Origin: a virus
DNA length: 59,303 nucleotides
IMG/VR virus record: IMGVR_UViG_3300008266_000155
Span: 1-59,303 of that record
Strand: one strand, 5' to 3'
The translations under genes were made by a program, and so were the position numbers. Shown here in pieces: positions 1 to 59,303 of this stretch (position 1 is its first letter; each line of letters opens with the position of its first letter). Under the pieces are notes generated by a model. That model saw only the letters and a list, made by a program, of their open reading frames with translations. It ran no database searches and was not told the DNA's origin.

Positions 1-142
1 CGACGAGGACGCTGTTCGTCGCGCCGAGGTCAAGCTCAAGGCGCAGAAGCTGCGCGACGCGCCGTCCGATCCTCGCATCGACGCTGCCGGCAATGCGACC
101 GATCTGCTCGCGGCCGTCGACGCCATCATCGCCGAGTTCTGA
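1..142 (+). CDS. Tail fibre assembly chaperone-like protein, C-terminal part (continues from 59074)
   Basis: The frame is open from base 2 and stops with TGA at 140-142, giving 47 codons. It is charged and helical, with an alternating Arg/Lys/Asp pattern and a C-terminal leucine-rich helix. Joined to the open frame at the right edge of the window it makes one uninterrupted protein of about 124 residues. It sits between the fibre-tip genes and the tailspike, where tail fibre chaperones are usual, and the composition fits that class. The chaperone call is inference; the continuity across the ends is seen directly. Confidence 0.6.
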   Translation, partial: DEDAVRRAEVKLKAQKLRDAPSDPRIDAAGNATDLLAAVDAIIAEF

Positions 143-154
143 GGAACCGCCCAC

Positions 155-2035
155 ATGCCCGTCACCCGCATCGACGCTTTCGACATCTGGCAGCCCGGCT
201 ATGGCGGGGCGTCGGTGCGGATCGTGCGCGCCAACACGAACACGCTCGCTGACGTTTTCTTGGACGAAGATCTGACCGATGTGGCGGCCAATCCGCAAAC
301 GCTGCTGACGCGCAACCTCGATGACATCGAGTACGGGAAATGGGCGGCCTCGCTCTACACCGAGCAGGCTTACCAGCTTGTCATCGACAGCGTGGACCAG
401 ACCGGAATCCAGCGGCCCGGGCTCAACACCCTCACCAGCGAAAACGTCAGCCTGTCGGTGTCCACGGTCGACGGCGGGACGGAGCTGTTCACCCTGGCAG
501 AGCGATTCGCGCGCCTGATCGACGTGCAGGACTATGGCGAGTTCCTGCCGGTCGGCTCGGTTGGCGCATCGGCCGCGACCAACACGGCCAGTCTGCAGGC
601 CGCCACCGGCGCCGCAGCAGCCGACGGCGCAGGCTATGTGCGGATCCCGGCCGGCACCTACACGCTCAACGCTTTCACCCTGCCGGCCGGCGTCAAGCTG
701 CTGGGCGTGGGCGAGGGCGTCACCATCCTGCAGAGCACCACCGCGGGCGTCTTCGTCTCGCTGGGCGGCCCGCGCTGCGGCTTCGTCGACATGACGCTGG
801 ACGGCGTGTCGCTGGTCAATCTGTCGATCGGCGTCTACGGCGTTGCGATCGACGACACCGTCTTCGAGCGCTGCAAGATCAAGCGGTTTCAGACCGGGCT
901 GCGGCTTCGCGGCGGCCAGCGCAACGACTGGCAGACGTTCAGCATCGAGCAGTGCGTCACCGGCGCGGATCTGCTGGGCGATCTCGACGCCGGCAACACC
1001 GGCCTGGGCGAGCCGTTTGCTGGCAACCGCTGGTCGGGCGGCGTGATCTCGCTCTGCACCACCACCGGCATCAACCTCGAATACGTCGACCGGGCGGTGC
1101 GCGACAACACGCTCGACAGCCTGACCTTTGACAGCAACACCGGGACCGCGCTGCGCGGGCGCGGCAACCGCGATACCGTGCTGCGCAATCCCATCTGGAC
1201 CGGGAACACGATCAACCTCGATCTGGACGACGACACGCCCGCCGACGACGACAGCACCGTGATCGGCTTCCATGCCAACGGCGGCAGCATGGTCGGCGGC
1301 GAGATCGAGCTGCGCGGCCGGCTTGAAGACATCATCTTCGAAGGCATCAATTTCAGCGATGTCGACATCACGCTGACCGCGCCGCAGAACAACGTGCTGG
1401 CACTCGACTGTCAGGAGGACGGGCTTGTTACGCTGGCCGGCATCACGACGGCCTGGCTGCGAAAGAAGACCACGAACCAAGGTGTGTCGAGCGGGCTGAC
1501 CACCGGCAACGCTGCGACAAAGGCATGGTCGATCTCGCTCGATAGCGGGCAGCGCGTCTATCTTGAGGCCAAGGTAGCCGGGCGCCAGCGCAACGGCACC
1601 AACACCGGCTTTTACCACATTGCCGTCTCGGCCGGCCGGCCCGGCGCAACGCTGGCATATGACTCGCAGACCGCCAACTTCACGGTCGGCAACATCCTCA
1701 CCGGCGGCACGTCGGGCGCGAGCGGTCGCATCGTGGCCGACTCGGACTCCGGCACGACAGGCTCGCTCACGCTGCAGGACGTCATCGGCACCTTCCTCGA
1801 TAACGAAGCGATTACCGATGGCGCGACAGGCGCGGCCGTGGCCAACGGGACGCAGAGCACATCGAACGCTGCGCTTGTCGGCTCGGTCACGGCAATCCGC
1901 GCCGCGCAAGAAACCGATGCCGGCTGGGATGCGACCTTTGTCGCTAACGGTCCCGAGATCGAGCTGCGCGTGACTGGCGCCAGCTCGCAGACCGTCGAAT
2001 GGAATTGCGATGTCGGAGTGACCAGCATTGGCTGA
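155..2035 (+). CDS. Tailspike, parallel beta-helix type
   Basis: 626 residues. The first 115 or so look like a particle-binding head. Residues about 150-420 show the glycine/asparagine-rich repeats of a right-handed parallel beta-helix, including a segment around residues 165-190 typical of pectate-lyase-like spikes (probable PF12708 type). The C-terminal 200 residues are Gly/Thr/Ser-rich and may trimerise or bind receptor. Such spikes bind and often cleave host surface polysaccharide. No catalytic residues can be assigned by eye. It follows the chaperone by 12 bases and overlaps the next gene by 8. Confidence 0.75.
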   Translation: MPVTRIDAFDIWQPGYGGASVRIVRANTNTLADVFLDEDLTDVAANPQTLLTRNLDDIEYGKWAASLYTEQAYQLVIDSVDQTGIQRPGLNTLTSENVSLSVSTVDGGTELFTLAERFARLIDVQDYGEFLPVGSVGASAATNTASLQAATGAAAADGAGYVRIPAGTYTLNAFTLPAGVKLLGVGEGVTILQSTTAGVFVSLGGPRCGFVDMTLDGVSLVNLSIGVYGVAIDDTVFERCKIKRFQTGLRLRGGQRNDWQTFSIEQCVTGADLLGDLDAGNTGLGEPFAGNRWSGGVISLCTTTGINLEYVDRAVRDNTLDSLTFDSNTGTALRGRGNRDTVLRNPIWTGNTINLDLDDDTPADDDSTVIGFHANGGSMVGGEIELRGRLEDIIFEGINFSDVDITLTAPQNNVLALDCQEDGLVTLAGITTAWLRKKTTNQGVSSGLTTGNAATKAWSISLDSGQRVYLEAKVAGRQRNGTNTGFYHIAVSAGRPGATLAYDSQTANFTVGNILTGGTSGASGRIVADSDSGTTGSLTLQDVIGTFLDNEAITDGATGAAVANGTQSTSNAALVGSVTAIRAAQETDAGWDATFVANGPEIELRVTGASSQTVEWNCDVGVTSIG

Positions 2036-3446
2036 GCAGTGGACCAAGCTGCCGCTCGACCGTGAGCTGTTCCGCAACCTCGATGAGGATGCGGTCACCG
2101 GCTATCAGGTGGCGATCGAGAACGGGTTCATCAACGAGCTAGGCGGCCACACCCGCTTCCCGGGCCTGCGGGATTTCTGCAGCCTGGCCGACAACGGCCG
2201 CGTCTATCTACACGAGCTGAACGGCGACATGATTGCTGCCACCAGCAAGGGGCGCGTCTACCGGATCAACCGCAGCGGCGACGTGACCGACGTCACAGGC
2301 ACGGCCGTCAGCGGCGGGCGCCGCGTCATTTTCCAGCTCACCGACACCGAGCTGCTGATGGCCGCCGGCAGCCAGATCATCCGGCTGCGCAACGAGAAGA
2401 CCGAGGTGCTGTCCGAGAACGCGCCGCTTGCCAGCCATGTCGCGTGGATCGACGGCTACACGATCGCGCCCGAGCTGAATTCCGGGCAGTTCCTCTATTC
2501 GAGCCCGAACGCGCCGGACCAGTGGGATCCGCTGAACGTTCAGCTTGTCGACGGCAACCCCGACCCGATCACGACCACGATCGTCACGCCGTTCCGCGAG
2601 ATCATGCTGGGCGGCGCAAAATCGATCGAGCAGTTCGAGCGCGTGCAGAGCGGCGATAACCCGTTCTTTCGGCGATGGGCCATCGGCGACGGCGTGGCGG
2701 CGCCCTACTGCCTCGTCTTTGCCGACAACGCCATCTGGCTCATCAACGCGCAATACGAGTTTGTCCGCAGCTCCGGCCAGATCTCCGAGGCAAAATCCTC
2801 GTCGATCGGCCGCATGCTCGAACAGATCACGGATTGGCGCGACGCATGGATCGGCGGCTACCCCGACAAGCCGCTGAACATCCTGGGCCAGAAATTCATC
2901 GTGCTGCAGGCGCCGTATGCCATCAACGCCTATGGCACTGAGGGCATCACGCTCCTCTACGACTACAAGGCGAACAAATGGTCCGAGCTGTTCGACTTCA
3001 ATGCGGATGACGGCACCCCGACGCGCTGGCGCGGCTGGTCGCATTGGCAGATCTGGAACCGCTACTTCGTCGGCGGCGAGGGCAAGATCTACGAGATCAC
3101 GCTCGACCAGTACCGGCAGGGCACGGACATCCAGCGCTGGCTGGTCAGGACCGGGCACACCACCCAGGGCGACAGCGTGCAGGTGAGCGGCTTCCGGCTG
3201 CAGATCGGTCGCGGGCGCGGCACCAACACCTTCGAGGGCGAGATCGGCGTGCGCTGCAGTCGAGACGGCAACCCGTTCGGCCCGTGGAAGCGCAAGGGCA
3301 TGGGCAAGGCAGGGCAGCGCAAGCCATTCATCGAGTTTGGCCAGTTCGGCAACGGCAACGATTTTCAGTTCGAGATCAGCGTGACGGACAATGTCCCCGT
3401 CGACCTGATTCGGGCCGAGATCCAGACCGTGCCATTGGGGCATTAA
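2028..3446 (+). CDS. Packaged DNA stabilisation protein, P22 gp10-like
   Basis: 472 residues, close to the length of P22 gp10, the tail accessory protein that plugs the portal after packaging. The sequence is rich in Trp, Gly and beta-strand patterns (for example WDPLNVQLVDGNPDPI around residues 165-180, and FFRRWAIGDG), as in the Phage_stabilise family (PF11134), which fits its place after the spike. The start overlaps the end of the tailspike gene, implying coupled translation. Family assignment is from pattern recognition and should be checked by profile search. Confidence 0.7.
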   Translation: MAEQWTKLPLDRELFRNLDEDAVTGYQVAIENGFINELGGHTRFPGLRDFCSLADNGRVYLHELNGDMIAATSKGRVYRINRSGDVTDVTGTAVSGGRRVIFQLTDTELLMAAGSQIIRLRNEKTEVLSENAPLASHVAWIDGYTIAPELNSGQFLYSSPNAPDQWDPLNVQLVDGNPDPITTTIVTPFREIMLGGAKSIEQFERVQSGDNPFFRRWAIGDGVAAPYCLVFADNAIWLINAQYEFVRSSGQISEAKSSSIGRMLEQITDWRDAWIGGYPDKPLNILGQKFIVLQAPYAINAYGTEGITLLYDYKANKWSELFDFNADDGTPTRWRGWSHWQIWNRYFVGGEGKIYEITLDQYRQGTDIQRWLVRTGHTTQGDSVQVSGFRLQIGRGRGTNTFEGEIGVRCSRDGNPFGPWKRKGMGKAGQRKPFIEFGQFGNGNDFQFEISVTDNVPVDLIRAEIQTVPLGH

Positions 3447-3449
3447 TCG

Positions 3450-4010
3450 ATGGCCGACCTTGATGCCAATGGCGATTTCGTCGCCCGCTCTGCCAGCCGG
3501 ATCCCGCCGCAGCCGCCGCGAATCACCGGCCAGTATGAGCAGGACAGCATCAGGCTCCGCGATTGGACGGCGTCGTTCTACGAGGTGGCTGTCGTCGAAT
3601 CCGGCTTGCTGGATCCCAGCTATCAGGAGACGGTCGGGCTCATCAGCTTCACGAGCCTGCCGGACCCCGTGCAGACGACCATCGCGCGGGCGCAGAAGAC
3701 CGCCAACCTCGCCTGGGAAGCGCTCGAACAATACAAGGTCGACAGCGACGTTGCGGCGGTCCGCAGTGGCTCCTTCGTCATCGCCGACACCGCGGACACC
3801 GCGTCCGTCGATCTAGACCCGGAGCTGTCGAACGCCAATTACAACATCGTCGTCTCAGCCGTTGACCGGGCCGGCGGGCCGCTGATCGACAGCTTCACCG
3901 TCGTGGGCGTGACTAAGGGCGTCGCGAATTTTGTGGTAGAAGTCTTTGCCGCGCCGGGCGCAGGCAAATCGGTGACGTTCAACTGGATGCTCCAACCCGT
4001 CGAGGACTGA
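3450..4010 (+). CDS. Putative virion protein, unknown function
   Basis: 186 residues, starting 3 bases after the gp10-like gene. The N-terminal third is polar with proline pairs. The middle holds an Ala/Glu-rich helix around residues 70-100. The C-terminal half alternates Val/Ile in beta strands and resembles an immunoglobulin-like fold. There are no cysteines or recognisable catalytic motifs. Its place in the tail/ejection block suggests a minor structural role, but the function is not recognised. Confidence 0.65.
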   Translation: MADLDANGDFVARSASRIPPQPPRITGQYEQDSIRLRDWTASFYEVAVVESGLLDPSYQETVGLISFTSLPDPVQTTIARAQKTANLAWEALEQYKVDSDVAAVRSGSFVIADTADTASVDLDPELSNANYNIVVSAVDRAGGPLIDSFTVVGVTKGVANFVVEVFAAPGAGKSVTFNWMLQPVED

Positions 4011-4013
4011 GAC

Positions 4014-4883
4014 ATGGCACTGCAGCGCAACCCGAACGAAGACCTTGGCGCTCCTCGTCAGGCAGAGTCCTACGGGCTCTCGTCCGCGCGAAGCTCCGGC
4101 ATCAAGACGCCCAACTTTGTCGGCGGCGAGATCGACGAGGCAACGGGCAATCTCATCAAAGGCGCGAAGGTCACGGCGAAGGCTGGCGCCAAACCGACGA
4201 CCCCGCCGCCGCCGCCGCCGCCGCCCGCGCCGGCCCAGCCCGTCTCTCAGCTCGCCGATGTCGCCCCGCCGCCGCCGGTCTATACGCCGCCGCCCGCCGC
4301 GCCGCCGCCCGTCTACACGCCGCCGCCCGCGCCTGAGCCGGCTCCCGCTCCGGAGCCCCAGGTATTCTACCGCAACGACAAGAAGAACGTGTGGGAGATG
4401 GCCGGCATCTGCTACGCGACCGGCACGCCGATCGTCATGGAAGATGGCACGATCAAGCCGGTTCAGGATCTACGCTACGGCGACCGGATCATGCTCGGCG
4501 GGCTGGTGCTCGGTCATGGCGTCGTGATGGCCACCGATCTGCGTGAATACAAGGGCGTGCGCGTCACGCCGAGCCATGCGGTCTTCGAGGACGGCCGCTT
4601 CGTCCGCGTCGGCTCGTCGATCCTCAACCGCCAGGCGGAGGAGCGCCACGGGTTCGTGCACCCGATCGTGTCCGAGAACCATCTGATGATGACGCCGACG
4701 CACATCTCGGCCGACTTCTCGGAGGTCGACGGCGGCGAGGTGCTGACCCATGCGCAGCGGCTCGAGGCGCTGAACGCTGACGTCGACCGGCTCGAGGAGC
4801 TGGCCGAGACGGAGGCTGCCTACTATCGCTGCAAGCCCGCCGCGATGGCCGACGCCCCGGCCGAGGAGCTGGAACCGGCGTGA
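4014..4883 (+). CDS. Virion-block protein with polyproline linker and Hint (intein-like) domain
   Basis: 289 residues. Residues 62-115 are a polyproline linker with repeated YTPPPA units. From Cys133 the sequence follows the Hint/intein fold: block A around CYATGTPIVMEDG with a GD pair at 156-157, then block B TPSH at 185-188, then ENH at 221-223. Hint domains catalyse N-S acyl shift and self-cleavage next to the leading Cys. The classical C-terminal His-Asn plus extein is not evident, so cleavage without splicing is more likely than splicing. The tail after residue 240 is Glu/Ala-rich and helical. It overlaps the next gene by 4 bases (ATGA type). Confidence 0.7.
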   Translation: MALQRNPNEDLGAPRQAESYGLSSARSSGIKTPNFVGGEIDEATGNLIKGAKVTAKAGAKPTTPPPPPPPPAPAQPVSQLADVAPPPPVYTPPPAAPPPVYTPPPAPEPAPAPEPQVFYRNDKKNVWEMAGICYATGTPIVMEDGTIKPVQDLRYGDRIMLGGLVLGHGVVMATDLREYKGVRVTPSHAVFEDGRFVRVGSSILNRQAEERHGFVHPIVSENHLMMTPTHISADFSEVDGGEVLTHAQRLEALNADVDRLEELAETEAAYYRCKPAAMADAPAEELEPA

Positions 4884-5314
4884 ACAGGCTGCGCGATTAC
4901 GATGCCGAGCGCGATTACGCCACCATCCGCGATTGGTGGCTCGCAAACGGCATGGACGCGCCGCCGGCCTATGTGCTGCCGCCGACAGGCGCGGTGATCG
5001 AGAATGAGGCTGGGCGCCTGATGGCGGCCAGCTTTGTCTACCTCAACAACTCGGCCATGGCTTATGTGGCGTTCACCTCCTGCGATCCGACAATGTCTCC
5101 GCGCGAGACATTCCATTCCGCAGAGGTCGCAATGAAGGCCGCGATCGAGATTGGCAGGCGTCACGTCGGCGCTCGCGGTGTGATATGGACATGCAGTCAC
5201 CTTCCATCCATGCACAGGATGGCGGTGAAGCGATGCGGGTTCACTGATACCGGGCCGGCGGCTACCGGCCAGATCCAGATCGGCGGCGAGTTTTCGACCG
5301 ATTGCATGAGCTGA
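4880..5314 (+). CDS. GNAT-like acetyltransferase-fold protein
   Basis: 144 residues. The opening (RDYDAERDYATIRDWW) and later segments (a beta strand around residues 45-65, an Ala-rich helix around 85-100, and HRMAVKRCGF near 114-123) follow the order of a GCN5-type acetyltransferase. The usual Q/RxxGxG/A coenzyme A loop is not clear. Similar small GNAT-like proteins occur beside ejection proteins in podoviruses. The substrate is unknown. Its start overlaps the Hint gene stop, implying coupling. Confidence 0.55.
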   Translation: MNRLRDYDAERDYATIRDWWLANGMDAPPAYVLPPTGAVIENEAGRLMAASFVYLNNSAMAYVAFTSCDPTMSPRETFHSAEVAMKAAIEIGRRHVGARGVIWTCSHLPSMHRMAVKRCGFTDTGPAATGQIQIGGEFSTDCMS

Positions 5315-5327
5315 GAGGGCGAAGGCC

Positions 5328-5690
5328 ATGGCGATGTACGAGGACTACGAGGACGACGAGGAAGGCATGGGGGGGGCTATGCCGCCTGTGGGAAATGGCT
5401 CGTCCGCTGGCGGCGGCGACATCCGCGGCCTCATCATGCAGCGCGCCGAACAGCTCACCCCCGAGGAGGGCGACATGATCGCGGCCACCTTGGATGCGAG
5501 GACGATTCCGATCTGGAAGAAGCTCCTCCCCGAGATGGCCGATGTGCTGGACATGCTGGAAGCGCAGGAGGCCGAGGGTTCGGCTGGTGGTATCCCTGGC
5601 GCCGACAGCGGGCGCTCAAACTTCGGCGGGCCGCCCGGCATGCGCGCAGGTGGAGCGCCGCAGCTCAAGTCCATGCTGGGTTCTGTCTGA
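5328..5690 (+). CDS. Small acidic protein of the virion block, unknown
   Basis: 120 residues. The first 15 are almost all Asp, Glu and Tyr; a central amphipathic helix (residues about 30-80) and a Gly-rich tail follow. An 8-G run at 5369-5376 lies inside the gene and the frame passes through it intact. No family was recognised. It lies between the GNAT-like gene and an ejection-type protein, so it may be a minor particle or assembly protein. Confidence 0.6.
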   Translation: MAMYEDYEDDEEGMGGAMPPVGNGSSAGGGDIRGLIMQRAEQLTPEEGDMIAATLDARTIPIWKKLLPEMADVLDMLEAQEAEGSAGGIPGADSGRSNFGGPPGMRAGGAPQLKSMLGSV

Positions 5691-5719
5691 TCGAAGCGCT
5701 CGACTAAGGAGCCGTCACC

Positions 5720-6832
5720 ATGATCGCCGCCATCGCCCCCGCCCTTATCTCTGGCGCAACGTCGCTCATCGGCGGCCAGATGGCGCAGAACGCCAACGCC
5801 AAGGCTTCTCGGCTGCAGATGATTGCGCAAGCGCAAGCTGCAGCCGAGCAGAAAGCCTACAACGAGCGCGCAATCGCGGGCTTGGAGCAGGCGCGGCAAG
5901 AAGCCCTTGGCTACTCCGACAAGGCGATCAAAACCTATGACGACTCGGCTGCTTACCAGACCGATGCGATCAATCAGGGCACGGCCGCGCGCGTTGGCGC
6001 GATCAACTATGCCTATGACGAGACGGGCCGCATCATCGACACCGCCACCGGCCAGCAGGTCACGGCGATCGATCAGGGCAACGCCGAGCAGGTGGCCGCG
6101 CTCAACCGGCTGCGCACCGAAAACCAAGGCGGCATGCAGTATTTGCGATCCGTCCTGGCGGATCCGGAATCGCTGACGCCGGACCAGCGCGCCCAGCTCC
6201 AAGACATGCGCCGCAATGTCGGCAACACGATCGTCGCATCGGGCTTCGGCAACTCCGGGCGCAGCGCCGCCGCGCTGTTCAAGAAGACCGAAACGGACTT
6301 CACCAACGACGTCATGGCGCGCAACCGGGCGGCTGCGCTGTCGGCAGCCGGGCTCATGGCATCGACCGACAATAACGCCGGCATGCAGGCGGCCAACGCC
6401 GCGGCCGAGCGCGGTCAGCAGATGGCCGCCATCTACGCGGGCGCGGGCGGCGCCAAAGCCAACCTCGCCAGCAATCGTGGATCGATGCTGTCGAGCGTCT
6501 ACGGCGATCAGGCGCAGCAGGTGGCAGGCATCGCCAACACGCAGGCCGGGCGCGTCGGCGCGGCTCAGACCGGCCAGGGCGCAATCACCACGAACACAGC
6601 GGCGAATGTCGGCAGCATCATTTCCGGTACCGGCAAATCGCAGGCCGATGCTGCGGTCAAGAGCGGCGAGGCCCAGGCATCCGCGACGACGGCCAACGGC
6701 AAGATCTCCGGCCAGACCTTCGGCGAGATCGGCGGGCTCGTGGCTGGCGCGATCAAGGATTACAACCTTGGCCAGAAGAAAGAGGCGATCGACACGCAGG
6801 TGCAGGGCGCTCGCGACAGCAAGTATTCCTGA
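5720..6832 (+). CDS. Putative internal virion / DNA ejection protein
   Basis: 370 residues, very rich in Ala, Gly, Gln and Asn. The N-terminus has a hydrophobic segment (residues 1-20, with GATSLIGG), followed by a long helical region. The middle carries GFGNSGRSAAALFKK, typical of small ejection proteins of P22-like phages. The C-terminus has another Gly/Ala hydrophobic stretch near 325-345. A strong Shine-Dalgarno (AAGGAG) precedes it. Ejection proteins are packaged and leave with DNA to form a periplasmic conduit. The role is inferred from composition and position. Confidence 0.6.
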   Translation: MIAAIAPALISGATSLIGGQMAQNANAKASRLQMIAQAQAAAEQKAYNERAIAGLEQARQEALGYSDKAIKTYDDSAAYQTDAINQGTAARVGAINYAYDETGRIIDTATGQQVTAIDQGNAEQVAALNRLRTENQGGMQYLRSVLADPESLTPDQRAQLQDMRRNVGNTIVASGFGNSGRSAAALFKKTETDFTNDVMARNRAAALSAAGLMASTDNNAGMQAANAAAERGQQMAAIYAGAGGAKANLASNRGSMLSSVYGDQAQQVAGIANTQAGRVGAAQTGQGAITTNTAANVGSIISGTGKSQADAAVKSGEAQASATTANGKISGQTFGEIGGLVAGAIKDYNLGQKKEAIDTQVQGARDSKYS

Positions 6833-6847
6833 TAGGGGACGGCAGAC

Positions 6848-8434
6848 ATGGTCGACTACATCACGTCCAATCCGGCGCTGGATGCCTTCAACGCCGCCAT
6901 GGTGCGGCGCGACAAGGCCAACGCCGACGCCGCCGCGCTCGAAGCGAAGCTGCTGGACAACTCGATTGCGTTCGAGGCCGCGCCGTCGAAGCTGCGCGGC
7001 CTGCGCGCCGATTCCGACATCAAGGTCAGCACCGCCGACGTCGCCAAGGCGACTGTGCCGTATGACATCCAGATCCGGAAAAACACGGCAGACAGCGGCG
7101 GGGTCAACCTCGAAGTCGCGCGCGAAGGGCTCTACGAGACACGGCAGACGCAGGGCGGCCGAATCGGCAGCGCCAACGCCACGAACAACGCGACGATCCA
7201 GACGGCGCCGATCGGCGTGCAGGAGCGCCGCATCGGGCTGAACGAGAAGGCCGCCACGACCGGCAGCCGCATCGGCGCGACGAACGCCGACAATGAGGTC
7301 GCAGTCAGGACCGCGCCCGCGCGCGTCGCAACGGCCAATGCGCAGAGCCGCCTCTCAGGCGTTCAGGCCGAGAAGGGCGAAGTGCAGATGCTCATCGATG
7401 CGCTGAACATGGCGGAGGACGGCCGCGAGGTCGAAGCGCTCGACATCCTTGGCCGCATCCCGAGCATGACGCCGGAAGCCCTCGATCAGTTGAAGCCGAC
7501 CCTGCAGAACCGCGAGCTGCGCGGCGCGATGAAGAAGATCGTCGAGCAGGCGCAGGCGCGGCACCCGGACAACCCGGCGATGCAGGAGAAATACATCCAG
7601 CAGTATTCCGCCGGCATCCAGGCGGATCCGGCCAAGGCGCGCGACCCGTCGTTCAAATACAACGTCCCGGGCGCCCCGCCTGCGTCGACGACGAGCGGGC
7701 TCAACAGCAAGAACACCACGCCGCTCAAGCAGAACGTCCAATATCTGATGTCGGCTGGCATCGCCGCGAACGAGAAGGAGGCGTTCGCGCTGCTGAACGA
7801 GGGCAAGAGCAACACGTCGACTCTGCTGACCCAGCTCTACAACAAGAGCCGCGACACGCTGGTGAAGAACGCGCAGGGCCCGGGCGGGTTCAAGAAACTC
7901 AGCCAGCAGGAAATCGAGGCGATCGACACGCAGGCCGTACAGGCCGCACAGCGCACGTTGAGCGTCATCAAGCAGCGGGCCGGGCAGACCGATGCGAACG
8001 AGCTGGCCGCAGCGCTCGGCGTGCAGAGCGGATCCGCGCCCGCCGCCGCACCGCCTGCAGCCGCCGCGCCTGCGCCCGGGCCCGCCGCTCCGACCGTGCG
8101 CGAGGCGCCGGCCGCGCAGTCGGGCCCGGCCACGAGGGGGTTCCTGTCGAGCGTCGGCGGGTTCCTGTCGGATGCGTGGAACGGCAAGCCGGCCGCGCCC
8201 GCGATGGCGCCGCCGGCCGCCCCCAGCCTCCCGCAGGCGCCAATCCCGCCAAGCATGCCTCCGCTGGCCCCGGAGCTGCAGGGGCAGGCACCGGCTGGCC
8301 CGCCCAAGCTGCAAGGTCGCATGGACGCGGCCACCGCAATCGCCGATGCAAAAGCTGCCATCGCGCGTGGCGCGGATCGCGCGAAGGTGATAGAGCGTTT
8401 GACAGCGATGGGCATCAATCCGCAGGGGCTCTAA
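6848..8434 (+). CDS. Putative internal virion / ejection protein, coiled coil
   Basis: 528 residues. Residues 1-250 are charged and helical with degenerate repeats of an R-I-G-(S/A)-A/T-N-A type unit around residues 100-160. Residues 250-380 form a globular helical part, and 395-490 are an Ala/Pro linker. The last 40 residues are a helix (MDAATAIADAKAAIARGADR). It stops directly against the ATG of the giant polyvalent gene, with no bases between. Length and position fit a second ejection protein, but no catalytic motif is visible. Confidence 0.6.
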   Translation: MVDYITSNPALDAFNAAMVRRDKANADAAALEAKLLDNSIAFEAAPSKLRGLRADSDIKVSTADVAKATVPYDIQIRKNTADSGGVNLEVAREGLYETRQTQGGRIGSANATNNATIQTAPIGVQERRIGLNEKAATTGSRIGATNADNEVAVRTAPARVATANAQSRLSGVQAEKGEVQMLIDALNMAEDGREVEALDILGRIPSMTPEALDQLKPTLQNRELRGAMKKIVEQAQARHPDNPAMQEKYIQQYSAGIQADPAKARDPSFKYNVPGAPPASTTSGLNSKNTTPLKQNVQYLMSAGIAANEKEAFALLNEGKSNTSTLLTQLYNKSRDTLVKNAQGPGGFKKLSQQEIEAIDTQAVQAAQRTLSVIKQRAGQTDANELAAALGVQSGSAPAAAPPAAAAPAPGPAAPTVREAPAAQSGPATRGFLSSVGGFLSDAWNGKPAAPAMAPPAAPSLPQAPIPPSMPPLAPELQGQAPAGPPKLQGRMDAATAIADAKAAIARGADRAKVIERLTAMGINPQGL

Positions 8435-11400
8435 ATGGCCGGGCTATTCGATGATTTGATCCCGGCAGCCCCAGCCGAGTCGTCGAGCCCGCAAGCCTCC
8501 TCCGGTCTGTTCGATGATCTGATCCCCGGATCAGCGCCTTCATCCCTCCTGGGCACGGTCACGGTCCCCGTCGCCGAGCTGGACGCCGCGACGTCGCGCA
8601 CCGGCGGCAAGGGGCTCGACCGCCTGATCGGCGCGAGCACGGGCGCCGCCGATCCCGCGCGCGCCTACGAGCTGCGCAAGGCCGAGCAGGAAGCCAATGC
8701 CGCGGAAATCGCGCGGCTTTCGCAGGTCGACACCGATTTGCGGCAGGCCCCGGTCACCGAGTTCATTCAGGAAGACCCGCTGACCAAGATGCTGCGCGAG
8801 CAGCGCGAGGGCGAGGCGCGGCGCACCGGCCGTCCCGTCCCGGTCAGCCCGAACGAGATCGCGGCCGATCCGATCCAGCAAGCCGAGATGGTGCGCCAGC
8901 GCGAGATTGCGCGGGCAGGATCGAGCTTCGACGCCGCGCAGAAGGAACAGCGCAAGCTCATCACGACCCAGCCGCAGACGCAGGACGGCGTGCGCAACGC
9001 GGCCGAATCAGCGGCGGCCGGCATCGTGGGCATCCCGGCCGGCATGGCCGACGCCGGGCTCATCGTCGCCAAGGAGATCGCGAACACGCCGGAGGCGAAG
9101 GCGCGCATCGACAGCATGGTGCGCGACGTCCAGCAGTGGACGAACAGCATCGCCCGACCGGACGCCGCGCGCACCGACGAGTTCGGCAGCCAGCTCGCGC
9201 AGGGCGTCGGCTCCACCGGCGGCTTCTTCCTGGCCGGCGCGCTCGGTCAGGCGCTCGGCCTCGGCGCAACCGCGACCACCATGATCGCCGGCGCTCTGCC
9301 GCAGGCGTCGCAGCTCTACCGCGAGGCTGAGGCCAAGGGCGCGACCGAGACGCAGAAGTGGCTCGCCTTCGCCGGCGGCCTTGGGCTGGGCGCGACAGAG
9401 GCGCTGCCGATCGCGAACGCCATGGAGCGCTGGGCCGCGCAGGTGCCGGGCTTCCGCAATGTGATCCGGCAAGGCGCGGTCGGCGGCGCGGAGGAGTCGG
9501 CGCAGGAGTTCGGCCAGTCGGTCGGCGGCAACGCCATCGCGCGCTCGACCTTCGACCCGAACCGCAGCCTGACGGAAGGCACGCTGGAAGCCACGGCCGT
9601 CGGCGGCCTGTCGGGCGCGGGCTTTGGCGTGGCCGGCTCGGCCGCGACCAACCTGCTGCGGCAGGAGCAGGCCGGCGAGCAGGGCCTGCGCGAGCTGCCC
9701 CCGCCCGACACCACCGGCTTGCCTGACATCCCGGGCGCCCCGCCCGCGCAGCCTGTCCCGGGCCGGCCGGACCTGCCTGCCGGCGCCATGCCGGCCGACG
9801 ACTTCATCGGCGCCGACCCGGAAGCCCCGCCGCCTGGGCGAGAGAGCACGCGCGACCAGCTCGAGGGCCTGCTGAACGATCCGCGCTCGGCCGACGAGAT
9901 CCGGGCCGACATCGCCACGCAGAAGGACGCCGCCGAGCGCCGCGCCGATCGGTTCACGGCAGGGCTTGAGGCCGCCGGCATTGCCGCGCCCGTCGGCGCC
10001 GACGCAGCCGCGCCGCAAACCCCGCTGCAGCAGGCCGAGCAGATCGTGCGCGAGGCCGGCAAGGGCTCGACGTCGCTGATCCAGCGCAAGCTGGGGCTCG
10101 GCTACAACGACGCCGCCCGGCTGGTCGAGCAGCTTGAGGCGGCCGGCATCGTCAGCGCGCCCGATCAGGCGGGCAAGCGCACCATCCTGCCGTCCATCGA
10201 GGCGCAGACCGGCGAGCCGGATGCGCCCATCTCCATCCGCGAGCCGGAGGATGTGAACCGCGGCGCCGAGAACTTCGTCATCCAGCCGACGAAGCAGGAC
10301 ATCGATGCCGGCAAGACCGTGAAGCGCCGCGTCGAGTGGAACGGCTTCCAGATCGACGTGGAGACGGAGCAGGGCGAGGAGCGCGTCGGTGTCAGCCCCG
10401 ACGGCATCGCATGGTCGGCCGTGGCGCCCGCGCCCTACGGCGAGATCAAGAACACCAAGGGCGCCGACGGCGACCCGATCGACATCGTCCTGGGACCGAA
10501 CCCCAAGGGCGCGACGTTCGTCGTCGACCAGATCGACCCGAAGACCGGCAAGTTCGACGAGCACAAGGTCTACGCCGGCTTCGACAGCGAGCAGCAGGCG
10601 CAGCAGACCTACGAGGCGTCGTTCAGCGACGGCAGCGGCAAGACCCGCATCGGCGCGGTCAACCCGGTTTCCGTCGCGCAGCTCCGGCAGTGGGCCGCCA
10701 ACCGCAAGACCGACAAGCCGTTCAGCTATCAGCCGCCGATTCGCGCCGGCCTGACCGCGCAGCAGTTCAGCGACCTCAACCGCTTCATCATGGAGCCCGG
10801 GCAGTCGCTCAACCCGGCCAAGCTCGCGCCGAAGATTGACGCGGACCCGGAGGCGGTGCGCGCCGTCATGCAGAGGCTGGCGGCCGCCGGCACGATCGAC
10901 ATGACCCCGGCCGGCCGGTTCTCGCGCCCGAACAAGCTCGAGATGCTGAACATCCTGCAGTTCGTGGCATCGCGCGGCGGCGTGAACCCGCGCGCGGCCC
11001 GCGAGCTGCAGGATCTCGACCGCGTGTTCCTGCCGCGCTTCGGGCGCGTCGTCCGGCTCAACGGCCTGTCGTGGGATGAGCTGCAGGAGCAGGCCGCCGA
11101 GGCCGGCTATCAGTTCGCCACCGACGGCTCGGGCGGCATGGACGTGAACGAGCTGATCGAGCAGATGCGGCAGACCATCGCCGGCCAGCCGGTCTACGCC
11201 CGAGGCGACCAGCTCCGTGTGCTCGAGAAGCAGGACGAGCGCGAGCAGGCGCAGCGTGGCGACGACGACGGCGGCGAGGGCTATCGCCAGGCCGTGCGCG
11301 CCGCCGCCGCCGAGCTGGACATCAAGCTCAACCCCGACGCCATCGACGACGTCGCGAAGCAGATGGCCGGGCAGAACATCAGCGCGGCCGAGGCCATCGA

Positions 11401-12613
11401 GTATTGGGTGGAGGAGGAAAGCCGCCTCGCCATCGCCGACATCAACGAGCGTGCACAGGAGCGCAATGACGATGAGTTCTCCCTCCCGCCATATGACGAG
11501 CCAGGAGAAGCAGAAGGCGGCAGCCTTCCTGCGGAAAGCCTCGATGAAGGATCCGGGTCTGGACAAGGACAGCCGGCCGCGCCTGCGCCAACTGGCGAGC
11601 GCGCTGGAGAAGATCGCGGCCAAGAAGCGGCGGTAGAGCCCGGCGCTGAGGGCAAGCCGCAGACCGTCATTCCAGGCGCCGAGCGCATCGGCCAGAAGCA
11701 GCAGGCCGAGCGCGCCGCCGACAAGCCCCTGCGCCCGACCAAGCCGCAGCGCGAGGCCGGCGGCATGTTCGACGAGGCGCAGACTGCGCCGCAGCTATTC
11801 GACGACGTGCCGGCAGCCGTCGCCAAGATGGAGGCCGAGGTCGACGCGATCGAGCGCGGCATCGAGCCGCCCAAGAGCGCCGGTCTAGCCACGATCAAGG
11901 CCAAGCGCGAGGCGCTGGCAAATGCGACCGCGCCCGAACACGTCCAAGGCGTCGATGACCGTGAGCTAGGCCAGATCGTCGCCGAGTTCAATTCGGCGCA
12001 GCAGTCGATGGCGCAAGATGGCGAGGCCATTACGCACCTGTTCGACCCGCCAAAGAAAAACGAAATCGTGCGGCTGGATACCAAGGCCAAAGCCAACGGA
12101 ATGATGACGCGCGAGCAGGCCCGCGCCCGCATCGCCGAGTGGAAGGCGCACGCGCAGGCTCAAGGCGACAACGACGCCATCCGAAGCGAGAACAGTCAGA
12201 AAGTTGTTCTTTCGCTGTTCGACTACACCGGCGAATGGTCGAAGCCATGGGAGGAGGCCGGCTATCAAGTCTATCGCTTCGACATCCAGAACGATCCTGA
12301 GGTTGGCGACGTCAACAACTTCTCAACGGAGTTCTTCAGCGATTGGTTCGGCGACTTCGATGGCATGGACATCTACGCTATTCTCGGCGCGTGCCCCTGC
12401 ACCGACTTCGCGTCATCCGGCGCCAGGCACTTCGCAGCCAAGGATGAGGATGGCCGCACCGTCGCATCCGTGAAGCTCGTGCATCAGACGCTCGCCACGA
12501 TCGAGTATTTCAAACCGTCGATCTGGGCGATCGAGAACCCCGCGGCCTCCCGCCGTGGCGCTTGTCGTTCGACCCGAACCATCTTGGCGATAGCTACACC
12601 AAGAAGACGCTGA
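8435..12613 (+). CDS. Giant polyvalent virion protein, fragment 1 (pyrophosphatase-like and C5-methyltransferase N-terminal domains)
   Basis: 1392 residues. It opens with a GLFDDLIP motif that occurs twice within 30 residues. Residues about 185-410 contain several Gly/Ala hydrophobic segments that could insert in a membrane. Residues about 597-755 match the pyrophosphatase-like domain (PGEIKNTKGADGD-like signature, then DEHKVYAGF) described in polyvalent proteins. From about 1255 a C5-cytosine methyltransferase begins (LSLFDYTGEW, catalytic ACPCTDFASSG at about 1318-1328, IENP at the end). The frame is lost just after IENP; the last 22 or so residues are out of frame. The rest of the domain continues in the -1 frame. 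Such proteins are thought to enter the host with the DNA and counter restriction. Confidence 0.8.
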   Translation: MAGLFDDLIPAAPAESSSPQASSGLFDDLIPGSAPSSLLGTVTVPVAELDAATSRTGGKGLDRLIGASTGAADPARAYELRKAEQEANAAEIARLSQVDTDLRQAPVTEFIQEDPLTKMLREQREGEARRTGRPVPVSPNEIAADPIQQAEMVRQREIARAGSSFDAAQKEQRKLITTQPQTQDGVRNAAESAAAGIVGIPAGMADAGLIVAKEIANTPEAKARIDSMVRDVQQWTNSIARPDAARTDEFGSQLAQGVGSTGGFFLAGALGQALGLGATATTMIAGALPQASQLYREAEAKGATETQKWLAFAGGLGLGATEALPIANAMERWAAQVPGFRNVIRQGAVGGAEESAQEFGQSVGGNAIARSTFDPNRSLTEGTLEATAVGGLSGAGFGVAGSAATNLLRQEQAGEQGLRELPPPDTTGLPDIPGAPPAQPVPGRPDLPAGAMPADDFIGADPEAPPPGRESTRDQLEGLLNDPRSADEIRADIATQKDAAERRADRFTAGLEAAGIAAPVGADAAAPQTPLQQAEQIVREAGKGSTSLIQRKLGLGYNDAARLVEQLEAAGIVSAPDQAGKRTILPSIEAQTGEPDAPISIREPEDVNRGAENFVIQPTKQDIDAGKTVKRRVEWNGFQIDVETEQGEERVGVSPDGIAWSAVAPAPYGEIKNTKGADGDPIDIVLGPNPKGATFVVDQIDPKTGKFDEHKVYAGFDSEQQAQQTYEASFSDGSGKTRIGAVNPVSVAQLRQWAANRKTDKPFSYQPPIRAGLTAQQFSDLNRFIMEPGQSLNPAKLAPKIDADPEAVRAVMQRLAAAGTIDMTPAGRFSRPNKLEMLNILQFVASRGGVNPRAARELQDLDRVFLPRFGRVVRLNGLSWDELQEQAAEAGYQFATDGSGGMDVNELIEQMRQTIAGQPVYARGDQLRVLEKQDEREQAQRGDDDGGEGYRQAVRAAAAELDIKLNPDAIDDVAKQMAGQNISAAEAIEYWVEEESRLAIADINERAQERNDDEFSLPPYDEPGEAEGGSLPAESLDEGSGSGQGQPAAPAPTGERAGEDRGQEAAVEPGAEGKPQTVIPGAERIGQKQQAERAADKPLRPTKPQREAGGMFDEAQTAPQLFDDVPAAVAKMEAEVDAIERGIEPPKSAGLATIKAKREALANATAPEHVQGVDDRELGQIVAEFNSAQQSMAQDGEAITHLFDPPKKNEIVRLDTKAKANGMMTREQARARIAEWKAHAQAQGDNDAIRSENSQKVVLSLFDYTGEWSKPWEEAGYQVYRFDIQNDPEVGDVNNFSTEFFSDWFGDFDGMDIYAILGACPCTDFASSGARHFAAKDEDGRTVASVKLVHQTLATIEYFKPSIWAIENPAASRRGACRSTRTILAIATPRRR
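11472..11636 (+). CDS. Possible nested gene in the +1 frame of the polyvalent gene
   Basis: 54 residues, read in the +1 frame inside polyvalent fragment 1. An AGGAG lies 10 bases before the ATG; a further ATG at 11493 would give 47 residues. The product is Lys/Leu/Ala-rich and helical (TSQEKQKAAAFLRKASM), unlike the Arg/Ser/Pro-rich nonsense of other off-frames here. The main frame over the same bases is an acidic, low-complexity linker. That pattern suggests this frame is, or was, a real gene. Function unknown. Confidence 0.4.
   Translation: MSSPSRHMTSQEKQKAAAFLRKASMKDPGLDKDSRPRLRQLASALEKIAAKKRR
12538..12541 (+). other. Apparent frameshift 1 in the giant gene (C4 run)
   Basis: The C5-methyltransferase reads IENP up to the CCC codon at 12539-12541, then continues as RGLPPWRLSFDP in the -1 frame. 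Adding one C, or a one-base backward slip of the CCC-reading tRNA, restores the domain. A missing base in a C run and a programmed shift give the same sequence. Confidence 0.7.
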
Positions 12614-15600
12614 TCTGGGGGCGCTTCAACGCCGATCTGCCCGTCGCGCCCGTTGAGGCGACCGAGGGCTCTAAGATGTGGTCGCAGTATGGTGGCAAGA
12701 GCCAGCGCACCAAGAACGCCCGCAGCGCGACGCCGGAAGGCTTCAGCTACGGCTTCTTTATGGCGAACAATGCCCACGATCATCAGGCGATGGCGCTCGC
12801 CAATAAGTTCGACCGCCTCGACGGAAAGCTGATTGAGCAGGCTATCAAGGTCGGCGTGAAGCCTGACGCCATCACGAACGCCGTCGAAGACTTCTACTAC
12901 ATGGACCTCGATGACGAGGCCGCCAACAAGGCTATCCGCGATCTGATGCCCGGCAAGCCGACGCCGGCCCAGACCCGCCGCGAGGCCTTGGAGACCAGCG
13001 CCCCGCCCGTCGAGGATGATCGCGAGCGCCAGCGCCGCGAGAACGTCGCCAAACTCGATGCCATCGCCCAGGAGGGCGAAAATAAGGCAGCGCCGTCCAA
13101 GGGCGCCAGCAACACCGTCTTCACCGCCGACAAGGCCGCCGCCGCGCGCGCCCGCCTGAAGGCCAAGCTGTCTGGCTCGCAGCTCAACAGCGGCATCGAC
13201 CCCGAGACGGTTCAGGACGGCATCACCCTGGCCGGCTTCCACATCGAGGCCGGCGCCCGGAAGTGGGCCGACTACACCAAGGCGATGATCGCGGATCTCG
13301 GCGAGGTGGTGCGCCCGTATCTGCGCGGCTGGTACGAGGCCATCCGCTATTATCCCGGCTTCGATGCGCAGGGCATGAGCACGGCCGCCGAGATCGACGC
13401 GGCCGGATCAAATACCGCCACGGCCGAAACCCCAACGATTACAGCACGCGCGCCCGCCGAAGCGCCGGCGGAATCAAAACCCGATCAAAAAGCCGAAAAG
13501 GCCGAAAACCCGGTCGCGCCAGTTTCCGGCGTGGCGACCAGCGGCAAGCCCGAAGACAAGTTCCGCAGCATCCAGATCATCCGGAGCGGCGAGCTGCCGA
13601 GCTGGGCGTATGATGGGCTGAACCCCGAAGCGTTCTCCGATCTCGCTGACAAGATGAGCGTCGAGGAGCTGCGCGAGGCATCCACGACGCTGACCAAGAT
13701 GATGCTCGGCGGCCTGGGCAAGATCGCTGACCCCAGCCGCCCGATCAGCGACAGCATGCCGTTGATCGCGGTCATGCAGTCCGAGCGCGACGCCTACCGC
13801 GATGAGGCCGACCGCCGCGATCCGCCGAACCTCGCGGCCAGCAACAAGCCGGCGTTCGCCGATCCCTTGGACGAGATGCGGGCGCGTGGCGCCAAGGCGT
13901 TTGCCCGAGGCGAGCCGCGCATCCCGCCGTCGGAGCTGTTCAACAAGAAGGGCGCGAAAGAAGCAGAGGCGTGGATGGCCGGCTATGACCGCGCCATGGA
14001 CGGCGATGCGACCGGCGGCGTCTCGCAGCCTCAGTTGACGGCACCGCCCAAGGCGAAGACCGGCGAGTCGTCCATGGTCGAGGACATCGCCGACGCCTTC
14101 CGGCTGGCGTTCAGCGAGGGCAAGGGATTCCAGACGATCCTGCAGGCCCGGAAGCACGCCGAGAAGGTGACGCGGGCGCCGATCCAGCCCGGCACCGAGA
14201 TGGCCAAGATCGCCGACGAGGCGATCGAGCTGGGCGTGGTCATGCGCGCCCGCGACATCGTGGACGAGGGCCGCCGCGACGGCAGTAGCGAGAAGGCAAT
14301 CTACGACCAGCTCGTGAAGCTCTACGAGATGCAGCCGAACCTGTCGGTGCGCACGTCGACCAGCATGCGCGATCAGGCCTATTCGACCCCGGTACCGCTG
14401 GCCTACATCGCGTCGCGCCTGGCAGGCATCACGCCGCAGACGACCGTCTACGAGCCGACGGCCGGCAATGGCGCGCTGCTGATCGAGGCGGCGCCCGCCA
14501 AGAGCGTCACCAACGAGCTGAACCCGGATCGCCGCGCCGCGCTCGAGCTGCAGGGCTTCAAGCCCATGTCGCTCGATGCGAGCGCCGGCAGCACTGGCAA
14601 GCAGGCGCGCGAGGCCAACGGCGGCAAGACCTTCGACGTCATCATCGAGAACCCGCCATTCGGCGTGGTGAGGGACGACGACGGCAAGAGCCAGACCTAC
14701 AAGATCGACGACCGCTACAGCACGAACGAAATCGATCACGCCATCGTCATGCGCTCGCTCACGAGCATGAAGGGCGACGGCCGGGCCGTGCTCATCATCG
14801 GCGGCGTCAACAAGCTGATGAAGACGCGCGAGGCGCGCAGCGACGCCTACAACGGCAAGGCCAAGCGCGAGTTCTTCCTCACGCTCTATGGCCAATACAA
14901 CGTGATCGACCACTTCACGGTCGACGGCGATCTCTATGCCAAGCAGGGCGCCGGCTACCCGGTCGACGTCATCGTCATCAACGGGCGCGGCCGCTCCGCG
15001 CGCAAGGTGCCGGCCGCAGACGTGCCGCGAATTATCACGTCATGGGCCGATCTCAGGAACCAGCTCGATGTCGCAAAAACAACTGGACCAGCTATCGGAG
15101 AAGCTGATCGACCTGCTGTCGGATCTCAGCCAGGCCGAGCTGGCGGAATCGCTGGCGCAGATGGTGGACGAGTGGGAGGAAGCCGGCCTGATACCGCCGG
15201 AGTCGGCGGCGCTGCTGCGCGACCAGCCGAGCCTGCAGTCGGCGGATCTCCTGATAGAGGCGGCAAGCGCCCCGCTGACGGACCGGCTCAACTTCAACCG
15301 CAATCAGGAGCTGCCGCGCGCCCTGAAAGCGCAGACGCCGCAGGCGTTCAGCGACGCCCTCAGGTAGCCGAGCAGTCGCAGGCCTCGCTGTTCGAGGACG
15401 ATACCGCCGCCGAGACGCAGCCCGCGCTCGACGCGCCCGACAAGCCCAAGCCGCGCCAGGCGCCGGCCGCCGCCACGCCGGCAGCCGTCGACATGTCGAA
15501 GCCCCAGGTGCCGTACCGCCCGCGCAGCGATGCGAAGGGCATGGACACCCTTGTGCCGGTCAACATGCAGACCAGCGCGCAGGAGGCGCTGGACGATCTC

Positions 15601-18600
15601 GAGAAGCAGGTCGGCGACATCGACGAGTATGTGACCCGCGAGCTGGGCTACAGCTCCGCCGCGGACATGAAGCGCTATCTGGCCGCCGAGCAGGTCGATG
15701 GTGTCGCGCTCGGCATCTACAATTTCACAAAGAACGCCGGCCTCATCATCGGCGACCAGACCGGCATCGGCAAAGGCCGGCAGGTGGCGTCGATCCTGCG
15801 CTGGGCGATCAAGAACGGGAAGACCCCGATCTTCGTCACCGAGAAGCCCAACCTCTACGCCGACATGTACCGCGACCTGACGGACATCGGCATCGAGGCC
15901 ATGCTCGGCCGCCCGATCAAGATGTTCATGACCAACTCCGGCGAGTCGGTCCCGCTGGACGAGGACGGCAAGAACACGCTGAAAAGCCCGCCGGCCGGGC
16001 CCCACCAGATCAGCATGCGGCGCATGGCGCAGAGCGGCGATCTCGAGGGCCACGACATCATCTTCACGACCTATGCGCAGATGCAGACGGTCAAGGGCGA
16101 GGAGACGGAGCGGCAGAAGTTCCTGCGCGCCATGGCCGCCAAGAACGGCGTCATCGTGGTCGACGAGGCGCACAACGCCGGCGGCGGCGGCCCGGCCGCG
16201 CGCGAGAAGGTGAACGACAAGGGCGTCGTCATCATCAACCGCGCGACCTTCGTGCGCGAGATCCTTGGGCTGGCCGATGCGGCGCTCTACTCGTCGGCGA
16301 CCTATGCCAAGCGCCCCGACGTGATGGATCTCTATTTCAAGACCGACATGTCGCAGGCCGTCGATGACATCTCCACCCTGGGCGATCTCATCACCAAGGG
16401 CGGCATCCCGATGCAGCAGATCGTGGCCGCGATGCTGTCGCGCGCCGGCCAGTATGTGCGCCGCGAACGCAGCTTCGAGGGCATCGTCTACGATACCCCT
16501 GCTGTCGAGGTCGACACGGACAAGTACGAGGAGTTCAGCCGCAACATCGCGCTTATCCAGTCGTTCTCCGAGAACTTCGTGAAGGCGGCAGCCGGCAACA
16601 TCGACCAGCGGCTCAAAGAAGACGGCAAGCAGATCACCCCCGACGGCAGCACCGGCGGCGCGGGCGCCAGCTCGACCAACTTCACCGCCGTCATGCACAA
16701 CGTCATCAACCAGCTCCTGTTGTCGATGAAGGCGCAGGCCGCGGCCGATCGCGCCATTGCAGCGCTCAAGCGCGGCAAGAAGCCGGTCATCACCCTGGCG
16801 AACACGAACGAGGCGTTCATCGACGAGTACGCCGAGCAGGTCGGTGCCAATGTCGGCGACGCCATCGGCATCCGCTTCAACGATGTGCTGCAGCGCTATC
16901 TTGACCGCAGCCGCACCGTGACCATCAAGAAGCCGTTCGCGAAGAAGGGCGAGAGCGAGCGCATCTATCTGTCCGACGACGATCTCGGCCCGGCCGGTGT
17001 CGCCGCCTACAAGGAGGCGAAAGCCGCCATCGCGGCCGCCGACTATGACGGGCTCGCCGTCTCGCCGATCGACTGGATCCGCGCGCAGATCACCCGCGCC
17101 GGCTATACCGTGTCCGAGATCACCGGCCGCGGCCTGACGCTCGATTATCGGGCCGATGGGCAGTCCGTCCTGAAAATGCGCCCGGGCTCCGAGAAGTCGA
17201 TCACCGGCCGCCGCTCCGCGATCTCCGGGTTCAACTCCGGCAAGATCGATGTGCTCATCATCAACCAGTCCGGATCGACCGGCCTGTCGCTGCACGCTTC
17301 CGAGAAGGTGCTGAACAAGAACAAGCGCGTGATGATCCTGGCGCAGGCCGAAGGCAACATCGACACGCACATGCAGATGCTCGGCCGCGTCAACCGGACC
17401 GGGCAGGTGGTGCTGCCGGACTATCAGCAGCTCGTGGCCGGCATCCCCGCCGAGAAGCGGCCGGCGTCGATCCTCGCGAAGAAGATGGCGAGCCTGAACG
17501 CGAACACGACAGGCGCGCGCGATTCGGCCGTGACCGCCAAGGACACGCCCGATTTCATGAACGCCTATGGCGACCGCGTGGCCGCGTCGATCATGATCGA
17601 GAACCCCGACATCAACCGGCGGCTGGGCGAGCCTATCAGCTTGGACGAGGAGGCCGACACCGACGGCGCCATGCGCAAGGTCACCGGCCGCATTCCGCTG
17701 CTGCCGCTGAAAGAGCAGGAGGAGCTGTACGACCTGCTGCAGTCGGAATACGAGGCGCTGATCCGCCAGCTCGAAGCCAGCGGCCAGAACGCGCTCGAGG
17801 CCAAGACGCTTGAGCTGGACGCCCGCACCGTCGAGGCGGCCACCGTCAAGCCAGGCAAGGGCACCGCTTCGCCGTTCGCCGATGCCGTCTATTTCGAGAA
17901 GGTCGACGCGAAGCGGCTCGGCAAGCCGATGACGCCCGCGCAGATCTTCGACACCATCCTGACCAAGTTCGAGATGGATGACCGCACCGAGATCGACAAC
18001 AAGCCGTCCGATGAGGCGCGGCTCGCGCTCCTCGCGGCGCTCGGCCGCGGCATCATGAAGGACAAGGCCGGGCAGGCGCGCAGCGCGTTCGCGACCTTCA
18101 AGAGGCAGACTGTCGAGGCGGTCAAGAAGGACGACGCCAAGCGTCAGATGCAGGTCAAGCTCGACGACGTGCAGAAGCGCTGGGAGGCGATCATCGACAT
18201 CGTCTCGCCCGGTCAGGGCGTCGTGCTCAAGACCAACGAGGGCAATTTCTACGGCATCGTCACCGACGTCTCGTTCAGCGGCCGGGCCAAGAACCCGCTC
18301 GCCATGTCGGCTTGGCGCGTGGATGTCGCGCTCGCCGATCCCGCGCGCTCGATGAACGTCCCATTCTCGCAACTCTACACGGCGCGCACGGCGCCGGAAA
18401 AGGGCGGCGATTTCCAGATCGAGATCGCCCCGGTCAACAGCATCGGCTCGATGCCGCTGCTGCGCGCCTTCGAGGACATGCAGGCCGAGCGGCGCGAGGA
18501 CCGCGTCATGGTCACCGGCAACATTCTCGCCGGCTTCGACTTCGTCAACGGCGCCGGCCAGATCGTCAACTTCACCGACAACGAGGGCCGGCTGCGGCAA

Positions 18601-19422
18601 GGCATCTTCATGCGCCGCGGCTTCGACGCCGAGAAGTTCCTGGCGAAGAAGGCCGTGGTGCTCAAGACGGCGCGGCAGGTACTCACCTATCTCGAGCGCG
18701 TGAAGAAGACGATCGTTCAGTCGTCCGACAAGCTCGTCGCGATCAGGATGAGCGACCAGGGCGACGTCATCATCACCACCGATGCAACCCGGCAGGGCGG
18801 CGGCCGCTATTTCCTCAGCAAGAAGGTGACGGACGCGGCCGGCAAGGACTTCGTCAAGGTCAGCAGCCAGATGCGCATGGGCCTCTACCCGAACCGCGCG
18901 CTCGACACGATCGACCAGATCATCGCGCTGGGCGCCAGCTTCGAGGCGTCCGACAATGTCGACGTCGCGCGCGAGATCGCCGGCAAGGATGACCGCGCGT
19001 TCTCGATCAAGGTCACCACCAACAAGACCAAGACGCCAAGCAGCTCGAATGTCGAGGCCGACCCCATCGATCGCTTCACCGCCGACATCGACCGGCTGGA
19101 AGGATCGCTGCGGCGCCGGCTGGACCGGCTCGGCCTGGCCGACGTCGGCCTGCGGCTCGTGAAGGAGCTGCGGTTCAACTTCGAGGGCCAGTCGTTCCCG
19201 GCGTCGGGCATGTACCTGCGCGGGCTCATCACCGTCGCGCTGGACGCCGATAACCAGCAGATCCTCGATCACGAGGCGCTGCATGCCTTGAAGCGGCTGG
19301 GCGCGTTCACCCCTGTCCAATCGGTCGAAGGCCGACTGGATGGCGCGATGGAACATCCCCCAGGCATATGCGGCGTTCCCCGAGTGGGCGCAGGTCGAGG
19401 AGGGCGTCGCGCATGCCTATGA
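12562..19422 (+). CDS. Giant polyvalent virion protein, fragment 2 (C5-MTase end, N6-MTase, strawberry-notch helicase, HExxH segment)
   Basis: 2286 residues from a TTG; true coding probably enters from fragment 1 by a one-base shift at 12538-12541. Residues 1-75 finish the C5-methyltransferase. Residues about 560-815 are an N6-adenine methyltransferase (VYEPTAGNGALL, then NPPFG near 697). Residues about 975-1700 are a strawberry-notch/SNF2-like helicase: Walker A GDQTGIGKG near 1066, VVDEAH near 1200, then GSTGLSLHAS and QMLGRVNRTGQ. Near 2236 is HEALH, a zinc-peptidase-like HExxH. The final 30 or so residues are out of frame. It resembles the P1 DarB type of protein that protects injected DNA. 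Confidence 0.8.
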   Translation: MSFDPNHLGDSYTKKTLIWGRFNADLPVAPVEATEGSKMWSQYGGKSQRTKNARSATPEGFSYGFFMANNAHDHQAMALANKFDRLDGKLIEQAIKVGVKPDAITNAVEDFYYMDLDDEAANKAIRDLMPGKPTPAQTRREALETSAPPVEDDRERQRRENVAKLDAIAQEGENKAAPSKGASNTVFTADKAAAARARLKAKLSGSQLNSGIDPETVQDGITLAGFHIEAGARKWADYTKAMIADLGEVVRPYLRGWYEAIRYYPGFDAQGMSTAAEIDAAGSNTATAETPTITARAPAEAPAESKPDQKAEKAENPVAPVSGVATSGKPEDKFRSIQIIRSGELPSWAYDGLNPEAFSDLADKMSVEELREASTTLTKMMLGGLGKIADPSRPISDSMPLIAVMQSERDAYRDEADRRDPPNLAASNKPAFADPLDEMRARGAKAFARGEPRIPPSELFNKKGAKEAEAWMAGYDRAMDGDATGGVSQPQLTAPPKAKTGESSMVEDIADAFRLAFSEGKGFQTILQARKHAEKVTRAPIQPGTEMAKIADEAIELGVVMRARDIVDEGRRDGSSEKAIYDQLVKLYEMQPNLSVRTSTSMRDQAYSTPVPLAYIASRLAGITPQTTVYEPTAGNGALLIEAAPAKSVTNELNPDRRAALELQGFKPMSLDASAGSTGKQAREANGGKTFDVIIENPPFGVVRDDDGKSQTYKIDDRYSTNEIDHAIVMRSLTSMKGDGRAVLIIGGVNKLMKTREARSDAYNGKAKREFFLTLYGQYNVIDHFTVDGDLYAKQGAGYPVDVIVINGRGRSARKVPAADVPRIITSWADLRNQLDVAKTTGPAIGEADRPAVGSQPGRAGGIAGADGGRVGGSRPDTAGVGGAAARPAEPAVGGSPDRGGKRPADGPAQLQPQSGAAARPESADAAGVQRRPQVAEQSQASLFEDDTAAETQPALDAPDKPKPRQAPAAATPAAVDMSKPQVPYRPRSDAKGMDTLVPVNMQTSAQEALDDLEKQVGDIDEYVTRELGYSSAADMKRYLAAEQVDGVALGIYNFTKNAGLIIGDQTGIGKGRQVASILRWAIKNGKTPIFVTEKPNLYADMYRDLTDIGIEAMLGRPIKMFMTNSGESVPLDEDGKNTLKSPPAGPHQISMRRMAQSGDLEGHDIIFTTYAQMQTVKGEETERQKFLRAMAAKNGVIVVDEAHNAGGGGPAAREKVNDKGVVIINRATFVREILGLADAALYSSATYAKRPDVMDLYFKTDMSQAVDDISTLGDLITKGGIPMQQIVAAMLSRAGQYVRRERSFEGIVYDTPAVEVDTDKYEEFSRNIALIQSFSENFVKAAAGNIDQRLKEDGKQITPDGSTGGAGASSTNFTAVMHNVINQLLLSMKAQAAADRAIAALKRGKKPVITLANTNEAFIDEYAEQVGANVGDAIGIRFNDVLQRYLDRSRTVTIKKPFAKKGESERIYLSDDDLGPAGVAAYKEAKAAIAAADYDGLAVSPIDWIRAQITRAGYTVSEITGRGLTLDYRADGQSVLKMRPGSEKSITGRRSAISGFNSGKIDVLIINQSGSTGLSLHASEKVLNKNKRVMILAQAEGNIDTHMQMLGRVNRTGQVVLPDYQQLVAGIPAEKRPASILAKKMASLNANTTGARDSAVTAKDTPDFMNAYGDRVAASIMIENPDINRRLGEPISLDEEADTDGAMRKVTGRIPLLPLKEQEELYDLLQSEYEALIRQLEASGQNALEAKTLELDARTVEAATVKPGKGTASPFADAVYFEKVDAKRLGKPMTPAQIFDTILTKFEMDDRTEIDNKPSDEARLALLAALGRGIMKDKAGQARSAFATFKRQTVEAVKKDDAKRQMQVKLDDVQKRWEAIIDIVSPGQGVVLKTNEGNFYGIVTDVSFSGRAKNPLAMSAWRVDVALADPARSMNVPFSQLYTARTAPEKGGDFQIEIAPVNSIGSMPLLRAFEDMQAERREDRVMVTGNILAGFDFVNGAGQIVNFTDNEGRLRQGIFMRRGFDAEKFLAKKAVVLKTARQVLTYLERVKKTIVQSSDKLVAIRMSDQGDVIITTDATRQGGGRYFLSKKVTDAAGKDFVKVSSQMRMGLYPNRALDTIDQIIALGASFEASDNVDVAREIAGKDDRAFSIKVTTNKTKTPSSSNVEADPIDRFTADIDRLEGSLRRRLDRLGLADVGLRLVKELRFNFEGQSFPASGMYLRGLITVALDADNQQILDHEALHALKRLGAFTPVQSVEGRLDGAMEHPPGICGVPRVGAGRGGRRACL
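15068..15367 (+). CDS. Possible nested gene in the +1 frame of the polyvalent gene, between methylase and helicase
   Basis: 99 residues, ATG with AGGA 9 bases upstream. The product is a well-formed helical protein (MSQKQLDQLSEKLIDLLSDL, then a Glu/Leu-rich middle and an Asn/Arg-rich end). Over the same bases the main frame gives a Gly/Ala/Arg/Pro linker that looks like off-frame translation. Either a small gene is overprinted on the linker, or methylase, small gene and helicase were once separate and later fused. No family recognised. Confidence 0.5.
   Translation: MSQKQLDQLSEKLIDLLSDLSQAELAESLAQMVDEWEEAGLIPPESAALLRDQPSLQSADLLIEAASAPLTDRLNFNRNQELPRALKAQTPQAFSDALR
19306..19339 (+). other. Apparent frameshift 2 in the giant gene
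   Basis: Sense moves from the frame ending ALKRLGAFTPVQ to the +1 frame reading SKADWMARWNIPQAY somewhere in this interval. The exact base cannot be placed. An extra base, or two missing bases, would explain it. Confidence 0.55.
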
Positions 19423-20218
19423 GGCGTGGGCGAAGGATCGCTACAAGGTGTCGGGCGCGCTGCAGCGCATCTTCCAGCGGATCAAGAACATCCTCGAGGC
19501 GCTGCGCAATGGGCTGACCGGGCTCGGCTTCAAGTCGGTCGACGGCATCTTCCGCGACATCGAGCGCGGCGTCGTCGGCAAGCGGCTGGTCCGCGAGCGC
19601 GGAGATCCGGGCGTGCCGAGCAACGACGGCGAGCTGTTCCGGAAATCGATCATGCAGACCATGGAGCGGCCGACGGGCGGCGAGGCAGCCTTTGCGCTGC
19701 AGCGCGACCCGCGCACGGCCGCCGAGCGCCAGCGCGTCATGCAGGGCTTCATCGCGCGCGGACAGCCGCTCGATCGCGCCATTCGCATGCCGTTCGATTG
19801 GGTGGGCGGTGTCGACGCGGAGGGACGCTGGAACCCCGGGCGCTGGTTCTTCGACCAGACGTCGCGCACGCATCGTGACGACGGCCAAGTTCGACCCGAA
19901 CGGCCGCATGTCCTGGCTGAACGGGCCGATGGAGATCGCACGCGCCGGCCTGATCGATCGGCACGGCCAAGATCCGGAGTATGTGCAGCGGGAGCGCAAG
20001 CGCGCCAACGACGAGCGCGCGATCCTGATGGAAGGCGTCGAGGTCTTGAAGACGCTGGCCGATGCCAAGATCGGCATGGCCGAGGCGAAGGTGCTGCAAG
20101 CGATCCTCACCGGCGAGCCGGTCACCGACGCCGACATGGGCCGCCTGGCAGAGCCGATCCGCGTGGCGATCGACGAGCTGGGGCAGGAGGCCGTGGCGCT
20201 CGGCCTGCTGTCGCCTGA
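19340..20218 (+). CDS. Giant polyvalent virion protein, fragment 3
   Basis: 292 residues as an open frame, but only the first 178 or so look genuine (PEWAQVEEGVAHAYEAWAK, then RIFQRIKNILEALRNGLTGLGF). They continue the segment that follows the HEALH motif of fragment 2, displaced by +1. After RWFFDQTSR the frame turns into Arg/Asp/Pro-rich nonsense and the sense continues in the next frame. An AAGG 9 bases before the ATG gives weak support for independent restart. Best read as a broken middle piece of the giant protein. Confidence 0.55.
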   Translation: MARWNIPQAYAAFPEWAQVEEGVAHAYEAWAKDRYKVSGALQRIFQRIKNILEALRNGLTGLGFKSVDGIFRDIERGVVGKRLVRERGDPGVPSNDGELFRKSIMQTMERPTGGEAAFALQRDPRTAAERQRVMQGFIARGQPLDRAIRMPFDWVGGVDAEGRWNPGRWFFDQTSRTHRDDGQVRPERPHVLAERADGDRTRRPDRSARPRSGVCAAGAQARQRRARDPDGRRRGLEDAGRCQDRHGRGEGAASDPHRRAGHRRRHGPPGRADPRGDRRAGAGGRGARPAVA

Positions 20219-20786
20219 GAGCTATCAGCGCAATCGCGGCGCCTATCTGACGCGCGCCTATCAGCGCTACGAGCAGGAGCAGAACGGGCTGGTCAGCCTC
20301 ACCAACAAGATCATGGGCAGCCGCCGGAAGAAGATCATCGGCAACCAGTTCAAGGGCCGCGGCATGTTCGTGGACGTCGATGTGACGCGGCTGCTGCGCG
20401 ACGACCCCGAGTTCCAGACCGCGGCGCGCGGCAAGCCCGTGAACGGCGAGCGCTTCAAGGTCTACCAGTATGTGACCGAGAACGTCGACATCGACGGCGA
20501 GGTCACGGGGAGGTGCGCGGCGTCAGCGGCGACAAGATCACCATCTGGCGCGACTACACGAAGGAGGAGCGCGCCAAGATGGGCGAGATCCTCGATGCGC
20601 GCTACACGATCGGCAAGACCTATCTTGCAATGGCGCATGATCTGGCGACCGGCCGCTTCTACAAGGACATCTCCGAGAACGAGGAGTGGACCAAGAGCGT
20701 CGAGCCGGACCAGAAGTGGGTGGACGGCGCGAAGGCTCGCCAGCTTTGGGCCGACCCGGAGGTGCAGTGGGTCAAGGTGCCGATGA
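19692..20786 (+). CDS. Giant polyvalent virion protein, fragment 4
   Basis: The open frame is 364 residues, but genuine-looking sequence runs only from about 19868 (RIVTTAKFDPNGRMSWLN) to about 20510 (VYQYVTENVDIDGEVTG). This stretch contains GLIDRHGQDPEY and YLTRAYQRYEQE, patterns typical of the C-terminal part of phage polyvalent proteins. The ends on both sides are off-frame. Sense continues in the -1 frame after a GGGG run at 20507-20510. No good ribosome binding site precedes the genuine part. Confidence 0.5.
   Translation: MRCSATRARPPSASASCRASSRADSRSIAPFACRSIGWAVSTRRDAGTPGAGSSTRRRARIVTTAKFDPNGRMSWLNGPMEIARAGLIDRHGQDPEYVQRERKRANDERAILMEGVEVLKTLADAKIGMAEAKVLQAILTGEPVTDADMGRLAEPIRVAIDELGQEAVALGLLSPESYQRNRGAYLTRAYQRYEQEQNGLVSLTNKIMGSRRKKIIGNQFKGRGMFVDVDVTRLLRDDPEFQTAARGKPVNGERFKVYQYVTENVDIDGEVTGRCAASAATRSPSGATTRRRSAPRWARSSMRATRSARPILQWRMIWRPAASTRTSPRTRSGPRASSRTRSGWTARRLASFGPTRRCSGSRCR
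19859..19880 (+). other. Apparent frameshift 3 in the giant gene
   Basis: RWFFDQTSR in one frame is followed by RIVTTAKFDPNGRM in the +1 frame, so one base looks extra (or two are missing) in this interval. Confidence 0.55.
20507..20510 (+). other. Apparent frameshift 4 in the giant gene (G4 run)
   Basis: DIDGEVTG continues as GEVRGVSGDKITIW only if one G is added to this GGGG run. It is a homopolymer site like shift 1. Confidence 0.7.
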
Positions 20787-22288
20787 CGACGATCGGCAAC
20801 AGCGGCGGCAAGCTGCAGTGGGGCGCGCTCGCGGGCCGCTATGTGCGGGCCGAGATCTGGCGCGACATCAACGAGCTGCAGACGATGCAGACGCCGAATT
20901 TCTGGCGCACCCTGCTGACGCAGTGGAAGCTGAACAAGACCGCGCGCAGCCCGGTCACGCACATGAACAACGTCGTCTCCAACTTCATGTTCGCCGACCT
21001 GGCCGACATCCGGCTGCAGGACATCAAAGCCGGCATCCAGAGCTACATGAACAAGGACCAGAATTATCGCGAGGCGCTGGATAACGGCGCGTTCGGCGGC
21101 GACATGATGTCGGTCGAGGTGCGCGATAAGGTGCTCAAGCCGCTGCTGGACGAGATCGAGGCGCAGGGCGCGACGGCCAACACGCCGGCCGGCCGCGCGA
21201 AGTTCTTCACCCGCATGGCCGAGCTGATCTGGTCGAGCTGGAAGACCTTCGACGGCGCGATGCTGGACGCCTACCGCGTCGAGGACGAGCTGTTCCGCAT
21301 GGCGACCTATATGCGCCGCCGGCAGCTCGGCGACACGGCGGCCGACGCGGCCAACTTCGCGCGCGAGCAGTTCCTCGATTACGACATCCGGGCGCCATGG
21401 GTTCGCCTGGCGCGCAACACGGTGCTGCCGTTCATCAGCTACACCTACCGCGCCGCGCCGCTGATCGCCCGGGCCGTGGCGCACCGGCCGTGGAAGCTCG
21501 CGAAATACTTCGCCGTCGCCTATGCGCTGAACGCGCTGGCCTACGCCATGGACGACGAGAGCGACGAGGAGCGCGAGCGCGGCAGCCTGCGCAAGGACGA
21601 GCAGGGCTGGTCTTGGATCGGCGTGCCGCACATGGTCCGCATGCCTTTCCGCGACAAGGACGGCATGCCGACGTTCCTCGATGTGCGCCGCTTCATCCCG
21701 GCTGGCGACATCTTCGACATGGGCAAGGGCAGCTCTGCGATCGACATCCCGGCGCCGATCATGCTGGGCGGCCCGCTGATGCTCGGCGCCGAGCTGTTCC
21801 TCAACCGCCAGTCGTTCACCGGCAAGGACATCACCAACAGCCTCACCGATAGCTGGATGGACAAGGGCGCGAAGGTCGGCGATTGGGCGTTCAAGGCGTG
21901 GATGCCGAACGCGCTCTGGATCCCGAATAGCTGGTCGAACGCCCGCATGATGAATGCGTGGAACGGCGCGACCGAGGCAGACGGTCGCAGCTACAGCATG
22001 CCGCTGGCGCTCGCTGCATCGGTCGGCATCAAGCTCAAGCCGCAGGACGTCGATCAGGGCTACTTCTGGCAGTTCTTCGAATTGAAGAAGGCGCAGCAGG
22101 CTTTGCGCGCAGAAGCCCGCTCGTTCGGTCGCCAGCTCGAGCGCAACATCATCTCCCAGGCGCAGTATGAGCGCTCCGTCGAGCGGATCGTGAGCAAGCT
22201 GGGCGAGCTGTCGGCGCGAGGAGAGGCGCTTGCGAAACGGCAGGGCAGTGGTAGTGCTGGTGATGACACCGACACAGATGACGAATAG
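20513..22288 (+). CDS. Giant polyvalent virion protein, fragment 5 (C-terminal polyvalent-associated domain)
   Basis: 591 residues from a GTG that is poorly placed for initiation: GGGGAG abuts it. It continues fragment 4 as GEVRGVSGDK once one G is restored. Residues about 120-360 (NKTARSPVTHMNNVVSNF to WVRLARNTVLPFISYTYR) resemble a large polyvalent-protein-associated domain of the LPD38 type. Near 335-350 is a hydrophobic segment. The C-terminus is a coiled coil with an acidic tail. It is in the same frame as fragment 1, so the four shifts cancel. Restored, the protein would have about 4,618 codons. Confidence 0.7.
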   Translation: MRGVSGDKITIWRDYTKEERAKMGEILDARYTIGKTYLAMAHDLATGRFYKDISENEEWTKSVEPDQKWVDGAKARQLWADPEVQWVKVPMTTIGNSGGKLQWGALAGRYVRAEIWRDINELQTMQTPNFWRTLLTQWKLNKTARSPVTHMNNVVSNFMFADLADIRLQDIKAGIQSYMNKDQNYREALDNGAFGGDMMSVEVRDKVLKPLLDEIEAQGATANTPAGRAKFFTRMAELIWSSWKTFDGAMLDAYRVEDELFRMATYMRRRQLGDTAADAANFAREQFLDYDIRAPWVRLARNTVLPFISYTYRAAPLIARAVAHRPWKLAKYFAVAYALNALAYAMDDESDEERERGSLRKDEQGWSWIGVPHMVRMPFRDKDGMPTFLDVRRFIPAGDIFDMGKGSSAIDIPAPIMLGGPLMLGAELFLNRQSFTGKDITNSLTDSWMDKGAKVGDWAFKAWMPNALWIPNSWSNARMMNAWNGATEADGRSYSMPLALAASVGIKLKPQDVDQGYFWQFFELKKAQQALRAEARSFGRQLERNIISQAQYERSVERIVSKLGELSARGEALAKRQGSGSAGDDTDTDDE

Positions 22289-22324
22289 CGATGCCGAAGC
22301 CCGCAACGTTGCCGGAGATCGCGA

Positions 22325-22855
22325 ATGATTGTCTTCGCCTGTATCATCATTGCTTGCGCGCTGCTCAATCGCGTCCGCGGCGGCGGCTTTGGCGGGCAGT
22401 ATCTCCCGGGCCGGGCGCTGCTGTGGGTGGCACCGGCCGTTGCCGCGCTCGCATGGACAATTCATTCGTGGCCCGTCGCGCTCGCCTTCGGGCTCGGTTA
22501 TCTCGCATGGGGCCTGCCTTCCTGGGGGCACACCCTCGCGCGCCTTGGCGGATACACGCCCGGCCGCGAGGCATCGTGGCTTGAGCGCACGTTCGAGGGC
22601 ATCTGGCCGCGCGTGGCCGTGTCCATTCGGATGATGTTCGTCTTGCCGGGCGTGGCTGCCGTTGCGTGGCTGATCGGCGACTGGCGATTCCTCGCCGCCG
22701 CGCCCGCCTTCGCGGCCGCCGCGACGGCCGTCTACGTCATCCTGTTCCGGCCCATTGGCTCGCATGACTGGATGCGCGCCGAGATCGCCACGGGCGCGCT
22801 TTGGGGCCTGCTGCTGACCACACCCGCCTTCTTGAAGAATTGGAGCATCCCATGA
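22325..22855 (+). CDS. Polytopic membrane protein of the lysis region
   Basis: 176 residues with about five hydrophobic helices (near residues 1-15, 28-50, 52-68, 100-118 and 125-142) and an early NRVRGGGFGGQYLPGR motif. Similar membrane proteins with an RGGGF motif are common beside phage lysis genes, but their function is not established. The stop overlaps the ATG of the lipoprotein gene. It could modulate lysis or superinfection. Confidence 0.6.
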   Translation: MIVFACIIIACALLNRVRGGGFGGQYLPGRALLWVAPAVAALAWTIHSWPVALAFGLGYLAWGLPSWGHTLARLGGYTPGREASWLERTFEGIWPRVAVSIRMMFVLPGVAAVAWLIGDWRFLAAAPAFAAAATAVYVILFRPIGSHDWMRAEIATGALWGLLLTTPAFLKNWSIP

Positions 22856-22977
22856 AGAACGCTGCCATCGGGTTGGCGCTGCTGGCGCTTGCCTCGGTTC
22901 TTTCCGGCTGCGGCACGGCGGGAACGATCCTCTATTGCATTGCCGTCGATGGTGATCCCAGCCGCAAGTGCAACTGA
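22852..22977 (+). CDS. Small lipoprotein, possible spanin-like component
   Basis: 41 residues: an N-terminal Lys, a hydrophobic helix, then the lipobox LSGC with Cys at about position 20, and a short Cys-containing tail. Signal peptidase II would leave a lipoprotein of about 22 residues. Size and placement recall outer-membrane spanins (Rz1), but no overlapping Rz-type partner is seen. It overlaps the upstream membrane protein gene by 4 bases. Confidence 0.6.
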   Translation: MKNAAIGLALLALASVLSGCGTAGTILYCIAVDGDPSRKCN

Positions 22978-23002
22978 TGGCTCTGTCTTGTGAGGGAACG
23001 CC

Positions 23003-23818
23003 ATGACGATCGTGTTCGCCGGCCGCGCCAAGCGGCTCGAAGATCTCGACCTGCCGCGGATCGGCCACGAGATAGGCGTCGGCGAGGACGAGATCCACGC
23101 CGTCATGGAGGTTGAGGCCGCCGGCTCCGGCTTCGACAGCAAGGGGCGCGTCAAGGCGCTCTACGAGCCGCACATCGCCTGGCGCCAATCCAAGGGCGAG
23201 ACGCGCGACCTGCTGGCCAAGGCCGGGCTCGCCTATCCGAAGTGGAAGCGCGACTATCCCGCCGACAGCTACCCCCGGATCCTGCAGGCATACGAGATCG
23301 CCGGCGACGTCGCGCTGATGTCGACGAGCTGGGGGCTTGGTCAGATCATGGGGTTCAACCATGGCGCCGCCGGCTACAAGAGCGCCCGCGCCATGATCGA
23401 GGACTTCGCCGACGACGAGGATAACCACCTCGAGGCGATGATCCGCTTTATCGTCACGAACGGGCTCGACGACGAGATCCGCCGCCACGATTGGGCCGGA
23501 TTCGCGCGGGGCTATAACGGCGCTGGCTACAAGGCCAACAACTACGACACCAAGCTCGCCGCGGCGTTCGCGAAGTGGCGCAAGATCAAGGACACGCCTT
23601 GGTCGCCCGGGCAGGGCGTCGATGCGCCGGCGGCGCCCGTGCCGCCGCCTGCGCCTGTGCCCGTCCCCAAGGGCGGCGAGATCTACCCGGCCAAGCCCGT
23701 CCCGGCGCCGGTCAAGCCCGAGCCGACGCCACGCAACGACGGCGCCTTTGAGGCCCCCAAGAGCGAAGGCTTCTGGTCCCGCTTCCTCTCCGCTTTCCGC
23801 AAAAGGACATCGGCATGA
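23003..23818 (+). CDS. Endolysin, N-acetylmuramidase family (DUF3380)
   Basis: 271 residues. Residues 20-195 match the N-acetylmuramidase family (PF11860): the catalytic Glu is expected at E38 in MEVEAAGSGF, followed by ALYEPHIAWR and the STSWGLGQIMGFNH signature. The family cleaves the glycan backbone of peptidoglycan. A Pro-rich linker (210-250) and a short basic aromatic tail (FWSRFLSAFRKR) follow, which may bind membrane or wall. No signal peptide is visible, so release should depend on the downstream holin. The stop overlaps the holin start. Confidence 0.88.
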   Translation: MTIVFAGRAKRLEDLDLPRIGHEIGVGEDEIHAVMEVEAAGSGFDSKGRVKALYEPHIAWRQSKGETRDLLAKAGLAYPKWKRDYPADSYPRILQAYEIAGDVALMSTSWGLGQIMGFNHGAAGYKSARAMIEDFADDEDNHLEAMIRFIVTNGLDDEIRRHDWAGFARGYNGAGYKANNYDTKLAAAFAKWRKIKDTPWSPGQGVDAPAAPVPPPAPVPVPKGGEIYPAKPVPAPVKPEPTPRNDGAFEAPKSEGFWSRFLSAFRKRTSA

Positions 23819-24339
23819 TTCCCGACCTCATCGCAGCTTTGGGCAAGGCCGGCGCTCCTGTGCTCGGAACCATCATCGGCGGCCCTGTCGGCACGCTCGC
23901 CGGCGCCGCCATCGGTGCGCTGGCGGATGCCCTTGGCACCAAGCCGACGCCGGAAGCCGTCAAGACCGCCATCGAAACGCGGCCGGATGCGGCTGTGATC
24001 GTCCAGCGCGTTGAGGCCGAGAAGGCGCCAGCGCTAAACGCCGACCTCGAAGCCATCATGCGCGATCGGCAGGGCGCCCGCGACCAGACGATCGCGCTGG
24101 TGGACAAGGGCTCGCCTATCGCCTGGGGCGCGCCGATCGTGTCGGTTTTGGTGCTGTCCGGGTTCATCGGGCTCTCGTGGCTCGCCATGAACCCCTCGCC
24201 GACCGTGCGCGCTGATGTCGTGCTCTACCTGCTGGGCGCCTGGCAGACTCTGGCCGGCGGCGTCGTCGGGTATTGGGTCGGCTCGTCTGCAGGGTCTGCG
24301 TCGAAGGAAGTCGCGCTAAAGCAAATGGCGGCTCGCTGA
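23815..24339 (+). CDS. Holin, 3TM family
   Basis: 174 residues. An N-terminal Gly/Ala hydrophobic segment (about 15-40), then a charged loop containing RDRQGARDQT, then two C-terminal membrane helices (about 108-128 and 135-158). This order matches the three-transmembrane holin family first named in gene transfer agents (PF11351). It would open the inner membrane for the endolysin encoded just upstream, with ATGA overlap. Confidence 0.75.
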   Translation: MIPDLIAALGKAGAPVLGTIIGGPVGTLAGAAIGALADALGTKPTPEAVKTAIETRPDAAVIVQRVEAEKAPALNADLEAIMRDRQGARDQTIALVDKGSPIAWGAPIVSVLVLSGFIGLSWLAMNPSPTVRADVVLYLLGAWQTLAGGVVGYWVGSSAGSASKEVALKQMAAR

Positions 24340-24341
24340 CC

Positions 24342-24644
24342 ATGGCCGCGCCACGCCTATCCATGTCGACCGATGAGGCCGACACTATTGCCAAGCGCAC
24401 GGCCGAGCATTTGCGCCCGCTGATCGCCGACATGATCGAAGACGCTGAGGAAAAGCTGATGCTCAAGCTCGGGTTGGACCCGAGCAAGCCCGGGGAGATC
24501 CAGCGAGACTTTGCCTTCATGCGCAGCCAGCGCGAGCTGAAAGAGGCTGTCGTCAAGCAGGGGATCATCGCCGTCGTCGGCGTGTTCATCCTCGGGATCG
24601 TCACGGCCTTCGGCTTCTGGATCCGGTCAGGCATGCCGAAATGA
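24342..24644 (+). CDS. Small tail-anchored membrane protein
   Basis: 100 residues from ATG 24342, which fits better than an upstream off-frame extension. A soluble, charged N-terminal 70 residues (helical, with EDAEEKLMLKLGL) is followed by one membrane helix (about 74-95) and a short basic end. It sits directly after the holin and overlaps the next gene by 4 bases. A role in lysis timing is plausible, but nothing in the sequence proves it. Confidence 0.6.
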   Translation: MAAPRLSMSTDEADTIAKRTAEHLRPLIADMIEDAEEKLMLKLGLDPSKPGEIQRDFAFMRSQRELKEAVVKQGIIAVVGVFILGIVTAFGFWIRSGMPK

Positions 24645-25114
24645 AGCGCAGCCATCTCATCGCCGCGATGATCGTCTGGCCAATCGTGACGGCCGCGGGC
24701 GGATGGCTATTCCTGTCAACGGGCCCGCTGATCGAGGGCCGGCTCATGCCGGTCTTGTTGTCGCAAACGATCGACGATGTGAGCCGCAACAGCACCCGTG
24801 TCTGTTGGGATTGGCATTACTTCAAGCAGAGGAACGCGACACCGCTGAACGTCGCCTGGGCGTTTCAGGTCAACGGGCAAGCGGTCCGCACGGCCATCGT
24901 CACGACGGACGACGCCGGGCGGAACTCTCCTGTTGTGCGGGAGCTGCGACAGCGCCCGCCCGGATCCGGCGAGAGCGGGCTTTGCACCTTGATCCCCGAC
25001 GACATCGCGCAGGTGAAACGCATCACGATCGCCGGAGCGATCAACTACCAGACCAGTCACAGCTTCTGGACTATCTGGCAGTCGATCCCGCCCGTCGCTG
25101 TTCCCGACGCCTAA
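24641..25114 (+). CDS. Signal-anchored periplasmic protein, unknown
   Basis: 157 residues. An N-terminal signal anchor (residues 6-27) is followed by a mature domain with two Cys (near 55 and 115) that could form a disulphide outside the membrane. Trp-rich motifs include CWDWHYFK. Its 3' end overlaps by 3-4 bases the 3' end of the convergent lytic transglycosylase gene. No family recognised. It is last in the lysis operon. Confidence 0.6.
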   Translation: MKRSHLIAAMIVWPIVTAAGGWLFLSTGPLIEGRLMPVLLSQTIDDVSRNSTRVCWDWHYFKQRNATPLNVAWAFQVNGQAVRTAIVTTDDAGRNSPVVRELRQRPPGSGESGLCTLIPDDIAQVKRITIAGAINYQTSHSFWTIWQSIPPVAVPDA

Positions 25115-25737
25115 GCCCCGCTGCCTTCCGCCATGGCCCATGGCATCGCCACGGAGCCGCGCGAGAGCCAGCCCTGCGCATCCGGCCGGTACATGCGCGC
25201 CGCGATCTCGATGCGCCCGCCTGCCGCCGCATGGCCGCGGATGTGGCACCCCTTCCAGAGCCGATCGGCCGAGGCCCCAGGCATCAGCGCCATGCAGCCC
25301 TTGATGTGCGCGGCGCCGACGCGGAGGTTGTGAGCCGGATCGCTGGCCCGCCGGCAATGCTCGTCCTTCGTCAGTTCGCGCCCGATGATGGCCGCGTGAC
25401 TGCCTCGGATGAGCTGCAGCATGCCGGTTGCCGTGCTCTTGGGGTTGCGCGCCGCCGGCCTGAACCCGGATTCCCGGGCGACGTGGAAGCGCATGACCGC
25501 GCGCGGGATGCCGGTTTCGTCGGCGACCTTGTCGACCAGCGCGACGATCGTCGGATCTGGCGCATAGCTGGCGCGCAGCGGCCGGCGGCGATCGACCGCG
25601 AGCTGCGCCGTCGGCTGGGGCGAGAAGCGCGTGGCCTCCTCGAGGATGAAAGCGCGCGCGCTCTGCGGATCGCTCTCGGATGTCGCGGGGACCGCCAGCA
25701 AGGCGGCACCCAGGACGATGACGCCGAGGCGCCGCAT
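25111..25737 (-). CDS. Exported lytic transglycosylase, SLT type
   Basis: 208 residues. A signal peptide (MRRLGVIVLGAALLAVPATS) leads to a lysozyme-like SLT domain: GIPRAVMRFHVARESGF with the catalytic Glu in RES, then GMLQLI and a later NLRVGAAHI segment. The family cleaves between MurNAc and GlcNAc, forming an anhydro ring. The start overlaps the stop of the upstream minus-strand gene. Because it sits at the end of the recombination operon and not in the lysis cassette, it may act early or at entry, but this is inference. Confidence 0.85.
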   Translation of the reverse strand: MRRLGVIVLGAALLAVPATSESDPQSARAFILEEATRFSPQPTAQLAVDRRRPLRASYAPDPTIVALVDKVADETGIPRAVMRFHVARESGFRPAARNPKSTATGMLQLIRGSHAAIIGRELTKDEHCRRASDPAHNLRVGAAHIKGCMALMPGASADRLWKGCHIRGHAAAGGRIEIAARMYRPDAQGWLSRGSVAMPWAMAEGSGA

Positions 25738-26045
25738 CACGCCGCTTCTCCGGACGCCGGCAGCACTGCGCCCGCGAGCGCCTGCTCGATCTGGCCGTGA
25801 TCGACGCGCGGCTTGCGGTAGGCTTCGCCGCCCGTGCGCGGCAGAGCGATCGACGGGAATGTCAGCGGCTTCGCGTCGATGATGGGATCGTCCGGCAGCG
25901 CCTCCTTCGACGCCATGCCGCGCGCGACCGTGACCATACGCTGAAGCTTCGCGATCTCGCTGTGATGGAACGCGATGACCTGTTCCAGATAGAGAGCATG
26001 GGTTTCGAGGTTCGCGTTCAGCGTCTCGATGTGATCGGTTCTCAT
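25737..26045 (-). CDS. Small helical protein, unknown
   Basis: 102 residues. The first 50 form a long amphipathic helix (LNANLETHALYLEQVIAFHH), the middle has a Pro-rich turn and the end is Ala/Gly-rich. No family recognised. It lies between the SbcC-like ATPase and the transglycosylase, with a TGATG-type overlap downstream. Confidence 0.6.
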   Translation of the reverse strand: MRTDHIETLNANLETHALYLEQVIAFHHSEIAKLQRMVTVARGMASKEALPDDPIIDAKPLTFPSIALPRTGGEAYRKPRVDHGQIEQALAGAVLPASGEAA

Positions 26046-26082
26046 GCTGGTGTCCCTTTCCTGATCCTGCGGGCGGGTTGAT

Positions 26083-26111
26083 GGCGCCGGCCGGCCCGCG
26101 CGACCGGCGCC
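26083..26111. repeat. Perfect hairpin between minus-strand genes
   Basis: Eight perfect pairs, GGCGCCGG with CCGGCGCC, around a 13-base loop. No T run follows on either strand, so it is not a standard terminator. Confidence 0.6.
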
Positions 26112-26119
26112 GATAGAGT

Positions 26120-27787
26120 TCAGCCCTTGATGACGCCGTCTTCGATCCAGAGAATATCACCGTACTGGCCGAGCTTCGGCAAATCAGAGCTGGCCGGATC
26201 GGTGCATGTCTGGCCGAGGAGCGCGCTGATCTTGAGCTTGATGAGCGCGTTGAACAGCTTGGCGTAGTTCTTCTTATCCAGCGCCTCGATCCCGTCGATG
26301 ATGATGAACGGCGAGCCGTCGAGCCGGGCGATGGCAATCTGCAGGATTGCGCGGATGCACAGCCGGCGGCCGGCGCTGTGGACGCCGTATGCGAACCCGT
26401 CCCATTCGAGCGTCATGTCGGGCGCGATGTTGAGCACCGGCCATTTGGCCGCCGCGCAGATCGGGTGGATGTGGTCGACGCAGAACTCCTGCAGCTTCTT
26501 GACCAGCACCTTGCGGCGCAGGCCCTCGGGCGCGAGCACCTGCTGGATCTCGCTGTTCTTCATGATCGCCGCATGCTTGCGCGCGGCCGAGAGGATCATG
26601 CGGCGCTCCTGCGCCTTCTGCACCGCCATGCGGGCGTCAGGCAGCGCCATGGCGCCGGCATCCCCGGCCGGCCGGTCCACCAGCGCCTTCAACTCGTGCG
26701 CGGCCGTCCTGGCGGCTTCCAGCGCTGACTGCGCGGTCGCCCGCTGCGCGATGGCCGTCTGCAGCGCGGCGCGGTTGTTGGCCATCTCGCCGTCGATGCG
26801 GGCGATCGTCGCGCGCACCTTCTTCAACTCGGACTCGCTGGGCGGCGACGTCGGCGCCTTCTGCAGCACCGACACGCCGGGCCCGGTCGCGTGCAGGATC
26901 AGCGCGCCGCCGCAGTGCGGGCACGGCATGGGGTTCTCGGAGGGCGGCAGCTCGACCGCTCGCTTGTCGGCTTCCAGCTTGCGCGTCAGCTCCTCGCACG
27001 CTTTGACCGCCTCCTTGGCGAGATCGTATGCGACCTCGCGCTCGGCGACCGTGGACGCGATGTCGGAGAGCCGGCTGACTTCCGCCTGATCGATGGCCGT
27101 GGCGGCGACCGCCTTTTCTAGATCGGCCTGGGCGATGACGATGGCGTTCTCGATGTCGTCGACCGACATCTTGATGTCGTCGGGCGTCATCTCGTCCATG
27201 CGCCATGTGGCGCCAATGTTGGAGCCCCAGCGCTTCTGGCCTGTGATCTCCTCCCAGCCGCCCTTGAGCTTCGTGCCCGATGCGATCGCTTCCTTGTACG
27301 AGGCATCCCAGCCGCTCGCCTCGATGGCCGCCCATATCTTCTCGGCCATGGGCTCGCTGACGCCGAAGTCGGCGACCGCGGCTTTCAGATCGTCGATCGT
27401 CGGCCGCGCCTTGATGTGCTGGCCGAGCTGCTGGATCGCGTCATCGCGTGCCATGTCGGCGATCGATTCCAGCCCGGCCGCGATCGGCGAGAGCTTGGGC
27501 GCGACGCCTTCGACATAGATCTCAGCCTTGGGGAATGCGAGCCGCACCAGCCCGTCAGGCCCGTCGACGCGGATGCTGCCGGCTTCTTCGCCGCGCCGCA
27601 CCAGCTCGATCGCGGTGGCCTTGGTGAAGCCCGGCGGGAGCTTATTGCCGGTGGCCGCCAGCGCGACGCCCTGCAGCAGGCTCGATTTGCCGGCGCCGTT
27701 GAGCCCGGCGACGAGCACGATCGGCCCGCCATCGATGTCGGCGCGCTCGACGGCCCTGAAATTGCGCACGGTGATCTTGAGTGTCAT
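26120..27787 (-). CDS. SbcC/Rad50-like AAA ATPase with zinc hook
   Basis: 555 residues, starting at MTLKITVRNF with good AGGA/AGGGA signals just upstream. Walker A is GLNGAGKSS at 28-36. A helical middle part leads to CPHC at 289-292, matching the CxxC zinc hook of Rad50/SbcC proteins. A second helical arm and a C-terminal domain follow, with FIIIDGIEALDKK as Walker B near residues 505-517. Such ATPases tether DNA ends and drive a nuclease. No SbcD-type nuclease is adjacent; the RecB-like nuclease upstream in the same operon could be the partner. Confidence 0.8.
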   Translation of the reverse strand: MTLKITVRNFRAVERADIDGGPIVLVAGLNGAGKSSLLQGVALAATGNKLPPGFTKATAIELVRRGEEAGSIRVDGPDGLVRLAFPKAEIYVEGVAPKLSPIAAGLESIADMARDDAIQQLGQHIKARPTIDDLKAAVADFGVSEPMAEKIWAAIEASGWDASYKEAIASGTKLKGGWEEITGQKRWGSNIGATWRMDEMTPDDIKMSVDDIENAIVIAQADLEKAVAATAIDQAEVSRLSDIASTVAEREVAYDLAKEAVKACEELTRKLEADKRAVELPPSENPMPCPHCGGALILHATGPGVSVLQKAPTSPPSESELKKVRATIARIDGEMANNRAALQTAIAQRATAQSALEAARTAAHELKALVDRPAGDAGAMALPDARMAVQKAQERRMILSAARKHAAIMKNSEIQQVLAPEGLRRKVLVKKLQEFCVDHIHPICAAAKWPVLNIAPDMTLEWDGFAYGVHSAGRRLCIRAILQIAIARLDGSPFIIIDGIEALDKKNYAKLFNALIKLKISALLGQTCTDPASSDLPKLGQYGDILWIEDGVIKG

Positions 27788-27814
27788 CGGTCCCTGTCCT
27801 GTCGCGAGGATGGT

Positions 27815-27840
27815 GACGGCGGGCACCAGCGCCCGCCGTC
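27815..27840. repeat. Perfect hairpin before the ATPase gene
   Basis: Ten perfect pairs, GACGGCGGGC with GCCCGCCGTC, around a 6-base loop, between two minus-strand genes and just ahead of the ATPase ribosome binding site. No T run. Confidence 0.65.
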
Positions 27841-27856
27841 GTGTCTCAATCGGAGA

Positions 27857-29149
27857 CTAGCTATTGCCGCCGAACACGTCAATTTCGCCGTCGTCGACCG
27901 GCGCTGCAGCCTTCGCAGCAGCGCGCTCGGCCGCCTTGGCGCGCTTCCGCACGACCTCGGTGTAGCCGTAGGCGGTGTCGAGCACGGCGCGCGGCATGGC
28001 CTGAATGCGATCGGCCCACTCGTCGGTCACCGCGTCGAGCTGCGCCAGGGTGGTGACGTCTTGCAGCGCCTTGGCGAACGCCGCGAGGATGTTGCGCTGG
28101 CCGTCGGTGAACCCGTCCTCGCCGACCGGCTCGGCCGCCTCGTCGACCTCGCCCGTCTCCGGATCGTGGGGAACTTCGTTTGCCGGTTCGGTCGAACGAG
28201 TTTCCCTTGACGGCTCCTCTGCCGCCTTCACCGGCTCCTTCGGCGCGTCGGCTTTCGGCTCGGCTTTGGCCGCGCGCGGCGTCCGCTTCCTGCCTTCCGC
28301 TGCTTCGGCCGCCTTGTCTGCGGTGATCTCGGCCGCGTCTTCCAGCGACGGATAGACCTCGTCGGGCGACAGAAACCCCTCCTTGATGCCGCGCATTTCG
28401 GAGTAGACCCGGGCGAGGTTCTGCACGGTCCAATCTTTCTCGGCGCGGCCGACGACCGCTTCGACGCGCTTCATGTCGATCGCGGCCTCGGCCAGCACCT
28501 GATTGATGAAGCCCCAGGCGCGCTCGCGGTTGTCGGGATCGTTGAACTTGCGCACCAGCGACTTCTTGGCCTCCTCGATCGCGAAGGTGGCCAGCGAGCC
28601 GAGCGCGTTCAGCACGACGTTGCGGATCGCCTTCGAGACGGCAATCTGGAACACCATGTCGGCGGCGCGCTCGCTGTCATACTTGCCGCCGATGTTCTGC
28701 TTGATGCGCTGCTGGAACAGGCGCGAGAGCGACGTTCCGCGTTCGAGATCCACGAACCACGCCTTGATGATGATGTGGGTCGGCGTCTGCTGCACATCGC
28801 AGTCCACGCTGCAGTTGCCGTAGAGCTGGACCAGATCGTTCGCCAGCTTGATCGTGCCGCCTTCGACTAGCGTCTTGCGGCCGTTCGCCTTGTCGTTGAC
28901 CTCCCAGCTATAGGTGTACCCTTCGCCGAACTCAGCGCAGTAGCGTTTCAGCTCGGCGAGGATGCTGCCCATCTGGCGCGGCACCGCGACCTTGCGGGCA
29001 GTGACCTCGCGGGCGCCGGCGTTGATGAGGGTGGCACCGCCGAATGGCGTGTCCTGCACGGCCGGCACCTGATTGGCGCCGGTATCCCATGCGTTCGGGC
29101 GGGAGAACTCCGGCTCGGCGAGCGCGGGCATGTTCATACGGTCTTCCAT
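27857..29149 (-). CDS. Putative recombination or single-strand annealing protein
   Basis: 430 residues. A globular N-terminal region (about 45-260) contains GGTIKLANDLVQLYGN, IIIKAWFVDLERG and GGKYDSERAADMVFQIAVSK. A long Ala/Glu/Pro-rich linker and an acidic C-terminal tail ending DGEIDVFGGNS follow; such acidic tails are common in proteins that hand DNA to partners. Its place between exonucleases and an SbcC-like ATPase suggests a strand annealing role, but I do not recognise RecT, Erf or Sak signatures. Operator C lies about 35 bases before the start. Confidence 0.55.
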   Translation of the reverse strand: MEDRMNMPALAEPEFSRPNAWDTGANQVPAVQDTPFGGATLINAGAREVTARKVAVPRQMGSILAELKRYCAEFGEGYTYSWEVNDKANGRKTLVEGGTIKLANDLVQLYGNCSVDCDVQQTPTHIIIKAWFVDLERGTSLSRLFQQRIKQNIGGKYDSERAADMVFQIAVSKAIRNVVLNALGSLATFAIEEAKKSLVRKFNDPDNRERAWGFINQVLAEAAIDMKRVEAVVGRAEKDWTVQNLARVYSEMRGIKEGFLSPDEVYPSLEDAAEITADKAAEAAEGRKRTPRAAKAEPKADAPKEPVKAAEEPSRETRSTEPANEVPHDPETGEVDEAAEPVGEDGFTDGQRNILAAFAKALQDVTTLAQLDAVTDEWADRIQAMPRAVLDTAYGYTEVVRKRAKAAERAAAKAAAPVDDGEIDVFGGNS

Positions 29150-29183
29150 GATCCTGATCCTTCTGTGGTGGTGGTCAGATTGC

Positions 29184-29200
29184 CGTCTCTTTATGTGACA
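29184..29200 (-). promoter_or_regulatory. Operator copy C, 17-bp imperfect inverted repeat
   Basis: On the minus strand it reads TGTCACATAAAGAGACG, matching the pattern TGTCnC-N5-GnGACA. It overlaps the stop codon of the DUF2829 gene and lies upstream of the recombination-protein gene, so it could control an internal promoter of this operon. No good -35 box is visible. Confidence 0.55.
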
Positions 29201-29631
29201 ACTTGCCAGTCGTCCGCAAGCATGTCGGTCTGCGAGGCGAGCCAGCCGATGACGATGCTGCCGTCGGCCGCGCGCATGTCGATGTGCGGCAGGATGGCAA
29301 TCGTGTCGGGGGCGGGATCCTCAGTCGCGCGCGCCAGCGCCGCACCGGAGCGCGCCTGCATAGAGCTGATCGTGCTGCCGGGCGTCAGCGCCAGCCACAT
29401 GCCCTTGCCGTTCCAACCGGCGCGGGCGACGCGCTCGCCTGCCTTGAGCGCCGCGATGGCGTGGCCGAACGACATGGCCGTGATCGGCTGATAGTCGCGC
29501 AGGAACACCGCGTCGGGGCACCACGACGAATAGCCGTCCTGATAGGTCAGGCGCCAGCCGGGCCCCTGCTGGGCATGATATTCCGGCCAAGCCGTGACGA
29601 GCTTCGTGCTGTAGAATTTTGCGGACGCCAT
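29191..29631 (-). CDS. DUF2829-family protein
   Basis: 146 residues. The C-terminal part carries the family hallmark MSFGHAIAALKAGERVARAG followed by WNGKGMWL (about residues 52-80), as in PF11195. The N-terminal 50 residues (WRLTYQDGYSSWCPDAVF) are a common partner segment in phages. The molecular function is unknown. The start overlaps the stop of the DnaQ-like gene by one base (TGATG). Confidence 0.8.
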   Translation of the reverse strand: MASAKFYSTKLVTAWPEYHAQQGPGWRLTYQDGYSSWCPDAVFLRDYQPITAMSFGHAIAALKAGERVARAGWNGKGMWLALTPGSTISSMQARSGAALARATEDPAPDTIAILPHIDMRAADGSIVIGWLASQTDMLADDWQVVT

Positions 29632-30305
29632 CAGAACACGCCCTCCTCGTCGGATGCCGTCATCGGCACCATGGTTGGCACCGGCTTCGCGGTCGGGCCC
29701 TTCTTCGATGCTTCGACCCCGGCCACGCCGACCGGCTGGACGCCGAGCTGCATCAGCGCCAGGACGACGTCGCGCGTGGCGAGGCAGTCGTCGAGCGCCC
29801 CGTGCGCGGCGGTATGCTCGCGCCCGCAGAGCGCCTTGACCGCCTCCGTCAGCTTCGGCGCCTTCGACTTGCCGTTCTTGTCGACCGCCTTGGCGTGCGG
29901 CCGGGCCGCCGCCATGACCTCGAACACCGGCAGACTGTCGAACCGATCGGGATGGCCGCAGCGGCGGCGCGCGCCGCGCAGCAGCTTGAGATCGAACCGG
30001 GCCGAGTAGCCGATGTAGGTAGTGGCCTGCTCCCACATGGCATCGAGGCTCGCCAGCGCGAGCGCCATATCGACGCCCTCGTCGACCAGCTTGTCGAAGG
30101 TGATGCCGTGGACGGCGTATGCGCCCTCCTCGATCTCGGTGAATCCCTTCGGCGCGATGAGGTGGTCGAGCTGGGAGACGATGCGCAGGTCGGGCCCCTC
30201 GCAGAGCAAGGCGCCGAGCTGGATGATGTGCGGCTGCCGCGGATCGTCGGCCGCGCAGTCGAAGCGGGGCATCCCGCTGGTTTCGGTGTCCACAATCAGA
30301 AACAT
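29631..30305 (-). CDS. DnaQ-like 3'-5' exonuclease (DEDDh)
   Basis: 224 residues from MFLIVDTETSG. Exo I is DTET with Asp7 and Glu9; Exo II lies around YIGYSARFDLKLL; Exo III is HGALDDCLATRDV with the active-site His and Asp. DEDDh enzymes remove nucleotides from 3' ends. Next to a RecB-like nuclease and an SbcC-like ATPase it probably trims DNA during recombination or repair. No polymerase is encoded in the window, so a proofreading role would need the host enzyme. Confidence 0.85.
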   Translation of the reverse strand: MFLIVDTETSGMPRFDCAADDPRQPHIIQLGALLCEGPDLRIVSQLDHLIAPKGFTEIEEGAYAVHGITFDKLVDEGVDMALALASLDAMWEQATTYIGYSARFDLKLLRGARRRCGHPDRFDSLPVFEVMAAARPHAKAVDKNGKSKAPKLTEAVKALCGREHTAAHGALDDCLATRDVVLALMQLGVQPVGVAGVEASKKGPTAKPVPTMVPMTASDEEGVF

Positions 30306-30307
30306 GG

Positions 30308-31132
30308 TCAGTCGTCCTTTCGGGCTAAGGGGCACCAGCTCGTATGTGCGGCTGGGCAGAAACGGTCGCCGCACATCGCGGAGGCCGGATTGGCAAGGAA
30401 GGATTCGCGGTCGCCGCTGATCTTGAACTGCGACAGGTCGCGGGCGATGGCCTGCAAGGTGGTTTCGGCCTGCTGCTCGCAGACCGCGACGTCATAGGTC
30501 TTGGTCAGCACCGGCGGCTGGGCTTTGCGCAGCGGCACGCGCTTCACGAAGTCTTCGAGCACGTCGCCGACAGGCTCGCCATGGGCGCGGAGGAGCCGGC
30601 TGTAGGCGCCATACTGCGCGAAGTTGGCGCGCTGCTGCTTCCCGGTCTTGACGTCGCGCAGCCGGCGCGGGCGCGCGACGACGAGATCTTGCTGGCCGGA
30701 CAGGATCAGCCCCGTCGGGTGCCGCGCCTTCAAGCGCCGCTCGACCACGACAGGCTCGACATAGTGGCCGACCTGATCGCGATAGGCGCGGGCCAGGCGG
30801 CGAACCTGCATCTGCGCGTCGGAGAGATCCGGGCTGACCTCGTCGTAGTTGACCCCGTCAGCCTCGGCCATGCGGGTTTCCAGCTCGGCCATGCCGGCGT
30901 CAATGCTGTGCTGCAGCGGCGGCAGCTCGTCATGGTCCAGCTTGTGCTGCATGTCGGCCGCGACCGCGCTATGCGTGCCGGAGCCGATCAGGGCGCCGAT
31001 GTTCTGCGGGATCGAGCGCACGGTATAGCCGGCGATCGCCAGCAGCCCGGAGAGCTGCTGCGCGGCCCAACGGCGCGGGCAGTCGCTGTATCCGGTCAGG
31101 CTCGAGGCCCGCACGGTAAGGTCATCTGACAT
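30308..31132 (-). CDS. PD-(D/E)XK exonuclease with Fe-S cluster, Cas4/RecB-like
   Basis: 274 residues. Four Cys are placed as in Cas4/AddB iron-sulphur nucleases: Cys18 near the start (GYSDCPRRW) and Cys254, Cys259 and Cys267 at the end. The catalytic core is SGQQDLVV followed by LRDVKTGKQ, the GxxD...DxK pattern. Such enzymes resect DNA ends. It is the first gene of the leftward operon and operator B lies 20 bases upstream, so it is probably under repressor control. Confidence 0.85.
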   Translation of the reverse strand: MSDDLTVRASSLTGYSDCPRRWAAQQLSGLLAIAGYTVRSIPQNIGALIGSGTHSAVAADMQHKLDHDELPPLQHSIDAGMAELETRMAEADGVNYDEVSPDLSDAQMQVRRLARAYRDQVGHYVEPVVVERRLKARHPTGLILSGQQDLVVARPRRLRDVKTGKQQRANFAQYGAYSRLLRAHGEPVGDVLEDFVKRVPLRKAQPPVLTKTYDVAVCEQQAETTLQAIARDLSQFKISGDRESFLANPASAMCGDRFCPAAHTSWCPLARKDD

Positions 31133-31151
31133 CGGGTGGCCGCGTCCTATG

Positions 31152-31168
31152 TGTCACCGAAAGAGACA
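31152..31168 (+). promoter_or_regulatory. Operator copy B, 17-bp inverted repeat
   Basis: TGTCACCGAAAGAGACA: half sites TGTCAC and GAGACA with a 5-base spacer. On the minus strand, TTGACT and a 17-base spacer precede a weak CCTTGT -10 that ends in the operator, so a bound repressor would block transcription of the nuclease operon. Confidence 0.65.
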
Positions 31169-31210
31169 AGGCACGAGCCGGGCCGGCAAGTCAAGGCTGT
31201 GGACGGCTCA

Positions 31211-31239
31211 TTGACAGCGCCCCCGGGCGGTGGTTACGG
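31211..31239 (+). promoter_or_regulatory. Candidate rightward promoter for the HTH operon
   Basis: TTGACA at 31211-31216, a 17-base spacer, then TTACGG at 31234-31239. The -35 is a perfect consensus and the -10 is weak. It lies 36 bases before the HTH gene start, about 43 bases beyond operator B. Confidence 0.5.
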
Positions 31240-31275
31240 ATTGAGACATTCTGCCACCATAGGAGACGATGGGCG

Positions 31276-31506
31276 ATGTCCGACGACAAAGACCCGGCCC
31301 TCATCGAGAGCCATACCGCCATGCTCGCCAAGATCGGCAGCGGCCAGCAGGTCGCGCAGCGGCTGGGCAACGGCATCACCGACAAGATGGTCCGTCAGTG
31401 GCGCTGGCGCGGCAGGATCCCGTACCGCTGGCGCCCGTTCGTCGTGGCGTACCTGCAGCGCGAGGGCTTCCGGGTGCCGAAGACCTTCATCATGGAATCG
31501 AAGTGA
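31276..31506 (+). CDS. Small HTH regulator, Cro/YdaS-like
   Basis: 76 residues, with AGGAG 10 bases before the ATG. Residues 15-45 ([20 protein letters not shown], then [15 protein letters not shown]) are a helix-turn-helix of the Cro/YdaS type with an IPxRW motif. It is first in the rightward operon and divergent from the nuclease operon, with operator B between: the classic place for a phage repressor. Binding to the 17-bp operators is inference. It overlaps the GapR-like gene by one base (TGATG). Confidence 0.7.
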
Positions 31507-31997
31507 TGGACGACCTCATCCAGGGCGGCCAGCTCAAGTCCGTCGTCGAGCGCATCGAGCGCTTGGACGAGGAAAAGAGGACGATCAGCGAGGACATCAA
31601 GGAGGTTTACCACGAGGCCCGCGCCAACGGTTACGACGTCAAGGTGCTGCGCAAGGCGATCGCGCTGCGCAAGCGCGACATCAACGAGCGCCGCGAGGAG
31701 GAGGCCATTCTCGACCTCTACATGCAGGCACTCGGCGAGGAGCGCGACGTGGCGCCCGCGCCGCCACCGCGCGTCGGCATGAGCGCGAAGCCCACCAAGC
31801 TTGAGAAGGCCGCCGCCGCGCTGGCGCAGACCCTCAACGAGCACGGCGGCAGCATGGAGGTGGTCGCGGGCGAAGGCTCGGTGTTCGCCGCTGCTGGCGA
31901 GGCAGCCAAGGCCGCCGGCGCTGACGTCAAGATCACGGTGGTCAAGCGGCCGCCAGAGCGCGACAGCGACCCGTTCGGCGAGGGGCTGGCGGAATGA
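31506..31997 (+). CDS. GapR-family (DUF2312) DNA-binding protein with C-terminal extension
   Basis: 163 residues. Residues 1-80 match GapR (PF10073): [18 protein letters not shown], then [15 protein letters not shown] and [11 protein letters not shown]. GapR proteins of Alphaproteobacteria clamp overtwisted DNA ahead of replication and transcription forks and are normally about 90 residues. The extra 75 residues here include an Ala-rich helix and a Gly/Val-rich part. This is the best clue to an alphaproteobacterial host. The protein may alter host chromosome topology. Confidence 0.85.
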
Positions 31998-32623
31998 CCC
32001 ACCACACCCTCACCGCCTCCGTGCCGACCCACCTCTACGGCTTGGTGGACATGCACATCCTGACGGGCTTCGAGAGCCCGATCGGCGCGGCGTTCGAGCC
32101 CTGTGTTGTGATCGGCGTGACCAGCCGGCCGAGCCGCGCGCTGCACTTCGAGATCCTGTGCGAGAGCGGCGCGAAGTGGGCGAACATCCCGCTCCACATG
32201 CTGCGCTGGGAGAAGCCGACGGTCGAGGCGCCGCCGCACCCGCTGCATGAGCTGCAGGCGTGGGACTGCCATGGCTGGGACTTCGCGGCGTTCAAGCTCG
32301 ACTATCTGTTCGAGATGGGATGCACGATCCTGACGCCGCGCAAGCAGGCGATCGACGGCCACTATTGGTTTACGGTCGATCACACCGACAACGGGTTCTC
32401 GCTCTACCCGCCCGAGCACAAGAACTACAATCTGATCCTGCTGGAAGACGGCAGCGGCCAGATCGCGGCGATGCCGAACAACCGGATCCGGTGGAAGGAC
32501 CATTCGTTCTGCCGGCCCGGGCCGCTGCCGCCCTATCGCGTGATGCCCGAGACGACGTGGCACGCCGAGCAGGGCCCGACGAACCCGCAGGACAGCGCGT
32601 TCACGCAGGACAGCGACGCATGA
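31994..32623 (+). CDS. Unknown soluble protein
   Basis: 209 residues, rich in Trp, His and Pro. An N-terminal beta-rich part is followed by a segment with [17 protein letters not shown] around 130-150. No catalytic motif or family recognised. It overlaps both neighbours by 4 bases, so it is translated with the GapR-like protein and the adenine methylase. Confidence 0.65.
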
Positions 32624-33189
32624 CCTGGGCGCTCGGCAATCTCCGGCCGCTGTCCTACGACCTGATCGTGATCGACCCGCCATGGTCGTTCGTGAATTAT
32701 AGCGCGGCCGGCGAGAGCAAAGGCCCGGCCGCGCAGTACGACACGCTGTCGTGCGAGGAGATTGCCGAGCGCTTCCCGGTTGGCCAGCTCGCGGGTGGCG
32801 ACTGCCTGCTGCTGTGCTGGGCGACGCAGGCGTTGATGGACCGGCAAATCGATTGCGTGAAGCGCTGGGGCTTCGCCTACAGATCGTTCTTCTCATGGGA
32901 AAAGGTCTTCGAGAGCGGCAAGCCCGCGGTCGGCACCGGCTACCGCGTCCGCTCGATGGCCGAGCCGATCATCGTGGCCACCATCGGCGAGCCCAAGCAC
33001 AAGGCGTTCCCCGGCCTGTTCAAGGGGATCCGGCGCGAGCACAGCCGCAAGCCGGAGAGCTTCTACGAGCTGGTCGAGGACCGATGCCCGAAACTGTTTC
33101 GCCGCGCCGACATCTTCGCGCGGCAGACCCGGCCCGGCTGGGAGAGCTTTGGAAATGAAGCCACGAAATTCGACGCGAGGGCAGCATGA
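32620..33189 (+). CDS. MT-A70 family DNA adenine methyltransferase
   Basis: 189 residues. The catalytic DPPW motif lies at 19-22 (LIVIDPPWSF), followed by QYDTLSCEEI and LLLCWATQALMD; the end has GIRREHSRKPESFYELVE and the typical ADIFARQTRPGWESFGNE. MT-A70 phage enzymes methylate adenine N6 in DNA and usually protect from restriction. Start from ATG 32620; longer upstream extensions run in other genes. This is a second adenine methylase besides that in the giant protein. Confidence 0.9.
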   Translation: MTWALGNLRPLSYDLIVIDPPWSFVNYSAAGESKGPAAQYDTLSCEEIAERFPVGQLAGGDCLLLCWATQALMDRQIDCVKRWGFAYRSFFSWEKVFESGKPAVGTGYRVRSMAEPIIVATIGEPKHKAFPGLFKGIRREHSRKPESFYELVEDRCPKLFRRADIFARQTRPGWESFGNEATKFDARAA

Positions 33190-33452
33190 CCTTGACGATG
33201 ACGCTTCTGACGCACTGCCGGAGCTGCGGGCGCGTGTTCCCGCAGCAGAGAGCGAAGGCCCATGGGCTGATGTGCCGCGGCGGGCCGGAGATGCAGTTCC
33301 CGGCCACGCAGGATCAGGTGGACGCCTACGAGGCCGCGCGCCTGGCGGAATCGGTCGAGCAAGAGCGCATCGCCGCCGGCCCGGTCCCGCCCCCGCCGAG
33401 GAGGCGCCGACGCCGTGGCAACAATACGATCAGGATCGTCGGCGCCGAGTGA
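33186..33452 (+). CDS. Small zinc-finger-like protein
   Basis: 88 residues. HCRSCGRVFPQQRAKAHGLM then C gives a CxxC...H...C pattern that could bind zinc. The C-terminus has a PPPPRRRRRR run, probably nucleic-acid binding. It is coupled to the methylase (ATGA) and to the next gene (TGATG). Confidence 0.6.
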   Translation: MTLTMTLLTHCRSCGRVFPQQRAKAHGLMCRGGPEMQFPATQDQVDAYEAARLAESVEQERIAAGPVPPPPRRRRRRGNNTIRIVGAE

Positions 33453-33637
33453 TGGAGCTGATCGACAACCTGAGCCCGCACCAGCGCGCGATGGTTGCCG
33501 AGTATGGATGGAACGTCGTGTGGTCGCTGATGCGACGCGGCGCGCGAACGCCCGAATTGCTTGAGAGCTGCTGCCGGCAGCACCGGCTGGACAACGAGAT
33601 GGCGAAGGGACTGACCGATGACGACGATCGAATTTGA
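33452..33637 (+). CDS. Small helical protein, unknown
   Basis: 61 residues: an N-terminal helical segment with MVAEYGWNVVWSLMRRG, a CC pair, and an acidic end (LTDDDDRI). The start overlaps the upstream stop; the end overlaps the next gene by 20 bases. Tight packing supports it being real. Confidence 0.55.
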   Translation: MELIDNLSPHQRAMVAEYGWNVVWSLMRRGARTPELLESCCRQHRLDNEMAKGLTDDDDRI

Positions 33638-33914
33638 GGCGCTGACGGACCAGCAAGGCCAAATCGCGGGCGATTTCGGCGCGCATGCAACGAAGCAGTG
33701 CCTCGATGTGGTGATGCGCGCGATGGAGCTGGTCGAGCATCCCGCGCAGGCGCAAATCATCGCCGTCATAGCCGCGTGCGGCATGATCAGCGCGGCCATG
33801 GGATCCGTGCTCGGCCAGCACCCAGACCTGCCGCGCGCAAAGGCTCGCGACCTTGTCCTGGCGGCCATCGGCGAGCTGATGGACGACGAGAGCCTGCAGG
33901 GGATCGAGACATGA
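33618..33914 (+). CDS. Small helical protein, unknown
   Basis: 98 residues. A long Ala/Met/Ile-rich helical stretch around 45-65 (IIAVIAACGMISAAMGSV) might be hydrophobic core or membrane-associated. The C-terminus is acidic. No family recognised. Overlaps its neighbours on both sides. Confidence 0.55.
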   Translation: MTTIEFEALTDQQGQIAGDFGAHATKQCLDVVMRAMELVEHPAQAQIIAVIAACGMISAAMGSVLGQHPDLPRAKARDLVLAAIGELMDDESLQGIET

Positions 33915-34108
33915 GCTTCACCTACCAGCAGAAGCAGAAGGCGGCCGAGCGCGAAGCGCGCATGCGGCGGCGTGTCTATCCCAAGCTGGTCGAGCGCGGC
34001 CAGCTCACAGACCAAGCGGCAAAAGAAGGCATCGGCATCATGGAGGCCATCGCCGCCGACTATGCCGCAGCCATCGCGGCCGAGAGCGCCAAGGGGAGGT
34101 TGCTATGA
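33911..34108 (+). CDS. Small basic helical protein, unknown
   Basis: 65 residues, two helices, the first strongly basic (QKQKAAEREARMRRRVYPK). Coupled at both ends by 4-base overlaps. Commonly found beside phage nucleases, but the function is unknown. Confidence 0.6.
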   Translation: MSFTYQQKQKAAEREARMRRRVYPKLVERGQLTDQAAKEGIGIMEAIAADYAAAIAAESAKGRLL

Positions 34109-34587
34109 AGGTCGCGTCATGGCTGCTGCGCCTGATGACCCGCATGCGCTTGGCGCCCGGGATCAAGCTGGGCCCCGAGGACCGTCTCGCGATCGAGGTG
34201 GCCGACGCTTGCCGCGCGTGGACGCTGCAAGGTCGGCTGCGCGCCGTGTGGTGGCACAGCGCAGGCGAGGTGGGCGGCGCCAACGCGCAGGCCCGCATGG
34301 CGCTGGCGAAGGCGCTGGGGCTGATCGCAGGCACGCCGGATCTTGTGTTCATCGGGCGCGGCGAGGCGCCTGCTGCTGAACCTGTTCGGTTCGGCTCACT
34401 GCACCGCGCTTTGCTGATCGAGCTGAAAGCCCCGAAAGGGCGCCGCACCGACAACCAGGCTGACTTTGCCGCATGGGCCAGCCACAACGACATCGCCTAT
34501 CTGATTTGCCGCAGCTTCGACGAGGTTGAGGAGGCGCTGGTCAAGCACGGGCTATTGACGCCAGTCGCGAAGCCGGACCACAAATGA
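34105..34587 (+). CDS. VRR-NUC domain nuclease
   Basis: 160 residues. The core GTPDLVFIG, then LLIELKAPKGRRTDNQADFA (Asp, then ELK, then Gln) is the PD-(D/E)XK pattern of VRR-NUC enzymes. Viral forms can cut branched or Holliday-like DNA. Here it sits in the replication block, suggesting a role in resolving branched DNA before packaging. Confidence 0.85.
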   Translation: MKVASWLLRLMTRMRLAPGIKLGPEDRLAIEVADACRAWTLQGRLRAVWWHSAGEVGGANAQARMALAKALGLIAGTPDLVFIGRGEAPAAEPVRFGSLHRALLIELKAPKGRRTDNQADFAAWASHNDIAYLICRSFDEVEEALVKHGLLTPVAKPDHK

Positions 34588-35402
34588 ACGAGGCCGGGAG
34601 CGACGCGACTCGCTCGACCGGCCTCTACCGCAACGAGCCCGAGGAGGGGCGCGAAACGATGACCGACCTAACCAAAAACTCGATCAGAACGCAAGAGGAA
34701 CGGGGAGCGGTGCACCCCATCCTGTTCCAGCCGCCGATGGTGCGCGCGCTCATCGCCGGCACCAAGACGCAGACACGCCGGCTGCTGAAGCCGCAGCCGC
34801 CGGCCGACAGCGGCCCGCTGACATGGACGGCCTATCACCCGACCAAGGTAGACCGGCACGGCGAGGAGTATCCGGGCCCGCTCACGCTGGGCGCCAGCAG
34901 CGAAGACGGATCCTTCGCGACGCCGATCAGGATCACTCCCGGTGACCGGCTATGGGTGCGCGAGGCGTGGCGGGCGGATGAGGCTGTGGACGTCCTCAGG
35001 CCACGCGATATGAGCCCCGCTCTGCCAATCTGCTACGAGGCCGATCGCCATGAGCGCGAGAGCAACGCCGTCCGCTTCAAAGCCGGCAAGCTGCGGCCGT
35101 CGATGTTCATGCCGCGCTGGGCCTCGCGCCTGACGCTGGCCGTCACCGACGTCCGCGTCCAGCGGCTGCTAGAGATCAGTCGGGACGACGCCATCGCGGA
35201 GGGACTGACCCAACTGCCGGCATCTGGTCGCTGGGTTGTCGAGCGCGGCGATCAGTATTTCGGGTTAGCCGATCACGATCCTCGCAGCGTCTATTCGATG
35301 CTGTGGGAGCGCATCAACGGCGAAGGCTCGTCGTTCAAAAACCCCTGGGTGGTCGCCTACAGCTTCCGCGTTGAGCGCCGCAACATCGACGCCGCGCCAT
35401 GA
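34584..35402 (+). CDS. ASCH/PUA-like phage protein
   Basis: 272 residues. After an N-terminal leader of about 40 residues (a start at the Met near residue 26 is possible) come ILFQPPMVRALIAGTKTQT, GDRLWVREAWR and RPSMFMPRWASRLTL, a conserved phage family with an ASCH-like, RNA-binding type fold. The pattern is easy to recognise but the biochemical role is unknown. Overlaps the VRR-NUC gene and the replication gene by 4 bases. Confidence 0.7.
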   Translation: MNEAGSDATRSTGLYRNEPEEGRETMTDLTKNSIRTQEERGAVHPILFQPPMVRALIAGTKTQTRRLLKPQPPADSGPLTWTAYHPTKVDRHGEEYPGPLTLGASSEDGSFATPIRITPGDRLWVREAWRADEAVDVLRPRDMSPALPICYEADRHERESNAVRFKAGKLRPSMFMPRWASRLTLAVTDVRVQRLLEISRDDAIAEGLTQLPASGRWVVERGDQYFGLADHDPRSVYSMLWERINGEGSSFKNPWVVAYSFRVERRNIDAAP

Positions 35403-36325
35403 GCCCCCCTTGGATGCCGCTGTACGTCGCCGACTATCTCGCCGACACCAGCCACCTCAGCACGCTTGAGCACGGCGCGTATCTGCTGCTGCTCATGCAC
35501 TATTGGCGTCAAGGCAAGCTGCCTTCCGACGACCGCCAGCTCGCGCACGTCGCCCGGATGTCGTTGAAGCAGTGGCTCGCGATTCGCCCAACGATCGCCG
35601 ATTTCTTTAACGAGGGGTGGGTTCATTCCCGTGTCGCGAGGGAGATGGATAAGGCCAACCAGAAGTCAGAGGCAAGGGCGTCCGCCGGGTCGGAGGGAGG
35701 TAAGGCTAAGGCATTGAAATATAAGGGAGCGCCCGCAGCAAAAGCTAGCAATATGCCAGAGCAAACGGTTATCAAAACCCTGCCATCTTCTTCACTACCA
35801 GATGTCACAGAAGATAAATCTGACGATTTACCTTCTCCGCTCGGCGCCGCCGAGCAGAAAGCGACGAAGCAAAAACGGGCAACCCGGCTTCCTGCCGACT
35901 GGCGACCGTCAGAAAAAAACCGATCCGACGCGCTCCGGCTCGGCGTGCCCGGCTCGTCCGTCGATCGGCTCGCCGAGCGGTTTCGCGATTACTGGACCGC
36001 CAAGGCCGGAAAGGATGGCGCAAAGCTCGATTGGGATGCCACGTTTCGCAACTGGTGCTCCAACGAGTGCGAGCGCCGAGGCTGGGCGCCAATGCTCGCC
36101 GATGGCGATGGGCCATTGACAGGCGACACGACCGCCAGCGGACGGTTCTACGCCATGCAGGACACGCCAGAATTTGACGCTTGGGCGCAGCACACTCGGA
36201 AGCGCATGGCCGACGCCAAGGGGGGCTGGTGGTTTGAATCTCGCTGGCCGCCGGGCTGGAAACGCGAAACGCCGGAGCGCGAGGCCCCGGCGTCTGGTGT
36301 CTTCGCCTTCGAGGACAGCAGCTAG
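35399..36325 (+). CDS. Replication protein, DUF1376 (YdaU-like) with DnaT-like end
   Basis: 308 residues. Residues 1-90 match DUF1376: MPLYVADYLADTSHLSTLEH, GAYLLLLMHYW and SRVAREMDKA. Residues about 170-235 (RLPADWRPSE, then VDRLAERFRDYW and DWDATFRNWC) resemble the C-terminal domain shared with primosomal DnaT-like proteins. Such proteins start phage replication and recruit host helicase. The middle, encoded by an AT-rich stretch, may contain the origin, as in lambda O. It is last in the rightward early operon. Confidence 0.75.
   Translation: MSPPWMPLYVADYLADTSHLSTLEHGAYLLLLMHYWRQGKLPSDDRQLAHVARMSLKQWLAIRPTIADFFNEGWVHSRVAREMDKANQKSEARASAGSEGGKAKALKYKGAPAAKASNMPEQTVIKTLPSSSLPDVTEDKSDDLPSPLGAAEQKATKQKRATRLPADWRPSEKNRSDALRLGVPGSSVDRLAERFRDYWTAKAGKDGAKLDWDATFRNWCSNECERRGWAPMLADGDGPLTGDTTASGRFYAMQDTPEFDAWAQHTRKRMADAKGGWWFESRWPPGWKRETPEREAPASGVFAFEDSS
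35700..35835. other. AT-rich island inside the replication gene, candidate origin
   Basis: In this GC-rich genome these 136 bases are clearly richer in A and T (runs such as TTGAAATATAAGGGAG and GAAGATAAATCTGACGATTT). It lies within the replication gene, as origins do in lambdoid phages. No clear iterons were found, so this is a position-based suggestion. Confidence 0.3.
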
Positions 36326-36555
36326 GAGATCCGCTCGATGCGGGCGCCGTGTAGCTGCTCCGGTGGCACGACGATCGTTCCCGGCGGCTGTTGGCGCCTC
36401 GCCCGGCCGCCGGTCAGGGTCCAGCGCTCGGCCTGGCTGGGCCGCCACGAGGCGCACCGCGACTGGATCCGCAGCCGCTGGCCTTTCCCGAGCGGCACCG
36501 CGATGAGCCGATCCTCGCCGTAGCGAGTGGCGCGGAGGACATGCCAGCCGAACAT
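36322..36555 (-). CDS. Small unknown protein, minus-strand early block
   Basis: 77 residues from MFGWHVLRATRYGEDRL, basic with Trp and Pro. No family recognised. Its 3' end overlaps the 3' end of the replication gene by 4 bases and its start overlaps the upstream gene by one base. Confidence 0.55.
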   Translation of the reverse strand: MFGWHVLRATRYGEDRLIAVPLGKGQRLRIQSRCASWRPSQAERWTLTGGRARRQQPPGTIVVPPEQLHGARIERIS

Positions 36556-36830
36556 CAGCGCGGCCCCCCGACGCGGCTGGACCGGGCGAGGGCGATCGCA
36601 GGCCGGATGAACTCGTCGATGGCAATCTGCCGCCAGTTGGCGCGGCGCAGCCGCTCCTCGCAGGCTTCGATGTCGCTGAGGTCGACCAGCGGCCAAGCGT
36701 TGAGCACGTCGGCCGCCTGCTCAATAACGCGATCGTAGACCGGCTGCATGTCGCGGCCGTTGAGGTTGGCGGCCGGCGGCAAGCGCCCGAAAACGGACCC
36801 GCTGAACACTATGAGAAAAGCACCCATCAT
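36555..36830 (-). CDS. Small unknown protein, minus-strand early block
   Basis: 91 residues (a second Met at position 2). A hydrophobic start (GAFLIVFSGSVFG) then a soluble helical part with PVYDRVIEQAADVLNAWPLV. It could be membrane-anchored. No family recognised. Confidence 0.55.
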   Translation of the reverse strand: MMGAFLIVFSGSVFGRLPPAANLNGRDMQPVYDRVIEQAADVLNAWPLVDLSDIEACEERLRRANWRQIAIDEFIRPAIALARSSRVGGPR

Positions 36831-36854
36831 GTTGTCTCTCCTGAAATCTCGATG

Positions 36855-37058
36855 TCACCAGCTCATCGTGGCGCGGGCCCACACATCCGCAGGGATGCCC
36901 CTGGGCGGCGCCGCCGGATCCTCCTGCACTGCCGCCGGCCGCGGATCGTTTACGGCCGGCTTGCTCGTCAGGCAGAAGGAGATGCAGAGGCGGCCGACGC
37001 GCAGGAAGCGGATGCCTCCCACGCGGCGGGCGCTGACGTTGAAGATATGCGCGCTCAT
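36855..37058 (-). CDS. Small unknown protein, minus-strand early block
   Basis: 67 residues from MSAHIFNVSARRVGGIRF, with beta-like N-terminal half and Pro-rich end. The start overlaps the upstream gene by 4 bases. No family recognised. Confidence 0.5.
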   Translation of the reverse strand: MSAHIFNVSARRVGGIRFLRVGRLCISFCLTSKPAVNDPRPAAVQEDPAAPPRGIPADVWARATMSW

Positions 37059-37543
37059 GCCTGCCGAGCCCCGGCGGAAGGCGGCAGGTGCGGCGCCAGC
37101 TCGTCCGCGCACGCCTTGGCGAGGGCTGGTGCGCTGTTGCCGTACACATAGCTCTGCAGGGCGTGATAGCAGGCGATCAGCAGGCCGACAGGCACCGTGA
37201 TGTGCATGCTCGTGGTGGGCGACGTCGCCGGCCCCTCCGGCGTCTCTGCTGCGGCGGCCTCCGCCTCGCGGCGATCGGCCAGCCAGACCCGCGCCAGCTT
37301 GCAGGCGTGCGCGGTAGCCTCGAACATCTGATCGTGGCCGGTGCGCACGCCATTGGCGAGCACGAAGAAGCCGACGGCCGCTCGGCCGATCTGGATCCCG
37401 ACCAGCACGAGGTCATGGGTCACCTCAACGATCTCGGTATCGTCGCCCCGGTCATCGATCGGGCCAAACACATCGAAACCGGAATCGACCAGCACCAGCG
37501 CGCGCCGCGCCTTGCCGGGGAGTGTCACTCTGCTGCTGTTCAT
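37055..37543 (-). CDS. Unknown protein, minus-strand early block
   Basis: 162 residues. Beta-rich first half (ARRALVLVDSGFDVFGPID, then VGFFVLANGVRTG), helical second half with an Ala/Glu linker around 95-108. Preceded by AAAGGACGCGACG, a leader shared with other genes here. No family recognised. Confidence 0.6.
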   Translation of the reverse strand: MNSSRVTLPGKARRALVLVDSGFDVFGPIDDRGDDTEIVEVTHDLVLVGIQIGRAAVGFFVLANGVRTGHDQMFEATAHACKLARVWLADRREAEAAAAETPEGPATSPTTSMHITVPVGLLIACYHALQSYVYGNSAPALAKACADELAPHLPPSAGARQA

Positions 37544-37582
37544 CGTCGCGTCCTTTCGATTCCGGGCATTGGCGCCCGCCAA

Positions 37583-37606
37583 CGCCGGCCCCGCAAAGGG
37601 CCGGCG
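37583..37606. repeat. Perfect intergenic hairpin
   Basis: Nine perfect pairs, CGCCGGCCC with GGGCCGGCG, around CGCAAA, between two minus-strand genes; no T run. Confidence 0.7.
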
Positions 37607-37616
37607 CGAGCTGGCG

Positions 37617-37850
37617 TCACATGAACCCAAGCCATTCCCCGGCGTCGTTGCGGCCCATGTCGAGCCGGTCGTTGTAGATCGCGTCGCGCGAGCAGGTTTC
37701 GTCGTCCGGCAGGCCGTAGGCGTTGCGCTCGAAATCCTCGGCCTCGCGCGTCTCGGCCTCGCAGTCGGCCAAGGTGTAGGCGATCTCGGCTGCCGTCATG
37801 CCGTTGGCCAGCATCTCGGCGATCTGCTCGATGTCGGTGATCTTCATCAC
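37617..37850 (-). CDS. Small acidic protein, unknown
   Basis: 77 residues. An N-terminal helix-turn-helix-like stretch (IEQIAEMLANGMTAAEIAYT) precedes an acidic region with two Cys. The HTH resemblance is weak. Overlaps the upstream small membrane protein gene by 4 bases. Confidence 0.55.
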   Translation of the reverse strand: MMKITDIEQIAEMLANGMTAAEIAYTLADCEAETREAEDFERNAYGLPDDETCSRDAIYNDRLDMGRNDAGEWLGFM

Positions 37851-37963
37851 TTCCTCCTGTTGCGCTCGTAGGCGCGCACCGCTTCGATGTGGCTGACGGT
37901 GATCCCGACGAACAGGACCAGCGGCGGGATGATCGCGAGAGCGATCTGGACGTCGATGCTCAT
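37847..37963 (-). CDS. Tiny single-pass membrane protein
   Basis: 38 residues: one membrane helix (ALAIIPPLVLFVGITVS) and a basic cytoplasmic tail (YERNRRK). Tightly coupled on both sides by 4-base overlaps, which supports translation. Function unknown. Confidence 0.55.
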   Translation of the reverse strand: MSIDVQIALAIIPPLVLFVGITVSHIEAVRAYERNRRK

Positions 37964-38229
37964 GCCGACACCTTGAGGCGTTCGAGCACGACCGCGACGG
38001 CGCGCGCCGCGACGCCGCCGCTGTAGTGGGTGACGAGGCCGTCGCCGTCCCACTCGTTGACGTAATAGATCGCGCCGCCCTCGTGGTAGATCTGGACTTC
38101 CAGCTCGGTGACCTGCTGGTCGGCGTCGAGGATTTCGAGGCAGTCGTCGGCCAGCTCGTCGCCCGGGATGTGGCGCGCGCTGTAGCCGTGCGGCGCGAGG
38201 GCTTCTTTCAGCAAGGTGAGAATGCTCAT
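37960..38229 (-). CDS. Small unknown protein, minus-strand early block
   Basis: 89 residues. Alternating helix and strand (MSILTLLKEALAPHGYSARH, then EVQIYHEGGAIYYVNEW). The leader CAGGAGACGCGACC before the ATG is shared with neighbouring genes. No family recognised. Confidence 0.6.
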   Translation of the reverse strand: MSILTLLKEALAPHGYSARHIPGDELADDCLEILDADQQVTELEVQIYHEGGAIYYVNEWDGDGLVTHYSGGVAARAVAVVLERLKVSA

Positions 38230-38265
38230 GGTCGCGTCTCCTGTGGTCGGGCTGATCCCCGTGAC

Positions 38266-38285
38266 TGCCGCCCTTGCGGGCGGCA
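38266..38285. repeat. Perfect intergenic hairpin
   Basis: Eight perfect pairs, TGCCGCCC with GGGCGGCA, around TTGC, between minus-strand genes; an outer CTGATC/GATCAG pair may extend it. No T run. Confidence 0.7.
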
Positions 38286-38295
38286 CGCGCTGAGA

Positions 38296-38676
38296 TCAGA
38301 AAGGCAGGGATTCGTAGGTGGGCGCCGGCTCGTCCTCGGCGCCGCAGTCGCACCCGACGCGGTAGAGCTGCTGGTCGCAGCAGCGGCAGCCGTTGAAGCG
38401 CCGAACGGGGCGATCCCCGTATTCGGCCGCTTCGTAGACGGCCTGCTCGTCGAGGTGATCCGGCTCGGCCGCCGGCTCGGTGCCGAACAGCGCGGCGAGC
38501 GTGACGCCCTTGACGGTGATCTTGCCGATGCCGTCGTAGGAAACGGCGTAGCCGCAGCCGATGTCATAGCTGGTGCCGACCCACTTGATAGCAAAGCGGC
38601 GAGCGCCTTCGACGGTCTTGAAGTTGCGGGTCATGCGGACCCGGTCGATCGAGCGGTAGGTGACGGTGATGGTCAT
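38296..38676 (-). CDS. Unknown protein with C-terminal zinc-ribbon-like cysteines
   Basis: 126 residues. The N-terminal half is beta-rich (MTITVTYRSIDRVRMTRNFK). The C-terminal part has GCRCCDQQLYRVGCDCG, a paired-Cys cluster that could bind zinc. Leader AAGGACGCGACC before the ATG. No family recognised. Confidence 0.6.
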   Translation of the reverse strand: MTITVTYRSIDRVRMTRNFKTVEGARRFAIKWVGTSYDIGCGYAVSYDGIGKITVKGVTLAALFGTEPAAEPDHLDEQAVYEAAEYGDRPVRRFNGCRCCDQQLYRVGCDCGAEDEPAPTYESLPF

Positions 38677-38710
38677 GGTCGCGTCCTTCTGGTGGGGGCT
38701 GCCTTCATTC

Positions 38711-38733
38711 GGAGCCCGGCGGAACCGGGCTCC
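38711..38733. repeat. Perfect intergenic hairpin
   Basis: Nine perfect pairs, GGAGCCCGG with CCGGGCTCC, around CGGAA, between minus-strand genes; no T run. Confidence 0.7.
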
Positions 38734-38743
38734 TATGTGAAGG

Positions 38744-39115
38744 TCAGGCGTCGGGGTAAACGGCCCGGTAGAGCGCCATGCACTCCGGGTTGTCGGTGTG
38801 ATCGGCGATCAGCTCGGATCCGTCCTCGGCGTTGCCGTAGACCAGCGAGAACCAGCCGACCTTGTTGCCGGTCGCGTCGCGGATGATGAGCTGGTCCTCG
38901 TCGGTGCTGAACAGCAGCGCCATGATCTCGGTCTTCTTCGAGAGCTTCTTGCCGACCCACTCCTCGCCGTCGAAGACGGAGACGACGTAGCCGGCATCGA
39001 GCGCGGCGGTGATGAGCTTGCCGGCGACGCGGCCCTCGGCCGTGAAGCGGTTGGCCAGGACGGTTTCGCCCTCGGCGCGGGCGGCGGTGGCGGCGGTGGT
39101 GAACGGGGTCTGCAT
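38744..39115 (-). CDS. First gene of the leftward early operon, unknown
   Basis: 123 residues from MQTPFTTAATAARAEGETV, with AGGAG before the ATG. A helical N-terminus is followed by beta strands (GYVVSVFDGEEWVGKKLSKK, QLIIRDATGNKVGWFSLVY). No family recognised. Its promoter overlaps operator A, so it should be expressed early or under repressor control. Confidence 0.6.
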   Translation of the reverse strand: MQTPFTTAATAARAEGETVLANRFTAEGRVAGKLITAALDAGYVVSVFDGEEWVGKKLSKKTEIMALLFSTDEDQLIIRDATGNKVGWFSLVYGNAEDGSELIADHTDNPECMALYRAVYPDA

Positions 39116-39138
39116 GGGGTGTCTCCTGGGGTTCGCGT

Positions 39139-39155
39139 TGTCTCCGGTGGAGACA
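39139..39155 (-). promoter_or_regulatory. Operator copy A, perfect 17-bp inverted repeat
   Basis: TGTCTCCGGTGGAGACA on the plus strand, a perfect 7-bp palindrome around GGT. It abuts the -10 of the leftward promoter, where a bound repressor would block RNA polymerase. Confidence 0.7.
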
Positions 39156-39180
39156 ATAAGCCCCAAAATGGACCCGTCAA
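39153..39180 (-). promoter_or_regulatory. Leftward early promoter
   Basis: Read on the minus strand: TTGACG, a 16-base spacer, then TATTGT. The last three bases of the -10 are the first three of operator A. It drives the small-gene block from 39115 leftward. This is the clearest promoter in the window. Confidence 0.65.
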
Positions 39181-39236
39181 CTGTTTTTTATTTCGCAGCA
39201 ATATCAACGACTTGCGGCCCGCCTTCGCGCGAGGCT

Positions 39237-39253
39237 CGTCACTTTTGGTGACT
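39237..39253 (+). promoter_or_regulatory. Operator copy D, 17-bp imperfect inverted repeat
   Basis: CGTCACTTTTGGTGACT: a GTCAC/GTGAC palindrome with the same 5-base spacing as the other copies. It lies 34 bases before the tRNA, so it may control the tRNA and the structured RNA region. Confidence 0.5.
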
Positions 39254-39286
39254 TGACGCGATGTCTCCGAGCGTGTCGATTGCAGT

Positions 39287-39362
39287 CGTGGAGTGGCGCA
39301 GCGGTCAGCGCATCGGCCTCATAAGCCGAGGGTCGCGGGTTCAAATCCCGCCTCCGCAACCA
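39287..39362 (+). tRNA. tRNA-Met (CAT), initiator-like acceptor
   Basis: 76 bases including an encoded CCA. Every stem folds: acceptor with one G-T pair, D stem GCGC/GCGC, anticodon stem TCGGC/GCCGA with loop CTCATAA, T stem GCGGG/CCCGC with loop TTCAAAT. Position 1 is C and faces A72, the unpaired end that marks bacterial initiator tRNA. However, the anticodon stem has GGC/GCC and not three G-C pairs of the GGG/CCC type, and position 11 is a pyrimidine as in elongators. An isoleucine (lysidine) tRNA with CAT is less likely given C1:A72. Confidence 0.92.
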
Positions 39363-40163
39363 ATTCGCCCGCAAGGGCGTCCGGTAAGGTGGGCGGGGTT
39401 TCGGGTTCCTGCAGCGCCTTTTGTCTCGCGGAGAGAACCCGAGGGTGGCGACCGACGCCTGACGCCGGCCAAAGCGCCGGTCAGAGGCCGGCGCGTCCCG
39501 AAAGCCGCGACCGGCCCGAGAATTGGAGATCGCGATGCCGCCGCTGGGCGGGGTGTCGTGGGGCTCGACGACGAAGCGGCGAGGTGAATGGCGCTGCAGA
39601 AATCGTGACGGGGCGGTGCGGGGCGAATGCCCGCTGCGTCCTGGCCCAACCTATCGCCCGCCTAAGCAAGCGGGAAGCGGTGCAGCGGGGTTCGAGTCCC
39701 CAAGCGGATCGGGCAGCAATCCGGCTCGCGCAGGTGCAAGACCGTGATGCCGGTGCAAGCCCGGCTGCTGTTTCGCCCGTAAGGGCGCACGACATCCTCG
39801 CCGGGGGATGACACGGCCCTGCCAGGTTGCGCGCGCAGCTTGATCGCAGGTGACGGAATCCGGGCCGATGGGCGAGCGGACTTAAAGCGCCCCGAAGCTC
39901 GAGGCCATTGCGCGCCTCGAGCCAAGTTTCGCCCGAACGGGCAACGAAGTCTGGCCCCGGCGGGAGCATCCCCGTCGTCGGATGCTCGAGGAGAAGCCCG
40001 TGGCGCCCGCCCGTGCTTCAACGGGCCGGATAGAACCTGCCGCGCACGCCCCCGCGCGGTGGATGGCGAGGAAGCAGGGCGTCGGAACCACCACATGGTA
40101 TCTGACACCCGGCGCTCTGCTTCCAAGCCGCCAACAGCCCCTCGCGACAGGAGCGACCGACCC
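39363..40163 (+). ncRNA. Candidate large structured RNA downstream of the tRNA
   Basis: About 800 bases with no convincing gene: every frame is Arg/Ala/Pro-rich nonsense. Many perfect stems are seen: 39366-39379 (GCAA loop), 39401-39408/39435-39442, 39464-39470/39486-39492, 39539-39545/39575-39581 with inner 39555-39559/39568-39572, 39714-39718/39766-39770, 39774-39787 (GTAA loop), 39897-39905/39914-39922, 39964-39971/39980-39987, 40009-40014/40021-40026, 40040-40045/40054-40059 and 40070-40077/40117-40124. GNRA loops and nested helices suggest a folded RNA. Size and tRNA linkage recall the GOLLD class known from phages, but identity with any class is unproven. Confidence 0.5.
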
Positions 40164-40502
40164 GTGACCACCACACGCAACCGCGACAACCCCGACGGCG
40201 GCGACGCCGAGCGCGACGCAGCTGATCCGCTGACGCCTGATGAGCGCGCAATCGTCGAGGGTTTCCGCCGCACATGCGACGAGAACGATTGGTGCGGCTG
40301 CCGCGCCCACCTCGCTCTTGGCGGCGAGCCCACGAAAGCGCAGCGCGAAATCATCCGCAGCCTCGTCGCGCGCGGGCTGCTGCGCTTGGAGCGCGGCGGC
40401 CAGGACGAGGACGGCCAATTCATCGGCGGCACGTTCTACGGCGTCACGTTCGAGGGCAAATGGGCCCTGAAATGGACGCCCCAGCGCGAGCTGCCGCTGT
40501 GA
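40164..40502 (+). CDS. Unknown protein, possible winged-helix
   Basis: 112 residues from GTG 40164, with AGGAG 10 bases upstream. Residues 25-60 (LTPDERAIVEGFRRTC and CGCRAHLALGG) and 65-100 (AQREIIRSLVARGLLRLERG, then a beta turn) resemble a small winged-helix fold. Longer upstream extensions are nonsense-like and overlap the structured region. First gene after the RNA region. Confidence 0.55.
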   Translation: MTTTRNRDNPDGGDAERDAADPLTPDERAIVEGFRRTCDENDWCGCRAHLALGGEPTKAQREIIRSLVARGLLRLERGGQDEDGQFIGGTFYGVTFEGKWALKWTPQRELPL

Positions 40503-40585
40503 CCGGCCCCTTCGTCTCGCCGCTGCGCGCATGGCTGGAAAGCTGCCGCGGCCCTCACCTCACGCACCAACCGGAAGACACCACC

Positions 40586-41140
40586 ATGGGCACCGCCAGG
40601 AACATCGACGAGCTGAACAACGTGGTCGACGCGCTTCTCGACCGTATCAGCAAGAGCGACGCGACGTTGGAGCGCATCCAGCGCACCATCGTGGAGATCG
40701 AACAGCGGCTCGACGCGCAGACGAAGGCGCGCGCAGCGCTCGAGATGAGGATCAACGCCGTCCATCCCCGCCCGCTGGATCCGGCGCAATGGACGCAAGA
40801 GCAGATTGCCGAGTTCACCGCGGCGGCGGCCACCATGAAGCCAGCGCCGCTCACCCGCATCCTGCCAAGCGGCGCGACCGCTGACGTCTACCGCGCCATG
40901 CGCCGCGACCTCCCGACCGACCAGACGCGCATCGTCGCGCTCGCCAGTTACGACGACGTCCGCAGCAAGCCGTTCGCCGAGCTGCCATCGCCCAACACCA
41001 TCCGCCACCTGCCGTCAGGCGACCACGCCCTGCTGATCTCGCACGGTGACGAGCTGGAGCTGATCGGCATCGTGCCCGGGAACCAGACGCTGACCGAGCA
41101 CGCCATGCGCACCGCCGTCCAGCGCTGGTTCGGCCGATGA
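40586..41140 (+). CDS. Coiled-coil protein, unknown
   Basis: 184 residues from ATG 40586 with GGAAG upstream. Residues 1-60 are a long coiled coil (NVVDALLDRISKSDATLERI, then QRLDAQTKARAALEM). The C-terminal half is globular (ALLISHGDELELIGIVPGN). No family recognised. Overlaps the next gene by 4 bases. Confidence 0.6.
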   Translation: MGTARNIDELNNVVDALLDRISKSDATLERIQRTIVEIEQRLDAQTKARAALEMRINAVHPRPLDPAQWTQEQIAEFTAAAATMKPAPLTRILPSGATADVYRAMRRDLPTDQTRIVALASYDDVRSKPFAELPSPNTIRHLPSGDHALLISHGDELELIGIVPGNQTLTEHAMRTAVQRWFGR

Positions 41141-41409
41141 GCAGGGCGGCGCAGATCCGCGCCCTGTTCAAGGAAGGCGCGACCTACAGCCAGATCAACC
41201 GGCGCCTGGGCGACGTGACCAAGGACGAGTACGAGGCAGCCGTCAGGATCCTGCGCATCGTGATAGGCATGAGCGTGCGCGCGAAGCGCGCAGCAGCGAT
41301 CGTCGACCGTGACGAGCTGCAGGAGGCAGGCATCGAGCCGATTGATGTCATGTTCACCAAGCCGCTGCGCGCAGGCCGGCGGCGAAGCCGCGAGGAGGAA
41401 GACGCATGA
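41137..41409 (+). CDS. Small basic DNA-binding-like protein
   Basis: 90 residues. Begins RAAQIRALFKEGATYSQINR, a helix-turn-helix-like stretch, then a helical basic middle and RRRSREEEDA end. Possible regulator. Overlaps the next tiny gene by 4 bases. Confidence 0.5.
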   Translation: MSRAAQIRALFKEGATYSQINRRLGDVTKDEYEAAVRILRIVIGMSVRAKRAAAIVDRDELQEAGIEPIDVMFTKPLRAGRRRSREEEDA

Positions 41410-41477
41410 TCGTCATGGAGCCCGCGCTGTGGCTGCTGATCGGCATCATCATCGGATTGGTATGGGGCAGCCTATGA
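41406..41477 (+). CDS. Tiny single-pass membrane peptide
   Basis: 23 residues, almost entirely one membrane helix (ALWLLIGIIIGLVWGSL). The ATG overlaps the upstream stop and its own stop overlaps the next ATG; this double coupling argues that it is translated. Function unknown. Confidence 0.45.
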   Translation: MIVMEPALWLLIGIIIGLVWGSL

Positions 41478-41743
41478 GCGACAACATTATCCCGATCCAC
41501 GGCAACCATGTGCCAGGACAGCCGGTCGCGGACATCGTTGACATGCTGGCCGATATGCTGATCCGCGCGCAGAAAGGCGACATCACCGCGCTCGCGGTGG
41601 TCGAATACAACAGCGCCAGCGACGTCACCGCGACGCACTGGTCTGGCATCGGCGGAACCCGGCATCCGCTTGGAACCGGAATCGCCATGCTGCAGCACCG
41701 ATACATCGCTGGCATGCTCGAATGTGGATGCAAAAGGTCATGA
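41474..41743 (+). CDS. Small unknown protein
   Basis: 89 residues from ATG 41474. A helix (DIVDMLADMLIRAQKGDI) is followed by beta strands (TALAVVEYNSAS) and a Cys-rich end (LECGCKRS). The pattern is common in small phage proteins without known role. Confidence 0.55.
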   Translation: MSDNIIPIHGNHVPGQPVADIVDMLADMLIRAQKGDITALAVVEYNSASDVTATHWSGIGGTRHPLGTGIAMLQHRYIAGMLECGCKRS

Positions 41744-42075
41744 GCATCAGGATCACAGACGACGAGCTGGCCGCGTTCCAGGCCGAGTGCCCGAGCGCGG
41801 CCAAGGTCACGTTCGACGACGATGACTGGTACGGTCATACCGCCATCGGCGTCACCTTTACCGACGGGCGCCAGCACGGCGCCATGTTCGCCGCTGCATG
41901 GAACGCCCGCGCGCCCAAGGACGAGCGACGAGCCGCAATGCTCAAGCGCGCGGCTCACATGCTGCTGGAATGGTGGGAGCGACCCCGCCCCGCCCCGGCC
42001 CCAATCACACTCACGCCGCAGGCGTCGAAATTTTTCGGCGACAATATCCCACCCCAGGAGGGACATGGGCCATGA
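41740..42075 (+). CDS. Small unknown protein
   Basis: 111 residues from MSIRITDDELAAFQ, with an acidic DDDDWYGH stretch and a helical middle (RRAAMLKRAAHMLLEWWERP), then a Pro-rich tail. Coupled at both ends by 4-base overlaps. No family recognised. Confidence 0.55.
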   Translation: MSIRITDDELAAFQAECPSAAKVTFDDDDWYGHTAIGVTFTDGRQHGAMFAAAWNARAPKDERRAAMLKRAAHMLLEWWERPRPAPAPITLTPQASKFFGDNIPPQEGHGP

Positions 42076-42218
42076 TTAACCTCTGGTTCGGGCGCATCAT
42101 CGTCGCCTGTCTGCCTTTCCTCGCCTTCGCAGGCATCGTTCTGGCCCTGATTGCCGTCTCTCTCGTGTTCGGCTTCTCCAACTATACCCATAGCTGGAAT
42201 ACAGGCCCAACATTCTGA
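42072..42218 (+). CDS. Small membrane protein
   Basis: 48 residues with one or two hydrophobic helices (IIVACLPFLAFAGIVLALIA, VSLVFGF). Overlaps the upstream gene by 4 bases. Unknown role. Confidence 0.5.
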   Translation: MINLWFGRIIVACLPFLAFAGIVLALIAVSLVFGFSNYTHSWNTGPTF

Positions 42219-42332
42219 TAACGTTGACGAAACGCCGAGCCCCGGCACAATCAGAGATGGGATGTGATGGGATAAGCGCCCCGCATGTCCCTGGCAGGCC
42301 CCATGTTCTTCCAGCGCGACGAGGATGAAGCA

Positions 42333-42542
42333 ATGAGCGCGACGAAGCTGACGGCGAAAAGCCCGCGAGTTCTCAAAATGCTTCGGAGGTTCGAAGCCCG
42401 CAAGAGCCTGCCGGATATTGACGCTTTGGGCGCATGTTTTGATCTTGGCTTGCTGAAAAATCTCGGCACTGGCGACAGTCAGAATTGCCAGTGGGAAATT
42501 ACTGACGCCGGCCGCCGCGCCCTCTCCGAGGGGGATGCGTGA
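42333..42542 (+). CDS. Small unknown protein
   Basis: 69 residues from ATG 42333 (GAGG 8 bases upstream; an ATG at 42285 would add 16 residues). The end (CQWEITDAGRRALSEG) resembles the wing of small winged-helix proteins. The stop overlaps the next start by one base. Confidence 0.5.
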   Translation: MSATKLTAKSPRVLKMLRRFEARKSLPDIDALGACFDLGLLKNLGTGDSQNCQWEITDAGRRALSEGDA

Positions 42543-42742
42543 TGGGGAAGGTGACGAGACGAAAAGCGCCGAGCAAACGGCGAATCCTTGCGCGTCTGGC
42601 GCTGGGACGAATTACCCCGATGTCGCACCTCATTCGGCACGACTTGGACAGCCAAGAAACGATTGATCGCTTTGGTCTTTATCTCGACTTCAAGCGCGAG
42701 GTCGTGTGCCGTTGGAGCGCCGCCCTCACTCAAGGAGACTGA
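42542..42742 (+). CDS. Small basic protein, unknown
   Basis: 66 residues, very basic N-terminus (GKVTRRKAPSKRRILARLAL). Base composition is less GC-rich than the neighbours. No family recognised. Confidence 0.5.
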   Translation: MGKVTRRKAPSKRRILARLALGRITPMSHLIRHDLDSQETIDRFGLYLDFKREVVCRWSAALTQGD

Positions 42743-42743
42743 C

Positions 42744-43280
42744 ATGTCCGATCTTGTAAGCTTGGATGACGTGAAGGGGCTGTGCGAGAGATTGTTGTTT
42801 GAGGCGGAGGCCATGCACCTCGCGATTACCGGCGAGGCCGTAGAGGGTACATTCCACGCCTACAACTGGTCAGATAAGCCGCACCGTGTGGTCTATGACG
42901 CGGTTAGGCTCATCCGCGAAGCCGCCACCGCCCTCACCTCCCTATCAAGGGAACTCGCTGCCGAGGCAGAGCGGGATGAGGCGCTGACGCAGCTTGGCGA
43001 CGAAACGCGCGACTATGACGGCGGCTACGAAGCCGGCGCGGGCGACATGGCCGCCGCATCGGACGCGGCGCTTGCCCGCGCCCTCGCCGCCGAAGCCGCG
43101 TCCCTCGCAAAGGACGAGAGGATCGCTGATCTGGAAAAGGCGCTGGAGCCGTTCGCGAGAGAGGCCGACAACGCCGGGGGCCTGGTTCTCGGCCCTGATA
43201 CCGACGACTGGACGCTGAACCACCATAAACTGACGCTCGGTGACATTCGCCGCGCCCGCTCAACCAAGGAGCAGCCATGA
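42744..43280 (+). CDS. Unknown helical protein upstream of terminase
   Basis: 178 residues with AAGGAG before the ATG. Mostly helical, Ala/Glu-rich (residues 60-150), containing DYDGGYEAGAGDMAAASD and a C-terminal DDWTLNHHKLTLGDIRRA. Overlaps the small terminase gene by 4 bases. No family recognised. Confidence 0.6.
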   Translation: MSDLVSLDDVKGLCERLLFEAEAMHLAITGEAVEGTFHAYNWSDKPHRVVYDAVRLIREAATALTSLSRELAAEAERDEALTQLGDETRDYDGGYEAGAGDMAAASDAALARALAAEAASLAKDERIADLEKALEPFAREADNAGGLVLGPDTDDWTLNHHKLTLGDIRRARSTKEQP

Positions 43281-43924
43281 CCGAGAAGCGGCTGTCGAAG
43301 CGCGAGGAGCTGTACGTCGCGGCCCGGCTCGAGGGCGCCAACAAAACGCAGGCAGCCATCAAGGCGGGCTATGGCGCGAAGAACGCGCACAAGGAGGGCT
43401 GGAAGCTTGAGCGCAAGCCGCACGTCTTGGCAGCCATTCAGGCGGTCAGCCGCCGCGCGCTCGAACAGGCAGGCGTCACGCGCGAGCGCGTCGTCGCCGA
43501 GCTGGCCGCGATCGGGTTCGCCGACATCCGCAAGGCAGTGAAGTGGGGCAATATCCCGACGGTCACCGGCGAGACGGAGGACGGCGAGCCGATTGTCACG
43601 CACGCCAACGACGTCGCGCTCGTCGATTCCGACAAGCTGGACGCCGAGACGGCTGTCGCAATTGCGGAGGTGAAGCGCGGCCAGGACGGCGCCATCTCGA
43701 TCAAGATGCACTCGAAGCTGTCGGCCCTGCAGGAAATCGTGAAGGTGATGGGCTATGCTGACGAGGGCCACAACCCACCCCCGGTGCCGCCGGCCGCGCC
43801 GCAGGTCCACAACCACCTGCATTTGCACCAGCAGATCCGCGACGAGCGGCGCACGGCCCTGATGGAGATATTCGGCGATGCTCTCAGCGGAACGGTTACC
43901 GCAGACAAGACTGGCGGCGATTAG
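43277..43924 (+). CDS. Terminase small subunit
   Basis: 215 residues. Residues 1-60 carry the DNA-binding signature of the Terminase_2 family (LSKREELYVAARLEGANKTQ, then AAIKAGYGAKNA and KPHVLAAI). The middle oligomerises (VTRERVVAELAAIGFADIRK) and the end is His/Pro-rich. It recognises phage DNA for packaging with the large subunit encoded next, which it overlaps by 47 bases. Confidence 0.85.
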   Translation: MTEKRLSKREELYVAARLEGANKTQAAIKAGYGAKNAHKEGWKLERKPHVLAAIQAVSRRALEQAGVTRERVVAELAAIGFADIRKAVKWGNIPTVTGETEDGEPIVTHANDVALVDSDKLDAETAVAIAEVKRGQDGAISIKMHSKLSALQEIVKVMGYADEGHNPPPVPPAAPQVHNHLHLHQQIRDERRTALMEIFGDALSGTVTADKTGGD

Positions 43925-45461
43925 GTTCTACGCCGACGTCGAAGACGCGGCCGCGCAGCGCGGGCCCGACATCGTCCGGTTCGCCCGGCGCTGGCTGGCG
44001 CGCAACGACCTGTTCTACCTGCTGACCGTGCTGTGCAGGCGCAAGGATCTCAACCGCGACTGGCTGTTCGATCGGTGTCGCGAGGTCTTCCGCGAGCCCA
44101 ACGGCCGGCTCGATCTGTGGGCGCGCGAGCACTACAAGTCGACGATCATCACGTTCGGGCTGCTGCTGCAGGACATTCTCGCCAGCCACGGCGAGGATCC
44201 CGAGCAGCGCTATGACGGCCGCGAGGTGACGATCGGCATCCTCTCGTTCAGCAAGCCGAGCGCGAAGGGCTTTCTGCGCCAGCTCAAATACGAGATGGAA
44301 TCGAACGACGAGCTGAAAGCGCTGTTCGATGACGTGCTGTGGTCCAACCCGCAGCGGCAGGCGCCGAAATGGTCCGAGGACGACGGCCTGATCGTCATCC
44401 GCAAGACCAACCCGAAAGAGGCGACAGTCGAGGCGCATGGGCTGGTCGACGGCCAGCCGGTCGGCAAACACTTCTTCATCATCAACTACGACGACGTCGT
44501 CACGCAGGATAACGTCTCGCCCGAGATGATCCTCAAGACGACGCAAGCCTGGGAGCTGTCCAACTCGCTCGGCACCGAGGGCGGCCACAAACGCTACATT
44601 GGCACGCGCTACGCCATGTTCGACACCTATCGCACCATGATCGAGCGCGGCATCAAGCCGCGCATCCACGCCTGCACCAGCGATGGCACGGAGGACTGGA
44701 CCAAGTCAGTGCTGATGAGCCCGGCCACCCTCGCCGAGAAGCGCCAGCTCCAAGGGCCGTACACCTTCGGCGCGCAGATGCTGCTGGATCCGACCGCCGA
44801 CAAGCAGCAAGGGTTCAAACAGGAGTGGCTGGACTATTGGCCGGCGTCCGAGCTGTCGAACCTCAACCGGCTCATCCTCGTCGACCCGGCCGGCTCGAAG
44901 AAGCGCAAGACGAACGACTACACGACCATGTGGGTTCTCGGCCTGGGCGGCGACCGCAAGGTGCGCGTTATCGACGTCGTGCGCGATCGGCTCAATCTGG
45001 TCGAGCGCCAGCGCATGCTGTTCACCCTGCACCGGACGCACCGGCCCTACTTCGTCGGCTACGAGCAATACGGCCTGCAGGCGGACATCGAGCACCACAA
45101 GAGCATCATGGAGCGCGAGAATTACCAGTTCACCATCACCGAGCTGGGCGGCTCGCTGGACAAGCACAGCCGCATCACCCGGCTCGTCCCATGGTTTGAG
45201 CGCAAAGACATCCTGCTGCCCGAGCGCGGCGTCGTGCGCACCGACTATGAGGGCCGGAGCCACAACCTGATCCGGACGTTCATCGAGGAAGAGTACGAGC
45301 CCTTCCCGACCGTGACGCACGACGACATGCTCGACGCCCTGTCGCGCATCGCGGATCCCGAGGTGCCGCTGACCTTCCCGGTCCCCAAGGAGGAGACGAC
45401 GGCGAAGTGGATGGAGGAGCTGATGGCCGAGGGCGAAGAACGGGATTGGATGACAGCATGA
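43878..45461 (+). CDS. Terminase large subunit
   Basis: 527 residues. ATPase: degenerate Walker A WAREHYKSTIIT at about 81-92; Walker B FFIINYDDVV near 196-205. Nuclease: LILVDPAGSKKRKTNDYTTM around 330-350 gives the first metal-binding Asp, and THDDMLDALSR near 492-502 gives the last acidic pair. It drives DNA into the procapsid and cuts it. The degenerate Walker A is normal for many podovirus terminases. The stop overlaps the ATG of the broken gene that follows. Confidence 0.92.
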   Translation: MLSAERLPQTRLAAIRFYADVEDAAAQRGPDIVRFARRWLARNDLFYLLTVLCRRKDLNRDWLFDRCREVFREPNGRLDLWAREHYKSTIITFGLLLQDILASHGEDPEQRYDGREVTIGILSFSKPSAKGFLRQLKYEMESNDELKALFDDVLWSNPQRQAPKWSEDDGLIVIRKTNPKEATVEAHGLVDGQPVGKHFFIINYDDVVTQDNVSPEMILKTTQAWELSNSLGTEGGHKRYIGTRYAMFDTYRTMIERGIKPRIHACTSDGTEDWTKSVLMSPATLAEKRQLQGPYTFGAQMLLDPTADKQQGFKQEWLDYWPASELSNLNRLILVDPAGSKKRKTNDYTTMWVLGLGGDRKVRVIDVVRDRLNLVERQRMLFTLHRTHRPYFVGYEQYGLQADIEHHKSIMERENYQFTITELGGSLDKHSRITRLVPWFERKDILLPERGVVRTDYEGRSHNLIRTFIEEEYEPFPTVTHDDMLDALSRIADPEVPLTFPVPKEETTAKWMEELMAEGEERDWMTA

Positions 45462-45739
45462 TCGACCACTGAAAGCGCATCCTCTCGAGGATGATGGACG
45501 AGCGGGCGCAGGCGGCGAAGGCCGCCATGTTCTATCTCGACACGATCAACGACATCGAGTGGGTTTACAGGGACGCGCCGGGCGTGAGCCGGAAGCGCAA
45601 CCGCTTCATGGTTCGGCTCGCCTGCTAGGCACAGGGCAGCGCCCGCCGGCTGCATGCGGAGATCGAGGAGCTGCGGCGTAACCCGCTGGGATCGACCGCC
45701 CCGATCTTGTCGACAATCGGCGGATCGGATACCACTTGA
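45458..45739 (+). pseudogene. Small gene with two in-frame stops after the terminase
   Basis: The ATG overlaps the terminase stop (ATGA), as in intact pairs here, but codon 5 is TGA (45470-45472). The frame then stays open through KRILSRMMDERAQAAKAAMF and IEWVYRDAPGVSRKRNRFM to a TAG at 45626-45628, and again to TGA at 45737-45739 (RRLHAEIEELRRNPLG). Without the two stops it would be 93 residues, Arg/Glu-rich and helical, like small proteins between terminase and portal in other phages. The sense on both sides of each stop suggests recent decay. Confidence 0.55.
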
Positions 45740-45805
45740 TCGCCGGCTTCGGCCGGTTGCCCTCCTTGGGCGTTTCCTCCCTAAACTTTCGGACCTATTC
45801 GAGCA

Positions 45806-45837
45806 CCCGCCGGCCCCCGTGGCTGGCGGGCTTTTCG
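45806..45837 (+). terminator. Rho-independent terminator after the terminase block
   Basis: A 10-bp stem (CCCGCCGGCC with GGCTGGCGGG, one G-T pair), loop CCCGT, then CTTTTCG. It lies in the gap 45740-45964, which holds no other gene I can support. Confidence 0.8.
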
Positions 45838-45964
45838 TTGTGCCGCCCGGTCTTCCGCGCGTGCAAGATCCTGATCGGCGCTCGAGCTGCGATCTTGCGA
45901 AAATGCCGGTTCCACGGTAAGCCCGATGCTGCAGCCTCCCATCAGCGCGCCGAGGGCCACACCC

Positions 45965-46186
45965 ATGTCCATGTCATCCGCCGAGTATGACGCCGTCTTC
46001 GGCACCGCCTGGCACGTCAACGGCGAAACCATCAAGGAGCGGCTGGTCTACACGACCTATGCCGGCGACCCGACCAACAACATCACGCCCAAGTTCATCG
46101 GGCAGGAATGCTTCGACACGACGAACGCAGCCTTCTATCAGGCGACGTCGCTGCTGGCCGCCGGCTGGAAGAAGCTGACGCCCTAA
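45965..46186 (+). CDS. Small head-associated protein, unknown
   Basis: 73 residues, ATG 45965 with GAGGG upstream (a second ATG 6 bases on). Tyr/Thr-rich beta pattern (RLVYTTYAGDPTNNITPKFI, then ECFDTTNAAFYQATS), resembling small decoration or carbohydrate-binding-like modules. First gene after the terminator, in the structural region. Confidence 0.55.
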   Translation: MSMSSAEYDAVFGTAWHVNGETIKERLVYTTYAGDPTNNITPKFIGQECFDTTNAAFYQATSLLAAGWKKLTP

Positions 46187-46221
46187 TCGACCGCCCGCCT
46201 CTCGCATGAAGGAGGGCCGCC

Positions 46222-46587
46222 ATGCTGCGCCCGGAAGACCGGCCATTCGAGATTGGCAAGATCGACGCCGTCATTGCCACCGGCGCGTCCGAATCGGCGA
46301 TCGTGGATCTTGGCGGCCTGCATCTGGCCGCCATCCTGATGCCAGCGGCGTGGACCGCCGCATCAATCACCATCCTCACCAGCTACGACGGTGCCAATTT
46401 CTTCCCGGCCTACGATAGCGCGGGCAATGAGATCACGCTGACCGTCGCAGCCAGCCGCCTCGTCGTCATGGATTTCAGCCAGACGATCGCGCTCGGCAAC
46501 CACATCAAGCTGCGCAGCGGCACCTTGGCGCTACCCGTCAACCAAGTCGCTGCACGCACCCTGTCGCTCATCCCGCGGAGCTTCTGA
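46222..46587 (+). CDS. Putative virion protein, beta-rich
   Basis: 121 residues with a strong AAGGAGG. Nearly all beta strands (DAVIATGASESAIVDLGGLH, ITILTSYDGANFFPAYDSAG), a jelly-roll-like pattern seen in decoration or fibre proteins. Overlaps the next gene by one base. Function inferred only from fold style and position. Confidence 0.6.
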   Translation: MLRPEDRPFEIGKIDAVIATGASESAIVDLGGLHLAAILMPAAWTAASITILTSYDGANFFPAYDSAGNEITLTVAASRLVVMDFSQTIALGNHIKLRSGTLALPVNQVAARTLSLIPRSF

Positions 46588-46736
46588 TGATCCGTTCGGC
46601 TCTGCGGCGGGCCGCGCTGATCGGCACTATCAAGCCCGGGTTCGTCGACGACATCGAGCTTGTCGCGCCGGCCCTCGATTTCACATCACCCGACAACTCA
46701 TCGCTCTTGGCGCTGCGGTCGATAGGGATCGGCTGA
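46587..46736 (+). CDS. Small unknown protein
   Basis: 49 residues, basic start (MIRSALRRAALIGTIKPGF) and a neutral tail. Starts in TGATG overlap and ends one base before the next ATG, so it is probably translated. No family recognised. Confidence 0.5.
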   Translation: MIRSALRRAALIGTIKPGFVDDIELVAPALDFTSPDNSSLLALRSIGIG

Positions 46737-46737
46737 C

Positions 46738-48273
46738 ATGGCCCAAATCAAAGTCGTCGATGCCCTGGGCGTTCAAAAAGACGCCGCGCTTGTCACCGGC
46801 ACGGGCGTCGCGCTCGCCGCCGAATCGCTGCCGGTTGTCCTGGCGTCCGATCGCGCGGTCACCATCGCCGGCTATGACGCTGGCGACGACATGCTCAAGA
46901 TCAAGAGCATGCAGAAAAAGTGGCGCGACAGTTTCACCCGGCCGCTGACCGACCAGTGGGACGTCACGCTGTCAGGCGGCATGACGGCGGTCAACTCTGC
47001 CGGCCAGCTCACGATCGCGAGCGGCACGACGGCGGCGGCCTATGCCGAGCTGCTGACGAAGGAGACGTTCACGATCCCCTTCCGCGCCATGTTCGGCGTC
47101 CTGAACACGCGCAACGCGAACAACCACCACATCCTCGAGATCGTTTCGGTCGACGCTGTCACCGGGATCCCCGACGGCAAGCACTGCATCCAGGTGGACA
47201 TCGGCGGCGCAGCGTCGATGACCGCGACGCAGATGCTCTACTATGTGCAGAATGGCGGGCTTGTGCCGCTGGCATCAGCCGCGGCGACGATCGTCACCAC
47301 CGCATCCTATTCGGTCATCGAGCTGGAACCGTTCAGCGACGAAGCCTACTTCCATTCGCGCGCCATCGACGCCACGACGGGCCGCTCGAACAGCTACGTT
47401 CGCCACCAGCAGATCCCCGACCCGAGCGCCGTCTACAAGCTGCGCATCCGGTCGATGAATCACGCCGCTTGGCGAGCCATCACAGGCGCCGTCTCCGGTA
47501 CCGGCGGCGTCATCCGCCTGACATCGACTGCGCACGGCTACACGGGCACGCCGACCGTTTGGGTTGAGGCGCTGAACGGCGTTCTCAATGGCGCCGCCGA
47601 GGTTCGCGGCAATTATCCCATCACCGTCGTCGACGCGAACACCATCGAGCTGACCGGCACGACCTTCGCCGGGGCCTATGTCACCGGCTCGGGCCGCGTC
47701 GCGCTCGGCGCCGCGCCGACGGCCGTCAACCTGCAGTTCCAGTTCATCAACTGCCAGGACTATGCCGAGCTGACCGCCGAGATTACGGCGGGCCGCGGCC
47801 AGTCCGTCGAGGGGCAGGCAATCGGCGCCCGCCTCGTCGCGGGCACATCGGCGATCGGCTCGGTCTCTGTAACGGGATCGGTCACCTCAAGCGTCACGGG
47901 CGGCACGGTCAGCCCGGTTGTGCCGGCCACTCCCTACATCCTCAACAGCGCCGCGAGTACCAATGAGGTTTTGATCCTCACAGGCACCAGCGGCCTGCAC
48001 GCCTTCTATGCGACGAACACGGGCGCAGCCGTGGCCTTCGTCAAGCTCTACAACAAGGCAACAGCGCCGGCATCAACCGACGTGCCTGCCATGATTATCC
48101 CGGTCCCCGCGGCCGTGTCGGGCGTTCCAGGCGTCGCGACGCTGCCGATCGGGTTCGCGGGTTTCCGCTTCGCGCTCGGGCTCGGGATCCGCATCACGGG
48201 CTTGGTCGCCGACAACGACACAACCGCAGTGGCCGTTGGTCAGGTCAAGGTGATGCTGTCGAGGACAATCTGA
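46738..48273 (+). CDS. Large beta-rich virion protein, possible head fibre
   Basis: 511 residues. The N-terminus resembles short fibre bases (VVDALGVQKDAALVTGTG). Residues about 60-240 form a jelly-roll-like domain (SFTRPLTDQWDVTLSGGM), residues 245-330 a second beta domain (RLTSTAHGYTGTPTVWVEA), and a Ser/Val/Gly repeat (SVSVTGSVTSSVTGG) leads to the C-terminal beta domain. Placed between terminase and portal, it may be a capsid appendage that touches host surface or mucus. That role is inference. Confidence 0.6.
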   Translation: MAQIKVVDALGVQKDAALVTGTGVALAAESLPVVLASDRAVTIAGYDAGDDMLKIKSMQKKWRDSFTRPLTDQWDVTLSGGMTAVNSAGQLTIASGTTAAAYAELLTKETFTIPFRAMFGVLNTRNANNHHILEIVSVDAVTGIPDGKHCIQVDIGGAASMTATQMLYYVQNGGLVPLASAAATIVTTASYSVIELEPFSDEAYFHSRAIDATTGRSNSYVRHQQIPDPSAVYKLRIRSMNHAAWRAITGAVSGTGGVIRLTSTAHGYTGTPTVWVEALNGVLNGAAEVRGNYPITVVDANTIELTGTTFAGAYVTGSGRVALGAAPTAVNLQFQFINCQDYAELTAEITAGRGQSVEGQAIGARLVAGTSAIGSVSVTGSVTSSVTGGTVSPVVPATPYILNSAASTNEVLILTGTSGLHAFYATNTGAAVAFVKLYNKATAPASTDVPAMIIPVPAAVSGVPGVATLPIGFAGFRFALGLGIRITGLVADNDTTAVAVGQVKVMLSRTI

Positions 48274-48479
48274 TGGCAACCTATAGCATCATCGAAAGCA
48301 ACGGCCCGTACACAAAGATCGTCGTCGCCTTTGGCGGTCACGAGTTCGAGCAGAACGTCATCTTGTCAAAGCCTGCCGAGCTGCAAGCCTACGCCGACGA
48401 TTACGAGGCAGAGTATGCAAAGCTGCCTGCATCTTCGGAAAACGCAAGCGGCGGCGGGCAAAACGAACAGGAAGGCTGA
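48273..48479 (+). CDS. Small acidic protein before the portal, unknown
   Basis: 68 residues: beta-hairpin start (MATYSIIESNGPYTKIVVAF), helical middle and a Gly/Asn/Glu tail. Starts on the last base of the upstream stop. Commonly found ahead of portal genes, but without a known role. Confidence 0.55.
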   Translation: MATYSIIESNGPYTKIVVAFGGHEFEQNVILSKPAELQAYADDYEAEYAKLPASSENASGGGQNEQEG

Positions 48480-48490
48480 CGAAACAGCAA

Positions 48491-50404
48491 ATGCGCTATG
48501 GCCCGCTCCCTCCGAAGCAACTGCCGTATCAGGACATGGCCGTTGTCATGGTCCACGCCGAGCGCCACCAGCGCGCGGCGGCGGCGTTTGGCAAATGGGC
48601 GCCAGGCGCAAAGCAGGCCGTCGACATGTTCGAGGGCCGGCAATGGACCTTCGACCAGATCAAGGCGATGGTCGATCGCCCCGCGCTGACGTTCAACACG
48701 ATCTCGCCGCTGGTGCGGCTGGTGCTCGGCTATCAGCGCAACAACAAGTCCGACATCAAGTTCCAGCCGAGCACGGACTCGGTCAGCTCGGAGGAGGTGG
48801 CGACGATCCTGTCGCAGCTCGAAAAGAGCATCGCGATCATCACCCAGCAGGAGTACGTCGACGCCGAGGTGTTCATGGACGGCATCGTCACCGGCCGCGG
48901 CTGGTTCCAGACCTTGCTCGACTTCGACAACAACGACCTGGGCGAGGCGATCACGCGCGCCTGCGACCCGTTCACGGTCATGCCGGATCCCGACGGCGAC
49001 ACCTACAACCTCAACCAGACCTGCGGCTTCATCAACAAGACCAAGATGGTCAGCATCGACGAGCTGGAAGCCACCTATGGCCGCAACGCCGCCGACCTGC
49101 TGCGACCGTACACCATGGGGCGCACGCCGCTGGCGCCGATCAGCTCCGTTGTTGTTGGCGACGAGGTGACGCCCGTCCGCTATTGGGGCAACCGCGACGA
49201 TCGCAACGACGACTGGTGGGACACCTTCTACGCCACCATGGGCGACTTCGTGGACACCGCCCGCAAATCGATCCGCATCATCGACACCGAGCACTATGTG
49301 CGCGAGGAGCGGAACGTCATCATCGACCTCGAGACGGGCGACAAGAAGGTGCTGCCCGAACACTTCACCCAGCAGCAGCTCGAGAAGATCCTGCTGTTCT
49401 GCGAGATGAACAACAACCCGGTGAAGCTGCAGCGCCGCATGGTGTCGCGCGTGCAGTGGACGACCATGTGCGGCGACATGCTGCTCTACAACAAGCCCTC
49501 GCCCTACCAGTCGTTCAGCCTGACCGGATACTTCCCGTATTTCCGCCGCGGCTTCACGCGTGGCATGGTCGAGGATCTGATCGATCCGCAGCGCGAGAAG
49601 AACAAGCGCCGCTCGGTCGAGATCGACATGGTGTCGAAGCTCTCGAACGGCGGGTGGATGGTGCATGAGGACGCGCTGACGCCCGAGAATTGGATCCGCC
49701 ACAAGCGGTTCAGCTCGACGCCTGGCTACACGATGAAGTGGAAGGGCGAGCAAAGGCCCGAGCAGATCCAGCCGGCCGCCTCGCCAGTCGCGCATGAGCG
49801 GCTGGAAAAGAACGCCGACGAGGACATGCGCAAGATCAGCGGCATCAACGAGTCCGCGCTCGGCGAGCTGGACCGTGTGCAGTCCGGCCGCGCGATCGAG
49901 GCCCGGCAGAAGCAGGCCGTCATCGCGATCCAGCTCTACATGGACAACTTCGCGCGCTCGAAGTCCCTGCTGGGCGCGAAGCGGCTCGAGCTGATCCAGA
50001 ACCACTACACCGAGGAGCGCATCTACCGGGTGCTCGGCGAGGACGGCAAATACTCGCAGGTGGTCATCAACCGTCAGCAGCAAGACCCGAGCGGCGGCGC
50101 AATGCGCATCCTGGGCGACGTCACGCTCGGCAAATACACCGCCGTCGTCGATCAAGCGCCAATGTCGGCCACGTTCGCGTCCGCGCAGTTCGACGAGATG
50201 ATGCAGCTCATGGAGAAGATGGGCCCGATCATTCAGCAGCAGCTCCCCATGTTCGCGGATCTCGTCATCGACATGTCCACCCTGCCTCGCAAGCAGGAGT
50301 GGATTCAGCGCATGCAGCAGGCCGCGCAGGCGGCCGCCGCAGCGCAGCAGGCTATGCCGCCCGGCGGGGCACCAGCAGCCGGCGGCGCCCCGCCTCCGGT
50401 CTAA
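48491..50404 (+). CDS. Portal protein, P22 type
   Basis: 637 residues, close to the P22 portal in length. The core contains FNTISPLVRLVLGYQRNNKS, the wing has RYWGNRDDRNDDWWDTFYAT, and the crown region GINESALGELDRVQSGRAIE is typical of P22-type portals. The long C-terminal helix (MQQAAQAAAAAQQAMPPGG) fits a barrel. It forms the dodecamer through which DNA enters and leaves and contacts the terminase and head-tail adaptor. Confidence 0.9.
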   Translation: MRYGPLPPKQLPYQDMAVVMVHAERHQRAAAAFGKWAPGAKQAVDMFEGRQWTFDQIKAMVDRPALTFNTISPLVRLVLGYQRNNKSDIKFQPSTDSVSSEEVATILSQLEKSIAIITQQEYVDAEVFMDGIVTGRGWFQTLLDFDNNDLGEAITRACDPFTVMPDPDGDTYNLNQTCGFINKTKMVSIDELEATYGRNAADLLRPYTMGRTPLAPISSVVVGDEVTPVRYWGNRDDRNDDWWDTFYATMGDFVDTARKSIRIIDTEHYVREERNVIIDLETGDKKVLPEHFTQQQLEKILLFCEMNNNPVKLQRRMVSRVQWTTMCGDMLLYNKPSPYQSFSLTGYFPYFRRGFTRGMVEDLIDPQREKNKRRSVEIDMVSKLSNGGWMVHEDALTPENWIRHKRFSSTPGYTMKWKGEQRPEQIQPAASPVAHERLEKNADEDMRKISGINESALGELDRVQSGRAIEARQKQAVIAIQLYMDNFARSKSLLGAKRLELIQNHYTEERIYRVLGEDGKYSQVVINRQQQDPSGGAMRILGDVTLGKYTAVVDQAPMSATFASAQFDEMMQLMEKMGPIIQQQLPMFADLVIDMSTLPRKQEWIQRMQQAAQAAAAAQQAMPPGGAPAAGGAPPPV

Positions 50405-50419
50405 CCGAGGACCATTCCC

Positions 50420-51094
50420 ATGACCCGTATCGTCGAGATCTCCAATTCGGAGGCCACCGGCTCCGAGCGCTCCGTCGTCGTGATGTCGCTCGCGCCCGGC
50501 AGCCGCACGCCCCAGCCGCTCGCCACGATCGAGCCCGGGCGCAGCCACGTCGCCTTTGTTTATTGCGGCGCGATCGTCCTGATCGCCGATCGCTCGCTCG
50601 AACAGTTCCCGGGTCTGGTCGCCGCGGCGCCTGAGCGCGATGAGCCCGTCGTGATCGTCGACGAGTTCACGGCCGAGGAGCGCGAGCTGATTGTCGCGCT
50701 TCGAGACAATGGCGTTGCGATCGGGCCCGACATGGTCGATATGCTGCGCACGAGCCCGGCGCCCGACGCCAACGCCGGCGAGCTGGTCGCCGCGCTGACC
50801 GGCGGCCCGGCCCCCGAGGCGCCGCCCGAGGGCTTCGTCATGATGACCGTGGCCGACGTCGAGGACTATCAGCGGCTGGCCAAGGCCGAGACGCAGCGCG
50901 CCAATCAGGAGCTGGAGAAGGCCGCGCAGCAGCGGGCGGCCGCCGAGCCCGCGGTCAAGATCGTCCTGCCGCCCGCGATGGAGCGCATGACCAAAGCCGA
51001 GCTGCAGGCGTTCGCCGACGCCAACGCGATCCCGCTGCCGGAAGACGCGACCAAGGCCGTCATGCTCGACATCATCAACGCCGCCGCCGCCTGA
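50420..51094 (+). CDS. Head-region protein with SAP/HeH-like C-terminus
   Basis: 224 residues. The first 70 are beta-rich (RSVVVMSLAPGSRTPQPLAT), the middle acidic and Pro/Ala-rich, then a coiled coil, and residues 190-224 (MTKAELQAFADANAIPLPED, then ATKAVMLDIINAA) match the short helix-extended-helix found in SAP/HeH nucleic acid-binding motifs. It may bind DNA at the head. Followed directly by a terminator. Confidence 0.6.
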   Translation: MTRIVEISNSEATGSERSVVVMSLAPGSRTPQPLATIEPGRSHVAFVYCGAIVLIADRSLEQFPGLVAAAPERDEPVVIVDEFTAEERELIVALRDNGVAIGPDMVDMLRTSPAPDANAGELVAALTGGPAPEAPPEGFVMMTVADVEDYQRLAKAETQRANQELEKAAQQRAAAEPAVKIVLPPAMERMTKAELQAFADANAIPLPEDATKAVMLDIINAAAA

Positions 51095-51123
51095 CGCACG
51101 CGCCCGGCCGCTGACCACCCCAG

Positions 51124-51152
51124 CCCCGCTGCCGTCCTGGCGGCGGGGTTTT
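51124..51152 (+). terminator. Rho-independent terminator after the portal operon
   Basis: A 10-bp stem CCCCGCTGCC with GGCGGCGGGG (one T-G pair), loop GTCCT, then TTTT. Separates portal genes from capsid genes. Confidence 0.85.
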
Positions 51153-51167
51153 CACAGGAGCACCACC

Positions 51168-51710
51168 ATGGGCCACAAGCTCTCCGACGAAACCCTCATC
51201 ACGCCCGCGCTGCTGCGCCGCTTCATCGCCGAGGGCGAGCTGGAAGACGGCAACGGCCAGCACTTCGCCGTGATCCAGATGCAGGATGGCAGCTATTGCG
51301 AGTACAACCCGTACAGCCCCGAGGCCGATCCTCTGCAGGCTGGCTGGGTGCGTGACGTGCTGCGCATGCTGAACAGCGAGCTTCACTATGACGGCGCGTG
51401 GGTCTGCTGCTTCACGCATCCGGCGCCGACCGGGCTCGTGCAGCGCTTCGTCGAATACAACCGCTGCTGCTGGATCTGGCTGGACCGCGACGGCGATCCG
51501 CAGTTCACCTCCGATTGGGTGAAGGACGGCCACCATCAGCACCTCGATTTCGCCGACGTCGTGATCTCCGGCGTCGTGTCGCAGGTGCAGCGGTGCGAGA
51601 TGGCCTATTCCGCCTACTTCGAGATGATGCAGACCGACATGCTCGACGCGAAGCCCGAGCACAAATTCCGCCGGGCGCTCGGCGAGAAGGCCCCGTCCGC
51701 GCGCTCGTGA
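51168..51710 (+). CDS. Unknown protein between portal and capsid genes
   Basis: 180 residues, preceded by CAGGAG. Cys/Trp/Tyr-rich centre (GAWVCCFTHPAPTG, FVEYNRCCWIWLDRDGD) with two CC pairs, and a helical end. No family recognised. It stands alone between a terminator and a hairpin, so it may be a separately controlled gene. Confidence 0.6.
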   Translation: MGHKLSDETLITPALLRRFIAEGELEDGNGQHFAVIQMQDGSYCEYNPYSPEADPLQAGWVRDVLRMLNSELHYDGAWVCCFTHPAPTGLVQRFVEYNRCCWIWLDRDGDPQFTSDWVKDGHHQHLDFADVVISGVVSQVQRCEMAYSAYFEMMQTDMLDAKPEHKFRRALGEKAPSARS

Positions 51711-51759
51711 GCCCTTTGCGCGATTGCAAGATCGCCCCTTTTCGAGTAGCCCTGAATCT

Positions 51760-51785
51760 GGCGCCAGCGCTTATTTGCTGGCGCC
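51760..51785 (+). repeat. Perfect hairpin upstream of the scaffold gene
   Basis: Nine perfect pairs, GGCGCCAGC with GCTGGCGCC, around GCTTATTT. No T run follows, so it may be a leader structure or weak terminator. Confidence 0.65.
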
Positions 51786-51907
51786 GCCCATAACCGGGGG
51801 CATAGCCGGGTCTTTCGGGTGCTGTTGGTCGTGCCAGCAGGGGATGAGCCGCTGATCCCTAAATCGAGCGTTACCGCGATCGCCCCGCGACAGGAGATGC
51901 GAAGACT

Positions 51908-52912
51908 ATGTCTGGACCAGCAGTTGATGCCGGCGACACCGACGTTCGCCCCGCGATTGTCGATGCCGACGATCTTGAACTAGCCAATGCGAAGGCCGCA
52001 GCCGAAGCCGAGAAGGGCGGCGGGCAAGCAGATGGCGAAGACCTGATCGAAGGAGCCGACGCAGACCCGAACCCCGCGGATTTCGTTCCCGGCAAGCCCA
52101 GCAGGGCAGCCCCGGTCATGATCCCCAAGGGCCGTTTCGACGAAGCCACCACCAAGCTGCAGCGCGAGCGCGACGAAGCGCTCCAACGCGAAGCCTACCT
52201 GGCCGGCCAGATCGAGGCGATGAAGGCTCTGCAGCAGCAGCCCGGTCAGCCGGACAAGCCCGCAGCCCAACAGCCGCCGGCGCGCACGGTCGACCAGATC
52301 CAGCAGGAGATCGAGGCCAACGCCACGAAATTCGACAACGGCGAAATCACCTACGCCGAGATGAAGAAGATCGAGCGACAGCTTGAGCGCGAGGAGCGCG
52401 AGCTGACAGCCCCGAAGCCTGCCGCTGCCGCATCATCGGAAGGGGACAAGCTCTATCTCGACACGCTCACCGCGCAGATCGAGAAGGACCACCCCTACAT
52501 CACGCTGATCCAAAGCCCGGCCGACTTCGAGTTCCTGAAAAGGAAAGCGGCGGAAAGCCTGGCGGCGGAAGGCTGGCGGAATCCGGGCGGTGACATGGGC
52601 GCGTATCAGTACCGCCTGCGCATCGCCGAGATGGCCGACCAGTACGGCGAGATGCTGACTGGCACGAAGCTGACCGGCCCAGCCGCGAAGCCCGCGCCAA
52701 CCGGACAACAGGCACCGCGCTCGCCCCAAGCAGCAGCGCGCGAGGCCAAGCTCAATTTAGCGGCTGACCTGCCGCCCGACATCGCCCGCATGGGAACGGC
52801 CGGCGATGGCGCAAGCGGACAGCTCAGTGACGAGCAGATCATGGCGATGTCTGACGACGAACTCGCCAACCTGCCCACCGCAACTCGTAGGAAACTTCTC
52901 GGTTCTTCCTGA
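51908..52912 (+). CDS. Scaffolding-like protein
   Basis: 334 residues directly before the capsid gene. An acidic, Ala-rich N-terminus, a conserved-style PKGRFDEATTKLQRERDE leading into a coiled coil (about 75-160), a helical domain and a basic C-terminal end. This acid-coil-basic layout is typical of podovirus scaffolds that guide procapsid assembly and then leave. No protease motif is seen. Confidence 0.75.
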   Translation: MSGPAVDAGDTDVRPAIVDADDLELANAKAAAEAEKGGGQADGEDLIEGADADPNPADFVPGKPSRAAPVMIPKGRFDEATTKLQRERDEALQREAYLAGQIEAMKALQQQPGQPDKPAAQQPPARTVDQIQQEIEANATKFDNGEITYAEMKKIERQLEREERELTAPKPAAAASSEGDKLYLDTLTAQIEKDHPYITLIQSPADFEFLKRKAAESLAAEGWRNPGGDMGAYQYRLRIAEMADQYGEMLTGTKLTGPAAKPAPTGQQAPRSPQAAAREAKLNLAADLPPDIARMGTAGDGASGQLSDEQIMAMSDDELANLPTATRRKLLGSS

Positions 52913-52930
52913 CCCCAAAGGGGAACCACC

Positions 52931-54043
52931 ATGAGCGTTACCGATTTCGGCGCACTCTCCATCGCCAACAAGCGCGTGTGGGCTGCTGAGACGTGGAAGG
53001 CCGGCCGCGACCAGTCGTTCTGGTTCGCGAACGGATTCATCGGCGGCAGCGACAGCGATGCCAACTCCGTCATCCAGCGCGTGACCAAGCTCACCGAGAC
53101 GGATCGCGGCCTCGAATGCGTCATGCAGCTCGTGCAGGATCTCGTCGGTGACGGCGTCGTCGGCGACAACGAGCTGGACGGCAACGAGGAGGCGATGGTC
53201 AATGACGCCATCGTCATCCGCATCGACCAGCTCCGCAACGGCGTGAAGTCCAAGGGCGAAATGGCCGAGCAGGCCACCGTCATTCGCTTCCGCGAGCAGG
53301 GCAAGGACAAGCTGGCGTTCTGGCTGTCCGACAAGCTCGACGAGCTGATGTTCCTCACCCTGTCGGGCCGGGCCTACACCCTGCGCACCGACGGCGCGAC
53401 GCGCGTCAACTCGCAGCTCCCGAGCCTGCGCTTCGCGGCCGACGTCGCGGCGGCCACGAGCGGCCGAATCATCCATGCCGGCTCGGCCACCTCCGAGGGC
53501 TCGATCACCGCATCCGACAAGATGTCGTGGTCCGTCGTCGTGCGGGCGAACACGCTGGCCAAGGAGAAGCGCCTCAAGCCCCTGCGCAGCGGCGGCAAGC
53601 AGCACTTCGCCATGGTCATGCACCCCCGCCAGGAGCGCGATCTGCTGCTGGATCCGACCTACCAGACGATCCTTCGCACCGCCGAGAAGCCCGGCAAGGA
53701 CAACCCGCTGTTCCAGGGCGCCATGGCGACCGTGAGCGGCACGATCCTCTACAGCCACAACAAGGTGTTCAACACCTCCGGGCTGACGTCCGGCAGCAAA
53801 TGGGGATCGGGCGGCCTCGTCGACGGCGCGCAGGCGCTGATGATGGGCGCGCAGGCCGGCGGCATCGCGATGATCGGCAACATGTTCTGGCGGGAGTCGG
53901 ACAAGACCGATTACAACAACCGCCCGGGCATCGGTACCGGCCGCAAGATCGGCATGCTCAAGCCGCAGTTCAAGTCGATCTTCGACTCGAACACTCGGCA
54001 GGATTTCAGCCTGATCTCGGTCAAGACCGCCGCCAGCGCCTGA
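52931..54043 (+). CDS. Major capsid protein, N4-gp56 family (DUF4043)
   Basis: 370 residues. The N-terminus (KRVWAAETWKAGRDQSFW) and the conserved LVGDGVVGDNELDGNEEAM, KGEMAEQATVIRFREQGKD and HFAMVMHPRQERDLL match PF13252. The family has the HK97 fold and builds the icosahedral shell. A strong ribosome site (AAAGGGG) precedes it and a perfect hairpin follows, as expected for the most abundant protein. Confidence 0.9.
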   Translation: MSVTDFGALSIANKRVWAAETWKAGRDQSFWFANGFIGGSDSDANSVIQRVTKLTETDRGLECVMQLVQDLVGDGVVGDNELDGNEEAMVNDAIVIRIDQLRNGVKSKGEMAEQATVIRFREQGKDKLAFWLSDKLDELMFLTLSGRAYTLRTDGATRVNSQLPSLRFAADVAAATSGRIIHAGSATSEGSITASDKMSWSVVVRANTLAKEKRLKPLRSGGKQHFAMVMHPRQERDLLLDPTYQTILRTAEKPGKDNPLFQGAMATVSGTILYSHNKVFNTSGLTSGSKWGSGGLVDGAQALMMGAQAGGIAMIGNMFWRESDKTDYNNRPGIGTGRKIGMLKPQFKSIFDSNTRQDFSLISVKTAASA

Positions 54044-54055
54044 TTGTTATAGCGA

Positions 54056-54078
54056 GGCCGGGCTGATGAAGCCCGGCC
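54056..54078 (+). repeat. Perfect hairpin after the capsid gene
   Basis: Nine perfect pairs, GGCCGGGCT with AGCCCGGCC, around GATGA. There is no T run; it may stabilise the capsid mRNA end or act as a processing site. Confidence 0.7.
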
Positions 54079-54133
54079 ATCGCACCGCAGCCGCCTTCAC
54101 CTTCATTCTTCTTTGTCCGGAAAGGGCAACAAG

Positions 54134-54859
54134 ATGGCCACCAATCGCACTCGCTTCTCGATCCAGTTGAAGGACGCCGTCACGGGCGCTTCCATCATCT
54201 CGGCGGGCGGCAAGGTTATCGTCTGCCAGGCCGGCACGCCCGATAAGGCGACGCTGTTCTCCGATGCCGACGGCACCTCGCTCGCCAACCCGCTGACCCC
54301 CACCCGCGGCTTCATCGAGTTCTGGACGCTCGACACGCTCGCCAGCGTGGATCTCTACATCATGTCGCCGACCGGGCACTTCCTGTCGCTCAGCGGCGTC
54401 GTGGCGTCCGGCCTCAACGAAATCGCCGTCGCCACCAACGAGCGCCAGGGCACGATGAAGATCCCGTTCTCGATCGCCGACACCACCGCGACGACCGAGA
54501 CGAACACCGGCATCGCCATCCCGGCGACCGGCGCCATTCAGCCGAGCCCGCTGCTGCTGGTGACCGCTATCGACGCCACCGAGACGATCGACGTCGGCAC
54601 CCTGTCCACCGACGGCGGCGACGCCGACGGCTTCCTCGTCACCGCCTCCGTGGCGGCGCTGGGTCTGGTCAAGGGCTCGCTGGCCAACGGCGCGACGACG
54701 CTCGGCGCGCTGCTGTTCGTCGTCGACTCGGCGAACGCGGGCGACGAAGCCCCCGAGCAGAACGTGTCGATGGCCGGCAAGACCATCACCTACACGCTCA
54801 CTGCCGGCTCCGACACGGCGAAGGGTTTCATCATCCTGCCGTACCACCTGGCCGCCTGA
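54134..54859 (+). CDS. Putative head decoration protein
   Basis: 241 residues from ATG 54134 (a TTG 21 bases earlier is less likely). Entirely beta-rich with Thr/Ala/Gly repeats (RTRFSIQLKDAVTGASIISA and GFIEFWTLDTLASVDLYIMS). Found directly after capsid genes in many podoviruses, so a capsid cement or spike role is likely but not shown. Confidence 0.6.
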   Translation: MATNRTRFSIQLKDAVTGASIISAGGKVIVCQAGTPDKATLFSDADGTSLANPLTPTRGFIEFWTLDTLASVDLYIMSPTGHFLSLSGVVASGLNEIAVATNERQGTMKIPFSIADTTATTETNTGIAIPATGAIQPSPLLLVTAIDATETIDVGTLSTDGGDADGFLVTASVAALGLVKGSLANGATTLGALLFVVDSANAGDEAPEQNVSMAGKTITYTLTAGSDTAKGFIILPYHLAA

Positions 54860-54866
54860 TCCCGGT

Positions 54867-54946
54867 CAGATTGCGGGGAGGCCGGGCGGGCTCTCGCAGC
54901 CCGTCCGGCCTTTCTCCCGCATCGCCTACGCCTACCCCGCAATCTG
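54867..54946 (+). repeat. Nested long inverted repeats between two structural genes
   Basis: An outer perfect 12-bp pair, CAGATTGCGGGG (54867-54878) with CCCCGCAATCTG (54935-54946), encloses the inner terminator stem. The outer pair ends just before the ribosome site of the next gene, so the alternative folds could couple termination with translation. Confidence 0.65.
54879..54915 (+). terminator. Strong terminator-like stem after the decoration gene
   Basis: A 14-bp stem (54879-54892 with 54898-54911, one G-T pair), loop CTCGC, then TTTCTCC. Longest simple stem seen in the window. Confidence 0.75.
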
Positions 54947-54962
54947 AGAAGGACCGCACCCC

Positions 54963-55514
54963 ATGGCCACCGAGACGCCCGCCGCGCAGGAGCGCAAGGC
55001 TTTCCTCATCGACACGACCGCCCAGCCCGACAACCAGATCGCCGGCGGGCAGGTCATCGCGGGCCACCGCGAGCACAGCATGCTCGTCAACGGCACCATC
55101 CGCACCTATCGCTTCGAGCACAACAAGCCCGTCGAGATGCCCTGGGCCGTGGCCGCGCAGTTCCTGCGCACACCGTCTTTCCTGCTGACCAACGCCAACG
55201 GCGACCCGATCAGCTTCAAGGGTCCGCCGCGCCAGCCCGACGAGCTGCAGGCCGGCGAGCGCATCGTCGTGGGGCTCGACGAGACGATCGCCCGGCTTGA
55301 GGAGCTGCAGCACAGCGCCCTTCTGCTGCGCGCGCTGCGCATGCCGAACGGCGAGAGCATGGCGCAGGTTCTCGACCGCGAGACGATCATCGAGTTCATC
55401 ATGACCAGCAAGCGGGCGACGCAGCAGAAGAACGCCGTCGACGACCGCAAGGCCGACGGCTTCGCCAGCTTCATCCCCGAGGCGGAGGACGAAGGCGAGA
55501 TCGCGCTGTTCTAA
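54963..55514 (+). CDS. Structural-region protein, unknown
   Basis: 183 residues. N-terminal beta part (QVIAGHREHSMLVNGTIRTY), then a Pro-containing loop and a helical C-terminal half (LRALRMPNGESMAQVLDRET). Lies between decoration and adaptor genes. No family recognised; a head-completion role is possible. Confidence 0.6.
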   Translation: MATETPAAQERKAFLIDTTAQPDNQIAGGQVIAGHREHSMLVNGTIRTYRFEHNKPVEMPWAVAAQFLRTPSFLLTNANGDPISFKGPPRQPDELQAGERIVVGLDETIARLEELQHSALLLRALRMPNGESMAQVLDRETIIEFIMTSKRATQQKNAVDDRKADGFASFIPEAEDEGEIALF

Positions 55515-55565
55515 GCGCGAGCGCGCCGCCGAGGACCATCCTGATCGAGACGAGGAACCCGCCGA

Positions 55566-56381
55566 ATGTCACGCCAGCTCACAGCCAAGGAAATCTGCGA
55601 GCAGGCCCTTGCCATGATCGGCGAGTTCCCGACGTCCGATTCCGCGCCCGACGGCGAGACGCTGCGCCGCGCGCTGACGTGGCTCGACATTGCCATGTCC
55701 CATGTCGCGGGCACGACGCGGCTGTTCTTCCTGATCCCCGAGACGATCACGCTGACGCTGGTGGCCGGCCAGCAGGCTTATCCGCTGCTGGCCTCGCTCG
55801 GCGCCGCCTTCCCCAGCGATGGCATCCAGTTCCCGGTCGACGCCGCGCTCGAAGACGACAACGGCAACCGTGTCCCGATCACGATTGTGACGCGCGAGGA
55901 CCGCGAGCGGATCTGGAAGCCGGGCGTCGTCGGCACGCCCCAGGTGGTCTACATCGACCGCCTGCTGGCGCCGACCCTCTACACCTATCCGACCCTCTCC
56001 GCGGACGAGACGCGCACCTACACGCTCAAGCTGGTGATCCAGCGCTATGCGCCCAACGTCTCGCCGTCCGGCGTGTCCGGCAACCGGCCGCAGGGCTCCC
56101 GGCTCACCGAGTTCCGGCAGGCTTGGTCGCAGTACCTCATCTACCGGCTGTCGCAGCACATCGGCTCCGGCCCGGTTCGCGCGCTGCCGCTGCAGCGGAT
56201 CAACGCCTATGAGCGGCAGGCCGATCTGGCGCTGCGCCAGCTCAATGCGTTCGAGAACCAGCAGCACGACACCGAGGATCCGGTCACGCGCGGCTATGCG
56301 CTCGAAGACTACACCGACATGCGCCCGGCCGAGGATGTCGGCTACGGCTACGATTACGGCAACCGCAGGCGGGGATATTGA
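55566..56381 (+). CDS. Head-tail adaptor, P22 gp4-like
   Basis: 271 residues. Helical start (LTAKEICEQALAMIGEFPTS), then RRALTWLDIAMSHVAGTTRL followed by beta strands (TLVAGQQAYPLL), and a middle EFRQAWSQYLIYRLSQHIGS. This matches adaptor/tail accessory factors that bind below the portal in podoviruses. The C-terminal tail is Tyr/Gly-rich (GYGYDYGNRRRGY) and probably flexible. The P22 gp4 comparison is from layout. Confidence 0.65.
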   Translation: MSRQLTAKEICEQALAMIGEFPTSDSAPDGETLRRALTWLDIAMSHVAGTTRLFFLIPETITLTLVAGQQAYPLLASLGAAFPSDGIQFPVDAALEDDNGNRVPITIVTREDRERIWKPGVVGTPQVVYIDRLLAPTLYTYPTLSADETRTYTLKLVIQRYAPNVSPSGVSGNRPQGSRLTEFRQAWSQYLIYRLSQHIGSGPVRALPLQRINAYERQADLALRQLNAFENQQHDTEDPVTRGYALEDYTDMRPAEDVGYGYDYGNRRRGY

Positions 56382-56384
56382 TCG

Positions 56385-57449
56385 ATGGCGTTCCGCGCAT
56401 CCGTCCGCGACTTCCAGCTCGCCAACCCGCTCTATGTCGGCGCGGAGGTCCGGTTCTTCACCGTCGACATCAACGGCGCCAAGACGACGACGCTGGCCAC
56501 GCTCTATGCCAACCCGACCGGATCGACGCAGCTCGTCAACCCGCAGACGCTCGACGGCGACGGCAAGTTTGTCGCCCCCGTCTATTTCGAGCAGGCCATG
56601 GTGGCCGAGATCATCGGCGCGACCGTAGGCAGCGGCGAGACAGGCATCATCCAGCCCGTCGGCCGCTGGCGCGGGCTGTGGACCACGGCCACGATGTACC
56701 TGACGAACGACTTCATCCAGGCGGGCCCGGCCGATCCGCTGACCGAGGACAACATCTACGTCGCCCGGCTCAACTTCATGTCGCTCGGCACGCTCGCGCT
56801 CGACATTGCGGCCGGCAATGTCGAGCTGGTGTTCGACGCGCAGGACTTCCAAGTTGAGGTCGATGCGGCAATCGCCGCCGCCGCCGCGGCAGAAGCCGCA
56901 GCCGCCACGCTCAACGGCGCCCAGCGCACCGTGCAGGCATATCAGAGCGCGCCGCCCGGCAGCCCCACCACCGGCCACCAGTACCTTGTGCTGACGGCAG
57001 GCTCCGGCGCCTGGGCAGGGCAGAGCGAGAAGGTCGCGACGTGGACCGGCAGCGCGTGGACCTTCCTGACGCCGTCAACCGGCTGGTCGGCATTCAACAT
57101 CGCCACCAATCGGGTGCTTTTCTTCTTCGGCGGCGTTTGGCGCGTCTCATCGCTCGGCCTCGATGATCTGACCGATGTCGATCTCGTCACCACGCCGCCC
57201 ACCACTGGCGACGGGCTTGTCTATAACGGCACCAACTTCGTGCCCGGCGCGGCCGGCGGCGGCATGTTCCGCGGCAACAACGGCACGGTCGGCTCGCGCG
57301 TCGGCGACATCATCCGCGTCAATGCGCAGACCCTCACCGCTGACGTGACGATCGCCGCAACCGAAAACGCATCCGCGACCGGGCCCCTGGCGGTCAACAC
57401 CGGCATCACCCTGACCGTTTCCTCTGGCGCAACTTTGGTGGTCATATGA
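56385..57449 (+). CDS. Tail fibre protein with DUF2793-like domain
   Basis: 354 residues. N-terminal 140 residues form a particle-binding part (FRASVRDFQLANPLYVGAEV). An Ala-rich trimer coil (about 160-180) is followed by a DUF2793-like domain (PGSPTTGHQYLVLTAGSGAW, then WTGSAWTFLTPSTGW and LFFFGGVWR). A C-terminal Thr/Ala beta segment ends at LTVSSGATLVV. It overlaps the first of three fibre-tip genes by 4 bases. Confidence 0.75.
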   Translation: MAFRASVRDFQLANPLYVGAEVRFFTVDINGAKTTTLATLYANPTGSTQLVNPQTLDGDGKFVAPVYFEQAMVAEIIGATVGSGETGIIQPVGRWRGLWTTATMYLTNDFIQAGPADPLTEDNIYVARLNFMSLGTLALDIAAGNVELVFDAQDFQVEVDAAIAAAAAAEAAAATLNGAQRTVQAYQSAPPGSPTTGHQYLVLTAGSGAWAGQSEKVATWTGSAWTFLTPSTGWSAFNIATNRVLFFFGGVWRVSSLGLDDLTDVDLVTTPPTTGDGLVYNGTNFVPGAAGGGMFRGNNGTVGSRVGDIIRVNAQTLTADVTIAATENASATGPLAVNTGITLTVSSGATLVVI

Positions 57450-57823
57450 GCACGGTCCGAGCAGCTACGCTATCCAACGTCGCAGGCACCGGCTCGCCGG
57501 CCATCACCGGCGGCGAGCTGTCGCGTGCTCGGTTCAATCTGAATGGAACTGGCACCATCGCGGCGCGAGATAGTTTCAATGTGTCCGGCTTCACTGACAA
57601 TGGAACCGGCGACTATACGGCGACTTTCTCAACGGCAATGCCAAATGCGGATTTTACTGGAGTAAGCTCAGGAGCGATTGTGGCGACAATCACTGTCGGC
57701 TCTCAATACAGTCTTGCACCAAGAGCTACCACTGTTGGGTCATATCGAGTTTTGTTCATCAACGGTGGCGCTGGCGCTGATCCTGACACCGCTATGTGCG
57801 CCATCTTCGGAGACATCCCATGA
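57446..57823 (+). CDS. Fibre-tip protein 1 of three related proteins
   Basis: 125 residues: a short N-terminal leader (MSTVRAATLSNVAGTG), then LNGTGTIAARDSFNVSGFTD and NGTGDYTATFSTAMPNADFT, ending CAIFGDIP. This module is widespread at the ends of phage tail fibres and probably binds receptor. Here it is a separate gene, coupled to its neighbours by 4-base overlaps. Confidence 0.75.
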   Translation: MSTVRAATLSNVAGTGSPAITGGELSRARFNLNGTGTIAARDSFNVSGFTDNGTGDYTATFSTAMPNADFTGVSSGAIVATITVGSQYSLAPRATTVGSYRVLFINGGAGADPDTAMCAIFGDIP

Positions 57824-58218
57824 GCACCTTAACCGCTCAGACTGTCAACGCTGCGACGGCGGTCAAGACTGCGGCGCTCCAAGATGCCAGCGGCGGCAAC
57901 AGCATGGCCCCGGCCGACATCAATCAGGGGCGGGCGAAGGTTTGGGCGACTGTCACCAACGCAGGCTCTACTGCGCTGGTAGACGGATTTGGGGTGGCAT
58001 CTCTGACTGATGCTGGCGCTGGAAACACAACAGTTACATTTAGTGTTGCGATGAGCAATGCCCTGTATTGCTACGCTACGTCGCCCGGCGCTAGCCCTCA
58101 AGTAACAGGCGCCGTAGTAACAAAAGGAACGGGTTCGTGCCAGACATTATATAGAAACAATTCAGGCTTTGGCGATACCGACCAAGATTTCGGCCTATTG
58201 ATTTTCGGAGATCGGTGA
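57820..58218 (+). CDS. Fibre-tip protein 2 of three related proteins
   Basis: 132 residues. Shares the leader MSTLTAQTVNAATAV, AKVWATVTNAG, GFGVASLTDAGAGNTTVTFS and the final LLIFGD with copies 1 and 3, but differs between them. The more diverged middle (LYCYATSPGASPQVTGAVVT) is where receptor specificity would be expected. Confidence 0.7.
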   Translation: MSTLTAQTVNAATAVKTAALQDASGGNSMAPADINQGRAKVWATVTNAGSTALVDGFGVASLTDAGAGNTTVTFSVAMSNALYCYATSPGASPQVTGAVVTKGTGSCQTLYRNNSGFGDTDQDFGLLIFGDR

Positions 58219-58604
58219 TGAGCACAGTTCGCGCTGACAACTTCGGGAACCGGGTCGGCACGTCGAGCATTTCGGCGGATACGCTGTTGCAAGGGACGGC
58301 GAAGGTTTGGGTTAATATGAATGGCACGGGCGCTATTGCTGTGCGTGATAGTTTCAATGTTTCAAGTCTTACTGACGGTGGAGTTGGGTTTTATGCCACA
58401 AACTATTCATCCGCTCGTCCTTCTGTAAATTATTCAGTAGCCGGCACTCTTTCTGCCGCTGTGGAAAATTCATCATCAAGTGCAAGGTCTGTTGTCCCAA
58501 CCATCCTGAATACAAGCGCAGTAAGTTTTGTGGGCTGCGTGGGCACAGGCACGGCACTTGATTGGGATTACGTTCACGTCTCTATCATTGGAGATCCGAC
58601 ATGA
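58218..58604 (+). CDS. Fibre-tip protein 3 of three related proteins
   Basis: 128 residues from ATG 58218. Shares MSTVRADNFGNRVGTSS, AKVWVNMNGTGAIAVRDSFN and the final VSIIGDPT with copies 1 and 2. The stretch 58370-58520 is far richer in A and T than the genome, suggesting recent import of the variable part. Overlaps copy 2 by one base and the next gene by 4. Confidence 0.75.
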   Translation: MSTVRADNFGNRVGTSSISADTLLQGTAKVWVNMNGTGAIAVRDSFNVSSLTDGGVGFYATNYSSARPSVNYSVAGTLSAAVENSSSSARSVVPTILNTSAVSFVGCVGTGTALDWDYVHVSIIGDPT

Positions 58605-59077
58605 TCTGGACTGCCACCCGCGAGGAGCTGCGTGAAGACTTCGCATTGATGGAGAAGGCGCATCACGCGCTGTTTCCTGTCGAGACGAGCGCGCGCATCG
58701 CGTTCCACGACGCAACGCAGGAAGCCGTCAAGGTCGTCACGCCCGCGCCGCGCTTCATCGCCGCGCTGATGGCCGGCGGCTACATCAAGCGCAAGCGGTG
58801 CGTCGGCGCGGACCTGCGCTCCGGCCTGCCCATGTTCGAGGGCGACAAGGACGCTGCGCCGCTGCGGGACAAAGACGGGAACGTCTTCGACTACGGCAAG
58901 CCGATGGGCCCGATGACGCATGATGAGGCCATCGCGTTCCTGGCGTGGCGGGATCTGCCCCCAGGCTGCAACCACTTCAAGATCATGAGCACCGACGATC
59001 TGCCGCGCATCGACGGCTGCATCGACAAGGCCCGGAAATTTCGCGCCGCGTGGCGCCTCGAAGGAGAAGACGCATGA
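58601..59077 (+). CDS. Unknown protein between fibre-tip genes and chaperone
   Basis: 158 residues. Helical start (TREELREDFALMEKAHHALF), beta middle and DDLPRIDGCIDKARKFRAAW near the end. Coupled by 4-base overlaps to fibre-tip 3 and to the chaperone-like gene, so it probably assists fibre assembly or attaches the tips. No family recognised. Confidence 0.6.
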   Translation: MIWTATREELREDFALMEKAHHALFPVETSARIAFHDATQEAVKVVTPAPRFIAALMAGGYIKRKRCVGADLRSGLPMFEGDKDAAPLRDKDGNVFDYGKPMGPMTHDEAIAFLAWRDLPPGCNHFKIMSTDDLPRIDGCIDKARKFRAAWRLEGEDA

Positions 59078-59303
59078 CCGAGAAGAAGCAGCCCGACACC
59101 TTCATCATGGTCGAAGGCCGTCAACTGCCGGCCGCCGATCAGCCGCCGCAGAGCGAGCTGCAGGCCGCGTTCAAGGCAAACGCCGCCGGCAAGATCACCA
59201 TCCACATGCCGACGGCCAAGAACGTCGCCCGCGACCTGATCCGCGCCGCCCGCGCCGAGAAGTTCCGCCGCATCGACGACCTGCGCAATCAGGCGATCGA
59301 CGA
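59074..59303 (+). CDS. Tail fibre assembly chaperone-like protein, N-terminal part (continues at 1)
   Basis: 76 codons to the window edge; it starts by ATGA overlap. Charged, with MVEGRQLPAADQPPQSELQA then helices rich in Arg/Ala. The last two bases plus base 1 complete a codon and the frame continues to the stop at 140-142. Chaperone assignment rests on size, composition and position. Confidence 0.6.
   Translation, partial: MTEKKQPDTFIMVEGRQLPAADQPPQSELQAAFKANAAGKITIHMPTAKNVARDLIRAARAEKFRRIDDLRNQAID

Follow-up and report, generated by a model that had tools for sequence, protein, structure and literature searches.

RNAs of the GOLLD family form multimeric cages made of RNA alone. Both GOLLD and ROOL are phage and prophage RNAs that often lie near tRNA islands and whose function is unknown; GOLLD combines a conserved 3' region with a variable 5' region, and many of its members exceed 800 nt (PMC12286853). 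In phage HK022, the nascent leader RNA put suppresses pausing and termination on its own (PMC9378689). In addition, a tRNA-Met or tRNA-fMet gene is present in many phiLM21-like prophages (PMC12429752).

Here, we analyzed a virus contig of 59,303 nucleotides (the window, meaning the whole stretch), in which the 800 bases at 39363-40163 had been predicted to form a large RNA beside a tRNA, either GOLLD, ROOL, or a new class. Like GOLLD, the stretch would be a phage RNA next to a tRNA, about 800 nt in length and rich in hairpins (PMC12286853). Unlike GOLLD, it has no Rfam match, and its conserved part spans only about 90 to 160 nt in the middle of a leader with genes directly after it. The likeness to ROOL, a phage and prophage RNA often found near tRNA islands (PMC12286853), is likewise offset by the lack of an Rfam match. 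Like put, it would be a structured RNA that stands at the start of phage operons, 5' of the first gene (PMC9378689), but the setting is alphaproteobacterial, the leader is much longer, and the comparison is one of position, not sequence. Finally, phiLM21-like and other Rhizobiales phages have a single tRNA-Met(CAT) followed by 240 to 310 nt of unannotated sequence ahead of the terminase region; a model of the conserved core found no match in these post-tRNA stretches.

Gene layout, operators, and tRNA-Met

The window, a 59.3-kb contig, encodes a P22-like portal (48491) and a large terminase (43878), as identified with PHROGs and Pfam. Gene calling placed a divergence point at 39116-40163, between leftward genes and a rightward operon. 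The operon begins with a 112-aa protein of no known family (40164-40502, plus strand) and leads to the small terminase (43277), the large terminase, and the portal. A gene caller based on codon usage, with the window as its training set, left 39116-40163 empty, and each open reading frame of the 800-base stretch had a codon-usage score at or below zero, in keeping with the original prediction that no frame is protein-like. The predicted tRNA neighbor is a tRNA-Met(CAT) gene with an encoded CCA (39287-39362, plus strand), found by ARAGORN and by the Rfam tRNA model (66.9 bits). In the ARAGORN drawing, its C1 x A72 mismatch is initiator-like, while the anticodon stem is so only in part. Neither ARAGORN at default settings nor the Rfam tRNA model detected further tRNA genes in 39363-40163, and no convincing intrinsic terminator was found between the tRNA and the gene at 40164 (one weak site versus 1.0 expected).

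An operator had also been said to precede the tRNA, and two elements 5' of the gene agree with this. One is a perfect inverted repeat, TTGTCTCC-GGT-GGAGACAA (39138-39156, zero mismatches in a pattern scan), which overlies the -10 of a leftward promoter-like site, TTGACG-16-TATTGT (39153-39180, minus strand; 9/12 in a consensus scan). The other is a half-site, GATGTCTCC, at 39260-39268. Five operator sites with three or fewer mismatches occur in the window, against 0.17 expected; besides its perfect copy at 39138-39156, the operator-like palindrome TTGTCTCCnnnGGAGACAA has a three-mismatch copy at 31151-31169, in the other divergent intergenic region of the window. These copies likely constitute a repressor regulon. 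The segment at 39253-39281 (plus strand) may be the rightward promoter, as read from its TTGACG, a spacer that holds the half-site GATGTCTCC, and a weak -10; the consensus promoter scan did not pick it up.

Hairpins and folding energy

The 800 bases contain 14 nonoverlapping perfect hairpins of 5 to 9 pairs, where at least eleven such stems had been predicted. Dinucleotide shuffles gave 7.6 ± 2.1 hairpins (2 of 200 reached 14), and other 801-base windows of the contig gave 7.0 ± 2.3 (0.7% reached 14). The hairpins start at 39366, 39474, 39538, 39555, 39618, 39657, 39705, 39749, 39774, 39793, 39897, 39964, 40009, and 40040. Two of them, at 39366-39379 and 39774-39787, have the same CGCCC/GGGCG stem with GCAA and GTAA loops, just as had been claimed, and GNRA-closed stems are thus observed twice against an expectation of 0.13; a third, related hairpin lies at 39926-39942. 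The repeat GGTGCAAG, another element of the prediction, is present at 39733 and 39752.

Folding energy was less distinctive. For the whole stretch, z was -3.2 (20 shuffles) or -1.8 (12 shuffles) on the plus strand and -0.9 or -0.6 on the minus strand. Tiles of 400 nt starting at 39201, 39601, and 40001 gave z scores of -1.1, -1.2, and -2.9, while coding tiles reached -5 and the genome-wide mean was -0.66 (sd, 1.2). The stability of the 800 bases is therefore not unusual for this GC-rich genome, and for that reason the density of hairpins is suggestive rather than decisive.

The variable noncoding part (39363-39787, plus strand), for which no homolog was found, includes a T-arm-like hairpin, GGGGTTCGAGTCCCC (39687-39701), and a hairpin that is T-loop-like as well as T-arm-like, GCCGGTGCAAGCCCGGC (39749-39765). 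The noncoding 3' part (39946-40163, plus strand) has long hairpins at 39964-39987 and 40056-40085/40109-40138 that are not conserved. Searches of phages, plasmids, and related contigs detected no relatives of 39363-39770 or 39950-40163, and these outer parts may be structured, in decay, or under no constraint.

Homologs of the conserved core

The search for relatives of the stretch covered some 1,100 distinct genomes in the samples (roughly 2,000 genome searches, with many repeats), 50,697 phage records, and 72,556 plasmids, and exact-pattern scans, to which diverged copies are invisible, were run on 2.9 million viral contigs. Four patterns for the core or its neighborhood had zero matches in the viral contigs. 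Podophage contigs related through a neighboring gene or the portal (40 to 58% identity in the better matches) all lacked the stretch; the blast matches of the region were the tRNA or chance, and the noncoding gaps in these relatives are probably, at least in part, genes that the caller missed.

A sensitive blastn search of the plasmids returned a weak match (E = 0.8) in a noncoding gap of plasmid pRlX5 of Rhizobium leguminosarum TP16. On its own this match was not significant, because others at the same level were chance: one in a Variovorax plasmid (L112) lay opposite a coding gene, and one in a Geminicoccaceae plasmid (L114) consisted of palindromes within the gap next to a partition gene. 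Between the aligned blocks of the window and pRlX5, however, a predicted helix showed a compensatory switch from G-C to A-U, and a hairpin was swapped. A covariance model built from these two sequences was then run on the sampled genomes. Samples of a phylum and of a class yielded only chance-level matches, whereas a single-order sample, found by way of a probably alphaproteobacterial genome with GapR, yielded a third copy in genome G1067 (59.9 bits; E = 3e-10 for one genome). The order is presumably Rhizobiales, given this route and the hosts of the other copies. Scored against the window, the G1067 and R. leguminosarum copies reached 62.5 and 48.3 bits, respectively, while the best of 200 shuffles was 31.1; by blastn, the G1067 contig (L233) is 70% identical to window positions 39793-39945 over 160 nt. 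These three copies were all that the searches recovered. Model matches of 27 to 32 bits in G217, G443, G629, G853, and G1001 were at chance level over hundreds of genomes, and a genome-wide pattern for the core gave 18 matches in unrelated phyla that lacked helix P2 (described below); both sets were dismissed as chance.

The surroundings of the G1067 copy mirror those of the window, even though the model contained no tRNA information. The copy lies on a 12.3-kb contig (C6) that is most likely a prophage, with genes for GapR, an AAA ATPase, a DNA polymerase III beta clamp, SSB, and a tyrosine integrase. The order is a divergent gene, a tRNA-Met(CAT) (reverse complement, 923-998), the core (reverse complement, 1156), and a rightward operon; the noncoding stretch is about 370 nt and the core is 158 nt past the tRNA. 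No closely similar protein is common to the two elements. GapR of the window and of this prophage are 31% identical over 72 aa, a likeness at the family level only, and the two phages are therefore not close kin. The R. leguminosarum core occupies a 474-nt gap 5' of small genes, 50 nt past a promoter-like site and without a tRNA, so that the tRNA link holds for two of the three copies.

Structure of the conserved core

The core (39788-39875, plus strand) is supported by its homologs in pRlX5 and G1067 and by compensatory changes in two helices. Hairpin P0 (39794-39799/39804-39809), of the form ATCCyC-GCCG-GGGGRT, is capped by GCCG. It is followed by helix P1, CGrC/GyCG (39814-39817/39864-39867), whose variable pair is G-C in the window, A-U in R. 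leguminosarum, and G-U in G1067. Helix P2, cCTRC/GYAGg (39818-39822/39846-39850), has a variable pair that is G-C in the window and R. leguminosarum and A-U in G1067. P1 and P2 make up a two-step helix, and on it sits P3 (39824-39830/39835-39841), a hairpin with a different sequence in each copy. The G-U pair of P1 in G1067 and the U-G pairs of P0 indicate that the helices tolerate G-U in the modeled RNA strand. Across the three copies, the single strands ACACG and CGGAAnCCGGG hardly vary, and the CCGG of the P0 loop could pair with the CCGG of CGGAAnCCGGG. A less conserved extension (39876-39945, plus strand), identified by blastn against L233 and by alignment, contains two less well conserved hairpins, one at 39897-39905/39914-39922 and a GCCC(N4)GGGCAAC hairpin at 39931-39942.

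In the alignment, 97.8% of helix cells are paired, compared with 35 to 51% when the partner strand is slid. Two pairs are changed on both sides (G-C/A-U) among the three sequences, a level reached by 120 of 500 shuffles in a control that is weak with three sequences; since only three copies were found, support from covariation is thin. The structure is thus supported by homology and consistent changes, not yet by statistics. Because the same fold, with compensatory changes, heads operons in a prophage and on a plasmid, the central part of the stretch is a real structured RNA motif that had not been catalogued before. The prediction of a structured RNA beside the tRNA is strengthened by the homologs, the compensatory changes, and the position after a tRNA-Met in an unrelated prophage. 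Its size estimate of about 800 nt fared less well, given a conserved unit of only about 90 to 160 nt and a remainder with no detectable relative, and the proposed alignment of relatives for compensatory changes bore out structure for 39788-39875 alone.

Comparison with catalogued RNA families

We searched the stretch with Rfam 15 (cmscan), at gathering thresholds and then permissively at E values up to 5. The sole accepted match was the tRNA; GOLLD and ROOL were absent even at the permissive setting, and the suggested membership in either family is not upheld. Permissive searches that included the homologs returned only tRNA and a subthreshold twister-sister match. The latter covers 39729-39800 at 22.4 bits (E = 0.048), below the curated threshold of 34. 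The match shares GCCGGTGCAAGCCCGGC and the upstream GCAAG with that ribozyme, but the window lacks the twister-sister 3' strand GCGCTCAT, which carries the cleavage site, and has GCGCACGACAT instead, while twister-sister-like copies in viral contigs L154, L163, L182, L206, and L213 carry GCGCTCAT or GTGCTCAT. The match also uses bases of the conserved hairpin P0. Owing to the score, the missing strand, and the clash with P0, a twister-sister identity is disfavored.

Two hairpin families emerged alongside these searches. Twister-sister-like arrangements of the form CCGCAAGGCCGAC...GCCGGTGCAAGCCCGGC...GCTCATGGG occur in viral contigs L154, L163, L176, L182, L188, L206, L213, and L218, and many of them stand just 5' of a gene. 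A T-loop-like hairpin, GCCGGTG(A/G)AAGCCCGGC, often in the form CCGCAGCCGGTGGAAGCCCGGCAAC, recurs across many unrelated phage contigs, including L164, L165, L173, L185, L186, L187, L193, L196, L199, and L222. About 44 of its matches fall in noncoding gaps, as defined by our own gene caller, some of which are 600 to 1,100 nt long, and two lie within about 60 nt 5' of a tRNA (L164 and L187). It is possibly a common phage RNA hairpin module.

Proposed function of the stretch

Our tentative reading, to which we assign a probability of about 0.42, is that 39287-40163 is the 5' untranslated region of the rightward operon and contains a structured, cis-acting leader. The repressor-controlled divergent promoter region would drive transcription of 39287-40163, and the initiator-like tRNA-Met at the start of the transcript would be cut out by tRNA processing enzymes. 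What follows would be a structured leader with its conserved core at 39788-39875, reaching to about 39945. Acting in cis, the core may, on the model of HK022 put, help RNA polymerase to traverse the long untranslated leader, or it may direct processing. At each of the three loci, the core is found 5' of the first operon gene and on the operon strand, and the operons behind it differ, with morphogenesis genes in the window, replication genes in G1067, and unknown plasmid genes in R. leguminosarum. Because it heads operons of unrelated content, the core would be expected to act on its own transcript. The tRNA is missing from the R. leguminosarum locus and is therefore not essential. An untranslated leader of 800 bases is a transcription liability for which put RNA offers a precedent, and we therefore place a role in processivity or processing first. 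Yet, the rightward promoter is weak, a put-like element would need far less than 800 nt, covariation support from three copies is thin, and the tRNA is linked to the core in only two of three cases. Promoters at the three loci are predicted ones, weak or not found at two of them.

Several features of the locus would also suit the main alternative, a free-standing, trans-acting large phage RNA in the style of GOLLD and ROOL, made with the tRNA and then processed out, in which the conserved core is one domain and the remainder evolves fast. These include the length of about 800 nt, the tRNA neighbor, the high density of hairpins, and the GNRA and T-loop-like hairpins, and GOLLD and ROOL themselves are often near tRNA islands (PMC12286853). 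We consider this possible but doubtful, given that no large-RNA family in Rfam matches, that the noncoding stretches at the homologous loci measure no more than about 370 nt in G1067 and 474 nt in R. leguminosarum, and that no terminator intervenes before the genes that directly follow in all three genomes. It is unlikely, too, that the stretch represents the first example of a new large phage RNA class, with the conserved core and fast-evolving outer domains, that would be made together with the initiator-like tRNA-Met and act in trans during alphaproteobacterial infection. The hairpins might instead work as DNA, in a replication origin or a packaging or partition site. The divergent intergenic position and the plasmid location of one copy speak for such an element, and G-C to A-T compensations fit DNA hairpins equally well. 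But G-U pairs are tolerated in the modeled RNA strand (P0, and P1 in G1067), no repeat array exists apart from the operators, and every copy of the core shares its strand with the operon 3' of it, all of which makes a DNA element improbable.

Decay of a tRNA gene cluster or a ribozyme is disfavored and seems highly improbable. It would explain the T-arm-like hairpins at 39687-39701 and 39749-39765, the twister-sister score over 39729-39800, and the fact that the GCCGGTGCAAGCCCGGC 17-mer forms a hairpin in the twister-sister-like sequences from other viral contigs. It leaves the conserved core unexplained, however, and ARAGORN at default settings and the tRNA model find a single tRNA, while the ribozyme match is below 34 bits, without GCGCTCAT, and overlapping P0. 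Least probable of all for the stretch as a whole is an unconstrained GC-rich spacer with chance hairpins. Such a spacer fits a folding energy that is ordinary for the genome and the lack of relatives for most of the 800 bases, but not the hairpin density (2/200), the conserved position after tRNA-Met, or a core homology far above shuffles. This explanation is already refuted for the core, though it could apply to portions of 39363-39770 and 39950-40163.

Despite having no match in Rfam 15, the motif is common to a podophage contig, a prophage, and a megaplasmid, which suggests that alphaproteobacterial mobile elements share it as a portable RNA part. If the cis-acting leader that we favor controls whole phage operons through transcription or processing, it would offer a testable RNA handle on phage gene expression; no comparable handle in this host group was found in the literature searched. 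More generally, a tRNA-Met gene in phages of this kind can signal the 5' end of a larger structured stretch left blank in annotations.

Other observations

Among Rhizobiales phages and plasmids, a single tRNA-Met with 240 to 310 nt of GC-rich unannotated sequence after it was seen at L236:2999-3388, L239:1347-1663, and L241:2545-2899. The corresponding stretch of MesoLjLa5 is much more stable than its shuffles whichever strand is folded (z = -5.1 and -5.7). Upstream of the tRNA-Met stretch in phiLM21 and RHph_TM3_3_3 is a gene for a NusG-like antiterminator. No dedicated antitermination gene, NusG-like or other, was recognized among the subset of window proteins scanned, which speaks against the proposed leader role. 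The leaders of the G1067 prophage (L233, about 11270-11309, minus strand) and Rhizobium phage RHph_I1_23 (L235:3001-3040) have in common a 40-nt element, CCCAGGAGnnnGCCATGTRRACnGCAGCTCGGGGCGAGCA, which comprises a ribosome-binding site and an ATG with a stop codon right after it (TGA in one leader and TAG in the second). The window lacks this AGGAG-ATG-stop arrangement.

Elsewhere in the window, assignment of the 40499 protein as a cobalamin adenosyltransferase was rejected, the Pfam match being weak and below the family cutoff. A giant protein of 2,286 aa (12562-19422) has PHROG matches to DarB-like antirestriction and endolysin-like proteins. Finally, an Rfam match to the suhB/mmgR sRNA (45752-45846; 41.7 bits against a threshold of 41) sits between small genes 3' of the large terminase, which suggests an alphaproteobacterial host or a captured sRNA.
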